Shown here in pieces: positions 1 to 48,871 of a stretch of DNA of 48,871 nucleotides (positions are counted from its first letter, which is position 1; every line of letters starts with the position of its first letter). Under the pieces are notes generated by a model that worked only from the letters and a program-made list of their open reading frames with translations, did no database searches and had not been told where the DNA came from. The position numbers and the translations under genes are program-made. This DNA is from a virus, in the IMG/VR virus record IMGVR_UViG_3300023174_000247, positions 1 to 48,871 of that record; one strand, 5' to 3'.

Positions 1-1767
1 AAACTTGCTGCTGGAAAAGAATTAAAAGAAGACGATTACTCAAAGAACCAAGCCAAGTGGAAGCCAGTGTTTGATGCTCCTCCAGAGCAGTTACTTCCTG
101 GAGATGTCTTTAAAGCATTGAAGCCCTTGTTCTTTAGCGACAAGTTAAAGATCGGTCACAATGTTAAGTTTGATTTAAAATCTATTGCTAAGTACTACCG
201 AGGAGTGGTTCCTTCTAAACCGTACTTCGATACTTTGATGGCATCATTTGTCATTGACAACCGAAGCAAGAATGCTCTTGGTCTTGCAGCATGTGCTGAA
301 AGAACTCTTGGTATTAAAGTTGAAAAAGGTATTGGTGCAATGGTTGAAGTGCATTCGTTTAGCGATGTTGCACACTACTCAGGCTTTGACTCAGAGGTTA
401 CGTGGAAACTTTACAAAGCACTAGAGCCTAAGTTAGAGGGAAGCCTAAAGCGTGTCTGGGCATTAGAGATGGATGTAGTTGCTGCTCTGTGCGATATGGA
501 ACTTACTGGCGCTAACATTGATGTAGAAGAACTTAAGTCATTAAAGAAGCGTTTAGATGTAGATATCGATGCTGCAAAAGCAAAGGCTTGGAAGTTAGTT
601 GGACGACCATTCTCTATGAACTCTGTAAAAGAAAAGCAAGAACTGCTGTTCTCGCCTAAACCAGAGGGTCGTGGAATAAAGCCTAATCTAAGAATTAGAG
701 TTGCATTGACAGCCAAGGGTCAAGAAGTTGCTGCAACTAAGCCAGCCTCTCTAGGTATTCAGCACTACTCAGTATCTTCAGATGCTTTGGAGTTCTACAG
801 AAGCAAAGACGAGTTGGTTGACGCAATCCTGGAGTATCAAGACTTAAATAAGTTGATGACTACCTATGTGATGCCTTATCTTGGTGGAGAAATTACTCGC
901 ACTACCATGGGTAAAGAAAAGATTGTGGACAAGAAGAGCCTCATGATTAACGGCAAAGTTCATACAAATTTTAAAGCGCATGGAGCAGAGACAGGACGTT
1001 TCTCCAGTAGTGACCCAAACCTACAGAACATCCCTAGTAGCGGTCAGTACGGTAAGTTGATTCGTAATCTATTTGTTGCACCTCCAGGATATAAGTTAAT
1101 CATGGCGGACTACTCACAGATCGAACCACGAATCATCGCCGCATTCTCTGGAGATCCGATCATGGTAGAGAACTACCGTAGTGGTGGAGATATCTACACA
1201 ACCATTGGTGACACCATGGGCGTAGATCGTAAGGCTGGAAAGGTATTGGTTCTATCTATTGCCTACGGTGTTGGGCCTGAGAAGATTGCTCAGAGTATTG
1301 GTTGTTCTGTTAGTGATGCTAAAGATTTACTAAATCGCTTTGAAGAACAGTTCAGCGATATCTCAAAGTACAAGGCAAGGGTGATTCGTCAATCAACCAG
1401 TAAAGCCCCTGTCCCTTATGTAGAGACCATTTTTGGCCGTCGTCGTTACATTCCAGAGTTAAAGAGTAGCGACAGAGGGTTAAAGGCTCGTGCAGATCGA
1501 CAGGCATTTAATACTGTTATTCAAGGTTCTGCTGCAGATTTGATGAAACTAGCAATGGTCAGGGCTCACTCTTGCTTCTTAGATGAGCCAGATGCAAATG
1601 TCATTTTGACTGTGCACGATGAACTCGTTACTGTTGCTCGTGAAGATCTAGCAGAAGAGGTTGCGGAAGCCATCCGTGAGTCTATGGAAGGTATAAAGAT
1701 TCCAGAGATAACTGTTCCGCTTATCGCAGAGGTAAAGATCGTTAACAAGTGGGGAGAAGCAAAATGA
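1..1767 (+). CDS. polA: DNA polymerase, family A (5' end cut by window)
   Basis: This is a replicative or repair DNA polymerase of the Pol I family. The reading frame is open from base 1, so the GTG at 67 is not a real start and the gene begins outside the window. A 3'-5' exonuclease domain comes first (HNVKFDLKS and FDTLMASFVID). The polymerase palm and fingers follow, with motif A DYSQIEP (Asp about 348 counted from base 67), motif B RKAGKVLVLSIAYG and motif C VHDEL (Asp about 518). All catalytic acids are present. No 5' nuclease domain is seen in the visible part. The stop overlaps the next ATG (ATGA), so the two genes are translationally coupled. The family call is firm. A role as the main replicase is inference from its place among recombination genes. 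Confidence 0.95.
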   Translation, partial: KLAAGKELKEDDYSKNQAKWKPVFDAPPEQLLPGDVFKALKPLFFSDKLKIGHNVKFDLKSIAKYYRGVVPSKPYFDTLMASFVIDNRSKNALGLAACAERTLGIKVEKGIGAMVEVHSFSDVAHYSGFDSEVTWKLYKALEPKLEGSLKRVWALEMDVVAALCDMELTGANIDVEELKSLKKRLDVDIDAAKAKAWKLVGRPFSMNSVKEKQELLFSPKPEGRGIKPNLRIRVALTAKGQEVAATKPASLGIQHYSVSSDALEFYRSKDELVDAILEYQDLNKLMTTYVMPYLGGEITRTTMGKEKIVDKKSLMINGKVHTNFKAHGAETGRFSSSDPNLQNIPSSGQYGKLIRNLFVAPPGYKLIMADYSQIEPRIIAAFSGDPIMVENYRSGGDIYTTIGDTMGVDRKAGKVLVLSIAYGVGPEKIAQSIGCSVSDAKDLLNRFEEQFSDISKYKARVIRQSTSKAPVPYVETIFGRRRYIPELKSSDRGLKARADRQAFNTVIQGSAADLMKLAMVRAHSCFLDEPDANVILTVHDELVTVAREDLAEEVAEAIRESMEGIKIPEITVPLIAEVKIVNKWGEAK

Positions 1768-2144
1768 GTTCAGCAGACTGGTGGGCAAAACAACTTGGTG
1801 GGCAACCACAACAAGCGCCGCAAGCAACACGTCCTATAAACAATCCTGTGCCGCCATCGCAACAGCCGATGACTCCTTACTCTCCACCTCCTCCACCACC
1901 AGTCTCAAAAGCACAAAGTGCAAATCAGACTGCGTCTTGTCCAGAGTGTGGTGGTACAAACTATATGTCAGTCCAAAATGCAGCACCACGTTGTTATGAC
2001 TGCGGTTATCCAATCAGTCAATCTGGAAGTCGTTACGGTTCATTAACTGGTGCAAAAGTTGAAGGCCCAGTCAAGTCTTCAAGAGGAAATGATGGTCAAA
2101 GTAATTGGAATCCACAAGGAATAATTGGTCGCATCGATGGCTAA
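1764..2144 (+). CDS. Proline-rich zinc-ribbon protein, unknown function
   Basis: A 126-residue protein that I do not recognise. The start is the ATG at 1764, with a GGGGAG ribosome site and a 4-base overlap with the polymerase stop. The upstream in-frame GTG at 1749 lies before that ribosome site. An N-terminal helix (SSADWWAKQLGG) is followed by a long Pro/Gln linker with a run of six prolines. A single four-cysteine zinc ribbon follows (CPECGG then CYDCGY), and the tail is Gly/Asn-rich. Position next to the polymerase suggests an accessory or single-strand-binding role, but nothing in the sequence proves this. Confidence 0.8.
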   Translation: MSSADWWAKQLGGQPQQAPQATRPINNPVPPSQQPMTPYSPPPPPPVSKAQSANQTASCPECGGTNYMSVQNAAPRCYDCGYPISQSGSRYGSLTGAKVEGPVKSSRGNDGQSNWNPQGIIGRIDG

Positions 2145-2586
2145 ACCTTTTGATTCTCAACTCTACGCTGATAACGATTACGCAAAAGACATTGTAATAA
2201 ATTGGTTAAACACCGATGAAGAGAACCATGCGTATGTAAACCCTGATAAATATGGAATTGATGTCATCTGTGACACCGCTGACTATCGCCAGTACTTCTA
2301 TGAGGTAGAGGTAAAACACAACTGGTCAGGATCTAAGTTTCCGTTTGGAGAGGTACATTTTCCAGCACGCAAACAGAAGTTTGCAAAGAAGCATCCTGAA
2401 GACAGCACCTTCTTTATTATGTTAAACAGCGAACACACACACGCCCTAATAGTTGATGGGTTTGATTTTAATCGTGGTAGTGTCATTCGTAAGAACACCT
2501 CAGTGATGGACGACGATCTATTTGTAGAGATTCCTACTTTTAATTGTAAATTTGTAACTTTAGTGGAGGAAGAGAATGAACGATGA
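2137..2586 (+). CDS. PD-(D/E)XK-like nuclease
   Basis: A 149-residue protein. The start is the ATG at 2137 (MAKPFDSQLY), overlapping the previous stop; the TTG at 2125 is less likely. It has the core of a restriction-like fold: an N-terminal helix (YAKDIVINWLN), then GIDVIC giving the first acid, then YEVEVKHNW giving the E-x-K pair. A FFIML strand and the rest of a small alpha/beta domain follow. It sits directly before the recombinase, so a recombination or DNA-processing nuclease is plausible. The fold call rests on the D...ExK pattern alone. The substrate is unknown. Confidence 0.55.
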   Translation: MAKPFDSQLYADNDYAKDIVINWLNTDEENHAYVNPDKYGIDVICDTADYRQYFYEVEVKHNWSGSKFPFGEVHFPARKQKFAKKHPEDSTFFIMLNSEHTHALIVDGFDFNRGSVIRKNTSVMDDDLFVEIPTFNCKFVTLVEEENER

Positions 2587-3622
2587 AGCCAAGAAGATTG
2601 TTGCCCAACTCAATAAGAAGTTCGGTGCGGGTGTTGTTGTGGTCGCTAGTGATATCCGTTCCGATATTATGCCTCGTTTTACCTCTGGCTCTACTACATT
2701 GGATTACGTCCTTGGAGGAGGATTTCCAGGAAATCAGTGGAACGAATTAATTGGAGAACCATCACACGGTAAGACTGCGGTTGCACTAAAAACAATCGCT
2801 GCAAACCAAGCAAAAGATCCAGAGTTCACAACTGTTTGGGTTGCTGCAGAGCAGTGGGTTCCTGAGTATGCCGCAATGTGCGGTGTAGATTCAGATCGTG
2901 TGATCGTAATTGAAACCACAGTTATGGAAGAGGCTTATCAAGCCGTCATTCAATTTGCGGAGTCTCAATCAGTTGATGCAATCGTATTAGATTCATTACC
3001 TGCACTGTCTCCTGCTCCAGAGATGGAGAAGGATATGAATGAGATGACCGTTGGTCGTGGAGCCTTGCTTACCAATAAGTTTTTCCGTGTTGTAGGTGCT
3101 GCGATGAAGAGAAGCCTTCTTGAGAATGAGCGCCCTATTCTGGGATTGATCATTAATCAGTACCGTATGAAGATCGGCGTTATGCACGGTGATCCTCGCA
3201 CTACTCCTGGTGGTCAAGGTAAGGACTACGCCTTCTTTACTCGTTGCGAAATCAAACGTGATGAGTGGATTGAGATTGGCCCAAGTGGAAACAAGAACAG
3301 AATTGGTCAACGCATCAAGGTTCGTGTACTAAAGAATAAAACAGCACCACCACAACGTGTGGCGTACTTTGACTTTTACTTTGCTGATGGTGGAGACTGT
3401 TCCCCTGGTGAATATGACTTTGCTAAGGAGATTGCATCTCTTGCAGTTGTCAAAGGAATCATCGATCGTAAAGGTGGATGGTATTACTTTGGAGAACGCA
3501 AATGGCAAGGCATCGAACCAGTTATTGAAAGCCTTCGTGCTGAGATAGATTTAAAGGAAGAGATTCAGAAGTTAGTGTTTTCTACTTCTGATTTACCAAT
3601 GGCAGGAGAGGCTGATGATTAA
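2576..3622 (+). CDS. recA: RecA-like recombinase
   Basis: A 348-residue ATP-dependent strand-exchange protein. The Walker A motif is GEPSHGKT (residues 60-67), the Walker B strand is AIVLDSLPAL, and a loop-2-like PGGQGKDYAFF segment follows. A RecA-type C-terminal wing is present. Length is close to bacterial RecA (about 350). The ATG at 2576 overlaps the preceding gene by 11 bases, and the TAA overlaps the next ATG. Phage homologues load onto single-stranded DNA for recombination-dependent replication and repair. Neighbouring nucleases (2137, 3847, 4491, 6929) make a coherent recombination block. Confidence 0.9.
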   Translation: MNDEAKKIVAQLNKKFGAGVVVVASDIRSDIMPRFTSGSTTLDYVLGGGFPGNQWNELIGEPSHGKTAVALKTIAANQAKDPEFTTVWVAAEQWVPEYAAMCGVDSDRVIVIETTVMEEAYQAVIQFAESQSVDAIVLDSLPALSPAPEMEKDMNEMTVGRGALLTNKFFRVVGAAMKRSLLENERPILGLIINQYRMKIGVMHGDPRTTPGGQGKDYAFFTRCEIKRDEWIEIGPSGNKNRIGQRIKVRVLKNKTAPPQRVAYFDFYFADGGDCSPGEYDFAKEIASLAVVKGIIDRKGGWYYFGERKWQGIEPVIESLRAEIDLKEEIQKLVFSTSDLPMAGEADD

Positions 3623-3857
3623 AAAGTTTCACGTAACAGATCAACCATGGGCACACGAATTGGAAAAAGGCGTAGAGGCTTACACCGATATGCTTTTTGA
3701 AGCCGTTATGGAAGGTGAAGAAGAGGATATTCCAGAGACACTTTCTGCAGAACCATTCTGTGGTTGTTCAGACTGTTTTTGGCGTGAAACACTTTACTAC
3801 CTTGTTCCAAGAATTATAGAAGGATACAAAGAAGGAAAACTAGAACTTGAAGACTGA
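3615..3857 (+). CDS. Small acidic protein, unknown
   Basis: An 80-residue acidic protein with a central CGCSDC cluster that may bind metal. It is mostly helical by composition (ELEKGVEAYTDMLFEAV). The ATG at 3615 overlaps the recombinase stop and its own stop overlaps the next gene, so it belongs to the recombination operon. I do not recognise the family. Confidence 0.75.
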   Translation: MIKKFHVTDQPWAHELEKGVEAYTDMLFEAVMEGEEEDIPETLSAEPFCGCSDCFWRETLYYLVPRIIEGYKEGKLELED

Positions 3858-4164
3858 AGGTCAGAAACAGTCACAGAAGCATGAGAAGAGACTCGCTAAA
3901 AAAGTTGGCGGCTCTACTAATGCAAGATCTGGGGCATTCTGGTCAAGAAAGGGCGATGTGAGATCAAGCGACCTCTTGATTGAACATAAGTGGACTGGTA
4001 AAAAACAGGCCACCGTAAAGTCCGATGTCCTCAAGAAAATTGTAAGAGAGGCAATACTTGATGGGAGAATGCCAGTGCTTGGCATCCATCTTGATGGGGA
4101 GGATTACGTAATCCTTCTTGAAGACGATTTCCTAGAACTGCGAGACAAACTCAAGGATGCCTAA
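3847..4164 (+). CDS. Holliday-junction-resolvase-like PD-(D/E)XK nuclease
   Basis: A 105-residue basic protein with the size and motif order of phage PD-(D/E)XK resolvases. The order is a basic N-terminal helix (QKHEKRLAKKVGG), then RSGAFWSRKGDVRS with the first Asp, then SDLLIEHKWT with the E-x-K pair. A helix and the GIHLDGEDYVILLEDD strands follow. The start is a TTG at 3847 inside the end of the previous gene; no ATG in this frame is better placed. It probably cuts branched recombination intermediates. Two further candidate resolvases (6929 and 15606) lie in the same arm. Confidence 0.6.
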   Translation: MKTEGQKQSQKHEKRLAKKVGGSTNARSGAFWSRKGDVRSSDLLIEHKWTGKKQATVKSDVLKKIVREAILDGRMPVLGIHLDGEDYVILLEDDFLELRDKLKDA

Positions 4165-4167
4165 TCA

Positions 4168-4491
4168 ATGGATGAACCAGAATACGCTTGGAGATATAAA
4201 GCCCGATGCTCAGGACAAGACACTGACATCTTCTACCCTCCTCGTGACAAAGATCAGTATAAAAAGATTGCTACGCATGCCAAGTCATTCTGTCTTGGTG
4301 AGACAGGAAAAAATCCTTGTCCAGTACGTGCAGAGTGTCTGTGGGACGCCGTAAAAAGAGACGAGCCACACGGAATCTGGGGCGGTCTAAGCCATAGAGA
4401 ACGAAATGCTTTAATGAGAAAATGGCAAAAGAAGTTTAAGAAAAAGATAACGCTCAAAGATTTTATTCTCGGTATAGACAAGGACAACTAA
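4168..4491 (+). CDS. whiB: WhiB-like iron-sulfur regulator
   Basis: A 107-residue WhiB-family protein. Cysteines at 14, 42, 51 and 57 would hold a [4Fe-4S] cluster, and the signature GIWGG turn is followed by a basic C-terminal helix (KWQKKFKKK). WhiB proteins act as transcription factors by contacting region 4 of the host primary sigma factor. The cysteine spacing is odd: the usual Cx2C is widened to Cx8C by a short insert (LGETGKNP) before CPVRAEC. The ATG is at 4168 and the stop overlaps the next ATG. It marks an actinobacterial host. Confidence 0.85.
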   Translation: MDEPEYAWRYKARCSGQDTDIFYPPRDKDQYKKIATHAKSFCLGETGKNPCPVRAECLWDAVKRDEPHGIWGGLSHRERNALMRKWQKKFKKKITLKDFILGIDKDN

Positions 4492-5342
4492 TGGTACAAG
4501 CGACAGATCTAAAACGGTTTTTAGATGCAAAGAAGACAGATAGCAGACTCATGGGTGACATCGAACGCCACCTAATGAAGCGACCAGAGTCAGATCGTCG
4601 TACAGATGTGCTGCACCCATCAGAGATTATCAAGTCAGATTGGTGTCATCGCTATGCCTTCTACCTACTCAAAGGTGGAAAGAAGAAGGAAAACAAACCA
4701 GGGCTACGTCTTCAGTCTATCTTTGACGAAGGGCATGCCATCCACCACAAGTGGCAGTCTTGGTTTACGGAGATGGGCGTTATGTACGGCAAGTGGAACT
4801 GTTTGTACTGTGAAGGAACCTTTACAGCCACATCACCTACAAAGTGCGCTTATTGTGATGCCAAAGCAAGCCTCTTGCAGTACGGTGAAGTTGCGATGTT
4901 AGATGACAAACTGCGTATTGCTGGACATACTGATGGATGGATCAAGGGCATCGGAGAAGACTGCCTTATCGAAATTAAATCTATCGGTGCTGGAACGTTA
5001 AGATTTGAAGCGCCAGAGTTACTGCGTGATGCTGACCATGACTTAACTAAGGCTTGGAAAAATATTCGTCGTCCTTTCCGTGGACACTTACTGCAAGGAC
5101 AGATGTACTTAGAACTTGCAAAGCGCATGTACGGAGAAGAAGCGCCAAAAGAAATTGTTTTTATTTATGAGTTAAAGGCAGACCAAGATTACAAAGAGTT
5201 TACTGTCAAAGCAGATTACGACATTGTTGAAAGAGTATTTTACGGCGCACAAAAAGTAGTAGATGCTGTCGAAGCAGATGTAATGCCTAAGTGCAACGTA
5301 GACTCTAGTGGCTGTAAGCAATGTGACTTGATCGGAGATTAA
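4491..5342 (+). CDS. Cas4-like RecB-family exonuclease
   Basis: A 283-residue PD-(D/E)XK exonuclease of the Cas4/RecB type found in many actinophages. Visible parts are an N-terminal SDWCHRYAFY with the first Cys, a zinc-ribbon-like insert (CLYCEG then CAYCDA), GHTDGWI with the catalytic Asp, CLIEIKS with E-x-K, the LLQGQMYLELA helix, and C-terminal cysteines (CNVDSSGCKQC). The first and last cysteines can form the iron-sulfur site typical of Cas4. There is no cas1, cas2 or CRISPR array nearby, so it is a stand-alone phage recombination nuclease that would resect ends for the RecA-like protein. Confidence 0.8.
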   Translation: MVQATDLKRFLDAKKTDSRLMGDIERHLMKRPESDRRTDVLHPSEIIKSDWCHRYAFYLLKGGKKKENKPGLRLQSIFDEGHAIHHKWQSWFTEMGVMYGKWNCLYCEGTFTATSPTKCAYCDAKASLLQYGEVAMLDDKLRIAGHTDGWIKGIGEDCLIEIKSIGAGTLRFEAPELLRDADHDLTKAWKNIRRPFRGHLLQGQMYLELAKRMYGEEAPKEIVFIYELKADQDYKEFTVKADYDIVERVFYGAQKVVDAVEADVMPKCNVDSSGCKQCDLIGD

Positions 5343-5343
5343 T

Positions 5344-5799
5344 ATGGAACTAACTCCTATGATGCAGGGTGGCTTGGAGTTGCCTAAGCCAGCATACGAC
5401 CAAGCAGTCCTTCCACCTGACATCACAGAACTAAGCAGTGAGCAACTGGCAGAGATGTTCACCGTCCTTACAGGATGGGCTGACTACATGTCTAGCCAGT
5501 TAGTTCAGGCTCAACTAGCGGAGCGTGACGCCTTGCGTAAGGCAGAGTTTGCTGAGAGCAAAGCCCTTGTGAGATTGAACACAGGAGCGCCCAAAGGAAC
5601 CACAGTCTCGCTTATTAAAGCGCAGATAGATATAGACCCAGACATTCAGGATTTGCGTGATAAGTATGAAGAGAAGTACGCTTACCGCAAGATCCTAGAG
5701 ATGATGTTGAACAACCAAGAACGAGACATCACTCTGGTATCTAGGGAAATAAGTCGTCGTTCACAGACAATGGGTCGGAGGGATTCATTCACATTATGA
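5344..5799 (+). CDS. Coiled-coil protein, unknown
   Basis: A 151-residue charged, mostly helical protein with coiled-coil character (QLVQAQLAERDALRKAEF, then EEKYAYRKILEMMLNNQERD). It lacks cysteines and any recognisable motif. It begins two bases after the exonuclease stop, and its stop overlaps the protease ATG. It may be a structural partner of the nucleases, but this is only position. Confidence 0.75.
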   Translation: MELTPMMQGGLELPKPAYDQAVLPPDITELSSEQLAEMFTVLTGWADYMSSQLVQAQLAERDALRKAEFAESKALVRLNTGAPKGTTVSLIKAQIDIDPDIQDLRDKYEEKYAYRKILEMMLNNQERDITLVSREISRRSQTMGRRDSFTL

Positions 5800-6686
5800 A
5801 AAAAATATTTATTGTATTAACACTACTGGCAGCATCTGTAGTTCCAGCACATGCGGAAACAGCGCCATCGATTGTAGTTATTGACACAGGTACAAACACA
5901 TCTTTGTTTAAAGACAGCATTGTTTATGAGGTATGTCTATTAACTTCATTTAGATGTCCTAATGGACAGATGACTATGGAGGGAACTGGCGCAGCCAACA
6001 TCCCTGTTACAACTAATAAAGATTTAAACCATGGAACACAAATGGTGTCGTTGGTACTTCGCTTTAATCCAACAGCAAAAATCATACCTATTCGCATTGT
6101 AGGGATAACTCCAAGTAATATTCCAGGGTTATATTCATTAGACGATGTACAAAACGCATTAAATTGGGTTGTTGCTAATCGAGTGAAATACAACATTGCA
6201 GTTGTTAGCCTTGCACAGGGCGCAGTATTTTCAGGATGTAAAGTTCCAACAGGAATGGCTGCAAACATTGCTATTTTAAAAGCGGCAAATGTTCCATTGA
6301 TTACTGCCGTTGGTAACAACAGCAACCGCACAGCAGTATTTTCACCTGCGTGTATTGCAGACACAGTTTCAGTAGGCGCAACCGACAATCCATGGCCAGG
6401 TTCACAACCTATCGAGTACGATCCAAAGGCTGCTCCTTACATTGCTCGTTACAGCAACGGCGCACAAGGACAAACAGATTTCTTTTTAAATGGCCGTTGG
6501 AATGCACTGCAATTAAACGGAACAACTAAATTTACAACAGGTACATCAGGAGCAACTGCAGTATTTGCTGGTTTATGGTTGTTAAATAGAAAAGCAACTT
6601 TTGACGAAACGTTTAATGCGTTGATGGCTACTACCAAAGATGCAAAGAATGAATTCCAGACAGGTAGATATGTATCAGTCGAATAA
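5796..6686 (+). CDS. Secreted subtilisin-like serine protease (S8)
   Basis: A 296-residue S8 protease. A clear signal peptide (MKKIFIVLTLLAASVVPAHA, likely cut after residue 20) is followed at once by the mature catalytic domain. Catalytic residues are Asp30 in VVIDTGT, His79 in NHGTQ and Ser251 in GTSGAT, with the oxyanion Asn174 in VGNN. There is no visible propeptide, and at under 280 mature residues it is compact for the family. The ATG overlaps the previous stop. An exported protease inside a replication operon is unusual: it should act outside the membrane, perhaps on host surface proteins or in superinfection control. The target is unknown. Confidence 0.85.
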   Translation: MKKIFIVLTLLAASVVPAHAETAPSIVVIDTGTNTSLFKDSIVYEVCLLTSFRCPNGQMTMEGTGAANIPVTTNKDLNHGTQMVSLVLRFNPTAKIIPIRIVGITPSNIPGLYSLDDVQNALNWVVANRVKYNIAVVSLAQGAVFSGCKVPTGMAANIAILKAANVPLITAVGNNSNRTAVFSPACIADTVSVGATDNPWPGSQPIEYDPKAAPYIARYSNGAQGQTDFFLNGRWNALQLNGTTKFTTGTSGATAVFAGLWLLNRKATFDETFNALMATTKDAKNEFQTGRYVSVE

Positions 6687-6963
6687 ATCTATTCTGCAAG
6701 AAGCAGAAGAACTAATTCATGGGGATCGTAACTACACCTATGATCATCCACTAGATAACTTCAATCGAATTAAAAAGGGTTGGGAAGTTATATTTGACTG
6801 CGAAATTACAGAAGAACAAGTAGGCATGGCAATGACGTGGGTTAAGATTGCTAGAGAGGCCTACATGCACAAACGAGATAATCTAACGGACGGCGCTGGA
6901 TATCTTGGAACCATTGAGATGGTTATTGATGAAAGAGAGCGCCGTGCCAACCAAACTGATTGA
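6670..6963 (+). CDS. DUF6378-like small phage protein
   Basis: A 97-residue protein starting at the ATG 6670, inside the end of the protease gene. It has the layout of phage DUF6378 proteins: an N-terminal EAEELIHGDRNYTYDHP segment, then NFNRIKKGWEVIF and AMTWVKIAREA, ending with a helix rich in Asp/Glu/Arg. Such proteins are common in phage nucleotide-metabolism regions, but their activity is not established. Confidence 0.7.
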   Translation: MYQSNKSILQEAEELIHGDRNYTYDHPLDNFNRIKKGWEVIFDCEITEEQVGMAMTWVKIAREAYMHKRDNLTDGAGYLGTIEMVIDERERRANQTD

Positions 6964-7531
6964 TGGCAAGTTACCAAGCGGAGTACCAGTTGGGATTGGG
7001 ATTGACCAATCCCTTACTGGGTTTGGTTTATCTGCAGTGCACACCTTAGATCCATCACAACACATCACATGGGTATACAAGTCCCCTTATTTTGGCGTGG
7101 AAAGATTGGCAGATATTCGACAGTGGTTGATAGACCATCTTGAATACCTTGAGGAACAGGGCGCAATAATCCAAGACATCGCTATGGAAGGCACAGTCCT
7201 TGCCAGCCATGCTGCTCTAGTTCTTGGAGAACTTTCGGCAACAGTTCGTCTGACCATCTTTGACTTTTTTGAAGAAGATGACGAACGCAGATTCCCATTA
7301 AAAGTTCCGCCAATGACATTGAAAAAGTATGCTTCTGGTAAAGGAAACTCTAAAAAACAAGAGATGCTCCTACAGATCTACAAGAGGTGGGGAATAGAGT
7401 TTAATGATGACAATGCTGCAGATGCCTACGCTTTAGGAAGGCTTGCTGGAAAAACTGCGATTGATGAAGTTGAGAGGGCAGTAGCCGAACAAATTGAGGA
7501 TCCTAAATACCGAGACCAACCCAGAATTTAG
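6929..7531 (+). CDS. ruvC: RuvC-like Holliday junction resolvase
   Basis: A protein of about 200 residues with an RNase H-like fold. It shows the RuvC acids in order: Asp in GIDQSLTGFG, Glu in AMEGTVLASHAAL, and the C-terminal pair in NDDNAADAYALG. Two starts are possible. The ATG at 6929 has a weak ribosome site, while the GTG at 6944 follows AAAGAGAG at good spacing. It overlaps the preceding gene. It would resolve four-way junctions made by the RecA-like protein before packaging. Confidence 0.8.
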   Translation: MKESAVPTKLIDGKLPSGVPVGIGIDQSLTGFGLSAVHTLDPSQHITWVYKSPYFGVERLADIRQWLIDHLEYLEEQGAIIQDIAMEGTVLASHAALVLGELSATVRLTIFDFFEEDDERRFPLKVPPMTLKKYASGKGNSKKQEMLLQIYKRWGIEFNDDNAADAYALGRLAGKTAIDEVERAVAEQIEDPKYRDQPRI

Positions 7532-7539
7532 CCTTACCC

Positions 7540-7582
7540 TTTAGTCCAGGAGCGGCACACTACATCGAACTAAAGGACTAAA
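7540..7582 (+). promoter_or_regulatory. Hairpin that can mask the ribosome site of the SpoVS-like gene
   Basis: TTTAGTCC (7540-7547) and GGACTAAA (7575-7582) form a perfect 8-bp inverted repeat with a 27-base loop. The 3' arm contains the AAAGGA ribosome site of the TTG start at 7585, so folding would hide it. Translational control is inferred from this geometry. Confidence 0.45.
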
Positions 7583-7584
7583 AA

Positions 7585-7878
7585 TTGAATACAACAACAG
7601 ATGCACCCTTGGCTGAAGAACCATTCCTACGAGTGAGTGCAGGGTCTAACCCACAGAGCGTCGCTTCCGCTATAGCCCACGCAATCTACGATAAAAAAGA
7701 AGTAAAACTTCGTGCCGTAGGTGCTGGCGCAGTCAATCAAGCAGTTAAGGCAATCGCTATTGCCCGTGGCTATGTAGCCCCAAGAGGCATGGATTTATCA
7801 TGTATCCCAGGATTTACCACTATTGAGTCTCGTGATGGCGAAATTAGCGCCATTGTATTTGCCATTACAGCAAACTAA
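7585..7878 (+). CDS. spoVS: SpoVS-like protein
   Basis: A 97-residue protein that closely fits the SpoVS family: LRVSAGSNPQSVASAIAHA, then the conserved AVGAGAVNQAVKAIAIARGY, then IPGFTTI and a final beta strand. Bacterial SpoVS is a small dimeric, probably nucleic-acid-binding protein affecting sporulation and septation. A phage copy may alter host cell cycle or gene expression. The start is TTG with AAAGGA seven bases upstream. This is the only gene in the arm with a clear leader hairpin. Confidence 0.85.
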   Translation: MNTTTDAPLAEEPFLRVSAGSNPQSVASAIAHAIYDKKEVKLRAVGAGAVNQAVKAIAIARGYVAPRGMDLSCIPGFTTIESRDGEISAIVFAITAN

Positions 7879-7915
7879 AACAGTTCTATCCTTAGAACAA
7901 GATTAAGGAGTCACA

Positions 7916-8374
7916 ATGGCAACTTGGACATCTATGGGCCACGCTATGCGTCGTCGCATGGGCGCACCCTCCAACCATCACGAAGCGGCAGGTAAAGGTA
8001 TGAGCAGAAATAACATGACACCAGAAGAAGTAATTGCTTCTGCAGAACACGCAAACAGCCCACGTCGCTACATGGGTATGGACGCAGCGCAGTTCAACAA
8101 CGTAAGCGGAACTCCATCAGTAGGAAAGTTGATGCCTAAGAAGAACACACAGGCAGCAGATCCAACCGCAGGTGGAAAAGCAAACAAGAAGAATGTTCTT
8201 GTTGGAAATTCTGCTGCATCAGAACGCATGGGCGCTCAGTATCGTGTTACTGCTAAATTCCCAGCAGTTCATTCTTCTGAAGCAGGCGCAACAATGATGA
8301 ATGCAAAAATCATTCCATCTGTTGCAGGTCGTCAGAATCCAAACTTCCAAAGCGGAACAGATAGCGTTTACTAA
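7916..8374 (+). CDS. Small virion-type protein, unknown
   Basis: A 152-residue basic protein rich in Asn, Ala, Gly and Met with little predicted regular structure. It has a good ribosome site (TTAAGGAGTCACA before the ATG). It opens a run of small Gly/Asn-rich genes (7916-11764) that look like minor virion or assembly proteins. No family recognised. Confidence 0.7.
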   Translation: MATWTSMGHAMRRRMGAPSNHHEAAGKGMSRNNMTPEEVIASAEHANSPRRYMGMDAAQFNNVSGTPSVGKLMPKKNTQAADPTAGGKANKKNVLVGNSAASERMGAQYRVTAKFPAVHSSEAGATMMNAKIIPSVAGRQNPNFQSGTDSVY

Positions 8375-8376
8375 AA

Positions 8377-8637
8377 ATGCCACTGTCGAATCCACAGTTC
8401 GGCGGTAGCGACAGTTATTCTTCTTCAGCGCAATCGCCCAGTGTAGATATACCACTATCGTTGAGTTCATCAACCATGGGTAGTACCGCACAGGCTACCG
8501 CATGGACTACTCGTAGTTTGAGTGGTGGTCGTCCTCTGTCTCTATCAAAGAAGACAAGAGGAACAACATTTAACTGGGACGATAGTGCGTCTCAACCTTC
8601 TGTACCACAATCCGACAAAGGAGCAGGTAGAGAATAA
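8377..8637 (+). CDS. Ser-rich small protein with LSxxQF-like N-terminus
   Basis: An 86-residue protein, more than a quarter serine and largely disordered by composition. It starts MPLSNPQFGGS, which resembles the NLSxxQF peptide on the right-arm proteins (31831 onward). It begins two bases after the previous stop, and the last base of its stop is the first base of the next ATG. Function unknown. Confidence 0.65.
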   Translation: MPLSNPQFGGSDSYSSSAQSPSVDIPLSLSSSTMGSTAQATAWTTRSLSGGRPLSLSKKTRGTTFNWDDSASQPSVPQSDKGAGRE

Positions 8638-9143
8638 TGGCACCGCAAAATAGAGACCGAATTACCATGCGTATTAAAGAAGCAGTAAATCGTCCTGCTG
8701 CAAAAGCGCATCCAGCAGTTAGTGCTGCTATTTTTGCTGAACGTACCAATAAGAATATGGGCGAGTCTTATAATCTTGGTAAAAATACTTTTGCTGGAGA
8801 AGGTAAGGGCGGTCGCTATGTTGTTGGTGGAGAATCTGATCCCAAAGGAAACAGAATTAGAACTCAGTATTTAGATACTGGTCACGATAATCCACAGATT
8901 ACTGCAGAAGATGCGGCTAAGCATATTGAGAGAGTTCGTCTTGCAACTAAAGATGCTCCAGGAGCACAACTAGGTTCTTGGATTAACGAAGAAGAAAAAA
9001 CAAAAGGTGTACAAATAGACGCCTCAAGAGCATTCTCCAGTAAAAGCAAAGCAACTAAGTTGATGGAAGATCGTGGCGAAGACGCTATCTGGGATACCAA
9101 GACTTACCAAAATATTTATAACGCCAAGAAAAAGAAGGCGTAA
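8637..9143 (+). CDS. Small virion-type protein, unknown
   Basis: A 168-residue basic protein. It has a Gly-rich central segment (GEGKGGRYVVGGESDPKGN) and a C-terminal Lys-rich tail. The start is an ATG in a TAATG overlap. No family recognised; its position within the 7916-11764 run is the only clue. Confidence 0.7.
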   Translation: MAPQNRDRITMRIKEAVNRPAAKAHPAVSAAIFAERTNKNMGESYNLGKNTFAGEGKGGRYVVGGESDPKGNRIRTQYLDTGHDNPQITAEDAAKHIERVRLATKDAPGAQLGSWINEEEKTKGVQIDASRAFSSKSKATKLMEDRGEDAIWDTKTYQNIYNAKKKKA

Positions 9144-9145
9144 CT

Positions 9146-9679
9146 ATGGCTGGTGGATATAACAACTTCTCACCACAACAGAACTGGCAGTCACTTGGTG
9201 GCGGCGGTTTAAACGGGTATAACAATCAAGGTGGTGCAGGCACTCCTGTAGCAAGAGACACCCTAGATTCTCTTCGTATTGGGGTTGGACGAGTACCGTC
9301 TGCGGAGTACCCAGATGGTTACCTTGGAACTATCCGTTCACGTCGTGATGATCGTTTGTTGGATAGCATCAAAAATCGTGTCAATCAAAAGGCATACCAA
9401 CGTGGTGTACATAAGGGTGAGCGTATTGAGCCATCTATGTACTACTGGCCTGAAGGTGTAAATCCTATGATGGGCATTGAACGTCAGATGAAAGCAACAC
9501 TCGTTAACAACAATGGCGCAGTAACCTACATGATGCCTCATTGGACACCACAGACTCAACTTGCTCCTGCTCCACACCTTGTCAACGATGGTAAGGCCAA
9601 CACACAAGCCGATGGCCCAACCACTATCGATGCTCGCCGTCAAGCGATGCTCGCCTACTTGAGACCAGCGTGGTCATAA
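9146..9679 (+). CDS. Gly/Asn-rich small protein, unknown
   Basis: A 177-residue protein with a Gly/Asn/Gln-rich N-terminus (MAGGYNNFSPQQNW) and a Tyr/Arg-rich middle. Low-complexity ends and the absence of catalytic motifs suggest a structural or assembly part. It begins two bases after the previous stop. Confidence 0.7.
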   Translation: MAGGYNNFSPQQNWQSLGGGGLNGYNNQGGAGTPVARDTLDSLRIGVGRVPSAEYPDGYLGTIRSRRDDRLLDSIKNRVNQKAYQRGVHKGERIEPSMYYWPEGVNPMMGIERQMKATLVNNNGAVTYMMPHWTPQTQLAPAPHLVNDGKANTQADGPTTIDARRQAMLAYLRPAWS

Positions 9680-9680
9680 C

Positions 9681-10343
9681 ATGGCTTACTTTGGAGTTAA
9701 CCATGAAGGTCGTTGGGATAAAAATATTGCAGAGTCTCAGTTTAAAGGACATGTAGAAAACATTATTAACAAATATCGTGAAGCATCACCAGAGTTTTTA
9801 AAGGGTGGGCATGAATGGTACGGTAAAGCACATGAGGCAGCCACAAAAATTGGTGGTGGAGACCCTAAACGTGGCGCAGGAATTATTGCTGCTCTTTCAC
9901 CACTAAGTGATTGGGATCGTAATGTACGAGAAGCACACGAACTAATTAAAACTGGCACAGTTCAAAGCGCTCTTCTTCCAGCAAACGTGGAAAAAGCACG
10001 CCGTATCCACGAAGGAGAAGATCCTGAAAAGGTTCTTGGCGGTAATAAGGTAAGGAATTTCTTTCAGAATATCCATGATCCAAGCAGCCCTCATGCAGTA
10101 ACGGTTGACCGTCACGCCTATGACATTGCAATGGGTCGCCCATTTATTGGTCAGGGAAAAGGCAAGAAGGCTGAAGAACCACGTCAAACTGGAACTATGT
10201 CTCAAGACCTAGGCCTTAGTGCACTTGGTCGTTACAAGCATTTTGTTGGTGCGTATCAGTCTGCTGCAGGTGAACTTGGCGTTGATTTGCCACACAAAGT
10301 TCAAGCAACTTCTTGGGTAACTCATCGTGGAGCAATCGGATGA
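9681..10343 (+). CDS. Conserved helical protein, possibly glycosylase-like
   Basis: A 220-residue mostly helical protein. I cannot assign it firmly. The segment GIIAALSPLSDWDRNVREA followed by VRNFFQNI and then VTVDRHAYDIAMGR resembles the order of helices and the catalytic VDxH of HhH-GPD DNA glycosylases, but no clear helix-hairpin-helix is seen. Actinophages carry similar uncharacterised proteins. The ATG lies one base after the previous stop, and its stop overlaps the next ATG. Confidence 0.6.
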   Translation: MAYFGVNHEGRWDKNIAESQFKGHVENIINKYREASPEFLKGGHEWYGKAHEAATKIGGGDPKRGAGIIAALSPLSDWDRNVREAHELIKTGTVQSALLPANVEKARRIHEGEDPEKVLGGNKVRNFFQNIHDPSSPHAVTVDRHAYDIAMGRPFIGQGKGKKAEEPRQTGTMSQDLGLSALGRYKHFVGAYQSAAGELGVDLPHKVQATSWVTHRGAIG

Positions 10344-10702
10344 CACAAAAATTTGATGGCGTATATGACTACACAAAGCCATGGCGTGCTCCAATTCAGC
10401 CTGATCAAGTACAGAAAAAATACTCTTATCAAGGCCCATGGGCATCTAACATGGAGCGCTTAACACAGCAGGCACTTATGGTTATGAATATTCCTGGCGC
10501 TGATATTCAGGCAATGGTTCGTCCACCACTTCCACAGATTCAACTATTTCCAGATCGCTACGGCTATGGAGATAGAAGTCAACCTGGAATTGATGACATT
10601 GTTACTATCGACAGAAACTACACAGAGCCTCGTGTATCTTGGTACTCAGGTGGAGTTGCTGGATACCAGGCAGCAGAACGAAATGCGTTAGGGAGTACAT
10701 AA
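10340..10702 (+). CDS. Small virion-type protein, unknown
   Basis: A 120-residue protein starting at the ATG 10340 that overlaps the previous stop (ATGA). It is rich in Pro, Tyr and Gln with a repeated P-x-I/L-Q pattern (RPPLPQIQLFP). No catalytic motif. Probably part of the same assembly operon. Confidence 0.7.
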   Translation: MTQKFDGVYDYTKPWRAPIQPDQVQKKYSYQGPWASNMERLTQQALMVMNIPGADIQAMVRPPLPQIQLFPDRYGYGDRSQPGIDDIVTIDRNYTEPRVSWYSGGVAGYQAAERNALGST

Positions 10703-10905
10703 TGGCTGATGACGGCGACGGCATGCTCACGATGGAATTGCAGGCTCGGCAAATTGCGGAGAATGCGACAAAATATAATGGATCTTCTCCATGTCCAACC
10801 TGCGGAGTCATAATGAACCCCGTAGAATTTATGGCGAATAGAGGTCATTGCCTGTCTTGTGTAACTCAGCGCAATACTCAACGAGTGAAAGGTAAGATGG
10901 CATAA
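10702..10905 (+). CDS. Zinc-ribbon protein, unknown
   Basis: A 67-residue protein. The start is the ATG at 10702 in a TAATG overlap. An acidic N-terminus and a helix (MELQARQIAENATKY) are followed by a zinc ribbon (CPTCGV then HCLSC) and a basic tail. Likely nucleic-acid or protein binding; role unknown. Confidence 0.7.
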   Translation: MADDGDGMLTMELQARQIAENATKYNGSSPCPTCGVIMNPVEFMANRGHCLSCVTQRNTQRVKGKMA

Positions 10906-11105
10906 TGGCAGTTAACTCATCACGTTCAATGAATGCATCCCTAGATGAGGGTGCAACAGACGGTAAGTATCGTAAGGCACGTCCTGATACAGAAGTTGGC
11001 ATGGGTTCAGAAGACACTATCGCCAACCGTCAATCACTACATGCATTTTATGGTTATGGATTTTTAACAACTGAATACCCATCAAAGGTAAACCCAGGTA
11101 AGTAA
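10905..11105 (+). CDS. Small protein, unknown
   Basis: A 66-residue protein beginning in a TAATG overlap. It is polar with an aromatic patch (LHAFYGYGFLTTEY). No family recognised. Confidence 0.65.
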   Translation: MAVNSSRSMNASLDEGATDGKYRKARPDTEVGMGSEDTIANRQSLHAFYGYGFLTTEYPSKVNPGK

Positions 11106-11107
11106 TC

Positions 11108-11254
11108 ATGGCTAAATCAGTTCCAGACCGTAGCAATAATCGTGCTATTGAAAAACCTCAAATATGTGAGGAATGTGGATCAGTTCATTTAGACGATCCA
11201 CACATGACCTTAAAAACTGAAGGAAAACCTTTTAAATTAAAGTCAGGTAAATAA
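11108..11254 (+). CDS. Very small CxxC protein
   Basis: A 48-residue open frame starting two bases after the previous stop and ending two bases before the next ATG, so it fills the gap exactly. It carries one CEEC pair, several His/Asp, and a Lys-rich tail. The tight packing is the main reason to accept it. Confidence 0.6.
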   Translation: MAKSVPDRSNNRAIEKPQICEECGSVHLDDPHMTLKTEGKPFKLKSGK

Positions 11255-11256
11255 TT

Positions 11257-11454
11257 ATGCCAACAATGATTCCTGATCGTGGAGACGATCCACGGCGTAA
11301 ACTGAACTTCTATAACAAAGAGGGACAGTTTAGTCATTCTGCTGATGTCCGTTATGTTGGTAACCTCAGAAAGAGGCCTCACGCAGGTGACATTAAAAAG
11401 AACGTAAAACAACTTGGTGGATATACTAACTGGAAGATTGCAGATAATGGCTGA
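11257..11454 (+). CDS. Small basic protein, unknown
   Basis: A 65-residue basic protein (RRKLNFYNKEG, then LRKRPHAGDIKKNVK). Its stop overlaps the next gene by 8 bases. Possibly nucleic-acid binding by charge only. Confidence 0.65.
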   Translation: MPTMIPDRGDDPRRKLNFYNKEGQFSHSADVRYVGNLRKRPHAGDIKKNVKQLGGYTNWKIADNG

Positions 11455-11764
11455 TAGAGTTGCTAAAACTAATAGAGCAAAAGCCCCAGACTTTATTGCA
11501 AATAGAGTTCCATTTCAAGCATCAGCATTGTCTGGTCTAGCAGGTTCTCGACAAGATACTGGAATGATGCCTCAAAGCGAGGCAGAGCGTTACAAGAGCG
11601 CCAATCCTAATTACACAGTCATGTCTTACGGAACACCTATTGCTTGGCATGGCGAAAGTGGTTGGGACATGTCCACAGCCAAGCATTCAAAGACAACATC
11701 TGTTCATCAAGGCGTGGTACGCAGAGCCGTATTCCAGCAAGGACACGATGGAGCCCGTCAATAA
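11447..11764 (+). CDS. SYGTPIAW-domain protein, paralogue of 29507-29803
   Basis: A 105-residue protein starting at ATG 11447. The C-terminal half (SYGTPIAWHGESGW, then HSKTTSVHQGVVRRAV) closely matches the protein encoded on the minus strand at 29507-29803 (SYGTPIAWFKNGEW, then YSQTTSRHQSLVRRAI). The two share the same beta-rich domain with a conserved His and two Arg. Similar domains occur in other phages without assigned function (a DUF8033-like family is my best guess). Confidence 0.7.
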   Translation: MADRVAKTNRAKAPDFIANRVPFQASALSGLAGSRQDTGMMPQSEAERYKSANPNYTVMSYGTPIAWHGESGWDMSTAKHSKTTSVHQGVVRRAVFQQGHDGARQ

Positions 11765-11799
11765 CCTGCTAAGATAATCGGACTACTATAAGGAGCAAT

Positions 11800-12348
11800 A
11801 TGAGTAACATTCCTCTTCTGGGACAAAAACCTAAAGATGCCGAACCTATGTTTCGGTTGTTATTTTGTTTGGTTTGCCAAACTTTAGAAGAACTTCCACC
11901 TTATGAAGGTGATCCAGAGTTAGACATGTTGTTGGCTGTTGCATGTGAAAACCACGTATTTCCATCAGGTGAGCCACACAAGGGCAAGTTATTTGTTTTG
12001 CCACTTCGTTCTTGGGCAGACTCTGCATCAAAGAAAGAGATCATTCGCCAGATTAAAGGTGGCGGTTCTAAGGGTCTTGCAGAAATTGATGACACATTTT
12101 ACGACTCACGATCTATATTCATGGACGATGCAATGTCTTGCTATAAACAGCACAACAAGCCAAAAGATGGTTGTTCTGAATGGCACGATGAAAAGAAGAT
12201 GCTCATACCAAAGACAGAAAAAGAACGCATAGCAGAAGGCATGGAGAAGTACAAAGACGCTCCAGGACAAAAGACCTATCTATGCGATTTCTGTCCAGTA
12301 GCGATAGGCGTAGCACAACGCAAGCAGAAATTGATGGGGATGATCTAA
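11800..12348 (+). CDS. Cys-containing conserved protein, unknown
   Basis: A 182-residue protein with scattered paired cysteines (CLVCQTL near residue 23, CSEWH in the middle, YLCDFC near the end) that could bind zinc. It has a good ribosome site (TATAAGGAGCAAT) after a 35-base gap, so a new translation unit starts here. Its stop overlaps the next ATG. No family recognised. Confidence 0.7.
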   Translation: MSNIPLLGQKPKDAEPMFRLLFCLVCQTLEELPPYEGDPELDMLLAVACENHVFPSGEPHKGKLFVLPLRSWADSASKKEIIRQIKGGGSKGLAEIDDTFYDSRSIFMDDAMSCYKQHNKPKDGCSEWHDEKKMLIPKTEKERIAEGMEKYKDAPGQKTYLCDFCPVAIGVAQRKQKLMGMI

Positions 12349-12638
12349 TGGAAAAGAAAAACATAGACGCAGCATTTACCGTTGAGATTAACCTTGACGG
12401 AACCTTAACAACCACAGTACACCCTGCTGATGAGACCACAAGACGTCAGGCAACAACCTACGACATCTATGGATGCAGCAAGGAACTTGTCAGCGACATT
12501 GAAAGCCAATTACTGGCTGACCGTATTGCTAAGACTATCTCTGGATTATTGCAGCCAAAAGATCCTGCTGCAGATATCAAGGCAAAAATTATCGACGCAT
12601 TGAGTGATAGAGGCATAGAAACACCAACAGTCGAATAG
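12348..12638 (+). CDS. Small helical protein, unknown
   Basis: A 96-residue protein starting at ATG 12348 (TAATG overlap). A short beta hairpin (VEINLDGTLTTTVH) is followed by helices. No motif. Coupled to the upstream gene. Confidence 0.65.
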   Translation: MEKKNIDAAFTVEINLDGTLTTTVHPADETTRRQATTYDIYGCSKELVSDIESQLLADRIAKTISGLLQPKDPAADIKAKIIDALSDRGIETPTVE

Positions 12639-12647
12639 ACTATACCT

Positions 12648-13586
12648 ATGAACCGCAACGACGGCTTAGGTAAGTTTGTAGCGCCAGTAGCCCTACAGGA
12701 GTCCTCAACCTCCTATTTTTCTGCGCCTGCACAAGAATTAGATCCAGACCTCTTTACTAACACCACTATGCGTGGCTGGGTAAGGAACGGCATTCTGCAT
12801 TTACTGAATGATTTCTTAGGCGAGAAGTATATGCACGCAGAATTGTGGTCAACGGTATGGATTGCAGGTTCTGCTGTCTCCTATCAGTGGTCAGCGCAAC
12901 GCTACCCTAAAGATCTAGATGTTTTAATTGGAGTTAATTACATTCAGTTTCGTAAGGCACATCCAGATTACTCAGGTTTGTCTGATCTTGAGATCAGCAA
13001 AATGTTAAACGAAGATTTTCGTGAGAACTTACAGCCAGAGACCGAAGACTGGAATGGGTTTGAAGTAACTTTCTATGTCAATCCAGGCGCTACAGATATT
13101 AGAACTATCAATCCTTATGCAGCATACGATCTAACCCACAATGACTGGACTGTGTTTCCTACACAGCAAGGTGCACCTAAGAGTCCTGTTGGAGAAAAGA
13201 TAGCGGAGATGGATCGCTCTAAGGCTGCAGATATCGTGAGCCGTTACACACAGGCACTTGCAGATCTACATGGCTCTCAGAACGATCCTGCACGACGTAA
13301 TGCAGAGTTTAGATTACAAAGTTCTTTGATGCAGGCATCTTTGCTCTTTGATGAGATTCATCATTCACGTAGATACGCATTTGGCCAGAGTGGTCATGGA
13401 TATTCTGATTTTTATAACTATAGATGGCAAGCAGGAAAACGAATGGGTACAGTTCCTGCATTAAAGAAGATGTCTGAGTATTGGTCGGCGTACAAAGCGC
13501 AACAAGCAGAACAAACTTATGGCATTGACCTGCCCGATACTCAGACCCTTATTCGCAGAGCAGCAACCTACAAGACACCAGGATAA
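12648..13586 (+). CDS. Nucleotidyltransferase-like protein
   Basis: A 312-residue protein with the start of a DNA polymerase beta-like nucleotidyltransferase fold: WIAGSAVSYQWS (a variant of the usual GGS helix turn) followed by YPKDLDVLIGV, which gives the D-x-D metal site. A third acid may lie in FEVTFYV. Similar proteins are annotated as nucleotidyltransferases in actinophages and are uncharacterised; possible roles are tRNA-end or antibiotic-type nucleotide transfer. It sits before the HAD-like and TGT-like genes. Confidence 0.65.
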   Translation: MNRNDGLGKFVAPVALQESSTSYFSAPAQELDPDLFTNTTMRGWVRNGILHLLNDFLGEKYMHAELWSTVWIAGSAVSYQWSAQRYPKDLDVLIGVNYIQFRKAHPDYSGLSDLEISKMLNEDFRENLQPETEDWNGFEVTFYVNPGATDIRTINPYAAYDLTHNDWTVFPTQQGAPKSPVGEKIAEMDRSKAADIVSRYTQALADLHGSQNDPARRNAEFRLQSSLMQASLLFDEIHHSRRYAFGQSGHGYSDFYNYRWQAGKRMGTVPALKKMSEYWSAYKAQQAEQTYGIDLPDTQTLIRRAATYKTPG

Positions 13587-13589
13587 AAC

Positions 13590-14078
13590 TTGAACATACT
13601 CGTATCACTAGACGGCGTACTAAGTTCGGACTCAGGGGAACCAATCCGAGCAGGAGTAGCGCTTTACTATGCCCTCAATATAAATAACAGGGTGGCAATC
13701 ATGACCTCTCGCAAGACTGCTGATGCGGAGCATTGGCTGCAGTCTCATGGAATCATTAACTACGATGACCTTATTGACTATTCATTCAATCTTGAAGGTG
13801 AAGACCTAAAGAAGCGTCAATTTGTAATGAGTAGATCTCGTGCCCCAATCGAGATGTATGTAGATGCTGATCCTGCTATGTGTGCTTGGGTATTTGAAGA
13901 GCAGGGCATTCCTGCAGTTATGTTTATGAACCCAGGATATTTGGCTGTAGAACGTAGGCCTGATGCACCTAAGAAGGTTCGTCAATGGAGTCAGATTGAG
14001 GATTCAATTACTAGAGTTAATATAGCCAAGTCTAGAGATGCAGCCAATCCCAAGGAACTAGAGTTCTGGGATGACTAA
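13590..14078 (+). CDS. HAD-like protein with altered motif I
   Basis: A 162-residue protein with HAD topology. Motif I is VSLDGVL, motif II is AIMTSR, a Lys lies in EDLKKRQF, and motif IV is MYVDADP. In active HAD phosphatases motif I is DxDG; here the first (nucleophile) Asp is Ser, so it may be inactive as a phosphatase or act by another route. The start is TTG at 13590 with AGGA upstream. The stop overlaps the next ATG. Related phage proteins are often called polynucleotide-kinase-type phosphatases. Confidence 0.6.
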   Translation: MNILVSLDGVLSSDSGEPIRAGVALYYALNINNRVAIMTSRKTADAEHWLQSHGIINYDDLIDYSFNLEGEDLKKRQFVMSRSRAPIEMYVDADPAMCAWVFEEQGIPAVMFMNPGYLAVERRPDAPKKVRQWSQIEDSITRVNIAKSRDAANPKELEFWDD

Positions 14079-15579
14079 ACTTATATTCTCAGGAGTAGAA
14101 GTTGGATCTAACCGTACCCTTTTGGAGGGTCAAAAGGTTGAGTCGATGGGACTCAACTTTTGGGGCTTACGCAAGCGTGGCCTTCCCAAGACCAAGATCT
14201 GGCTCATAAGCGAACACTTTACTCCAGAGACTCAGGTGTACATAGAGTCTGGCGCATCTCAAGCAGACAAGGCTGGGTTGTCTCGTCAAGAGTTACTTGA
14301 CCTTGCTGCCGACTATCAGGAGTTCTTAGTCAACAATGCCGAAAGAGCCACAGCCTTTTTAGAGTTTGACTCTCAAATTTTGGGCAAGGAATGGGTAGAA
14401 GCACAACGTCCCTTCTTCAGTAACGATCCCAAATTGTGGGTCATCTGGCATCAAGAGTATGGGTTAGGAAACCTACAAGAACTTGTTAGTACTTATCCCA
14501 ATGTGGCAATACCCCATGATGAAATTGAATCGGTAACTAACCTTGCAGCACTAACAAGATCTTACGAGAGACAGTTCCAGACTAAGTTCCATGCCCTTGG
14601 ATGTGCCAAGCCAGACAACTTGAGGCAGATACCATTTACCACTGCAAGCACATTGTCTTGGTTGTCACCGATGCGTAGAGGTGAAACAATTATTTGGGAT
14701 GGCACTAAGTTGAACCGCTATCCAAAGAAGATGAAGGATCAAGCACGACCTCGTTACAAGGCCATGGTCGAGAAGGCTGGACTTAACTATTTGGAGTTTG
14801 TGCAAGATAGTACGCTGGAAGCAACTAAGGTAGCAGTCTGGTCATACAAGAAACTAGAGGAATCAATGGACAAGAAAAATCCAAATCTTCACATCATCGA
14901 CGGTGGAAAACAAGAGAAAGTTTCTGATAATAGTGAGGGTACCTTATACAGTGGTTTGATGGAATTAGGGGGTACCCCTTCTGATAACAGTGACCTAGAG
15001 ATGCGGAAAAAAGAGCCTAACAAAGTGGTTGAAAGAGAACCAGAAGAAATGCAAAATCTTCCAGTATTTGGTTTTAACATGAAGACTGTTGTTGATACTG
15101 ATGAAGAAGGACGAGATGTTCTTAAAGATATTCCAGTCATCCAGACTCAGCAGACTTCGCTTCGTCAATGTAACTCTTGCTTCGTTGCAGCAAATTGTCC
15201 AGCCTTCAAACCAGACAATATGTGTGCCTTCAACCTACCTGTTGAAGTAAAGACAAAGGAACAACTCAAGGCGCTACTAACTGCAATGATCGAAATGCAG
15301 GGTCAAAGAGTCGCTTTTATGCGTTTTGCTGAAGAAATGAACGGCGGATACGCAGACCCAAATCTTTCACAAGAGATAGATCGACTTCTAAAACTTGTAG
15401 GAAATGTTAACGAGATGGATTCCAATAAGGAGTTCATTCAAATCACAGCAAGCCGTCAATCTTCTGGTGGAGTTCTCTCCGCCATCTTTGGAGATAGGGC
15501 TCAGGCTCTAAAGGAGTTGCCTGAAACTCTCAAAGAAGAGACAGTTACAAAAATCATTCAACAATCCATCGAAGAGTAA
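14071..15579 (+). CDS. tRNA-guanine-transglycosylase/DpdA-like TIM-barrel protein with Cys-rich C-terminal domain
   Basis: A 502-residue, two-part protein. Residues 1-260 read like a TGT-superfamily barrel: VYIESGASQ matches the usual DSGA strand, LWVIWHQEYG a central strand, and FHALGCAKP followed by IPFTTASTLSWLSP matches the HGFG...PFYSVDSTSW segment of TGT and DpdA. Residues 290-502 contain an acidic linker, then CNSC, NCPAF and MCAF (C367, C370, C376, C385), which may bind zinc or iron-sulfur, then helices. TGT enzymes swap guanine for 7-deazaguanines in tRNA, and DpdA does so in DNA. No preQ0 synthesis genes are visible here. The assignment is by motif and is moderate. Confidence 0.5.
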   Translation: MTKLIFSGVEVGSNRTLLEGQKVESMGLNFWGLRKRGLPKTKIWLISEHFTPETQVYIESGASQADKAGLSRQELLDLAADYQEFLVNNAERATAFLEFDSQILGKEWVEAQRPFFSNDPKLWVIWHQEYGLGNLQELVSTYPNVAIPHDEIESVTNLAALTRSYERQFQTKFHALGCAKPDNLRQIPFTTASTLSWLSPMRRGETIIWDGTKLNRYPKKMKDQARPRYKAMVEKAGLNYLEFVQDSTLEATKVAVWSYKKLEESMDKKNPNLHIIDGGKQEKVSDNSEGTLYSGLMELGGTPSDNSDLEMRKKEPNKVVEREPEEMQNLPVFGFNMKTVVDTDEEGRDVLKDIPVIQTQQTSLRQCNSCFVAANCPAFKPDNMCAFNLPVEVKTKEQLKALLTAMIEMQGQRVAFMRFAEEMNGGYADPNLSQEIDRLLKLVGNVNEMDSNKEFIQITASRQSSGGVLSAIFGDRAQALKELPETLKEETVTKIIQQSIEE

Positions 15580-15605
15580 TGATCTCGTAACAAGGAGAAT
15601 AATAC

Positions 15606-15977
15606 GTGAAACCATATCCCAAGGATTGGGAGCCTGTTTACATCGAAACTGAACAGACCGATCACAAAGTAAAAGTTGGTTATGCACAGAAGAAGAGCCT
15701 GTACGGATTGACCAAAGAACAGTTCATCGAGTTGGCAGAAAGGCAGGGGTATCTTTGTCTTATCTGTGATGCTGACGGTTCTGAGGAACCTTATCGTCTT
15801 GCTGTCGATCACGATTATGAGACGAATGAGATCCGAGGATTGCTCTGTACATCGTGTAACTACGCACTTGGATTGTTCCAAGATGACCCAAAGAAGTTAC
15901 TAAGAGCAGTCCACTATTTGGACAACTCAGGAACTGGTGTGTTTATTCCAGAGACTGGATCTAAAGAAACGATCTAG
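15606..15977 (+). CDS. Recombination endonuclease VII-like protein
   Basis: A 123-residue His-Me finger nuclease of the T4 endonuclease VII type. The zinc-binding CLIC and CTSC pairs flank AVDHDYETNEIRGLLC, with catalytic DHD and the N-x-I-R-G-L-L-C-x-x-C-N signature. The start is GTG at 15606 with AAGGAG upstream. Endonuclease VII cuts branched DNA before packaging. This gives the phage a third branch-cutting enzyme beside those at 3847 and 6929. Confidence 0.9.
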   Translation: MKPYPKDWEPVYIETEQTDHKVKVGYAQKKSLYGLTKEQFIELAERQGYLCLICDADGSEEPYRLAVDHDYETNEIRGLLCTSCNYALGLFQDDPKKLLRAVHYLDNSGTGVFIPETGSKETI

Positions 15978-16087
15978 TTTAACCTTTTGTCCCTGCCATG
16001 AGTACTTCGTCTTATTGGCATATACATGATAGGGTTTCAAGCGTAATACTAAGCAACCCATAGAGGGGTATTTGCACTTTAGAAGAA
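15978..16087. promoter_or_regulatory. Leader of the ribonucleotide reductase gene
   Basis: A 110-base gap with a short inverted repeat (TGCCA and TGGCA flanked by CCC and GGG, about 15992-16035) ahead of the reductase. It is too short and lacks the B12 box for a recognisable cobalamin riboswitch. A promoter or structured leader is possible. Confidence 0.25.
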
Positions 16088-18118
16088 ATGGTAGGGGTTA
16101 TGTCGTTGTTCTCGTTTAAATTAACCGAAGATTTTGTGGCTCCATATCGGGCAAAGAAAGCGCCCTTCGGGTATCAAGACGCAGCAGGAAACTCAGTAGG
16201 AGAGATTACTTTTCTCAGAACCTACTCACGATTAAAAGAAGATGGAACCAAGGAGACTTGGGTAGACGTATGTGAGCGAGTCATCAATGGCATGTACTCG
16301 TTGCAGAAGGATCACGCCAAGACTGCTCGTTTGCCATGGTCAGATGCCAAGGCCGCATCATCGGCTAAAGAGGCATTCGATCGTTTGTGGAATTTGAAGT
16401 GGACTCCACCAGGACGTGGCCTCTGGGTAATGGGTACACCGATTGTGAATGTGCAACGAAATTCTGCGGCACTACAAAACTGTGCGTTTGTATCTACTGG
16501 CTTCATGAACAAGGTAGAACCAGCAAAGCCATTTGCATTCTTAATGGAAGCATCGATGCTCGGAGTAGGCGTTGGCTTTGACGATAAGGGCGCAGACAAA
16601 GAGTTCACTATCTATGCACCACAACAAGGAGATACATATGTCATCCCAGACACCAGAGAAGGTTGGGTTGAGTCGACCGCATCCCTCATCAATTCCTACC
16701 TCAAGCCAGATACGAAGGCTCCAGTATTTGATTACAAAGAGATCCGTCCAGCAGGCGTACCAATCAAGACCTTCGGTGGAACAGCAGCAGGGGCAGAACC
16801 CCTCATCAAACTCCACCAGTATTTAACTAAGTTATTCCACGGCCGTGCAGGAGAGTTACTTACTCGTCGTGACATCGCAGACATCGGCAACATGATCGGT
16901 GTATGTGTCGTTTCTGGGAACGTCCGTAGATCTGCAGAGTTACTTATTGGTCGCATTGAGGATGAAGAGTTCCTTAACCTCAAGAACTACGAGAAGTACC
17001 CAGAGCGTATGACTCATGGCTGGATGTCTAACAACTCGGTGGCTGTAAATGTTGGAGACAACCTAGATCCAATCATTGAAGGAATTGCCCGCAACGGTGA
17101 ACCTGGAGTTATCTGGATGGATATCTCAAAGCAATATGGTCGCCTTGCTGATCCAATCAACAATAAAGACTGGCGAATTGCAGGGTACAACCCTTGCGCT
17201 GAGCAATCTCTAGAGTCTTACGAGTGCTGTACTTTGGTGGAGACCTATCTCAATCGTCATAAAGACATTGAAGATTTCAAGCGCACACTTAAGTTTGCCT
17301 ATCTCTATGCAAAGACTGTAACTCTATTGCCTACCCATTGGGAAGAGACAAACGCAATCATGCAACGCAATCGCCGCATCGGTACATCTGTATCTGGTGT
17401 CGCAAACTTTGCAGACAATCGTGGTCTTCCTGTTCTTCGTACTTGGTTGGATGAAGGTTACAAAGTCATCAAGCAGTACGACACAACCTATTCCGAGTGG
17501 CTTGGTATTCGTGAATCAATCAAGATGACAACAGTAAAGCCTTCGGGAACTGTCTCTATCTTGGCTGGTGAATCTCCTGGAGTTCACTGGACAGTTGGTG
17601 GCAAGTATTTTAATCGTGCAATTAGATTCTCTAATTCAGATCCAATGCTTCCACTATTTAAACTAGCAAACTATCGAGTTGAACCAGCAAGTGAGTCTCC
17701 TGATACGACTTCTGTTGTGTTCTTTCCGATCAAGTCAGAGGCTAAGCGTTCTGAAAAAGATGTAAGTATCTACGAGAAGATGGCACTTGCTGCTACTGCT
17801 CAACGCTACTGGTCGGACAACTCTGTATCTGTGACTATCTCTTTTGATCCAGAGACAGAGGCTTCGGCTATTGGTACGGCTTTGCATATGTATGACGGTC
17901 AACTAAAGACTGTCTCATTCTTACCTTCTGGTAATGCTGTTTATCCACAAATGCCTTACACACAGATCACTGCTGAGGAATATGAAGCAGAGGGAACTAT
18001 GAAGTTATTCCCTATTGACCTTGCTGGTGTTTATGCTGGTATGGCTTCTGATGCTATTGGTGAGGCTTACTGCACTACTGACGCTTGTGAAGTAAAGTTA
18101 ATTAAAGATAACCAGTAA
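16088..18118 (+). CDS. nrdJ: Adenosylcobalamin-dependent (class II) ribonucleoside-triphosphate reductase
   Basis: A 676-residue monomeric class II reductase resembling the Lactobacillus type. The substrate-site cysteines are Cys132 (LQNCAF) and Cys370 with Glu372 in NPCAEQSLE. The C-terminal shuttle pair is YCTTDAC. Length matches the family (about 700). It makes deoxynucleotides using B12 to start the radical, so it works with or without oxygen. The start is ATG 16088 or ATG 16100; ribosome sites do not decide. It is the last plus-strand gene of the arm and is followed by a terminator. Confidence 0.92.
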   Translation: MVGVMSLFSFKLTEDFVAPYRAKKAPFGYQDAAGNSVGEITFLRTYSRLKEDGTKETWVDVCERVINGMYSLQKDHAKTARLPWSDAKAASSAKEAFDRLWNLKWTPPGRGLWVMGTPIVNVQRNSAALQNCAFVSTGFMNKVEPAKPFAFLMEASMLGVGVGFDDKGADKEFTIYAPQQGDTYVIPDTREGWVESTASLINSYLKPDTKAPVFDYKEIRPAGVPIKTFGGTAAGAEPLIKLHQYLTKLFHGRAGELLTRRDIADIGNMIGVCVVSGNVRRSAELLIGRIEDEEFLNLKNYEKYPERMTHGWMSNNSVAVNVGDNLDPIIEGIARNGEPGVIWMDISKQYGRLADPINNKDWRIAGYNPCAEQSLESYECCTLVETYLNRHKDIEDFKRTLKFAYLYAKTVTLLPTHWEETNAIMQRNRRIGTSVSGVANFADNRGLPVLRTWLDEGYKVIKQYDTTYSEWLGIRESIKMTTVKPSGTVSILAGESPGVHWTVGGKYFNRAIRFSNSDPMLPLFKLANYRVEPASESPDTTSVVFFPIKSEAKRSEKDVSIYEKMALAATAQRYWSDNSVSVTISFDPETEASAIGTALHMYDGQLKTVSFLPSGNAVYPQMPYTQITAEEYEAEGTMKLFPIDLAGVYAGMASDAIGEAYCTTDACEVKLIKDNQ

Positions 18119-18120
18119 CG

Positions 18121-18140
18121 CTTCTGGTATTGCTTTGGCT
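18121..18140. repeat. Dispersed repeat copy 1 (CTTCTGGTATTGCTTTGGCT)
   Basis: Similar copies lie at 18282-18300, 19141-19156 and 19543-19568. The copies at 18282 and 19543 share about 26 of 31 positions although they lie in different genes. This copy is in the intergenic tail after the reductase. Origin unknown. Confidence 0.45.
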
Positions 18141-18141
18141 T

Positions 18142-18170
18142 AAGCCCTGCCTTTTGGTGGGGCTTTTGCT
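18142..18170 (+). terminator. Rho-independent terminator after the reductase
   Basis: AAGCCC (18142-18147) pairs with GGGCTT (18160-18165), with extra pairing inside the loop, followed by a T-rich stretch. It ends the left plus-strand arm where plus and minus transcription converge. Confidence 0.65.
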
Positions 18171-18272
18171 TTAGCCTTTCCACCAACCTTTCACCATTCC
18201 ATAGGTATAAAACCCATAAGTTATTGCAACAATGTCTATAACTACCAACAAAACTAATACTCCAATAGTCAT
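18171..18272 (-). CDS. 33-residue single-span membrane peptide
   Basis: A small frame with a strong ribosome site (AAGGAG inside the end of the upstream gene) and an ATG two bases after that gene's stop. The product is one hydrophobic span (GVLVLLVVIDIVAITYGF) followed by a Trp/Lys tail. It could be a holin-like or regulatory membrane peptide; it lies in the lysozyme operon. Acceptance rests on the ribosome site and the clean span. Confidence 0.6.
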   Translation of the reverse strand: MTIGVLVLLVVIDIVAITYGFYTYGMVKGWWKG

Positions 18273-18273
18273 C

Positions 18274-18621
18274 TCATTCTCCTTCTGGTATGGCTTTGCA
18301 TTTTGGCTTGTGTCCTTCAAATAAGTTACTTACATTCATTAAGTTGTATGTTGATTCAAGATCGTCTACTTCAATGATTGCTGTTTTAGTTATTGCCATG
18401 TCGCACTCTGGGCATACAAGCACTAGCCATCGATCTCGGTCTATTTTCCAGTTAAGTTGAATTAACTTACTGAAGAATAGATCCATAAATTCTTCAGAGG
18501 TAAGATGCTTTTTTTCTTTAAAGGGCAATTCTTCTTGTCGCCATGGTCTTTTTTTATTGGCGAGTGCCTCTGCAAGTCTTTCTTTGTGTTGTCTTGCTAG
18601 GGTTAAGTAGTCGTCTGGCAT
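18274..18621 (-). CDS. Small protein with Cys motif, unknown
   Basis: A 115-residue protein. The N-terminal half is helical and basic (LARQHKERLAEALANKKR). The C-terminal half carries CPEC and a further Cys near the end (KPKCKA), a possible zinc ribbon with a helix between. It lies downstream of the lysozyme-like gene beyond a hairpin. Function unknown. Confidence 0.7.
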   Translation of the reverse strand: MPDDYLTLARQHKERLAEALANKKRPWRQEELPFKEKKHLTSEEFMDLFFSKLIQLNWKIDRDRWLVLVCPECDMAITKTAIIEVDDLESTYNLMNVSNLFEGHKPKCKAIPEGE

Positions 18622-18641
18622 TTAATACTCCAATCTGAGAT

Positions 18642-18665
18642 AGCCCCCCCATTTCTGAGGGGGCT
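18642..18665 (-). terminator. GC-rich hairpin after the lysozyme-like gene
   Basis: AGCCCCC (18642-18648) and GGGGGCT (18659-18665) form a strong stem with a 10-base loop. It lies just past the lysozyme-like stop on the minus strand. There is no long U-tract, so it may be a weak terminator or RNA-stability stem. Confidence 0.5.
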
Positions 18666-18676
18666 TCTCGTTCCGC

Positions 18677-19264
18677 TTATGCTTTTGCTATGGCTTTTGC
18701 TATGGCTTTTGCCTTTGCTTCTGGAAATTCCTTCAACCACTTCTGTACTACTGCGGTCTTAGTCCCTTTCCATGCACTCCAGTTCTTGCCACCGTTGCTC
18801 ATGTGATAAGCAATTTTGGCATTCACCACAGGGTCAAGCAATTCGGCGTTGTAATCCAAATTGAACTTATCCCTGCGCTCTTGACCCATTGAACCGATCA
18901 TATTGACCTGAAATAACCCATAAGAGTTATCTCCAGTCTTGCGGTTACCGTTATGGGAGAGAGGGTTTCCATGAGACTCCTTCATAGATACTGCCCATGC
19001 TTCTCGTAAGGCTTTGCCTTTGAACCCAACTGCGTGAAGCAGTTCGACCAGTTCGGTCTTGGTGAGTTTATCGGCGTTGCGATACTTGGCTAGGGTGTGG
19101 ATCTTGAATGAGGCTTTCGGTGCTTTTACTATTGATACGGCTTCTGGTACTGCTTTGACTGCTGGTAGGGCTTGCGCTATCTGGCTTGCGCCTACCTGTA
19201 GTCCTAGCACTAGGGCTGTGATAGCCCCACCGATCACTAGGCTGTTCTGTCTTAGATGTTTCAT
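18677..19264 (-). CDS. Membrane-anchored lysozyme/transglycosylase-like protein
   Basis: About 195 residues. An N-terminal hydrophobic segment (SLVIGGAITALVLGLQVGA) acts as signal or anchor. An SLT-type lysozyme fold follows, with catalytic Glu in AVSMKESHGNP and the GDNSYGLFQVNMIG signature, and later IAYHMSNGGKNWSAW. The tail is a Lys/Ala repeat encoded by tandem 12-bp repeats. The best start is ATG 19264 with GGAG at good spacing; GTG 19270 and ATG 19267 are alternatives. It overlaps the integrase stop, so it is co-transcribed with the integrase rather than with the endolysin at 35803. Possible roles are host wall remodelling or lysogenic conversion. Confidence 0.75.
   Translation of the reverse strand: MKHLRQNSLVIGGAITALVLGLQVGASQIAQALPAVKAVPEAVSIVKAPKASFKIHTLAKYRNADKLTKTELVELLHAVGFKGKALREAWAVSMKESHGNPLSHNGNRKTGDNSYGLFQVNMIGSMGQERRDKFNLDYNAELLDPVVNAKIAYHMSNGGKNWSAWKGTKTAVVQKWLKEFPEAKAKAIAKAIAKA
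18680..18715. repeat. Tandem 12-bp repeat at the 3' end of the lysozyme-like gene
   Basis: The unit TATGGCTTTTGC occurs in tandem with degenerate flanking copies. It encodes the alternating Lys/Ala/Ile tail of the lysozyme-like protein and resembles the dispersed CTTCTGGTATGGCTTTG repeats of this region. Confidence 0.6.
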
Positions 19265-19266
19265 CA

Positions 19267-20529
19267 TCACTCCAAAAAGTCATTGGCAAGTTCCCCTGCC
19301 TTTGACTGGTTGTGACGAAGGCGATGTAGATATCGCTCTGTCGTCTTGATCGACTGGTGACCTAATCTCTCCTTGACCTCATGCACATCTACTCCACCTT
19401 TTAGAAGTTGAGTAGCGTTTGCGTGCCTGAGATCGTGAGTTCTAGGACTCCAACCGATTGCGGACTTGGCTATTGCTTTGTTCCAGATTGTTCTCCATAC
19501 ATCTCGTGGCAGATGACTCGTTTTGTCGATGAATCGCTGTTGCTTCTGATATGGCTTTGCCTTTTGCCTGTGCTTTCGCACCGACTTTCGGCAAGCCTCA
19601 CATCTGCACCGCCCATGTGTATAGGCGTACAGCGTTCCATGCTGGAACTTTTTTCCGTCTAACTCGAATGGTCGAGCAGACTTTGTGCCACGAGAAGGTT
19701 CTAGTTTATGCGGTTCTGCAACCAGAGATCGGGAGAACAGCAGATCATCTTTTGATAGGGCTTTTGCTGAGACATACCCCTGAATGTCTTGTAATAAGGC
19801 TTTGCTTAACATAAGGCTTCGCTTTTTACCTGATTTAGTGGCATCTATGACCAAAAATCGACTCGCATGGCTCTTGCCTAGATCACTCACTCGGCGCTGA
19901 ACGAATAACTCGCCAGTCTTGAAGTTAATGTCTTTGACTCGAATCTCGGTCGCTTCACCGAATCGACAGCCCGATGCGACTAGGAATCTGGCAAGTAACT
20001 TTGCGCCTTGCGTCTGTAAGTTACTTACGATCTGTTTGAAATCTTCTGGCTCTAATACATTCTGGAGATCTTCATGGTGAGACTTGATCTTGATTCCATG
20101 AGTCGGGTTGCTGGTCAACTCGCCAGTCTCCACCAACTTTGAGAAGGCTGAGCCTAGAGAAGCCTTGACTTGCCCTAGCGTGGCAGAGCCAACGCCTTCA
20201 AGTTTGAGATCGTCAAGTAACTTTGAGATCTGACGGGCTGAGATGGTAGTTACTTGGAGATCGCCAATTTTCGGCATGACATATTTTTCCAGTACCGACT
20301 TATAGCCCTTCTTCGTAATAGGCATCAGATTAGCCACAGAGAGCCATTGATCGATATATGAAGCAAGGGTCAATACGGCTCTGGAAGGCTCGTAGAAGCC
20401 CGATTGCTCTGCTTTCGTGGCGTGATACATGGCATCGATCTCGGTGTCCCAAGTGCCAGCAGACAGGCGTTTTCCACCCCTGCGGTAATAGCCTGTAAAC
20501 CGACTATTGCGCTTTACTACATAAGCCAT
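19267..20529 (-). CDS. int: Tyrosine integrase with zinc-finger-like insert
   Basis: A 420-residue phage integrase. It has an N-terminal AP2-like arm-binding region, a SAM-like core-binding domain (about 55-140) and a catalytic domain with Arg189, His365-x-x-Arg368, His391 and Tyr400. Between the catalytic lobes, residues 297-320 hold HGTLYAYTHGRCRCEACRK, a Cys/His motif common in actinobacterial DNA-binding proteins but unusual inside an integrase. All catalytic residues are present, so it should be active. An excisionase-like gene lies upstream at 20893. A terminator separates the integrase from the early operon, and a palindrome lies just upstream of its start. Confidence 0.95.
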   Translation of the reverse strand: MAYVVKRNSRFTGYYRRGGKRLSAGTWDTEIDAMYHATKAEQSGFYEPSRAVLTLASYIDQWLSVANLMPITKKGYKSVLEKYVMPKIGDLQVTTISARQISKLLDDLKLEGVGSATLGQVKASLGSAFSKLVETGELTSNPTHGIKIKSHHEDLQNVLEPEDFKQIVSNLQTQGAKLLARFLVASGCRFGEATEIRVKDINFKTGELFVQRRVSDLGKSHASRFLVIDATKSGKKRSLMLSKALLQDIQGYVSAKALSKDDLLFSRSLVAEPHKLEPSRGTKSARPFELDGKKFQHGTLYAYTHGRCRCEACRKSVRKHRQKAKPYQKQQRFIDKTSHLPRDVWRTIWNKAIAKSAIGWSPRTHDLRHANATQLLKGGVDVHEVKERLGHQSIKTTERYLHRLRHNQSKAGELANDFLE

Positions 20530-20561
20530 AACTAGCCCCCCTTCGGCTACTGGTGAGTAAT

Positions 20562-20577
20562 GTTACTGGTCAGTAAC
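20562..20577. promoter_or_regulatory. Palindrome upstream of the integrase
   Basis: GTTACTG and CAGTAAC form a perfect 7-bp inverted repeat with a 2-base spacer, about 33 bases before the integrase ATG. The position fits an operator or part of attP. Binding partner unknown. Confidence 0.4.
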
Positions 20578-20586
20578 TTACATGTC

Positions 20587-20619
20587 AAAAAAAAGCCCCA
20601 GATCAATATCGATCTGGGG
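20587..20619 (-). terminator. Strong terminator between early operon and integrase
   Basis: On the minus strand CCCCAGATC pairs with GATCTGGGG (9 bp, 6-base loop), followed by C and eight T. This is a textbook intrinsic terminator. It would stop early-operon transcription before the integrase, so the integrase needs its own promoter or antitermination. Confidence 0.85.
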
Positions 20620-20709
20620 TCTTACATAGTGAGACTAGATAGGGCTAGTGAGCGTAACGGAATCTGCTTATGTGTTTAGAAGTAACTTTTAATTTGTCAG
20701 AGAAGTTAC

Positions 20710-20892
20710 TTAATCTCGTTCGGTGTCGATCGAACCGCACTTATGGCAAGTGAAATCCGTATTTGGTACTGGCTCGTAATCGATCGAAGTCGAATCTACT
20801 TCATCTCCAGATTCGTCATAGATGTGAAGCGTGGTATCGATGTACTTACGAGAGAAGTAAGTTGTGTTGTCGCAGTTATTGCACTTAGCCAT
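20710..20892 (-). CDS. Small zinc-ribbon protein
   Basis: A 60-residue protein with CNNC at the N-terminus and CHKC near the C-terminus, giving one four-cysteine zinc site separated by a beta-rich acidic stretch. It is the last gene of the early operon before the terminator. Confidence 0.7.
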   Translation of the reverse strand: MAKCNNCDNTTYFSRKYIDTTLHIYDESGDEVDSTSIDYEPVPNTDFTCHKCGSIDTERD

Positions 20893-21084
20893 TTACTCGA
20901 TCTCTTTCTCTAGTGTCGGTCTTGTCGCTATCCATTCATCTATCGTTGCTTGTCTCCATAACGGCTTGTTGCCGAGCATGTGATCTGCTTCTGGAAGGGT
21001 GTTTCGACTTCGATGTTTGTAAATCGTGTCGATCTTTAGCCCTGTTAATTGTGCGATATCGGTAGTAGTTAGCCAGTCGGTCAT
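20893..21084 (-). CDS. xis: Excisionase-like winged-HTH protein
   Basis: A 63-residue DNA-binding protein. TTTDIAQLTGLKIDTIYKH is a MerR/excisionase-type helix-turn-helix, followed by a wing and WRQATIDEWIAT. Size and position two genes before the integrase fit an Xis (recombination direction factor). A small regulator is the alternative. Start and stop are tightly packed with neighbours. Confidence 0.75.
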   Translation of the reverse strand: MTDWLTTTDIAQLTGLKIDTIYKHRSRNTLPEADHMLGNKPLWRQATIDEWIATRPTLEKEIE

Positions 21085-21566
21085 AGCGTTGAATCAACTT
21101 TCTGTTTATCTTCATTAGGTTTTTTTCCCACTTTCCATACTTGGAGATTTCCTAGTGATCTTTCATGCCATAAGTAAGGAAGATCATTTTGTACATTGAA
21201 GTTGTAGTACTCAGCATCTTTGCGTTTTAAGTTACTTTGATGTGAGTTGTGAAAATCTTTATCACCTAACCACACAGGTAGATCGCAATCAGGCAGATCT
21301 GCATGAACAGCGATGAATCGTTCACGCATCGTGTCTTTATAGCCACGAGCAATCCATTCATCGCATATTGCAATTCCGTATTCGCATAAGGCTTTCTCGT
21401 AACCACGCCACATCTTTGTAGCAGGGTGATTGCGCCAGCCTTTAGTTTGATTACGCAACGCTTGCAAGATCTGCCACGCCTCTACTCGTTGCTTACCTAA
21501 TCTCTTATAGTCCAGAGCCTTAGCACTCTTTACGAAATCGGGATACGGCAAGAATGTATTAACCAT
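21081..21566 (-). CDS. Pyrimidine-dimer-glycosylase-like (MSMEG_6728-type) protein
   Basis: A 161-residue protein of a family common in actinobacteria: NTFLPYPDFVKSAKALD, then YKRLGKQRVEAWQILQAL, then WRNHPATKMWRGYE, all highly conserved. Databases often label this family pyrimidine dimer DNA glycosylase; I recall this rather than prove it. DNA repair after UV damage would suit a surface-water phage. It overlaps genes on both sides. Confidence 0.65.
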   Translation of the reverse strand: MVNTFLPYPDFVKSAKALDYKRLGKQRVEAWQILQALRNQTKGWRNHPATKMWRGYEKALCEYGIAICDEWIARGYKDTMRERFIAVHADLPDCDLPVWLGDKDFHNSHQSNLKRKDAEYYNFNVQNDLPYLWHERSLGNLQVWKVGKKPNEDKQKVDSTL

Positions 21567-21819
21567 TAATTGAACCCCTGTCGTATCCGTCTATGTCGTA
21601 CACCAAGTTCCATGTAATTACTTTAAATTGATCTGGTTCGATCATTAAAGTTTTTAATTCACTTTCACCTTCGGCGTAATAAAAGATTAGATCATCTTCA
21701 AGTCCAAAGGCATCGGTGTTTGTTCTCCAGTTGTACTTACCGAAAGAGAAGTAACGAGTTACCTGCTCTTTGTTATCTACCCATTCAATTAGCGCCCAAG
21801 CGCCTAGTGGCTTATCCAC
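21559..21819 (-). CDS. Small protein, unknown
   Basis: About 86 residues from a GTG at 21819 with AAAGGAA just upstream, overlapping the WhiB stop by 8 bases. The longer frame from ATG 21864 would overlap WhiB by more than 50 bases and is less likely. Beta-rich (AWALIEWVDNKEQVTRYFSF). No family recognised. Confidence 0.65.
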   Translation of the reverse strand: MDKPLGAWALIEWVDNKEQVTRYFSFGKYNWRTNTDAFGLEDDLIFYYAEGESELKTLMIEPDQFKVITWNLVYDIDGYDRGSING

Positions 21820-22102
21820 GAAGTTCCTTTCTCTGCTGTTGTCGGCGCATGCGGTATCTCTCATCTTCTGTAAGACCGCCCCACACTCCGTAGGTGATGT
21901 TGTTTTCTAGTGCGAAAGTAAGGCACTTCGCTTTGGTGTTAGTCGGACATTGATCACAGAAGTTCTTTGCAATTTGAATTCTGATCGTGTCAGTTGCATC
22001 TGGAAAGAATGTTTCTGGGTCAGTTGATTGACATGGTGCATCATCAATTCGTGGTGATCGTGTACTTAGTGGTACTGATTGTGAAATCTTGCGTTTAGTC
22101 AT
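21812..22102 (-). CDS. whiB: Second WhiB-like iron-sulfur regulator
   Basis: A 96-residue WhiB-family protein. Cysteines are at 24, 49, 52 and 60, with GVWGG and an Arg-rich tail (YRMRRQQQRKELRG). The last interval is Cx7C in place of the usual Cx5C. Phage WhiB proteins such as TM4 WhiBTM4 can act as dominant negatives of host WhiB2. Its place in the early operon suggests a role in switching host or phage transcription. Confidence 0.85.
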   Translation of the reverse strand: MTKRKISQSVPLSTRSPRIDDAPCQSTDPETFFPDATDTIRIQIAKNFCDQCPTNTKAKCLTFALENNITYGVWGGLTEDERYRMRRQQQRKELRG

Positions 22103-22431
22103 GGCATCTCCCCACCATATTTATCGGGATTGGCTCTTACATAGTCCACGAATTTATCCATGACATCTGTTAAATCTTCTGGGTCTAGATCTGCGAATTT
22201 AAGAAGTATCTCGATCATGTGAAGCATTCCCCAGACAAGCATCTCTGGCTCTAGATCGTTGTCTTTGATCATCGTATTGAGATGTTCATTAGCGAGATGT
22301 TCTTTTATATCTTGTGGCAATCCGTCTGGTCTATCGGCTTCGGTCTTGAATCCACGAGTTATCTTTAAGAATTCATTAGCGAATTTAATAGATTTAATTA
22401 GATCGCTCTGCTGTGGTGACAAGTTACTCAT
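22099..22431 (-). CDS. Helical acidic protein, unknown
   Basis: A 110-residue acidic, all-helical protein (MLVWGMLHMIEILLKFADL), overlapping both neighbours. No motif recognised. Confidence 0.7.
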   Translation of the reverse strand: MSNLSPQQSDLIKSIKFANEFLKITRGFKTEADRPDGLPQDIKEHLANEHLNTMIKDNDLEPEMLVWGMLHMIEILLKFADLDPEDLTDVMDKFVDYVRANPDKYGGEMP

Positions 22432-22664
22432 TTATTTTCTCCTTCTATGTCATCTAGTATTTCCTTATAGCATTCATCGCATAGCAACTGTGTGTCACCA
22501 GCAATTTGTCGATCGTTTGCAAAATAACTTCCGCAACTTTCACATGAACCGTCTTTCGCACCGTCTGTAAACCCACGATCGTAGGCTTTCTGACATGTCT
22601 GACAGAAGTTAGTGTCTTGATCAACTTCATCTACTTCATATCCGCAGTTAGCGCATCTGATCAT
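22428..22664 (-). CDS. Double zinc-ribbon protein
   Basis: A 78-residue protein with four CxxC pairs (CANC, CQTC, CESC, CDEC), enough for two zinc ribbons, and an acidic tail. It overlaps the sigma-like microgene upstream (ATGA). Likely a protein or nucleic-acid adaptor. Confidence 0.75.
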   Translation of the reverse strand: MIRCANCGYEVDEVDQDTNFCQTCQKAYDRGFTDGAKDGSCESCGSYFANDRQIAGDTQLLCDECYKEILDDIEGENK

Positions 22665-22807
22665 TTGTTTATCTCCATATCTTTTAGCATTCGGCTTTCA
22701 ATTTGTCGGACTTTGATTCGGGTTATTCCGTACTTCTTTGCGACATCGGCAAGTGATGCGCCATTAAGACGATCATTAACGATTGCTTTATCTGTTTCTG
22801 TAAACAA
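22661..22807 (-). CDS. 48-residue sigma-70 region 4-like microprotein
   Basis: A TTG start at 22807 has GGAG seven bases upstream; the stop overlaps the next ATG. The sequence NGASLADVAKKYGITRIKV followed by RQIESRMLKDM matches the helix-turn-helix of sigma region 4.2, including the R-x-x-Q-I-E turn. It lacks every other sigma domain. It could bind -35 elements, mimic region 4 to bind RNA polymerase flap, or engage WhiB, which normally contacts region 4. The function is inference; the motif is clear. Confidence 0.7.
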   Translation of the reverse strand: MFTETDKAIVNDRLNGASLADVAKKYGITRIKVRQIESRMLKDMEINK

Positions 22808-22833
22808 TTTAGTACTCCGTTTCTATAAGTTAG

Positions 22834-22970
22834 TTGGTAGAGATCACCAAGAAGTAGAACGATGCTGGCGTTGATTAGGTTTTTCCCTGTCAACGATCTT
22901 GCAAGAATTTGTCCACATCTTTTCAGGCTTGTCCCGCAGAGGCTTGCTAGGTGTTGGTGATCTCTACCAA
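22834..22970. ncRNA. Structured non-coding element A (137 bp)
   Basis: TTGGTAGAGATCACCAA (22834-22850) and its exact reverse complement (22954-22970) form a perfect 17-bp closing stem, centres 120 bp apart. Inside, CGTTGA and TCAACG close a second hairpin. There is no open frame. Each arm is also a TTGGT/ACCAA palindrome, so a pair of operators is the alternative reading. Confidence 0.5.
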
Positions 22971-22977
22971 TTAGATA

Positions 22978-23117
22978 GTTAGGTGAAGGCAGGTACGGCT
23001 CGGTACAACAGAGTAAGGAAGGTAGAAAACCCTGCTGTAAGTCATGACCGCCCTTCACAAGTAGGAGAAGGGGAAATGATTAACCCTGCTTTAGTCTTGT
23101 GTTGACCCTCACCTAAC
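22978..23117. ncRNA. Structured non-coding element C (140 bp)
   Basis: GTTAGGTGA (22978-22986) and TCACCTAAC (23109-23117) form a perfect 9-bp closing stem. Inside are GCAGG/CCTGC and the hairpin CCCTTC (23051-23056)/GAAGGG (23067-23072). It lies 7 bases from element A and has the same layout with an unrelated arm sequence. Confidence 0.45.
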
Positions 23118-23121
23118 AAGT

Positions 23122-23286
23122 TTATTGAGCGAGTATTTTCGCTTTGCAGTTGAAGCAGAACCAGAGAACCGCTTCTCCATGAGAATCTTTAATTGCATGA
23201 CCGTTTCTCTTTAGACCCTGCTGTTCACAAGAGTCGCAAGTATCTAATTGCTCAGGCTTTGCAGGAACGATCTCGGCGTATCCCAT
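23122..23286 (-). CDS. 54-residue zinc-ribbon protein
   Basis: A small frame beginning in a TAATG overlap with the upstream gene. CDSC and CFNC pairs form one zinc ribbon, with LKRNGHAIKDSHGEAVLWF between them. Accepted for its tight coupling and the clear motif. Confidence 0.65.
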   Translation of the reverse strand: MGYAEIVPAKPEQLDTCDSCEQQGLKRNGHAIKDSHGEAVLWFCFNCKAKILAQ

Positions 23287-23459
23287 TACTTACCGCCAAT
23301 TACTTTGTCGATGTGTTCCGAGCATGAGCCATAGCCCAAGAAGTTACCGTCAGAACCTACATAGCAAGTGTCTGCCGTTGCGTATCCGATCACGAATGCC
23401 AAGATCAGAATTGGAATCACTACAAGTACTATCCAGCCTCTACGAGTTAATTTAGACAT
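23286..23459 (-). CDS. 57-residue single-span membrane protein
   Basis: A short basic N-terminus (SKLTRRGW), one strong hydrophobic span (IVLVVIPILILAFVIGY), then a small outer domain with two cysteines (TCYVG and GSCSE) that could form a disulfide. The start overlaps the HNH gene stop. Possible membrane regulator or superinfection-exclusion protein; unproven. Confidence 0.65.
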   Translation of the reverse strand: MSKLTRRGWIVLVVIPILILAFVIGYATADTCYVGSDGNFLGYGSCSEHIDKVIGGK

Positions 23460-24103
23460 TACTTATTCCTTTCTAAATACATTTGGTATTTCCATGTGTC
23501 TTGCTCTTTGTGAGTCTTGGCTGTGTGGCATGAAGAGCAACGCACCACACACTTATTGATCTCCTTCTTAAGTTGATCAAGTGTCTTGCGCTTTATGATC
23601 GCCTGAGCGATATTGAAAGCCTTATCTCGAAAGTGATCGAATTCCAATTTCATTGGATTAGATTCACCGCAATCGATACAAGGATTCTTTTCAAGGTGAT
23701 CGTAGATGTACTTCTTGTGATCAACACCGAAGGCTATGTGCCAAGCCTTCTTGTAGTTAACTTCACAAGGTTTGCACGCCGATCTGCGACCAGTAGATGA
23801 TCTCTTGTCGGTATTGAATGCCTTTAGCGGTTGAATGTTTTTACAATGCACGCATTCAATAAGCCCCTTCTCGAACAGCGAGATTCTTTCTTTGCGCTTT
23901 GCTGTTTGATTCTGGGGTAACGCTTTGGCTTTCTTAGTCGAGAGTCGAACAGCCTTATATCTAGGGCGAAGTCGATCTCTTTTTAAGAAGCACGCCTTAC
24001 ATTGACTCTTGATTCCGTTGCTCTTTGATCTGTCGGTGTAATAGTCCGAGTAAGGTTTGTTCTTCTTACACTTACTACACGCTTTTACTGGAATGGTTTT
24101 CAT
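23459..24103 (-). CDS. HNH endonuclease with two zinc modules
   Basis: A 214-residue nuclease. Two N-terminal zinc modules of the form CSKCKKNKPYSDYYTD...CKAC and CVHCKNIQPLKAFNTD...CKPC precede an HNH domain with CIDC, LEFDHFRDK (catalytic His) and CVVRCSSCH. It may be a free-standing homing-type endonuclease or a phage DNA-processing enzyme. It overlaps both neighbours, so it is a settled part of the operon. Confidence 0.85.
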   Translation of the reverse strand: MKTIPVKACSKCKKNKPYSDYYTDRSKSNGIKSQCKACFLKRDRLRPRYKAVRLSTKKAKALPQNQTAKRKERISLFEKGLIECVHCKNIQPLKAFNTDKRSSTGRRSACKPCEVNYKKAWHIAFGVDHKKYIYDHLEKNPCIDCGESNPMKLEFDHFRDKAFNIAQAIIKRKTLDQLKKEINKCVVRCSSCHTAKTHKEQDTWKYQMYLERNK

Positions 24104-24834
24104 TTATTCCTCTCTACATATATGAACGGAAGTGAAAGTGTCTTGTACTTAAGTTCGTGGTGATTAGAAGGTGTTACATAACCAACTACGAATCGAGAAC
24201 CTGTTGTCTCTACGATGATTCCCTTACGCAATCGACCATGCGCCTGAATAAAGACTTCATCTCCAACAAATAAGTTGTAAGGAATGAATTCTTTTATATC
24301 AGTTAAGCCACGATTAAATTTAACCGAAGAGATCTCGATTAGTCGTGGCAGTACTTGATAGATCTTGTCTAACGAATCTAACTTCTTCTTTGCTTTTTTT
24401 AAGGTGTTATTAAAGTTAGGAGAACCGAAGTTCCCCTTAACTACTGCACCCCAACTGGAATAAGGCAGATCTGTTTGGTGATTCGTATGCTCATCAATAT
24501 GCCATGCGTACGCCCAGTACTCGTTAACTTCTGTAGGTTCGCTCTTAGATGCGATCTCTGGCTCATCAACAGAACGAAGTGGGAATTGATTTCCATTAAC
24601 ATCGAAGATATCTCGGACATCTCTATGCCAACCAACTATCACGATCTGGAATCCCTTGTAAGTCTCTTCGTGATAAGAGATCTCTTTTAAAGTTAGTTCT
24701 ACAGGGTGAGCCAATCTCTTACGCCCTGACCAATAACTAACTACAGACTCTCTTGGTTTATCGAATCCGTTACTAGAGAAGTACTTCTTTAATCTGGTTA
24801 GGTAGATAGTCTTTTCATCTGTTGCTGTAGTCAT
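24100..24834 (-). CDS. Conserved protein, unknown
   Basis: A 244-residue mixed alpha/beta protein with no recognised domain. A Trp/Arg-rich N-terminal region (SYWSGRKRLAHPVELTL) and a C-terminal beta barrel-like segment (FVGDEVFIQAHGRLRKGII, an SH3- or KOW-like pattern) are visible. It overlaps neighbours on both sides. Confidence 0.7.
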   Translation of the reverse strand: MTTATDEKTIYLTRLKKYFSSNGFDKPRESVVSYWSGRKRLAHPVELTLKEISYHEETYKGFQIVIVGWHRDVRDIFDVNGNQFPLRSVDEPEIASKSEPTEVNEYWAYAWHIDEHTNHQTDLPYSSWGAVVKGNFGSPNFNNTLKKAKKKLDSLDKIYQVLPRLIEISSVKFNRGLTDIKEFIPYNLFVGDEVFIQAHGRLRKGIIVETTGSRFVVGYVTPSNHHELKYKTLSLPFIYVERNK

Positions 24835-25451
24835 TAAGCCACCATATCCCTTGCCTCTAGAACCTTTTCGATTAGGAATTGCATTGTCTTGCCGTCAACA
24901 TGGAATCGAGCAATAGGTAGATACTCACCATTCTGAGTTCGTCTATTTGCTATCTCTGAATCGATCGTGTCTACACGATCACCGATGATTGTGCGTAACG
25001 AATCAATACATGACTGCATGATTCGATTCTGTACTTCGTAAGCCTCACGCTGTTTGCGTTCTTCTTCTTGGCGCTTTGCAAGTTCTTGTTCTGCTTTCTT
25101 CTTCTCTTCGGCTTCTTTTACAGTCCAACGAGTTTCAAGAGTTGCATAGTCGGCAACGATGTCCTGTGGTCGAGCAAGCCAGAAAACTTCTGGTGTGCCA
25201 TGTCCTGACCATTCTTCGGAACGAACCAAGTAACCAACAGAACGAGTGCCTTTAGGTGCAAGTACGAAGTTACTATCATCGGCGCTTTGTCCACGATAAA
25301 CCTTGTACTCATATTTATCGAGAGATACGAGTTGCGCTTTAGTTACATGTCGGCGTTCAACTCTGTCTGGGTTTTTCTTGTCTGACGATGAATAGTCCCA
25401 TGAAGGAATGACTGCGTACTCTGTACCAAGTTTTAGATCTGCGAATTTCAT
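24834..25451 (-). CDS. Beta-domain plus coiled-coil protein, unknown
   Basis: A 205-residue protein. The N-terminal half is beta-rich (KYEYKVYRGQSADDSNFVL, SH3-like), followed by a charged coiled coil (EAEEKKKAEQELAKRQEE) and a small C-terminal domain. The first gene after the 25483 hairpin, with AAGGAG before the ATG. Function unknown. Confidence 0.7.
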   Translation of the reverse strand: MKFADLKLGTEYAVIPSWDYSSSDKKNPDRVERRHVTKAQLVSLDKYEYKVYRGQSADDSNFVLAPKGTRSVGYLVRSEEWSGHGTPEVFWLARPQDIVADYATLETRWTVKEAEEKKKAEQELAKRQEEERKQREAYEVQNRIMQSCIDSLRTIIGDRVDTIDSEIANRRTQNGEYLPIARFHVDGKTMQFLIEKVLEARDMVA

Positions 25452-25482
25452 TTATTTATTCTCCTTGTTGTAGTTGTTAAGT

Positions 25483-25519
25483 GGTGGGGTGTGTAGTCCA
25501 GAAAAAAACACACCCCACC
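25483..25519. terminator. Perfect 12-bp hairpin between early transcription blocks
   Basis: GGTGGGGTGTGT and ACACACCCCACC pair perfectly around a 13-base A-rich loop; a second 5-bp GTCAC/GTGAC hairpin lies at 25522-25538. It sits between the VWA gene and the next gene. There is no U-tract after the stem, so terminator, attenuator or RNA-processing site are all possible. Confidence 0.5.
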
Positions 25520-25540
25520 TTGTCACCTAGAGAGTGACAT

Positions 25541-27502
25541 TTAGTTGTTGATCAGTCTGCGACTGACTCCGTACTTCACTATTGATCTGACCATTGAGAT
25601 TAGATCAAGAGGGTTGTTAACGATCGCACCGATTTCACAATAGTGCGAAGTTTCTTGTGTGAGAGGTTGTACTGATTGATTCTCTTCTGGAATAAATGCA
25701 AATGCAGTCAAAACACCAGCACGAGCCATTCTCTTTATTGTCTCGTGATTCATATCTTGATTACCAGACCAGTCACCGTCAGTAATAGCGAAGAAGATTC
25801 GTACAGGCTTCTCAGTCTCTGCAAGAATTTTCGTTGCTCGTTGTAGTGCGCTATCGATAACTGTGCCACCACCAGTACCTGCATCTCGAATGACCGAAGT
25901 TGCTTTATCAGTTGAACGATAAAGAGTTTTCACATTGTCATTGAAAGTTAGGACTGTGCAGTTTGCATTGATTCGATCTAACGCACGCTTGATTGCGTAC
26001 ATCGCACGATAGGCATTCTTTGCTTTGAATCCCGACATAGAGCCAGAGTTGTCTAGCAAGATCACGCATTCGATCTCAGTCGCATCTTCACGCCCTTCAT
26101 TCCAGCGATCGAATACGGTGTCGAGATCATCGCCACGCAAGTAACGATGTGCATCGAGTCTGCCTTGTGGCTCGTACTTATCCCACGCAGGTTCGTAGAG
26201 CGCCTTCAAGCGTTCTAGTTCACGAGAGAATGAGAGTGAGGCATGGTGTGTAGTTGCATCGGGTGTAATCCCTTTTGCATTAGCAAGTTCTGGTTCTTTC
26301 GAGTTATTAGTAGCAAGAGAAGGTAAGCCACTAAGTTGTCGAAGAATGTCGTTGATCTCGTTAGCGACACTTTTGTCATTAAGTAGATCATCTAATAGAT
26401 CGTTAATAACTGTTGCAACGATCTCACCAGCCTTATCACCTGCACCATTACCACCTGACGATTTGTTACTAGATTCATCTTCACTATCTGAATCACCAGC
26501 ATCATCGGCATCACCGAGATCTGAATCATCATCGAGATCTGAATCATCATCGAGATCGTCAAGATCAAGTTCGAGTTCTACAGCAGGGCTAGATTTAAGA
26601 AGTTCCGCAAGATCTGCATCATCTTCTTTATCTAACTTTGCAGAGCGATCACGATCTTTTTCTTGCTTCTTAGGTGGTATTGGTCGTGAAGAAGCAGATG
26701 TCTCTAATCCCTCACTAGGGCGTTCTCCATGACCGAATGGGTCTTTGATCTTGATTAGTACCTTTACACCTTCACCAGAAGTACCGTCACCAGATTGATC
26801 TGGCACTTCTTGCTTTGGTAGTAAGTCATGGAATCGGCGCACGAGTTCTTTCCCTTTTTCAGTATCAGCAGGAAAGACCAGAGTGCGATAGGTATCTACG
26901 ATCTCGCATAGTTCATCGATATCTTCTTGCTTTGAATAGGCGTTACGAGATCTTGCACGAAGTTCCGTAGGTAGATACCTACGACCACGAAGCAACGGAT
27001 AAGAAGATTCGAATGCCTCTGGTTTATCAACGAAGTGAATCAATATCGTGGCTGTAAACCATTCGATAGTTGACGGATACTTAGATGTAAACAGAGTCTC
27101 GATTCGTTGATCTTCTAAACAGTTATATGCCATGAAGAATTTATTCTCACGCACATATTCGAAGATCTCCGAGCCTTCTCGTGGTGTGTACAAGATATGT
27201 GAGATCTCATGAAGATCGAGTCCCTTAACCGATGCAATAGATCGTGCATCGTTTAGATCACCAATCATTCGAGAATTGAATGTCACCTCAGAAGCGCCAG
27301 ACCACGCTGGCGCACCGAGAGGTGAATCTTCAACTTTCACAGTCACCTTGCGAAATGTGAATGCAGAATTAACTCGACCGAAGAATTGAACGAAGCGTTC
27401 TAATCTCTGGCGCTTTAGATCTGCCTCAACTCTGGCTTTCTCAATCTCTTGAAAGGGAACGCCAGTCAGAATGCTGTCCATAGCATCACTTAATTTAGAC
27501 AT
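25541..27502 (-). CDS. VWA-domain protein with HExxH motif (CobT/DUF2201-like)
   Basis: A 653-residue protein. The N-terminal part has LHEISH (His98-Glu99, His102) followed by CLEDQRIE, a zinc-peptidase-like or DUF2201-like pattern that also recalls CobT. A long acidic low-complexity linker (Asp/Ser runs) follows. The C-terminal von Willebrand A domain has an intact MIDAS: Asp484-x-Ser-x-Ser (DNSGS), GGTVID for the Thr, and ITDGDW for the final Asp. It lies 8 bases after the AAA+ gene. AAA+/VWA pairs work as remodelling or metal-chelatase machines (MoxR-VWA, CobS-CobT). The substrate is unknown. Confidence 0.8.
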   Translation of the reverse strand: MSKLSDAMDSILTGVPFQEIEKARVEADLKRQRLERFVQFFGRVNSAFTFRKVTVKVEDSPLGAPAWSGASEVTFNSRMIGDLNDARSIASVKGLDLHEISHILYTPREGSEIFEYVRENKFFMAYNCLEDQRIETLFTSKYPSTIEWFTATILIHFVDKPEAFESSYPLLRGRRYLPTELRARSRNAYSKQEDIDELCEIVDTYRTLVFPADTEKGKELVRRFHDLLPKQEVPDQSGDGTSGEGVKVLIKIKDPFGHGERPSEGLETSASSRPIPPKKQEKDRDRSAKLDKEDDADLAELLKSSPAVELELDLDDLDDDSDLDDDSDLGDADDAGDSDSEDESSNKSSGGNGAGDKAGEIVATVINDLLDDLLNDKSVANEINDILRQLSGLPSLATNNSKEPELANAKGITPDATTHHASLSFSRELERLKALYEPAWDKYEPQGRLDAHRYLRGDDLDTVFDRWNEGREDATEIECVILLDNSGSMSGFKAKNAYRAMYAIKRALDRINANCTVLTFNDNVKTLYRSTDKATSVIRDAGTGGGTVIDSALQRATKILAETEKPVRIFFAITDGDWSGNQDMNHETIKRMARAGVLTAFAFIPEENQSVQPLTQETSHYCEIGAIVNNPLDLISMVRSIVKYGVSRRLINN

Positions 27503-27510
27503 CTGATTCC

Positions 27511-28401
27511 TTACGCTTGATCATGCTCGGTAGTAATTGCATCAACATCGAGTCCAAGTTCTTCTCGAATGTTGTACGAAGTGCCTTCAAGAAGCATCTT
27601 GACCGCAGGGCGTTCTTCATCTGTGAAGTTATTAATAAACACTTCACTAGCGAAGTCGAAGTTAAGACCAGTCGCTAACTTCTCGAATGTCTTAAGAATG
27701 CGTGGTGACATCGGTGTCTCGAAAATCGTGTTGCGATCAGAAGCGAACTCATCTTTGCGAACCGTTGCACGAATGCCAGAAGCAAGTTCACGCAACGAAT
27801 CAGATTTAATAAACTTCTTTTCGATCTCGGTGTCGTAGTCGAAGCGCAACTTAATATCGAAGCGATCTTTCCACGCTTCATTTAGAAGTTGTGTGCCACG
27901 ATAGTTTGGATTCTGATCAGCAACTAAGAGGAATTTATTCTTAGGCGCACGAATCACTTCGTTGTCGTGAGACATGAGAGTGATCGAACGGCGATCATCT
28001 CCAAGACTCATAAGGTACTGAGCAAGGCTCTTGTGAGCGTTGTTCAACTCGTTAACTAGAAGCACACCGCCGTTGCGAACCACCTTAGTGATAGCGCCGT
28101 CAATCCACTTCAACTTACCGTCAGCATCGGGGAATAGACCGCCGATTAATTGTGTGAAGTCCAACGCCGAGTTAGAAGGAATGGCGAAGAATTCGAGTTT
28201 GCGTTTTGCACACCAGTTCATGACCGATGTTGTCTTACCAGTACCAGCATCGCCTTCAATCAAGATGTTCATCTCGTTATCAAGTGCGAAGTCGTACATC
28301 TGATCTTCGGTAACTCCACCAGCAAGTGTGCGTGGAATGTAGTGCGATGTCTTTTCTAGTGAAGGTACGAACAGGGATTTAGATTCGATATTGCTTGACA
28401 T
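27511..28401 (-). CDS. MoxR/CobS-like AAA+ ATPase
   Basis: A 296-residue ATPase of the MoxR/CobS clade. Walker A is GDAGTGKT (50-57). The Walker B region is GVLLVNELN (Asn117-Glu118, where Asp-Glu is usual). Sensor 1 is VADQNPN, and the arginine finger lies in WKDRFD (Arg180). CobS inserts cobalt in the aerobic B12 pathway with CobT and CobN; MoxR proteins mature other enzymes. The VWA partner directly downstream supports a joint machine. CobN is not in the window. Confidence 0.85.
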   Translation of the reverse strand: MSSNIESKSLFVPSLEKTSHYIPRTLAGGVTEDQMYDFALDNEMNILIEGDAGTGKTTSVMNWCAKRKLEFFAIPSNSALDFTQLIGGLFPDADGKLKWIDGAITKVVRNGGVLLVNELNNAHKSLAQYLMSLGDDRRSITLMSHDNEVIRAPKNKFLLVADQNPNYRGTQLLNEAWKDRFDIKLRFDYDTEIEKKFIKSDSLRELASGIRATVRKDEFASDRNTIFETPMSPRILKTFEKLATGLNFDFASEVFINNFTDEERPAVKMLLEGTSYNIREELGLDVDAITTEHDQA

Positions 28402-28458
28402 GATTTTCCGTTTCTCTAGGTGATTGTTTGGTGTTACATATTTAGTTGTAATTGGTTA

Positions 28459-28592
28459 TGCGTGAGCAGTAAGTAGCAAGCAACAACTGCTGTGGTGAAT
28501 TGGGCTGTGAAATCTATCGGTCAATAGACGGAGTAGAAGTCAACTGTCGCATCAGCCTTTAGACTGGAAAGCAGGTAGTTACTGCTCACGCA
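28459..28592. ncRNA. Structured non-coding element B (134 bp)
   Basis: TGCGTGAGCAGTAA (28459-28472) and its exact reverse complement (28579-28592) form a 14-bp closing stem, centres 120 bp apart as in element A. Nested pairs CTGCT/AGCAG, GGCTG/CAGCC, hairpin TCTAT/ATAGA and hairpin GACGG/CTGTC are visible. The G-U pair in the last fits a plus-strand RNA. No open frame. Confidence 0.5.
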
Positions 28593-28594
28593 AT

Positions 28595-28861
28595 TTAGTT
28601 GTAGTCAGTTGTTATTGCTTCTGGATTTTTAAAGATGATCTTTGATGCAAGTTCTAGATCATCTAGTGATTCAGCGATTGATTGAAATTCGTTGAATTCA
28701 ATACAGCGTTTATCGATCTCTAACTCGATAACTTTGCAGATCGCTTCAAGGTTATTGGTGATTACTCTCGGCGCTTCATTCTCAATAGCGCCTTCAAGAG
28801 CCGTACCAACAACCATGTGAAGGATTCCCATTTGATCTAGTGATAAGTCATATAAAGACAT
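28595..28861 (-). CDS. Helical acidic protein, unknown
   Basis: An 88-residue acidic, helical protein (IEFNEFQSIAESLDDLEL). It ends right at the edge of element B, so it closes its transcription block. No family recognised. Confidence 0.7.
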   Translation of the reverse strand: MSLYDLSLDQMGILHMVVGTALEGAIENEAPRVITNNLEAICKVIELEIDKRCIEFNEFQSIAESLDDLELASKIIFKNPEAITTDYN

Positions 28862-28872
28862 TCGCTATCTCC

Positions 28873-29514
28873 TTAGTGATACTTCGAAGCACAGATACGA
28901 CCCATGCCAGCGACTACGGACTTTTGAAGTGTGAGTGTGCGACCACAATGCACACAAGAACCAACTGCAACGCTCATCTTCGATGCACGCTCTAGTGTGA
29001 GTCGATCTTCTGGCTTTAATTTAAAGATCGCTTTAGTTGTATCTTGAATCCAACGCTTGGTTGTTGAATCGTAAGTAAACGCCACGATTCGATCGCTGTA
29101 ACCAAGTTTGCGAACAGAGTAGACAACGCCTTCTGATTCATAAGCGCCGACTGCAAGATCTGGTAACGGTATTGGCAACTTCAATAAGTAATCGATCGCC
29201 TTCTTTGCTTGCTCACGATTTAGATCAGAAAGATCACTACCAGAGTTTGAGAATCTAACGAGAAGGTGACTCTTTTGAATCTCTGCATCTGGTCGCTTGC
29301 TAAGAAGTGAATTCAGATATCGCAACTGCTTATCGCTTAACGATTCTGGCGATAGTGCAGGGAGAGTAAGAAGCAACTCGATTGCTTTTGATGCTTTGAA
29401 TTTAGAAAGATTGTCGATGTCGATCTCCAAGCATTCTGGAACAGATCGCTCATTTAATAACTTTTGAACGAATTGTTTTTGTGCAGGTGTTGCAGGTGTT
29501 TCTGTCTTAAGCAT
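28873..29514 (-). CDS. Duplicated DUF3072-like plus DUF6011-like zinc protein
   Basis: A 213-residue protein. The N-terminal half has two copies of a helical unit: TPAQKQFVQKLLNER...SKASKAIELLL-like, then LSDKQLRYLNSLLSKR...QAKKAIDYLL. The C-terminal part has a beta strand pair (RIVAFTYDSTTKRWIQD) and a zinc site CVHCGRTLT...GMGRICA, typical of DUF6011. These modules are widespread in actinobacterial phages; function unknown. Confidence 0.7.
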   Translation of the reverse strand: MLKTETPATPAQKQFVQKLLNERSVPECLEIDIDNLSKFKASKAIELLLTLPALSPESLSDKQLRYLNSLLSKRPDAEIQKSHLLVRFSNSGSDLSDLNREQAKKAIDYLLKLPIPLPDLAVGAYESEGVVYSVRKLGYSDRIVAFTYDSTTKRWIQDTTKAIFKLKPEDRLTLERASKMSVAVGSCVHCGRTLTLQKSVVAGMGRICASKYH

Positions 29515-29803
29515 TTATTGCTCTCCTTACAAGTGATTGATGCCGAGAAGTTGTCTGTGAGTATTTCAAGTTAGGTACTAGCCATTCACCATTCTTAAAC
29601 CAAGCGATTGGTGTGCCGTAGGAATAGACGATGTAGTAAGAACCTTTTAACTCGTTAATCCATTCATAAGGCAATCTGCCAACAGCAGGTTGATAAGAAT
29701 CGATTGGTGGTTGAACGATGCCGTAGAGATTGCTACCTCTAAAAGATTGCTGTTGTGAGATGTACCAGAGCGCATCTTTGTTCGCTGTACGAGTTGAAGT
29801 CAT
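29507..29803 (-). CDS. SYGTPIAW-domain protein, paralogue of 11447-11764
   Basis: A 98-residue protein whose C-terminal half (SYGTPIAWFKNGEW, then YSQTTSRHQSLVRRAI) is the same domain as the left-arm protein at 11447-11764. The N-terminal halves differ. Two copies in opposite arms and orientations suggest early and late versions of one function. Confidence 0.7.
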   Translation of the reverse strand: MTSTRTANKDALWYISQQQSFRGSNLYGIVQPPIDSYQPAVGRLPYEWINELKGSYYIVYSYGTPIAWFKNGEWLVPNLKYSQTTSRHQSLVRRAINA

Positions 29804-29919
29804 TTGTTTTCTCCCTTATGAGATTTGATGTGCCGAGTAAGTGTTTGCGATGCAAATGCAGATCGCACTTGAATTTCTGATTTACATTCTGGGCATATAA
29901 CGATGCGATTCGCAGTCAT
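29800..29919 (-). CDS. 39-residue C2H2 zinc-finger-like protein
   Basis: A small frame overlapping the next ATG (ATGA). It holds CPEC, a 17-residue span and HIKSH, a compact C2H2 finger with a basic helix. It starts right after the previous stop. A DNA-binding or adaptor role is plausible. Confidence 0.6.
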   Translation of the reverse strand: MTANRIVICPECKSEIQVRSAFASQTLTRHIKSHKGENK

Positions 29920-30096
29920 TTATTTAGCGCCCTTGATTACTTTTGCAATATCAAGATTCTTTAACACATCTAGTGTGTAGTTATCAGATTTAGTGGAGAA
30001 GAAGCGAGTGCCGTCTGAAAAGACCAGATCGATTAATTGTTCTTTGATTGTTCCACGAGCCACGATCTCGTTCTTGCTGTTAACGAATGTCCTCAT
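29920..30096 (-). CDS. 58-residue first gene of the early operon
   Basis: A small beta-rich protein (RTFVNSKNEIVARGTI, then LVFSDGTRFFSTK). AAGGAACGG lies 8 bases before the ATG. It opens the minus-strand block beside the non-coding region, so the early promoter should lie just upstream (30097-30400). No family recognised. Confidence 0.6.
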   Translation of the reverse strand: MRTFVNSKNEIVARGTIKEQLIDLVFSDGTRFFSTKSDNYTLDVLKNLDIAKVIKGAK

Positions 30097-30710
30097 TTTG
30101 TTTACCGTTCCTTGTTAGTTGTTGTAGTTGATTTGGATACCGATTGATTTAGTTATGTATCCACCACGATCACAACCAATGCCACTTCGCTGAATGGGTG
30201 TTAGTTGTGATCGCAGAAAACACACAAGCAGATTTACTGTTTATCTTCGCTGTTCTATCGAACGGATTGATTACCGTCTGCACTATTACTAGCAGTCCAT
30301 GAATAAACTCCGTAAAACTCACTAGCCCCCTGCTATTCACAATTAATTTCTTAATCGTTTCGAAAGTAACTGGTGTTCGATATGTGCATGCATATTGCAA
30401 TTTATTAATCGATTTATATTGCGCCTTACTGAATGAATTCTTTTATTTTCAGTAATAACCAATAAACACCTAGTCGCAGGTATCTAGTCTCTATTTAGTT
30501 TGTGATCTCTATTAGTTTTCCGTCACCTGATTCGAATCCCCTAGAGGTTCGTAATAGTTCGAATCAGTACACCGCTATTGCTAACGATCACTTTGGCTTT
30601 TTTCACTTCTACTACTAGATCGAATCGGATTGCCCCGAAGGGATTCTGAATCCAAAACGATCGTTGGTGCGTGTGCCTATGTCCCCATTGTGCCATAACT
30701 GTCCGACAAC

Positions 30711-30727
30711 TTGGTACACCTTGATAA
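30711..30727 (+). repeat. Direct repeat copy 1 (TTGGTACACCTTGATAA)
   Basis: A 17-base sequence that recurs at 31180-31196 with one difference. Both copies flank the low-complexity tract. Candidate operator or promoter element. Confidence 0.5.
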
Positions 30728-30859
30728 CAAGCGTGTTAGCCAGAAAATTCCTGTCCCCAGATTGCCCTGAGCCACACGAGAGCGCCAGAGGTAGGGTGAT
30801 TGTCCCAATATGGGGGGTAAGTGGCTCAGAGAGCCCCTAGAGGGCTCGTGAGGGGTATT

Positions 30860-30892
30860 GAGCGTGGGGTGGCTGAGCGTGATTTGAGCGTG
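30860..30892. repeat. Three GAGCGTG direct repeats
   Basis: Copies at 30860, 30875 and 30886, spaced 15 and 11 bases, in a GC-rich patch. An iteron-like arrangement, but short and few. Confidence 0.4.
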
Positions 30893-31104
30893 GGAGAGAT
30901 AGCCCGATTTAGGCGATGTGAAGCGCCCCGATGAAGTGACTGCCTGTGGATAGTTGAAAGTTCAATTAGTTACATAGCCCAGATGATCAGGTGGAAATTC
31001 GGCGCAGGGATTTTTTTCCAGTAATGATTTAACAATAAATTCACGAAGAGAGAGTAAGAGATATAAGAAAGAAAGAAAGATAACCAGAGAGAGGGAATAG
31101 TTAT

Positions 31105-31203
31105 ATGTATCAAATATCAGAGTTAGTGAATGATCAATCAATCTCCAACATCGCCAAGTGGTACGAGATGTACCACCAGTTGGTACAACTTGATAAGAGT
31201 TAA
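31105..31203 (+). CDS. 32-residue micro-gene, unknown
   Basis: A small frame with a good ribosome site (GAGAGAGGGA, about 9 bases before the ATG) beside the purine tract. The peptide is polar and helical (SISNIAKWYEMYHQLVQLDK). It carries direct repeat copy 2 at its 3' end. It may be a leader peptide. Confidence 0.4.
   Translation: MYQISELVNDQSISNIAKWYEMYHQLVQLDKS
31180..31196 (+). repeat. Direct repeat copy 2 (TTGGTACAACTTGATAA)
   Basis: Differs from copy 1 (30711-30727) at one of 17 positions. It overlaps the end of the micro-gene at 31105. Confidence 0.5.
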
Positions 31204-31263
31204 TGAACACTTAGTCATGTAGTTAGTTCGTTATGTAGTTGTGTTGCTAATGGCTGATTACAT

Positions 31264-31315
31264 CGTGGTCGAGTGGCTGTCAGGCTGGTGTTACTCGTAC
31301 AGCCATTCGATCACG
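31264..31315 (+). ncRNA. 17-bp RNA hairpin
   Basis: CGTGGTCGAGTGGCTGT (31264-31280) pairs along its full length with 31299-31315, with an 18-base loop. Two of the 17 pairs are G-U when read on the plus strand and would be A-C mismatches on the minus strand, which favours a plus-strand RNA. Confidence 0.5.
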
Positions 31316-31319
31316 AGAT

Positions 31320-31443
31320 GCAGTAGCCGAAGTGTCTTGTCACCGAAGTTGTCACCAAGCAACCTGATTCTCTTGTAAATGAGCATGTGTTTACACATTC
31401 GCACCTGATTAGTAGTCAGGTGGCTGTGTTAACACGCTACTGC
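31320..31443 (+). ncRNA. Structured non-coding element F (124 bp)
   Basis: GCAGTAGC (31320-31327) and GCTACTGC (31436-31443) form an 8-bp closing stem, centres 116 bp apart. Inside are hairpins ATGTG/CACAT (loop TTTA) and CACCTGA/TCAGGTG (loop TTAGTAG). Layout resembles elements A, B and C. Confidence 0.4.
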
Positions 31444-31558
31444 TTGCAGAGATGACCCCCACCCTTAACGCACACTCGCCAGAGGAGCAGCCAGGTGAGA
31501 GGCATGATTGAGGGGTTTGGGCTGAGGCAGTAGCCGAAAGGTGCCAGAATAGCCACTT

Positions 31559-31657
31559 ATGGATGATCGTCTAGCCAGATGGACATGTGAGATATGCGGC
31601 AAGAGGTTCGTTGTGCCAGATTTAGCCCGTATGTGTGAGCAGAAGCACATCGAATAA
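31559..31657 (+). CDS. 32-residue Cys/His micro-protein
   Basis: A frame encoding WTCEICGKRFVVPDLARMC then EQKH, a compact zinc-finger-like pattern (Cx2C...C...H). The ribosome site is poor. Accepted with caution for the motif and its place before the plus-strand operon. Confidence 0.4.
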   Translation: MDDRLARWTCEICGKRFVVPDLARMCEQKHIE

Positions 31658-31701
31658 TTTTTTACCCAGTAACGACTAGGCAGTAGCCTTACAATCTGTG
31701 C

Positions 31702-31830
31702 ATGAGTTCAGGTCAGGGTAAGGTCAAGGTGCCATTTAACAGCACCCAGATCAAGGACGGCTGGATTGTCCGTGTCTCCAAAGATGGCCGCATTAAGGCC
31801 AAACTGGAGCCGTACCCAAGGGCCAAGTAG
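31702..31830 (+). CDS. 42-residue basic protein
   Basis: A small basic frame (KVKVPFNSTQIKDGWIVRVS) that ends at 31830, exactly before the ATG at 31831. It reads as a short beta-rich protein. The abutting stop and start support it as the first gene of the cassette. Confidence 0.55.
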   Translation: MSSGQGKVKVPFNSTQIKDGWIVRVSKDGRIKAKLEPYPRAK

Positions 31831-32310
31831 ATGGCTAACAATTTATCCTCTAATCAATTTGCCGATGTGACTCTGCATCGAGGTATTCAAGGAACAAAGA
31901 TTAATCAGCCTCTAGGTATGCACTGGAGCGCCCATCATGGCCTAGAGACTGAAGGTTGGATGGAGAAGGAAGGCGCAACTAGGTTCCTAGCGGGAGAGAA
32001 CGAAGATCTATTCCCTGGTGAAAAGGGAACGATCATTCACGCCAAGCCTAGTACCGAAGGTATCACCTGGAACAAGAGAGGGGATACGAAGTTACTCCGT
32101 GAGTCAGGTGTCTACTCCGCATTCACTCCGAAGATGAAGGAAGACCCATACGGCTCATATGACCCAGAGAAGGAGCGTGCAGAGGCAGAAGTGCCTGTCC
32201 GCCCTGGAACTCCAGTCAAAGTCGAGAAGTTGACTCGTGTGCGTGCTACAGGCGGCACCGTCAAGACGAGAGAGATCCGCTATAAGAAGCCAAGAATCAT
32301 GGAGGCCTAA
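31831..32310 (+). CDS. ADP-ribosyltransferase-like protein with NLSxxQF N-terminus
   Basis: A 159-residue protein. It starts MANNLSSNQFAD, the shared N-terminal peptide of this cassette. VTLHRGIQG (Arg17) and GMHWSAH (Ser33) follow, which match the first two elements of the Arg-Ser-Glu class of ADP-ribosyltransferases. The Glu motif is not clear. ARTs of phages such as T4 modify host RNA polymerase or other proteins. The last base of its stop is the first base of the next ATG (TAATG). The enzyme call is tentative. Confidence 0.45.
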   Translation: MANNLSSNQFADVTLHRGIQGTKINQPLGMHWSAHHGLETEGWMEKEGATRFLAGENEDLFPGEKGTIIHAKPSTEGITWNKRGDTKLLRESGVYSAFTPKMKEDPYGSYDPEKERAEAEVPVRPGTPVKVEKLTRVRATGGTVKTREIRYKKPRIMEA

Positions 32311-32705
32311 TGAGCGCAGAGAATCTCTCTTCTCAGCAATGGGAACAATTACCAATGTTCATGAAGGCTGGAGAGATAAAGGCCAAGGTCAATACATCTG
32401 CTGACCCAGGTGGTGGCAATATGGAGAGCCTCTGGCATAACAAGTTATATGAGGCAAAGACTGGCGCCATCAGGAATGCTAGATACTTGCCTACCCGTGC
32501 CCGAAAAGGCGCTTCTCTATATGACTCAATTAAACGAGAAGGCGTAAGGAAGCCAGTAGAACTTATCCGTAACTTTGACTCTGGCCCATATAACCGAGAA
32601 GGCTATCAACTAGGTGAAGGACACCACCGTGTGGCCGCTGCCGCAGATATAAACCCTAATATGTTGATCCCTGTAGAGCATGACGAATGGCGCAGAAATA
32701 AATGA
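32310..32705 (+). CDS. ParB/Srx-like protein with NLSxxQW N-terminus
   Basis: A 131-residue protein that starts MSAENLSSQQWEQ. A ParB N-terminal/sulfiredoxin-like domain follows: SLYDSIKREGVRKPVELI, then QLGEGHHRVAAA with the GxxH-R nucleotide-binding motif. ParB-like domains bind CTP or act as nucleases. A second copy of the same domain is at 34944. There is no ParA in the window, so it is not a partition system. Confidence 0.6.
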   Translation: MSAENLSSQQWEQLPMFMKAGEIKAKVNTSADPGGGNMESLWHNKLYEAKTGAIRNARYLPTRARKGASLYDSIKREGVRKPVELIRNFDSGPYNREGYQLGEGHHRVAAAADINPNMLIPVEHDEWRRNK

Positions 32706-32914
32706 GCAGATCCGCAGAGTTTGAGGCATCTCACATAGCGGCAAAAGAAATCGCCCAAGGTGATTACCTTGATGCATCAGTAAAGTTACGTGTACATGCA
32801 GCCAAGATGATTGGCAATGACTTCGTCGTAGCCCATAAGTTACGTGGCTCTAAGTCACCTGGCGTATCTACATATAAGCCAGATGACCAAGTGAGAGTGT
32901 GGCGGAAGAAATGA
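32702..32914 (+). CDS. Small helical protein, unknown
   Basis: A 70-residue protein with HIAAKEIAQGDYLDASVKLR and a basic tail, overlapping both neighbours (ATGA). It lacks the shared N-terminal peptide. It may be a partner or immunity-type protein by position only. Confidence 0.65.
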   Translation: MSRSAEFEASHIAAKEIAQGDYLDASVKLRVHAAKMIGNDFVVAHKLRGSKSPGVSTYKPDDQVRVWRKK

Positions 32915-33354
32915 GCGCAGAGAATTTATCAGGCGAGCAATTCCGCCCAATGTATCACGGGACTATAGAGACTCTAAAGCCTGGAGATATAATTACACCT
33001 AGACAGCGTGGCGGATACGCATGGGCGACAGTACATATGCCTGCCGCTATCGAACACACCAAGGACAGAGCCATAAACGGGCTAGGAGCAACTTCTGATG
33101 CCTGGCCCGTACATCATGGCAATGTCTACGAGGTCGAACCTGCAGATCCGAATGATGAGTCGCTAACTGGAAACACAATGGCCGCAACGAGAGGTTCTGT
33201 GGCATCAGAGGTGGGATTTAAAGTAAAGCGCCAAGTTGCATCCGTACTAGGTGAAGAGAGTCAGCGCAGGGATGCAAAGAAGTACTTCCCCGACTTTGAT
33301 CCGAGTAAGGAAGCCTACGTGAAAGATGGCAGAGATCGGATGCGTAATAAGTGA
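32911..33354 (+). CDS. Arr-like mono-ADP-ribosyltransferase with NLSxxQF N-terminus
   Basis: A 147-residue protein starting at ATG 32911 (MSAENLSGEQF). The body matches rifampin ADP-ribosyltransferase (Arr): MYHGTIETLKPGDIITP (His16), then YAWATVHMPAAIEHTKDRA, NVYEVEP and later ATRG...EVGFKV. Arr inactivates rifampin; related enzymes target nucleic acids or proteins. In this cassette a host-directed ADP-ribosylation role is more likely than drug resistance, but this is inference. The upstream GTG at 32899 is not needed. Confidence 0.6.
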   Translation: MSAENLSGEQFRPMYHGTIETLKPGDIITPRQRGGYAWATVHMPAAIEHTKDRAINGLGATSDAWPVHHGNVYEVEPADPNDESLTGNTMAATRGSVASEVGFKVKRQVASVLGEESQRRDAKKYFPDFDPSKEAYVKDGRDRMRNK

Positions 33355-33725
33355 GCGCCCTGAATTCTCAGCAGTTCCCATACACATTTAATTTCACCCC
33401 ATCTCAAGAGGGTGAACACCATAAAGTTTCTGCCTTCCACAAAGATGACCGTGTAGGTCTAATGAAGTGGGATCCAGATACTGGAGAAGTAAAGGATCTA
33501 CAAGTACACCCAGAACATAGACTCAGGGGCGTAGCCAGAGGTATGTGGGATTTTGCACAACGGCAAACTAAACCTCAGACCCCTGGAGTAGATTACGCCG
33601 ATGACGTTGTAGCGCCTAAGCACTCTTCAGAGCGCACCGATGCAGGTGACGCATTTGCCAAAGCAATAGGTGGCAAGGTGCCTGCACGTACTAAGTCAAA
33701 TGTCAGAGAGATGAACTGGTCATGA
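33351..33725 (+). CDS. GNAT acetyltransferase-like protein with NSQQF N-terminus
   Basis: A 124-residue protein from a GTG start in a GTGA overlap (MSALNSQQFPY). It has the GNAT core: VGLMKWDPDTGEVKDLQVHP, then EHRLRGVARGMWDFA, where R-x-x-G-V-A is the acetyl-CoA motif. The C-terminal SERTDAGDAFAKAIGG matches the protein at 34565, so the two are paralogues. Confidence 0.65.
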   Translation: MSALNSQQFPYTFNFTPSQEGEHHKVSAFHKDDRVGLMKWDPDTGEVKDLQVHPEHRLRGVARGMWDFAQRQTKPQTPGVDYADDVVAPKHSSERTDAGDAFAKAIGGKVPARTKSNVREMNWS

Positions 33726-33793
33726 GCGCCCAAAATAACCTCGGCGGTTTTGACGAAAAAAGATATGCGCCCGAAAGAGTCATGCGGGCCTGA
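33722..33793 (+). CDS. 23-residue micro-gene with tag-like start
   Basis: A frame overlapping the previous stop (ATGA) encodes MSAQNNLGGFDEKRY and a short basic tail. Its start looks like the shared N-terminal peptide with no domain attached. It could be a decayed member of the family or a free peptide. A GCCCG/CGGGC hairpin spans its end. Confidence 0.4.
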   Translation: MSAQNNLGGFDEKRYAPERVMRA

Positions 33794-33805
33794 TAGAGTT
33801 TGAGT

Positions 33806-33868
33806 ATGGATGCATTCCTCCTCATAATGTTTATGGCTATCGTCTTTCACTGGATTTGGCGTTCCTAA
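33806..33868 (+). CDS. 20-residue hydrophobic micro-peptide
   Basis: Encodes DAFLLIMFMAIVFHWIW, one short hydrophobic helix. The ribosome site is poor. It may be a membrane micro-peptide or chance. Confidence 0.3.
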   Translation: MDAFLLIMFMAIVFHWIWRS

Positions 33869-33896
33869 ATCTTCTCCAGATGTCACAATACGTGGC

Positions 33897-34262
33897 ATGA
33901 GCAGAGAAGAGTTCGCACAGGGCCACACTCCTAAATGTGAAGATTGCGGCGAGCCTGCAGATCACTTTCATCTATCTAAAGAAGATATAGATAATATGCG
34001 ATCCATGTCGCAGGCAGGCAAGATGGCTGGTGAGTTTGATACCCACATGCGTACCGCACCTACCGATGTTCGTGACCACGCATCACTGAAGGCGCACATG
34101 CTCTCTTCTGGTCACTACGCCCATCCTATGGATGTGCACGAGATGACTCACGAGACACTCAAGGCATATCACGATGAGGACCACGCCAATATGGATGCAG
34201 GCCCTGCAGATGAGCGTGAGCATTACACCAACTTCGGACATGAGCATATGCACAATGCCTAA
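33897..34262 (+). CDS. His-rich zinc-type protein, unknown
   Basis: A 121-residue protein with CEDCGEPADHFH at the N-terminus and many His in the rest (HEMTHETLKAYHDEDH). It is likely metal binding. It overlaps the Cys-rich microgene downstream. No family recognised. Confidence 0.65.
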   Translation: MSREEFAQGHTPKCEDCGEPADHFHLSKEDIDNMRSMSQAGKMAGEFDTHMRTAPTDVRDHASLKAHMLSSGHYAHPMDVHEMTHETLKAYHDEDHANMDAGPADEREHYTNFGHEHMHNA

Positions 34263-34341
34263 ATGTATTAAGTGCGATCACGAGATCGAATACGGCTGCT
34301 GTACTGAAGATACGTGTAAGTGCATCTGCGAGGAGATGTGA
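34255..34341 (+). CDS. 28-residue Cys-rich peptide
   Basis: A frame that overlaps the previous stop and the next GTG start. It encodes CIKCDHEIEYGCC then CKCIC, seven cysteines in 28 residues. It resembles a metallothionein-like or disulfide peptide. Accepted for coupling at both ends. Confidence 0.5.
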   Translation: MPKCIKCDHEIEYGCCTEDTCKCICEEM

Positions 34342-34568
34342 GCGAGATAAACTCTCAGCAGTTCGGTGATCGCTGGGTACCAAGACAGAAGTACGGCTAT
34401 CAAATTAAGAACCACCTACTAAGTATGCACTTCCAAGTGCGTGACAATGTAGGCCATGATCCATCTAAGTATGATGATGAGGCTTGGCACAAGATCCACG
34501 ATGATCTCCATGCCAATGACAAGATGAGTAAGCCACATAAGCACTTCGTACCGAAGGAGAAGAAATGA
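34338..34568 (+). CDS. Small protein with INSQQF N-terminus, unknown
   Basis: A 76-residue protein from a GTG at 34338 (MSEINSQQFGDRW). The body is His/Asp-rich and helical (YDDEAWHKIHDDLHANDKM). It has the shared N-terminal peptide. The longer frame from 34320 would overlap the Cys-rich gene more and is less likely. Confidence 0.65.
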   Translation: MSEINSQQFGDRWVPRQKYGYQIKNHLLSMHFQVRDNVGHDPSKYDDEAWHKIHDDLHANDKMSKPHKHFVPKEKK

Positions 34569-34951
34569 AGCAGACTCCACTTCCTCCTGGGCATAATCCT
34601 CAAGAGCCACGCAATCTATCTGATGTGCAGTTCCAATACACACATCCTGGCGCAAAAGGCCAGAGACCAGATACTCACACAATATCTGCATCTAATGCAT
34701 CTGGTTGGGTCGGTCATATCGATTGGAATAATCGTACTGGCGCTATCAGTAATATCATGACTGCTCATAAGATGCGTGGTCTTGGTGTTGCTACTACTCT
34801 CTTTGATAAGGCTAATAAACTTTCTGCTGATACTGGAATAAAGGCGCCAATTCATTCTCGTGATCGTACCGATAAGGGCGAAGCGTGGGCGAAGTCTGTA
34901 GGCGGCGATCTCCCTAAGCGAGCCAGTTATACAGGAAATGAAGATGAGTAA
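34565..34951 (+). CDS. GNAT acetyltransferase-like protein with NLSDVQF segment
   Basis: A 128-residue protein. The shared peptide is at residues 17-23 (NLSDVQF), after a Pro-rich start. GNAT features are GWVGHIDWNNRTGAISNIM, then AHKMRGLGVATTLFDKA. The C-terminal SRDRTDKGEAWAKSVGG matches the protein at 33351. The two are tandem paralogues. Confidence 0.65.
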   Translation: MKQTPLPPGHNPQEPRNLSDVQFQYTHPGAKGQRPDTHTISASNASGWVGHIDWNNRTGAISNIMTAHKMRGLGVATTLFDKANKLSADTGIKAPIHSRDRTDKGEAWAKSVGGDLPKRASYTGNEDE

Positions 34952-35453
34952 TCTCGGAAGACAGTTCACTCCTACAGTTCCAGCAAATGTAGAACAGAAG
35001 CGCTCTGGTGGTAAGGGTCATCTTCCTGGTGATGAGTCACGCAGCGTTGTCGGTATGGTCTCCGTAAGTGCGCTAAAGCCGCTAATGGAGTTTGACCGCA
35101 GTGGTCGTCATGCAGATAGCAATAGCGCAGAGCGCATTAGTGAAATTGCACAAGACATTCATTCAGGTAAAGGCATAACTAACCCACTTATGATCGCCTA
35201 CGATCACAAGAACAAGTGGGGCTATATCGGTGAGGGTAATCACAGATTGGCTGCGGCTATCTCTGCAGGTGCTACGCACGTGCCCGTAAGCGTATATCGC
35301 CAATCAGATCTAGGTAATTACAAGAAGCGTGGTGTTGGTAGCCATCTTGCTATGACAACTAACTTTACCGATCCAGGAAGTCACGAAGAACGTACTGGTC
35401 AAGAGTACGTCCCAACTAACATCCACCCACAACACTTTAAGCAGATGCAATGA
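34944..35453 (+). CDS. ParB-like protein with NLGRQF N-terminus
   Basis: A 169-residue protein; ATG 34944 with AGGAA at good spacing is preferred over ATG 34938. It starts MSNLGRQFTPT. The domain has VSALKPLMEFDRSG, then ISEIAQDIHSGKGITNPLMI and YIGEGNHRLAAAI, the ParB GExxHR motif, then VPVSVYR. It is a paralogue in domain of the protein at 32310. Confidence 0.65.
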   Translation: MSNLGRQFTPTVPANVEQKRSGGKGHLPGDESRSVVGMVSVSALKPLMEFDRSGRHADSNSAERISEIAQDIHSGKGITNPLMIAYDHKNKWGYIGEGNHRLAAAISAGATHVPVSVYRQSDLGNYKKRGVGSHLAMTTNFTDPGSHEERTGQEYVPTNIHPQHFKQMQ

Positions 35454-35803
35454 ATAACTACGATCACCAGATAGTTTCTAACGTCAGACAGCACCTTACT
35501 GATGATCTACGTAAGCCAGAGTTCCGTGGGCATGAATGTCAGACCGCTGGTCACTGCTATGTAGCAAGCGAGGCCATCTACCACTCACTCGGTGGTAAGT
35601 CTGCAGGCCTAACACCTATGCAGGTGCAGCACGAAGGCAGCAGTCATTGGTTCTTAAAGGATTCTGCAGGAAAAATTATTGATCCAACAGCCGATCAATT
35701 TAAAACACCTGTACCCTATGACAAGGCGAAGGGTAAAGGATTTCTAACTAAGGGACCGTCAAAAAGAGCAGAGATTCTTATGAACAGAATTAAGGAGAAG
35801 TAA
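35450..35803 (+). CDS. Papain/transglutaminase-fold-like small protein
   Basis: A 117-residue protein with a possible Cys-His-Asp triad: GHCYVASEAIYH, then SSHWFLKDSAGKIIDPTADQF. The HWFLKD...IDPT order is common in small cysteine-protease-fold effectors. No shared N-terminal peptide. It overlaps the ParB-like gene and the endolysin. Confidence 0.5.
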   Translation: MNNYDHQIVSNVRQHLTDDLRKPEFRGHECQTAGHCYVASEAIYHSLGGKSAGLTPMQVQHEGSSHWFLKDSAGKIIDPTADQFKTPVPYDKAKGKGFLTKGPSKRAEILMNRIKEK

Positions 35804-36546
35804 TGGCAGAAAAAGGAACAGCAGCAGCGCTTATCGAAGTTGCTCGCAAAGAAGTTGGGACTATCGAAGGTCCAAAAGATAACGAGACAAAGTACGGCGC
35901 CTTTACAAAGGCAAACTTTTTAGCATGGTGCGGATCATTCTGTATGTGGTGCGCTCATCAAGCAGGAGTAAAGATTCCAAACACAGTCTCTACTGTGGCA
36001 GGAGCAGCCGCATTCAAGAAGATGGGTACTTGGTTTGACGCAGATTGCGGTCAGTCACCACAACCTGGCGATATCCTGTATTTCGACTTCCCAGGAGATG
36101 GCGTTGACAGAATCTCTCACGTAGGTATCTGCACAGGTATCGACTCTGACGGAGTTGTACTTACCATCGAAGGAAACACTTCTGGCAAGAAGAAGGGTGA
36201 CCAGCGCAATGGTGGCGAGGTATGCGAGCAAGTTCGTGCATACAAGCCAAACAAGAAGAAGGTCATGGTCTCAATCGTTGGCTGGGGTCGTCCTAACTAC
36301 AAGGGCAACGAAGTCAATGTCGATACCCCAGAACCAGAAGCACCAGCATTCCCAGGACAGATCAAGCCTGGCGCCAAGGGTGAAGCAGTCAAGATCGTTC
36401 AGAAGGCTCTTGGCCTTGCTGCAGACGGAAACTACGGCCCAGCCACAAAGAAGGCAGTTGTTGCATTTCAGGACAATCACGACGTAGTGGACTCAAATGG
36501 CATCATCGGCCCTAAAACTTGGGCAGAGTTGGTCAAATTCCTATAA
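35803..36546 (+). CDS. lysA: Endolysin: CHAP-like peptidase plus peptidoglycan-binding domain
   Basis: A 247-residue lysin. The N-terminal domain is CHAP/NlpC-like with Cys43 (AWCGSF), His107 (ISHVGI) and EGNT for the third residue. Residues 187-247 form a PG_binding_1 domain (GAKGEAVKIVQKALGL, then YGPATKKAVVAFQ). There is no signal peptide, so release needs a holin; candidates are at 39117, 43127 and 43329. It is followed by a strong terminator. Confidence 0.9.
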   Translation: MAEKGTAAALIEVARKEVGTIEGPKDNETKYGAFTKANFLAWCGSFCMWCAHQAGVKIPNTVSTVAGAAAFKKMGTWFDADCGQSPQPGDILYFDFPGDGVDRISHVGICTGIDSDGVVLTIEGNTSGKKKGDQRNGGEVCEQVRAYKPNKKKVMVSIVGWGRPNYKGNEVNVDTPEPEAPAFPGQIKPGAKGEAVKIVQKALGLAADGNYGPATKKAVVAFQDNHDVVDSNGIIGPKTWAELVKFL

Positions 36547-36567
36547 AACGGACATATTGACCTTAAG

Positions 36568-36612
36568 ACCCTCCATGGGTACCTGATGGTATCCTTGGGG
36601 GGTTCTTTATTG
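36568..36612 (+). terminator. Terminator after the endolysin
   Basis: An outer stem ACCCTCC/GGGGGGT and an inner stem GGGTACC/GGTATCC, followed by TCTTTATT. Strong and well placed. Confidence 0.8.
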
Positions 36613-36623
36613 AAGGGGTGGAC

Positions 36624-37172
36624 ATGACAACTATCGTGGCGGTGCAATACGACGACAGAGTCGTCTTTGTTGCAGATAATCAAGTTACAGGGGATAACGG
36701 TCGCATCTACAACCATCCACGGATGGAGAAGATTGCAGAACGTGGTGAATATCTAATTGCTGGTTCTGGAGAAGTAGGGCCTTGCGATATCGCTCAACAC
36801 ATTTGGCAACCGCCAAAACCTTCACCAAAAGATCGCCAAGATATTTATCACTTCATGATCGCTAAGGTGATGCCTTCTCTCAGAAAATGCTTGACTGAGA
36901 ACGGATATGACTTTAACGAAGGCAAGGGTGATGGCAAGGTAGATGATTCTCGCTTTAATTTTCTTATTGCAGTATGTGGTGAGGTATTTGATGTTGCAGA
37001 CGATTGCTCGATCTGCATGAGTGGGGACGGCATCTATGGAGTTGGTTCTGGTTCTAGTTACGCTATTGGGGCTATTCATGGTGGTGCAAAACCTCTAGCA
37101 GCCCTAAAGATTGCAGAAAAGTTAGACGCCAATACTTCTGGCCCATTCCTAACAAAAGAACAACTCAAGTAA
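36624..37172 (+). CDS. HslV/proteasome-beta-like Ntn hydrolase
   Basis: A 182-residue protein starting at ATG 36624. MTTIVAVQYDDRVVFVADNQ, then VTGDN and HPRMEKIAE, follow the HslV N-terminus: Thr exposed after Met removal, and a Lys in place of the catalytic Lys33. YLIAGSGEVGPCDIAQHIW and the later FLIAVCGEVFDV and GSSYAIGAIHGG strands fit the beta-subunit fold and length. HslV normally needs HslU; none is in the window. Roles could be virion maturation or host protein removal. Confidence 0.75.
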   Translation: MTTIVAVQYDDRVVFVADNQVTGDNGRIYNHPRMEKIAERGEYLIAGSGEVGPCDIAQHIWQPPKPSPKDRQDIYHFMIAKVMPSLRKCLTENGYDFNEGKGDGKVDDSRFNFLIAVCGEVFDVADDCSICMSGDGIYGVGSGSSYAIGAIHGGAKPLAALKIAEKLDANTSGPFLTKEQLK

Positions 37173-37182
37173 CTTTTGTGGT

Positions 37183-37201
37183 GCAGATCACAACGATCTG
37201 C
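37183..37201 (+). terminator. Hairpin after the HslV-like gene
   Basis: GCAGATC and GATCTGC form a perfect 7-bp stem with loop ACAAC. There is no U-tract, so it may be a weak terminator or an operator. Confidence 0.4.
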
Positions 37202-37286
37202 AGTTATATTAGTCACACAATTTCATAAGCGGCTCCTGAGCATGAGCACGCAAAAACTGCTCCTAAATTTATGATAGGTTGGGCTT

Positions 37287-37550
37287 ATGTCTAAAACTCA
37301 AGAAAAACGACTACGGGTAAAGCAAGAGCATGCCGAATACCTGTGGCATCAAGCACAACTCAAGGCAGCACTAGCAAAGACCGAACTCGATCTTGCAGTA
37401 GAAACTATAAAGGATTTGAATAACGAATTGACAGAAGAACAGATAAAAGAGACCGAAGAACAAGTACAAGTACAGTATCGGCGCATTGAAAGTTACCTAA
37501 TGACTGAAAAAGAATTGTATTTAGAACGTATGGGAATCCAACAAGACTGA
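37287..37550 (+). CDS. Coiled-coil protein, unknown
   Basis: An 87-residue protein that is one charged coiled coil (KAALAKTELDLAVETIKDL, then EEQVQVQYRRIESY). No motif. It may be an assembly or scaffold part. Confidence 0.7.
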   Translation: MSKTQEKRLRVKQEHAEYLWHQAQLKAALAKTELDLAVETIKDLNNELTEEQIKETEEQVQVQYRRIESYLMTEKELYLERMGIQQD

Positions 37551-37560
37551 TAATGGGGGC

Positions 37561-39078
37561 ATGCCTCTAGGTCGTCAATTCAGTAACACCTTTCACGAAG
37601 GTGAGGGTGGTAAGACATCGTTCTACACCAATCCTGAATCTGACCCAAGTTCAATAAAGAGCAATCCTGAAAAACCTGTCCCAATGTTGACCAGTACTCA
37701 TTCTCGACCAAAGGTCACTGAAGAACCACGACCAGGCGTTAATTACCAAGGTATGTTCTTTGAGCCACATACCGCAACTGGTTCTCGTAAAGATCCTCTG
37801 ATCCCTAGAGCGGATCGCATTAACGCATTTAAAACTGCTCTCAATTTACATAACGTAGAAAATTATCAAAGTCGTGCAGGAGCAGAGTTAGGAAAGAGTT
37901 ATCGACCTAACGCTACTGCTGCACAGAAGAATATGGATTTAATTGCAACTACTGCTGCAGAACGTACGAATATCCCAACACATTTGGCTAAAGATATTAA
38001 AACAAATGCAGTTCTTTATCCTGGTGAAAAAGCAAGTAGGGGTGGTCACTATAGCCCAGAAAGAGGAAACGTAGTTGTTCACGAACGTAAAAACTACGAC
38101 ATAACACGTGAGCCTGATATTGAAATTCCTAAAGGTGAAAAGGGAGCGCCAATCCCTAATAAAAACTTTAAATCATTAGTTGATCGTGATTGGAGCACTG
38201 AAAGAATTTGGCAAAGTGATATGGGATACAAAGGAACCATCACTGATCCTAAAGGTAAAGAAGTTCCTTATGTAGATGATGTTACAGAGTTACAACACCT
38301 ACCTGAAGGTCATCACATGAACGTATATCCTGGAAAAGGAAAGCAGACTGCTAAGTACATCTCTACTCCTTTTCAAGTTGAGTCAGGGTACAAACCAGGT
38401 TATTACGGTGGCAGCGAGACTTACACAACTTTCCATACTCGTCATGAACGCATCCCAACAGAAGGTACAGAAGTAATTCGTGGTGCAAAGAAGAAGAAGA
38501 TTCTTCCTTCAACTATAAATGCCGATACTCTTGTTCACGAAATCGGTCACGCAATAGACCCTCATATTAGAAGTCCATTTGAAAACATGAGCAGTGGCGC
38601 AGATGCAGTACAAGAGGCAACTGCAGATGGCTACAGAGATCGATTTGGAAGTACTGAAGTTTACGAACACAAACTTGCTCCATCTCCAGAACGAGCCGCA
38701 GACATGCGTAGTAGCGGATACACCACTCACAGCAAAAAGTGGGGCAACAATACGGACCGTGCCCTATATGCGGCAGTTCGTCAACACGTCTCTATGGGTG
38801 ATAACAATATAAAAGACATCACTTCACGACAAGAAGTTTTTGAGAAGGCTGGTGAAAAGACCAGAGCAACCTCAATGCACACCACTGTTGACCAAAAAGC
38901 ACGTTCAAACCGTTTATTATTAGGTCACCTCTACCATACTCACAGCCACGTGCGTGAGATCCTAGGTCATCTTGGAATGCAGGAAGAGGGCGAAAAGGCC
39001 GCCAGTTCTTATCGTTCTGCGGTCTCAGATGCTGGCGTAAACCATACTTGGGAACAAGGACATCTATTTAACGACTAA
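37561..39078 (+). CDS. HExxH putative metalloprotease with LGRQF N-terminus
   Basis: A 505-residue protein beginning MPLGRQFSNTFHEG, like the cassette peptides. The central region is polar. Late in the protein, LVHEIGHAIDP (His326, Glu327, His330) is a zincin motif, with EATADGY downstream as the likely third ligand. The C-terminal part is helical. It may be a virion-delivered protease. Distinct from the HExxH in the VWA protein. Confidence 0.65.
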   Translation: MPLGRQFSNTFHEGEGGKTSFYTNPESDPSSIKSNPEKPVPMLTSTHSRPKVTEEPRPGVNYQGMFFEPHTATGSRKDPLIPRADRINAFKTALNLHNVENYQSRAGAELGKSYRPNATAAQKNMDLIATTAAERTNIPTHLAKDIKTNAVLYPGEKASRGGHYSPERGNVVVHERKNYDITREPDIEIPKGEKGAPIPNKNFKSLVDRDWSTERIWQSDMGYKGTITDPKGKEVPYVDDVTELQHLPEGHHMNVYPGKGKQTAKYISTPFQVESGYKPGYYGGSETYTTFHTRHERIPTEGTEVIRGAKKKKILPSTINADTLVHEIGHAIDPHIRSPFENMSSGADAVQEATADGYRDRFGSTEVYEHKLAPSPERAADMRSSGYTTHSKKWGNNTDRALYAAVRQHVSMGDNNIKDITSRQEVFEKAGEKTRATSMHTTVDQKARSNRLLLGHLYHTHSHVREILGHLGMQEEGEKAASSYRSAVSDAGVNHTWEQGHLFND

Positions 39079-39116
39079 AATTTAAATAGGGGGCATAATC
39101 CAACCGAGGGGTTGAA

Positions 39117-39449
39117 ATGGCAAGTTTAAAAAATGTATTAATGCGTATTGTTGCCGTGTTTGCAGCAAGCGGTCTTGGAGTAATCGGTGCTGGCGCAGTA
39201 GCGGGTATCTCGGTTGCAAAGGCAATGATGGTTGCAGGTCTTACCGCAGTTGCTGCAGTTATTGAGAAGTTGGCTCGTGCATTTATGGACGATGGAAAAC
39301 TTACTCTTGATGAAATCAATGCCGCATTCTCAAGTGTTGATAAAGGCGCAAAGACAGTTGCAGATGTAAAGGTTGAAGAACGTCAAGCAGCAGAAGCAGA
39401 AGCGGCTGCAAAAAAGTCTGCTAAAGAAGACGATCCAAACTACAACTAA
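39117..39449 (+). CDS. Holin-like membrane protein
   Basis: A 110-residue protein with two hydrophobic segments (VLMRIVAVFAASGLGVIGAG and SVAKAMMVAGLTAVAAVI), then DDGKLTLDEINAAF and an Ala/Glu/Lys tail. This fits phage holins or similar small membrane proteins. It lies 3 kb after the endolysin. GAGGGGTTGAA precedes the ATG. Confidence 0.55.
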   Translation: MASLKNVLMRIVAVFAASGLGVIGAGAVAGISVAKAMMVAGLTAVAAVIEKLARAFMDDGKLTLDEINAAFSSVDKGAKTVADVKVEERQAAEAEAAAKKSAKEDDPNYN

Positions 39450-39622
39450 TCCCTGGTGGAGTAAAAACCGCCACCTTTAAACTGAATACCAAAAGAGTTA
39501 AAGACACGCTGAAGAGCGTAGCCACATTTGTCACAGAAGTATTCTGGGGCAGACTCGTGAATGCTACGCTCTTTTTCGTAGTCTAAGTCGCATTGGATAC
39601 AGGAGTACTCGTACTTGGGCAT
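39446..39622 (-). CDS. FmdB-type zinc-ribbon protein
   Basis: A 58-residue protein starting at MPKYEYSC, as is typical of FmdB. CIQC and CDKC form the zinc ribbon, and FKGGGFYSTRD is the family C-terminus. It is the only minus-strand gene in the right arm and converges on the holin-like gene with overlapping stops. The longer frame from 39640 is possible. FmdB-type proteins are small regulators; role here unknown. Confidence 0.7.
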   Translation of the reverse strand: MPKYEYSCIQCDLDYEKERSIHESAPEYFCDKCGYALQRVFNSFGIQFKGGGFYSTRD

Positions 39623-39664
39623 GGTTGGAGCATACACCATCTTAAGAAGGAGTAAACTAAAGTC

Positions 39665-39832
39665 ATGATTTCAACTGTTCAGTTTAGTGATCAGGCTATG
39701 ACCAAAAATAAACAGGCCATGCCTGAAAAGTTGAAATTTGATGGCCCAGGATCAATACCTGTCTCTAGCGCACAGGACAAAATGGCAGCAAATTCATTTA
39801 AGCCATTACCAAAGCCAGGGTTTGATTCATGA
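39665..39832 (+). CDS. 55-residue protein with STVQF N-terminus
   Basis: AAGAAGGAG lies about 9 bases before the ATG, and the stop overlaps the next ATG (ATGA). It starts MISTVQFSDQAMTKN, a variant of the shared peptide, and the rest is polar and Pro-rich. Accepted for its ribosome site and coupling. Confidence 0.6.
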   Translation: MISTVQFSDQAMTKNKQAMPEKLKFDGPGSIPVSSAQDKMAANSFKPLPKPGFDS

Positions 39833-40032
39833 CCGCTGTTGTTGACACGCATCGCCCATTAAACGCATTAGACCGTTGCGATAAGTGCGGTGCTCAAGCA
39901 ATGATGAGGGCAACATTAGCAAATGGTGAACTTTACTTTTGCGGACATCACGGTCGTGAGATTAGTCAGTCATTGGTATTAAAGGCGCTTCAAGTATTTG
40001 ATCCAGAAGGTGTATTAAATTATGGAAAATAG
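39829..40032 (+). CDS. DUF7455-like zinc protein
   Basis: A 67-residue protein with LDRCDKCGAQAMMRATL and FCGHHGRE, the signature of a small zinc-binding family widespread in actinobacteria. Function unknown. It overlaps both neighbours. Confidence 0.75.
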   Translation: MTAVVDTHRPLNALDRCDKCGAQAMMRATLANGELYFCGHHGREISQSLVLKALQVFDPEGVLNYGK

Positions 40033-40402
40033 TAAGTATGAAATTGGTAAAGGAATGATGGGTGGACCTGGAGGAACTTATGGTCGTTATAGTGTTGGTC
40101 CAAGAGTTATTGCAGAAGGAAAGAGTATGAGAAATCTTTCAACACAGTTTGGTAATGCGGCAGATATAGAAGAGCAACAGCGTCGCCGTTTTGGTCGTCG
40201 TCGTGAACCTAACTACTCTGGTTCTGGTTTTTGGTATGCAAATTACCCTTACATGATTGGCGCACTAGGTGCTGGTACTAACAACAACCCAGATCCAAAT
40301 ACCGATCACAATCAACCTATGAGCGATGGTGCAGCATCTGCCACAAATGGCGATGGAATGGGTGGAACAGCCGCAGGATTTGTTGGTGGATTAGGTTCAT
40401 GA
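40022..40402 (+). CDS. Gly/Asn-rich virion-type protein
   Basis: A 126-residue protein, Gly/Asn-rich and basic in the middle (EEQQRRRFGRRREP). It contains NLSTQFGNA internally, the shared peptide pattern. Likely minor structural; no family. Confidence 0.65.
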   Translation: MENSKYEIGKGMMGGPGGTYGRYSVGPRVIAEGKSMRNLSTQFGNAADIEEQQRRRFGRRREPNYSGSGFWYANYPYMIGALGAGTNNNPDPNTDHNQPMSDGAASATNGDGMGGTAAGFVGGLGS

Positions 40403-40614
40403 GCGAACAATTAGACCGCAAGACATTGATGGTAAATCAACGTCGTGGAATTAAACAACACTTTATGTTTGATACAGTTCGTGGAGTTAAGTCTAAAGCA
40501 ACGTCAAGTATTGTGACTTGGGGTGGTCCAGGTAAGGGTGTACAGGGCGAATCAGTGAACTCACAGAACAATGCAAGCAAGTTCATTATAAATAGAAATT
40601 GGAAACCGCTATAA
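40399..40614 (+). CDS. Small basic protein, unknown
   Basis: A 71-residue basic protein overlapping the previous stop (ATGA), ending before the leader of the large surface protein. No motif. Confidence 0.65.
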   Translation: MSEQLDRKTLMVNQRRGIKQHFMFDTVRGVKSKATSSIVTWGGPGKGVQGESVNSQNNASKFIINRNWKPL

Positions 40615-40658
40615 TCTAAATACTTGAAGAGGGCATTAAAGTATTCCGAGGGGAACAC

Positions 40659-43130
40659 TTGAAAGAACTGCGTATATTCGCAGCACTATCTGGCTTCACA
40701 CAACGTATCTACTTCTTTTTAGGAGCAGGATTTATTTTCTTGCTTCTTTCGATGATGCCTGCTCAAGCAGACGGCGAAGTGACTCTTGCTGCGCCAACCG
40801 TGATTCTTTCATCCACGGCAACGTCTTCTTCTTTGGTTGATACGAGCACTGTAAATACGACACCAACCAGCCAGCAGCAAACGACCCAAGAGTCGTCCAC
40901 AGTAATGTCCAATCCGATACCATCCATTACCTCCATAAACACGAAGATTCATGATGCGACTGTAACACTGGATAATGCTATTGAAAGTGCAACTGCAACT
41001 ATCCAGACTATCCCTAACGTTCAACAGTTGGTAGAAAGCAGCACAGTAGCAACACAGGCTGTTGAAGCAGCCACGGTATGTATAAATACCGCCAATATCG
41101 CTATCGATGTCGCAGAGTCTGCAACCGCAACAGCCTTAATTGCTCAGCAAGCAGTTGACTCACAAACTGCGGTTGTAGCCACGGCTACAACCGTGCTTAA
41201 TACTGCTCAAGCAACTCTTGACGATAAAACTGCTGCAGTTGATTCTCAAACAGTGGTTGTGCAAACAGACAGCGCAGCAGTAACCACAGCATTGTCCGCA
41301 GCAGAGTCTTCAACTGTTGTAACCACAGTTCCAGGTGTTAAAGCATCTATCTATACCTATAACGGAGGCGGTTCTCCTGCTCTTCCTGCAGCAAATGCAA
41401 CTCCTATACTTACCACAGTAGTTCCTCAAATCACATATCAATGGGGTGGAGGTTCTGTACTAGGTGGTCCAGCAGACCGTGTAATTGTTAAGTTTGAAGG
41501 AACTATCACCGTTCCTAACGAAGCAGTTATTGTTCGTTACAATACTTATGCAGATGATGGAACTCTTCTTTACATTGATGGGCAGTTAGCCGTCAATAAC
41601 TGGAGAGACCAAGGTATGCGCTACAGTGCATATAGTCAAAACTACGATACAACTGTTGATAAGACGCAAGATTTTATTCTTTGGTACTACGAGAACGGTG
41701 GAGGAGCAGGCGTCTATCTTGGTTGGGTAATCATTCGTGCAGATGGAACTGGCTATTTTACAAACCCAACTCAAACTGCATTTGGAACAACTACTACAGT
41801 GCAAGACCCAACGTTAGTTGCTGCATTTGAATCTGCTAAATCAACATTAACTACAAGTCAATCAACTCTTACAACACTACAAGCAGAAAAAACAACTGCT
41901 CAAGAAGTAGTTACAACTGCAACTGAAACTAAGGCTACAGAAGTTGCTACCTTGATATCACTACAAGAAACAGCAACAGCAACTATTAACACAGCAAATA
42001 CTTTGGCAAATACAGCAGTTACAAAAGTAGGAGAAGCAGTTACTGCCCTTAACGTAGCGGTAACTACAGTTAATAATATTTACGCAGAACAACAAGCCGC
42101 AATTCAAGCAGCAAAAGATGCGGCTGCTGCAGAGGCTGCACGTGTAGCAGCAGAGCAAGCCGCAACCGCAGAAGCAGCGGCAGCACAGGCAGCAGCAGAA
42201 GCAGCGGCAGCAGAAGCAGCGGCTGCTCAAGCAGAGGCAGATAGAATTGCAGCAGAGGAAGAAGCAGCACAGGCACAAGCAGATGCTGAAAAGGCAGAGG
42301 CTGATCGTATAGCAGCAGAAGAGGAAGCAGCCAAAGCACAAGCAGAAGCAGAAGCAAAGGCTGAAGAAGAAGCAAAAGCAGAAGCCGAAAGACTAGAAGC
42401 AGAAGCAGAAGCAGCACGACAAGCAGAGTTAGATGCAATTGCAGAAGCAGAGGCTAAAGAGGCTGAAGCAGAGGCTGCAAGACAAGCAGAAGAGGATGCT
42501 AAAGCAGAGGCTGAAGCAAAAGCAAAAGAGTTAGAAGCAGCCAAGGCTGAAGAAGAAAAGGCACAGGCTAAAGAAGAAAAAGCAAAGGCTGAAGAAGAAA
42601 AATTAAATAATATTCTTGAAGACGTTAAAGATGGAAAAGAATTAACAGAAGAACAAAAAGATATTGTCGTGGCTGCATTGATAGCAGATTTAAAACCAGG
42701 TGAGTCTATTTCTGCAGCAGAAGTAAGGGCATCTGGAGTATCATATGCTGATCTTCCACCAGAGACACCAATTGAGTTAAGAACATCTGAATCTGGTGAA
42801 GTACTTATTATTACAGCAGAAGTTGCAGCAAACATTGAGTTAGTTCAAAATCCAGGTGCACTACTTGAGGCAGTATTTACAGATCCAGGCGCAGCATTAG
42901 CGGCTTTAGGATCTATTGGAGCAGACATGACTCCAGGAGAAAGAGAAGAAGCAACTAACATGGTTGTTGCAACAGTTGTTGCTGCTGGTGCTGCCATGAA
43001 TGCAGTGGGTGCTGCAGCAAGTGCTGCAGGTGGTTCAACAGGGGGAAGTTCTGGAGGCGGTGGAGGCGGAAGTTCTGGTGGTGGAGGCTCATCAGGTGAG
43101 AGTAAAGGCGTAAGGAGACGGAAGCCATGA
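40659..43130 (+). CDS. Large PA14-like and coiled-coil surface protein
   Basis: An 823-residue protein from a TTG start with GAGGGG upstream. Order: a hydrophobic signal or anchor (FFLGAGFIFLLLSMMPAQA, residues about 20-38); a Thr/Ser/Ala-rich stalk; a PA14-like carbohydrate-binding domain (VIVRYNTYADDGTLLYIDG, then AVNNWRDQG and ILWYYENGGG); a long Ala/Glu coiled coil like TolA (about 480-660); a globular segment (LKPGESISAAEVRASGV); and a Gly/Ser tail. It may be a tail fibre, adhesin or exported host-surface protein. A signal on a phage fibre would be unusual. Confidence 0.7.
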   Translation: MKELRIFAALSGFTQRIYFFLGAGFIFLLLSMMPAQADGEVTLAAPTVILSSTATSSSLVDTSTVNTTPTSQQQTTQESSTVMSNPIPSITSINTKIHDATVTLDNAIESATATIQTIPNVQQLVESSTVATQAVEAATVCINTANIAIDVAESATATALIAQQAVDSQTAVVATATTVLNTAQATLDDKTAAVDSQTVVVQTDSAAVTTALSAAESSTVVTTVPGVKASIYTYNGGGSPALPAANATPILTTVVPQITYQWGGGSVLGGPADRVIVKFEGTITVPNEAVIVRYNTYADDGTLLYIDGQLAVNNWRDQGMRYSAYSQNYDTTVDKTQDFILWYYENGGGAGVYLGWVIIRADGTGYFTNPTQTAFGTTTTVQDPTLVAAFESAKSTLTTSQSTLTTLQAEKTTAQEVVTTATETKATEVATLISLQETATATINTANTLANTAVTKVGEAVTALNVAVTTVNNIYAEQQAAIQAAKDAAAAEAARVAAEQAATAEAAAAQAAAEAAAAEAAAAQAEADRIAAEEEAAQAQADAEKAEADRIAAEEEAAKAQAEAEAKAEEEAKAEAERLEAEAEAARQAELDAIAEAEAKEAEAEAARQAEEDAKAEAEAKAKELEAAKAEEEKAQAKEEKAKAEEEKLNNILEDVKDGKELTEEQKDIVVAALIADLKPGESISAAEVRASGVSYADLPPETPIELRTSESGEVLIITAEVAANIELVQNPGALLEAVFTDPGAALAALGSIGADMTPGEREEATNMVVATVVAAGAAMNAVGAAASAAGGSTGGSSGGGGGGSSGGGGSSGESKGVRRRKP

Positions 43131-43291
43131 AAATACTAAAAGACATGATTGACCAACTCTGGACTCTACTTGGCATGTTTATTGCTTGGGTAGTTCTAGA
43201 TGGAAGTGCAAAAACTATTGTTGGATATGCAATTATCGCAACTTTGATTGCATGGGCAATTACGTATCCACTGCGTAACCGAGACGAATAA
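43127..43291 (+). CDS. 54-residue two-span membrane protein (holin-like)
   Basis: The ATG overlaps the previous stop. Two hydrophobic segments (LWTLLGMFIAWVVL and TIVGYAIIATLIAWAI) with a short charged tail (RNRDE) fit a small holin or membrane anchor. AAGGAG lies upstream. Confidence 0.6.
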   Translation: MKILKDMIDQLWTLLGMFIAWVVLDGSAKTIVGYAIIATLIAWAITYPLRNRDE

Positions 43292-43328
43292 GGGATTATT
43301 TCCTTTGAGGGCACGTCAAAGGAGAAAC

Positions 43329-43520
43329 ATGACACAAGCACAACTTAAGGCCGCAGCAGCGACCTACCTCCGTGCCGCAGCAGCATCTGTTGTAGCACTT
43401 TACATGGCTGGACAAACTGATCCAAAAGTTCTGTTAAATGCAGCACTTGCTGGTCTTGTTGGCCCACTTGCTAAAGCACTTAACCCAAAAGATTCATCAT
43501 ACGGAATCGTAAAGAAGTAA
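43329..43520 (+). CDS. Small Ala-rich membrane protein (holin-like)
   Basis: A 63-residue protein from ATG 43329 with AAAGGAG upstream. A hydrophobic Ala/Leu helix (AAAASVVALYMAG, then VLLNAALAGLVGPLAKAL) resembles small phage holins. The longer upstream frame is not needed. Confidence 0.6.
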   Translation: MTQAQLKAAAATYLRAAAASVVALYMAGQTDPKVLLNAALAGLVGPLAKALNPKDSSYGIVKK

Positions 43521-43538
43521 TTTAAAGGAGTAGCACCA

Positions 43539-43895
43539 GTGACAATGTTTTTTACTACTATCGGCATTGTTGCTGGTGCTCTCATAAGTCTAGGAGTTCT
43601 CTTGAGTCCTTTCTATAAAAAGATAAAGCGCTGGGCTCAGTGGATGGACCGTTTCATGCGTGATTGGGAAGGTGAACCAGCAGAACCAGGTAGAGATGCA
43701 GTTCCTGGCGTTATGGAGCGCATCAACAAACTAGACGGAGAGTTGAGTAATAATGGCGGAAAATCTACAAAGGACGTTGTAGATAAACTTCTTGCCAACC
43801 AAGGTGTCCTCATGGAAGCCTTCGTAGAGATGGGCGAGAGATTGATCGCCATTGAGAATTGTTTGACGGTTACACTTCAAGACGAGAAAAACTAA
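43539..43895 (+). CDS. DUF2746-like membrane protein
   Basis: A 118-residue protein with an N-terminal span (IGIVAGALISLGVLLSPF), then FMRDWEGEPAEPGRDAVPGVMER, the pattern of DUF2746 proteins found in actinophage lysis regions, and a C-terminal coiled coil. The start is GTG 43539 with AAAGGAG upstream; ATG 43545 is also possible. Confidence 0.7.
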   Translation: MTMFFTTIGIVAGALISLGVLLSPFYKKIKRWAQWMDRFMRDWEGEPAEPGRDAVPGVMERINKLDGELSNNGGKSTKDVVDKLLANQGVLMEAFVEMGERLIAIENCLTVTLQDEKN

Positions 43896-43909
43896 GGGAA
43901 GATTGACCT

Positions 43910-44290
43910 ATGAGCGAGATTAACCCATTCTATTCTTTGAGCCGTGTAATTAGTCAGAAATATCGTGACGGTGCTCGTGCAAACCGAGATATGGCTGCAT
44001 TCCACAATATGCAGGCTGCTATGGCTATGCATCACGTTCAGAGCCAAGCAACAATGAAACAATCTGCTCAACAAGCACGCCTTACTGAAAAGTCAGAACA
44101 GAACCGAAGCAATAGAGCAACAGAGTTCTTTGGAACCGTACATTCACATGCACAACCAGGTCAGCCTGTGTCAATTAAGCACGGAGATATTTCCGCAAGT
44201 TATACTCCAGCAATTCCTACACAACCTGCTGCGCCAAAGGCAGGAAGAGTTCCTGTGAAGAAGGTACGAGGCGGAAAGAAGACTTCGTAA
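43910..44290 (+). CDS. Helical basic protein, unknown
   Basis: A 126-residue protein, helical and Gln/Met-rich in the first half (FHNMQAAMAMHHVQSQATMK), with a Pro/Lys tail. Likely structural by context; no family. Confidence 0.65.
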   Translation: MSEINPFYSLSRVISQKYRDGARANRDMAAFHNMQAAMAMHHVQSQATMKQSAQQARLTEKSEQNRSNRATEFFGTVHSHAQPGQPVSIKHGDISASYTPAIPTQPAAPKAGRVPVKKVRGGKKTS

Positions 44291-44640
44291 TGGCTGGATC
44301 AATCAGTCGTGACGATAAGTCCTACGAACACTTTTCTGATGGTGTAGGATCTAAAAATAGCCCAATGTCTGCAATCGATAAGAAGATTGTTAACTTTGCG
44401 GCTAAGTTAAAAGACCAGCCTGTGACAAAGACTCATGGACAGATACTGAGAAATTTTGGAATGCTTCCACCAGAGTTCTGGATGAGAGCGCAAAATCTCT
44501 CTAATCATCCAGATATTGACCCACAGCATCGTGACCGTATGAGCCAAATGTTTCCACAACCATCACGACCAGGCCCTATGATGGGAGGTGCTCCAGTGAA
44601 CACTGAAAGCACAAAGTTCTCACATGGATTGACTTGGTAA
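44290..44640 (+). CDS. Small protein, unknown
   Basis: A 116-residue protein beginning in a TAATG overlap. Helical middle (ILRNFGMLPPEFWMRAQNL) and a Pro/Met-rich tail. No motif. Confidence 0.65.
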   Translation: MAGSISRDDKSYEHFSDGVGSKNSPMSAIDKKIVNFAAKLKDQPVTKTHGQILRNFGMLPPEFWMRAQNLSNHPDIDPQHRDRMSQMFPQPSRPGPMMGGAPVNTESTKFSHGLTW

Positions 44641-44649
44641 AGGAGCAAT

Positions 44650-44904
44650 ATGAAGTGCGCTAATTGCGACAAAGACGCTATGTTTGAATACAGAATTACT
44701 CTGAACAAATCAATCTTTTATTGCGGTAAAGACCTCCCATCATTTCTTGAAGAACGTAAACGAGCAGGTCTCCTCAAAATTACTACGGCATACACAACTG
44801 CCCAAGATTCGGCAATAGATACCCTTGCGTTTACTGCAGAAGTGACTGAAGAGCCGCAATCGACTCTAAAGAAGAAGGCCGCAACTAAAAAGTCGGCAAA
44901 ATAA
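44650..44904 (+). CDS. Small Cys-motif protein
   Basis: An 84-residue protein with CANC and a later FYCGK, a likely small zinc site, then a Lys/Ala tail. AAAGGAGCAAT precedes the ATG. Confidence 0.65.
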   Translation: MKCANCDKDAMFEYRITLNKSIFYCGKDLPSFLEERKRAGLLKITTAYTTAQDSAIDTLAFTAEVTEEPQSTLKKKAATKKSAK

Positions 44905-45147
44905 ATGAAGTTGATTCGTAAGTTCGCAGTGCAGGGTCATGCTGTACCATCGTCAGTACACAGTCCTAGAGGACCGTTTCCGCCAGAAGTTCTAGCCCAA
45001 CCTCAGATGGAGATGGAAGAGCACCATTCGGATTCCTTACACGTTGGATTAGATGACGTACGCTTCTTCAAGTGCAGGGCTTGCAGAGAAGTACTTTTAG
45101 AGACTGAACTAACCGATCATGATTGTGAGGAAATAAATGGCTACTAA
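44905..45147 (+). CDS. Small Cys/His protein
   Basis: An 80-residue protein beginning right after the previous stop. CRACREVLLETELTDHDC is a possible zinc site. It overlaps the next gene by 11 bases. Confidence 0.65.
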   Translation: MKLIRKFAVQGHAVPSSVHSPRGPFPPEVLAQPQMEMEEHHSDSLHVGLDDVRFFKCRACREVLLETELTDHDCEEINGY

Positions 45148-45829
45148 TAACAACGGTAATCTTCTAGATACCGCAGGTGAAGTCGCAATCGACTTCGTAT
45201 GGGGAAATTTCCCTATTCAACCAAACGATGTCCGTCCAGATGCAGCAAGTGCAACTCTTTCAACAACAGTTACAACAAGAGTAGCAGGCCGTCTTGACCC
45301 AGCAGCAGATAATCACATTATCGCTCTTTCAGGTTGGAACGGATATCCACTTTACAACCCAGATACAGCAGGTGAAGATGTAGCAGGTCCAACTGACTAT
45401 ATCCTTACTCCAAATGTTCTTGGTCTTACAACAGCACTTGCACAAGATGCGTTGAAGGATGCGTCATTTGGAACAATTACCGTAAACTCAGCAGCAACCA
45501 ACGCTGCTAAGTCAATTACAGACGTTGACCGTGCTGCAGGTTCAACAACTGCTCGCATTACAGCAACAGGTGCAACTGCAGCATACCCAATTGGTACAAA
45601 GATTACAGTCGCTTCAACAGGAACTGTTGATGGAACTTGGACTGTAACTGCAAACGAAAGCACCGATAAGGTTTACTTTGTTACAAATGCAAGCACAGCA
45701 TTGTCTACAGGAACTGGTTCAGTAATTGGTGTTCCAGGAACAATCAAGGCACAGTCAATTGCAGCAGCACAGAACAACATTGTTCCAGGTTCTGTAATTA
45801 ACATTACACCTTGGGCAGCAGCGTCCTAA
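45137..45829 (+). CDS. Beta-rich virion-type protein
   Basis: A 230-residue, Thr/Ala-rich, beta-rich protein with an Ig-like segment (TKITVASTGTVDGTWTVTA). GAGGAAATAA precedes the ATG. It lies a few genes before the terminase and is a candidate head decoration or tail protein. No signature residue decides. Confidence 0.65.
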   Translation: MATNNNGNLLDTAGEVAIDFVWGNFPIQPNDVRPDAASATLSTTVTTRVAGRLDPAADNHIIALSGWNGYPLYNPDTAGEDVAGPTDYILTPNVLGLTTALAQDALKDASFGTITVNSAATNAAKSITDVDRAAGSTTARITATGATAAYPIGTKITVASTGTVDGTWTVTANESTDKVYFVTNASTALSTGTGSVIGVPGTIKAQSIAAAQNNIVPGSVINITPWAAAS

Positions 45830-45843
45830 TTTAGGACTTTATT

Positions 45844-46566
45844 ATGGTTCGTCCTGTAGGCGGTGCAGCCGCACGTGGTCAACGTAGAGTTGCGCCGTCT
45901 GCAGGAGAACTAAACCTTGCCATTGGAAATCAATTTGGTCCAAGGCAATTAGCGGGAATTGAAAAGATTACGGGGTCTGATTTTTCTGGACTTCCTACAG
46001 CATCCTCTTATGGCGAATTTGATGAGATTATTTCAGTAATAAATGACGCCAGTACTATGGAGTACTACAAGACAGACAAGCAAAGAAAGATGTCAGAGAA
46101 CTTGGCTGGACTCCCTAGCGAACTAGACACAGCAATGAGTCGTCAATTTTATGAACTTGATGAGGCTTCGGACGAATTATACGTTCCTGGATATAAGGGG
46201 CCGCAGAATGAAGAAGATGCTTCTGCCGCACCACTTACTGTAGTTCCAACTTCAACAACAAATCCAGCACGCCCACGAACCGTGGCAGCAGGATACGATA
46301 AAGAAGAAGAAAAAATCACAGTCGTATTCCGTGATGGAACTTTCTACAACTATTACGAAGTTACCCCATCTGAATGGCAGGCATTTAAAGCCCGTGTTTC
46401 AAAGGGACAGTACATCTATCGTTATCTAGACTTCAAGCCCCGTGGACCAGCCGACACGGGCTCTATCTCTGCAGTGGCAAGAAAAGCGTTCTATCGCCTA
46501 TCTCGTGCTGCACAGATACAATACAAAGGCAAACAAGGAAAACCCCCTAAACCACAGAAACCGTGA
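45844..46566 (+). CDS. KTSC-domain protein
   Basis: A 240-residue protein. The C-terminal part has a KTSC domain: AAGYDKEEEKITVVFRDGTF, then YNYYEVTPSEWQAFKAR and SKGQYIYRYLD. KTSC domains are small, found in phages and at the end of some lysyl-tRNA synthetases, with unknown role. The N-terminal part is polar with NLAIGNQFGPRQ. It lies close to the packaging genes. Confidence 0.75.
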   Translation: MVRPVGGAAARGQRRVAPSAGELNLAIGNQFGPRQLAGIEKITGSDFSGLPTASSYGEFDEIISVINDASTMEYYKTDKQRKMSENLAGLPSELDTAMSRQFYELDEASDELYVPGYKGPQNEEDASAAPLTVVPTSTTNPARPRTVAAGYDKEEEKITVVFRDGTFYNYYEVTPSEWQAFKARVSKGQYIYRYLDFKPRGPADTGSISAVARKAFYRLSRAAQIQYKGKQGKPPKPQKP

Positions 46567-46567
46567 C

Positions 46568-46978
46568 ATGCCCAAGGTACACAACATCGGATCAAAGCGC
46601 TTCATTCAGTTCACAAACTTCCCATTTGAATGGGGCAGTAAAGTTGTTGTGCGTGGATGGACTCAAGAAATTCAAGAACCATTTAGGACTGCCACCCCAC
46701 TTATAGTACGATTGCCAAAGTACAAGGCATTAGTTCTAGGAAAATGGAGCGGAATGTTAAATGAAGAAGATGCACTTAGCGGTGCACTGGAGAGGCGAGA
46801 AGTGACTTACGATGATTTTACGAAAGAAAAAGGTTGGACACCAGCCACAGACTCGAATCGAGAAGCGAGTAGCAACGATATCGACTCCAGACTTGATTAC
46901 ATGGATGGAGCAGTCAATGTTTATATTAGGAAGGCACTTGACGACATGGCAAAGGAATCAGAGTCAAGCGGACATTGA
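46568..46978 (+). CDS. Head/packaging-region protein, unknown
   Basis: A 136-residue protein from ATG 46568, one base after the previous stop. Beta-rich first half (VVVRGWTQEIQEPFR), helical end. The frame ending at 47054 continues as a helical coding-like stretch in another frame (see findings), so a frameshift or separate small gene may extend it. Position before the terminase suggests a packaging or head role. Confidence 0.6.
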   Translation: MPKVHNIGSKRFIQFTNFPFEWGSKVVVRGWTQEIQEPFRTATPLIVRLPKYKALVLGKWSGMLNEEDALSGALERREVTYDDFTKEKGWTPATDSNREASSNDIDSRLDYMDGAVNVYIRKALDDMAKESESSGH

Positions 46979-46988
46979 TGAAGTTGTT

Positions 46989-47054
46989 ATGGGTGCTGAA
47001 GCCTTCTACGCAATTGCCAAGGAGTTAAAGCGCCGCTCTCAAAGTGTGTTATAG
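46989..47054 (+). CDS. Possible small frame before the terminase
   Basis: From ATG 46989 the frame encodes GAEAFYAIAKELKRRSQSVL. Upstream it is open and overlaps the previous gene in a +1 frame (QADIDEVVMGAEAF). There is no clear ribosome site. It may be the C-terminus of the preceding protein after a frameshift. Confidence 0.35.
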   Translation: MGAEAFYAIAKELKRRSQSVL

Positions 47055-47089
47055 TTAACTGTCTTACCCTCTCTTACTGGTCAGGCGTT

Positions 47090-47118
47090 AACCCATCAGC
47101 AATGGTGGGTTTCGCTGT
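47090..47118 (+). terminator. Hairpin before the terminase gene
   Basis: AACCCATCA (47090-47098) pairs with TGGTGGGTT (47103-47111) through 9 bp with one G-U and a GCAA tetraloop, followed by a T-rich stretch. A probable terminator or processing site. Confidence 0.6.
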
Positions 47119-47132
47119 TTAATAAGGACACT

Positions 47133-48719
47133 ATGGAAAACGAATACGACTCCGAAAAGTTTGAGGAGATTAATCCTGAGTTCTATCAGGGTGAAGAACC
47201 TGCGCCAGAAGAACCTATTGATGAACCATTAGATGAGTTATCGCAACAATTTGTTGACAAGTTAATTGACAAGATTATGGACTTCTTAAAGGTCCTTGTC
47301 GGTCACGACCTACACCCATATCAAAAGCCTCTGGCACGTCGAATTATTGAATCCGTAATCATTAACGATGGCGAAGAAATTACGGCATTAGCATCACGTC
47401 AGTCAGGTAAATCAGAGACTGTTGCTGACACAGTAGCCACACTCATGGTGTTACTTCCTAGACTTGCAAAGTTATACCCAGATTTACTTGGAAAGTTTAA
47501 AGATGGACTATGGGTTGGGCTGTTTGCGCCAACAGAGGGACAGGCAGAAACTCTATTTGGTCGTACGGTTACACGCCTGACTTCTGAGCGTGCAATCGAG
47601 ATTTTGGGAGATCCAGAGATCGATGATGCCATGATGCGTGTGGGCGGAGTTACTCGTCAGATTAAACTGAAGAAGTCTGGCTCTACGATCACGATGATGA
47701 CTGCAAACCCACGTGCAAAGATTGAATCTAAGTCGTTCCATTTGATCGTTATCGATGAGTGTCAAGAAGCAGATGACTTCGTAGTATCAAAATCAATTTC
47801 TCCAATGCTTGCGTACTACGCAGGAACGATGGTTAAGACAGGCACACCAACTACAAGTAAGAATAATTTCTATCGTGCAATTCAGATGAATAGACGACGT
47901 CAGACCAACAGAGGTAATAGACAAAACCACTTCCAGTGGGACTGGAAAGACGTGGCAAAGTTTAACGATAACTACGAAAGGTTTATTAGAAAAGAGATGC
48001 TACGCATCGGAGAAGAGTCAGATGAATTTCAGATGTCTTACAACTGTAAGTGGCTTCTTGAAAGAGGAATGTTTGTTACTTCAAACATTATGGATGAGTT
48101 GGGCGACACTTCTCAAGAACTGGTCAAGGTATGGCATAAGACCCCAGTCGTTGTGGGGATCGACCCTGCTCGCAAAACTGACTCGACGGTCGTTACTGTC
48201 GTATGGGTTGACTGGGATCGCCCTGATGAGTTTGGTTATTTTGATCATCGAGTACTTAATTGGCTAGAGATGCAGGGAGACGATTGGGAAGAGCAATATT
48301 TCCAAATTGTTAATTTCTTATCTAACTACGATGTACTTGCAGTAGGTGTTGATGCTAACGGTGTAGGTGATGCGGTAGCGCAACGTTTAAAACTTCTTTT
48401 ACCTAGAGCCGAAGTTATGCCTATAACTTCTAGCCCATCAGAGCAGTCAAAGCGTTGGAAACATCTACAGGCTTTGATTCAAAGAAAGATGGTCTCTTGG
48501 CCTGCCCATGCAAAGACCCGCAGACTTCGTACGTGGAAACGGTTCTATCAACAGATGTTGGATGCCGAAGTAACTTTTAAGGGCCCTAACTTTTTAGTGG
48601 CTGCGCCCGATGAATCCTATGCTCATGACGATTTTGTGGACTCTTTATCAATCGCCTGCTCTCTAACTCAAGATTTGGTTATGCCAGAAGTAGTAGCCTC
48701 TAGTAATCCTTTTTTCTAG
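47133..48719 (+). CDS. terL: Terminase large subunit
   Basis: A 528-residue packaging motor. ATPase: Walker A-like ASRQSGKSE, Walker B LIVIDECQEAD, coupling motif GTPTTSKN. Nuclease: VVGIDPARKTDST with the first Asp, VGVDANGVG with the second, and DDFVDSL with the third. The acidic N-terminus is extended. It cuts and pumps the genome into heads. AAGGA precedes the ATG. No small subunit is recognised; the gene at 46568 is a weak candidate. Confidence 0.95.
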   Translation: MENEYDSEKFEEINPEFYQGEEPAPEEPIDEPLDELSQQFVDKLIDKIMDFLKVLVGHDLHPYQKPLARRIIESVIINDGEEITALASRQSGKSETVADTVATLMVLLPRLAKLYPDLLGKFKDGLWVGLFAPTEGQAETLFGRTVTRLTSERAIEILGDPEIDDAMMRVGGVTRQIKLKKSGSTITMMTANPRAKIESKSFHLIVIDECQEADDFVVSKSISPMLAYYAGTMVKTGTPTTSKNNFYRAIQMNRRRQTNRGNRQNHFQWDWKDVAKFNDNYERFIRKEMLRIGEESDEFQMSYNCKWLLERGMFVTSNIMDELGDTSQELVKVWHKTPVVVGIDPARKTDSTVVTVVWVDWDRPDEFGYFDHRVLNWLEMQGDDWEEQYFQIVNFLSNYDVLAVGVDANGVGDAVAQRLKLLLPRAEVMPITSSPSEQSKRWKHLQALIQRKMVSWPAHAKTRRLRTWKRFYQQMLDAEVTFKGPNFLVAAPDESYAHDDFVDSLSIACSLTQDLVMPEVVASSNPFF

Positions 48720-48797
48720 TTAGACAACACAAGAGGCCTAAAAGGGTGGAAACTATTACCTGGAATGGCCTTCCCAATACATCCTTAAGGAGTAAGT

Positions 48798-48871
48798 ATG
48801 ACAATTTCACCAGCACCTCGCTTTCCAGAGCGTGCACCACAGATCTATGAGCGCAAGGGCGCAGACAACGC
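48798..48871 (+). CDS. Start of next late gene (probably portal), cut by window
   Basis: AAGGAG lies six bases before the ATG at 48798. Only the first 24 residues are visible (TISPAPRFPERAPQIYE). A portal protein usually follows the large terminase; this is context only. Confidence 0.45.
   Translation, partial: MTISPAPRFPERAPQIYERKGADN

Follow-up and report, generated by a model that had tools for sequence, protein, structure and literature searches.

Two structured elements in the early region of the viral genome

The window, as we call the whole stretch of DNA that was analyzed, comprises 48,871 nucleotides (positions 1 to 48,871 of the IMG/VR virus record IMGVR_UViG_3300023174_000247) and encodes a WhiB gene, which suggests an actinobacterial host. 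A preliminary description of this DNA had drawn attention to two adjacent elements, A and C, that are closed by perfect stems of unrelated sequence. The genes located between 20 and 27 kb lie without exception on the minus strand, and the transcript order is therefore C, then A. The following features are present at the locus (coordinates, strand, description):

22661..22807, minus: microgene for a 48-amino-acid Sigma70_r4-like helix-turn-helix (HTH) protein (Pfam PF04545, E 4.5e-6), the next gene downstream of C and A in this lineage
22834..22970, no strand assigned: element A, with a 17-bp closing helix (P1), eight homologues and compensatory changes in P1
22978..23117, minus: element C, a three-way-junction RNA (model match 22971-23122; covariation)
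22978..22989, minus: 3' strand of helix P1 of C, CCUUCACCUAAC (sequence and covariation)
22990..22998, minus: 3' strand of the core, CCGUACCUG, comprising the P3a 3' strand with a bulged A (22994) and the junction UG
23000..23041, minus: P3b hairpin with the pyrimidine-rich loop CUACCUUCCUUAC (23013-23025)
23042..23055, minus: invariant 5' strand of the core, AAGGGCGGUCAUGA, comprising the junction AA, helix P3a and the internal loop UCAUGA
23056..23101, minus: P2 hairpin (CACAAG/CUUGUG) with the pyrimidine-rich stretch CCCCUUCUCCUAC on the 3' side of its loop (23061-23073)
23102..23106, minus: GUCAA, the end of P1 and junction J1/2 (nearly invariant columns)
23106..23117, minus: 5' strand of P1, GUUAGGUGAGGG, ending in the G that is invariant in GUYAA
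23122..23286, minus: small gene immediately upstream of C in this lineage; its 54-amino-acid product contains paired-cysteine motifs

The conserved AG of the internal loop stands just before the 3' strand of the core, and the 54-amino-acid protein has no Pfam match. Element A is delimited by the arms TTGGTAGAGATCACCAA (22834-22850) and TTGGTGATCTCTACCAA (22954-22970), which form a perfect 17-bp stem and are 120 bp apart from center to center, while the arms of element C, GTTAGGTGA (22978-22986) and TCACCTAAC (23109-23117), form a perfect 9-bp stem and are 131 bp apart. The gap between A and C amounts to seven bases. Both elements were recovered as inverted repeats (I1 and I2), so that the stem positions and lengths, the center distances and the gap given in the preliminary description were all found again in the sequence; the full closing helix of C comprises 12 bp, including one G-U pair (23106-23117 with 22978-22989).

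Thermodynamic folding against shuffled sequence agreed with the proposal of an RNA structure at this locus. The minus strand of the region 22810-23130 (321 nt) folds with -101.8 kcal/mol, as opposed to -76.2 ± 4.0 kcal/mol for dinucleotide shuffles (z -6.4; 0/100 shuffles); on the same strand, the z values are -4.6 for C alone and -5.8 for A alone. The plus strand of C gave a z of only -1.7. Hence, a good fold of C is seen on the minus strand only, while A folds well on either strand.

A scan of the window for sigma-70 promoters yielded sites that were rarer than in shuffled sequence and was uninformative. A strong terminator-like hairpin, CCCCAGATC...GATCTGGGG followed by a T run, is present on the minus strand at 20596-20619, between a small gene (20710-20892) and the tyrosine integrase gene (19267-20529).

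Relatives of element C

The window encodes a vWA protein (25541-27502) with similarity to CobT_C and a HEISH motif. In Gordonia and Brevibacterium phages, genes for relatives of this protein mostly follow an AAA ATPase gene, an arrangement resembling MoxR-vWA pairs. Relatives of the vWA/CobT-like protein were encoded on nine contigs, each of which (9/9) carries C at the equivalent position, while A is present in four of the more distant contigs and in the close relative L002. Among these relatives of C the letters of P1 are wholly different (GUUAGGUGAGGG, AUCGAGUAGGGG, GUCGAAUGCGAG) and the opposite arm always matches, whereas GUCAA, AAGGRC, UCAYGAY and GUACCUGC are fixed or nearly fixed.

From two fixed core strings we derived the search pattern AAGGRCRNTCAYGAY N16-46 GTACCTGC, which matched 73 stretches in IMG/VR; the reversed pattern, of equal information content, matched none in the same database. 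A pattern with a variant core added 13 stretches, and a pattern with a longer P3 gave four matches, one of which was confirmed by the model. Covariance models were built from 59 aligned sequences (R1) and from 95 sequences (R2). The C element of the window scored 70.7-71.2 bits against these models (E approximately 1e-16; 7.5e-17 at 70.7 bits), a value to be read with the fact that it was part of the training set, although its relatives had been located independently through gene homology. In the model alignment it shows P1, P2, P3a and P3b of the family, with one non-standard pair marked. The models also recovered three loci (L014, L017, L018) at 72-80 bits that were absent from R1 and had been missed by the pattern.

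Drawn from IMG/VR contigs and from Microbacterium and Rhodococcus-family genomes, the C family comprises 110 matches of about 100-150 bases, which represent 102 distinct sequences and 82 clusters. Ten of 198 Microbacterium genomes and 7 of 297 Rhodococcus-family genomes carry the RNA. With stricter filters, it was found in 3 of 396 genomes from the phylum of a Microbacterium genome, one of the three being the query genome itself. None of 249 genomes each from the phylum of a Bacillota genome and that of a Pseudomonadota genome contained it. The GC content of the carrier records ranges from about 35 to 72%, and their gene order is likewise very different. Eleven of the 11 records searched over their whole length carry a single copy, and L174 is the sole record seen with two. 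Nineteen named actinophage records, including D29 and WC1, gave no match when searched whole with the C model; BLAST against 50,697 phage records yielded no relative of C, the consensus queries producing chance matches only, mostly within genes. Carriers of the RNA among annotated, named phages were accordingly not identified. From the bacterial core-pattern matches we discarded L096-L098, L101-L108, and others as chance matches in coding sequence that possess no proper P1; a model search of four genomes with such matches was blank.

The fold of the C family is supported by covariation

The fold shared by the family consists, in order, of P1 (12 pairs), UCAA, the P2 hairpin, AA, P3a, the internal loop, the P3b hairpin, UG, and the returning strand of P1. 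P3a consists of six pairs, with the A of GUACC bulged out, and the internal loop UCAYGAY faces AG. The near-invariant strings of the core are GUYAA, AAGGRC, UCAYGAY, and GUACCUGC.

The pairing is kept throughout the family, with 90% of the cells being standard pairs and 707 double-change cells in comparison with 218 in shuffled data. In a MAFFT alignment of 59 sequences that was not fitted to the structure, the corresponding values were 88.3% and 438 vs. 145. The covariation score of this alignment was 0.654, as opposed to 0.198 after shuffling and to 0.10-0.15 when the pairing partners were slid by 1-3 columns; it reached 0.711 (shuffled: 0.193) for 88 distinct model-aligned rows, and 0.544 (shuffled: 0.162) for 14 members found later, a set for which the search pattern itself already contained some of the change in P3a. 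The pair below the internal loop may serve as an example: it is GC in 27, CG in 14, UA in 9, AU in 6 and UG in 3 of the 59 sequences, without a single failure. Double changes are present in 11 of the 12 pairs of P1, and P3a is 99-100% paired. It is this covariation on which the case for the structure rests, since some members (L026, z -1.3; L053, z -2.2) have modest folding energies when these are taken by themselves.

A coding explanation for the conservation was ruled out: a sense frame is open in 48 of 88 sequences, where 53.4 are expected, and the distances between AAGG and GUACC are spread evenly over all three phases. Collectively, P1 and a three-way junction with the hairpins P2 and P3 are present on the minus strand of the window and are kept in approximately 100 other loci, and we regard it as virtually certain that the C family is a genuine structured RNA. 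The suggestion of a conserved RNA structure, against which an absence of compensatory changes in homologues was to have counted, has thus been borne out, strongly so for C.

Gene neighborhoods of the C family

In the lineage of the window, C resides among genes of the early region. Its surroundings elsewhere differ from group to group. In a freshwater group (L021, L026, L039, L049, L088, L089, L091), C is located at the 3' end of an operon and faces a ribonucleotide reductase gene, with a terminator following directly in most members. In Microbacterium-type prophages (L031, L053, L065, L071, L081, L082, L118) it lies between the genes for a MuF-like minor head protein and the scaffold, and in L024 it is found inside the terminase region. 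C stands between tRNA-Lys and tRNA-Met within an array of 18 tRNAs in L040 (2719-2817), adjoins tRNA-Trp in L071 and a tRNA-like gene in L072, and occurs as two divergent copies (3865-3968 and 4321-4433) interleaved with 24 tRNA genes in L174, a 97-kb viral contig. Head, terminase, portal, capsid, integrase, HNH, WhiB, and sigma-like genes are all represented among the neighbors, but none is constant. An intrinsic terminator is present within about 90 nt downstream of C in 11 of 88 cases, compared with 3 in an upstream control.

Because C has entirely different neighbors in different phages, with operon ends and tRNA arrays among its sites, we consider it likely to be a stand-alone element that acts in trans. 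A context of this kind is expected of a stand-alone RNA gene but not of a leader or an antiterminator. In the lineage of the window, the fixed place in front of the HTH microgene would also be expected of a cis-acting element; the location upstream of a sigma-like microgene noted in the preliminary description applies to the window but not to the family in general, the neighbors of which differ.

Four rival explanations were considered, the last of which concerns packaging. As a riboswitch or attenuator-like leader, C would sense a ligand through its core and regulate the downstream gene. Its near-invariant three-way-junction core does resemble an aptamer, and in the lineage of the window the gene that follows it is always a small HTH gene or another early gene, the start codon of which is about 20-40 nt away when A is absent. 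However, the genes downstream of C are unrelated across the family, several members are followed by a terminator or a convergent gene instead or are embedded in tRNA arrays, P1 does not include the ribosome-binding site in any member inspected, and there is no match to an Rfam riboswitch. A riboswitch would call for a constant class of downstream genes and an expression platform; C was not assigned to the riboswitches, and we judge a cis-acting control element of this kind to be fairly unlikely.

An accessory ("moron") RNA that counters host defense as a decoy for a defense nuclease or sensor is an unlikely identity for C, too. The variable position of C, often beside accessory genes between head genes, its location next to a gene of the Acb2/Tad1 family in L024, and its patchy occurrence in Microbacterium (10/198) would suit such a role, but beyond that one gene we found no link to a defense system, the comparison with CRISPR repeats and RNA antitoxins being that of the Rfam scan; other neighbors are core phage genes, and a defense decoy would usually be expected to have a less conserved core.

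A cis-acting antitermination RNA of the HK022 put or Bacillus EAR type, which binds RNA polymerase to allow read-through of terminators, could explain why C is found within long operons, both early and late, and a conserved core would suit the conserved RNA polymerase. We nevertheless hold it to be quite unlikely, since C also occurs late in tRNA arrays and, in L026, L049 and L089, immediately before a strong operon terminator and the convergent ribonucleotide reductase gene; an antiterminator would be pointless where the strong terminator of the operon comes directly after it. A packaging RNA like the pRNA of phi29, with which C shares a closing helix, a three-way junction and, in many prophage copies, a position next to terminase genes or between those for the minor head protein and the scaffold, is very improbable, because the hairpin loops of C are no more complementary to each other than shuffles are (mean longest run 2.95 vs. 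2.98) and hence would not form a pRNA-like loop-loop ring, C has no Rfam match, and other carriers have it far from packaging genes.

Several genes that adjoin C are of note in their own right. Directly upstream of C in L024, an Acb2/Tad1-hairpin (anti-CBASS type) gene (3197-3454) is placed between two parts of the terminase region, and genes of an accessory type, for CdiA_C-like and Imm1-like proteins, adjoin C in several contigs, hinting that cargo genes are inserted at the site of C. The MuF-like minor head proteins of L071 (4548-6596) and L031 (901-3069) have about 680-720 amino acids, in comparison with about 400 in L081 and L038; the longer genes apparently contain an internal intein/HINT-like insertion, and one neighbor matched Intein_splicing.

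Comparison with known RNAs

A search of the window and 13 further loci with Rfam 15 (4,227 models) yielded nothing at the gathering cut-off except tRNAs elsewhere, and chance matches of about 11 bits only when E values up to 10 were admitted. We found no description of an RNA of the C family in the open-access literature. C therefore represents a new RNA family without an Rfam relative, although structured noncoding RNAs of phages are already known as a broad kind, and a base-pairing sRNA, should C prove to be one, would work by a mechanism of a type already described.

Like C, the abundant stable RNAs of the cluster A mycobacteriophages L5, D29 and StarStuff (PMC5712189) and those encoded by the Rhodococcus phage WC1 (PMC10986025) are noncoding and actinophage-encoded. 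D29 and WC1 carry several of them, and the right-end locus is toxic to M. smegmatis (PMC5712189; PMC10986025); unlike the case for C, these reports are not based on secondary structure. C is not one of these RNAs, since the C model, with filters off, scored at best 12.8 bits (E 0.2) and 14.3 bits (E 0.07) on D29 and WC1.

GOLLD is associated with tRNAs, and both GOLLD and ROOL resemble C in being structured noncoding RNAs of phages or mobile elements. They are self-assembling and hundreds of nucleotides in size (PMC12286853), whereas C has about 100-150 nt and no Rfam match. Y RNAs, the ligands of Ro60/TROVE proteins, are small and have paired ends as does C, and they came into consideration because L046 encodes a TROVE/Ro60-like protein with a vWA domain (5867-7495) two genes upstream of C; this identity was rejected, as a TROVE gene is present in just 3 of 48 carrier records, some of which are fragments. 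A similar topology is found in 5S rRNA, which has about 120 nt, paired ends, a three-way junction and a conserved internal loop in one arm. C shares no sequence with it and has no Rfam match, so that the likeness is one of topology only.

Proposed role of the C RNA

The core of C approaches the invariance of ribozyme and riboswitch cores, and something in the actinobacterial hosts must hold it fixed. The loops of P2 and P3b are rich in C and U, with CCUUUC present in 12 loops of P2 (1.2 expected) and in 11 of P3 (0.6 expected), and CUCCUU is likewise enriched. These loops resemble the 3' end of 16S rRNA, from which a pairing with Shine-Dalgarno sequences can be proposed. Using the 3' tail of actinobacterial 16S rRNA, we found a 6-mer of this tail in the loops of 37 of 73 clusters, as opposed to 10.3 in shuffled loops (maximum 19), a count that is inflated by closely related loops; when the tail itself was shuffled 300 times, the average was 7.7 (maximum 34). 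Half of the clusters have no 6-nt match, and loop pairing of this type is thus not universal. We consider the pairing of the loops with Shine-Dalgarno sequences the leading hypothesis on the mechanism, yet a tentative proposal that is more likely to be wrong than right; a pyrimidine-binding protein would account for the loops equally well.

On balance, we lean toward C being a phage-encoded, stand-alone noncoding RNA. Judging from its gene context, it would likely be made within longer phage transcripts, be trimmed near P1, and act in trans. Its invariant core may dock on a partner that is conserved across actinobacterial hosts, either a protein or an RNP, and the exposed C/U-rich loops might pair with mRNAs of the host or the phage at their Shine-Dalgarno regions, thereby altering translation during infection. 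A more specific version has a small chance of being correct: the core would dock on the ribosome or an RNA-binding protein, and the loops, by mimicking the 16S 3' end, would serve as a Shine-Dalgarno decoy or competitor that redirects translation in infection. If true, C would be a previously undescribed RNA-based device for host takeover. The partner of the core would reveal either a riboregulator or a phage-takeover target that is new, and the C family can be put to the test now, since culturable Microbacterium and Rhodococcus-family strains carry the RNA.

Element A is a separate structured element

The preliminary description had viewed A and C as two elements with the same layout, and this part of it did not hold. 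When the window was searched with the C model and filters off, C alone was found and A gave no match; A is confined to one lineage, being detected solely beside C in the window and in seven contigs (eight homologues), while most relatives of C occur without it. A further pattern match (L141) reads as a coding match and has no C. Hence, A is a structured element in its own right, specific to this lineage, which is not homologous to C and adjoins it by happenstance. It is a real paired structure: within the shallow set of eight homologues, its 17-bp helix shows compensatory changes (GC/AU 4:4 and AU/GC 5:3). These changes also make it very improbable that the TTGGT/ACCAA arms of A serve as a pair of operators and loop the DNA upstream of the microgene, as had been suggested alternatively; in the window, each arm does form an imperfect palindrome, but the matched changes of the arms (GC to AU in 4/8, AU to GC in 3/8) keep them paired with each other, the palindromic symmetry is gone in L002 (TTGGTAGAGATCATCGA), and L003 keeps the microgene with A missing. 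As to the strand of A, the RNAalifold consensus amounts to -37.3 kcal/mol on the minus and -43.3 kcal/mol on the plus strand, and the G-U pairs argue both ways.
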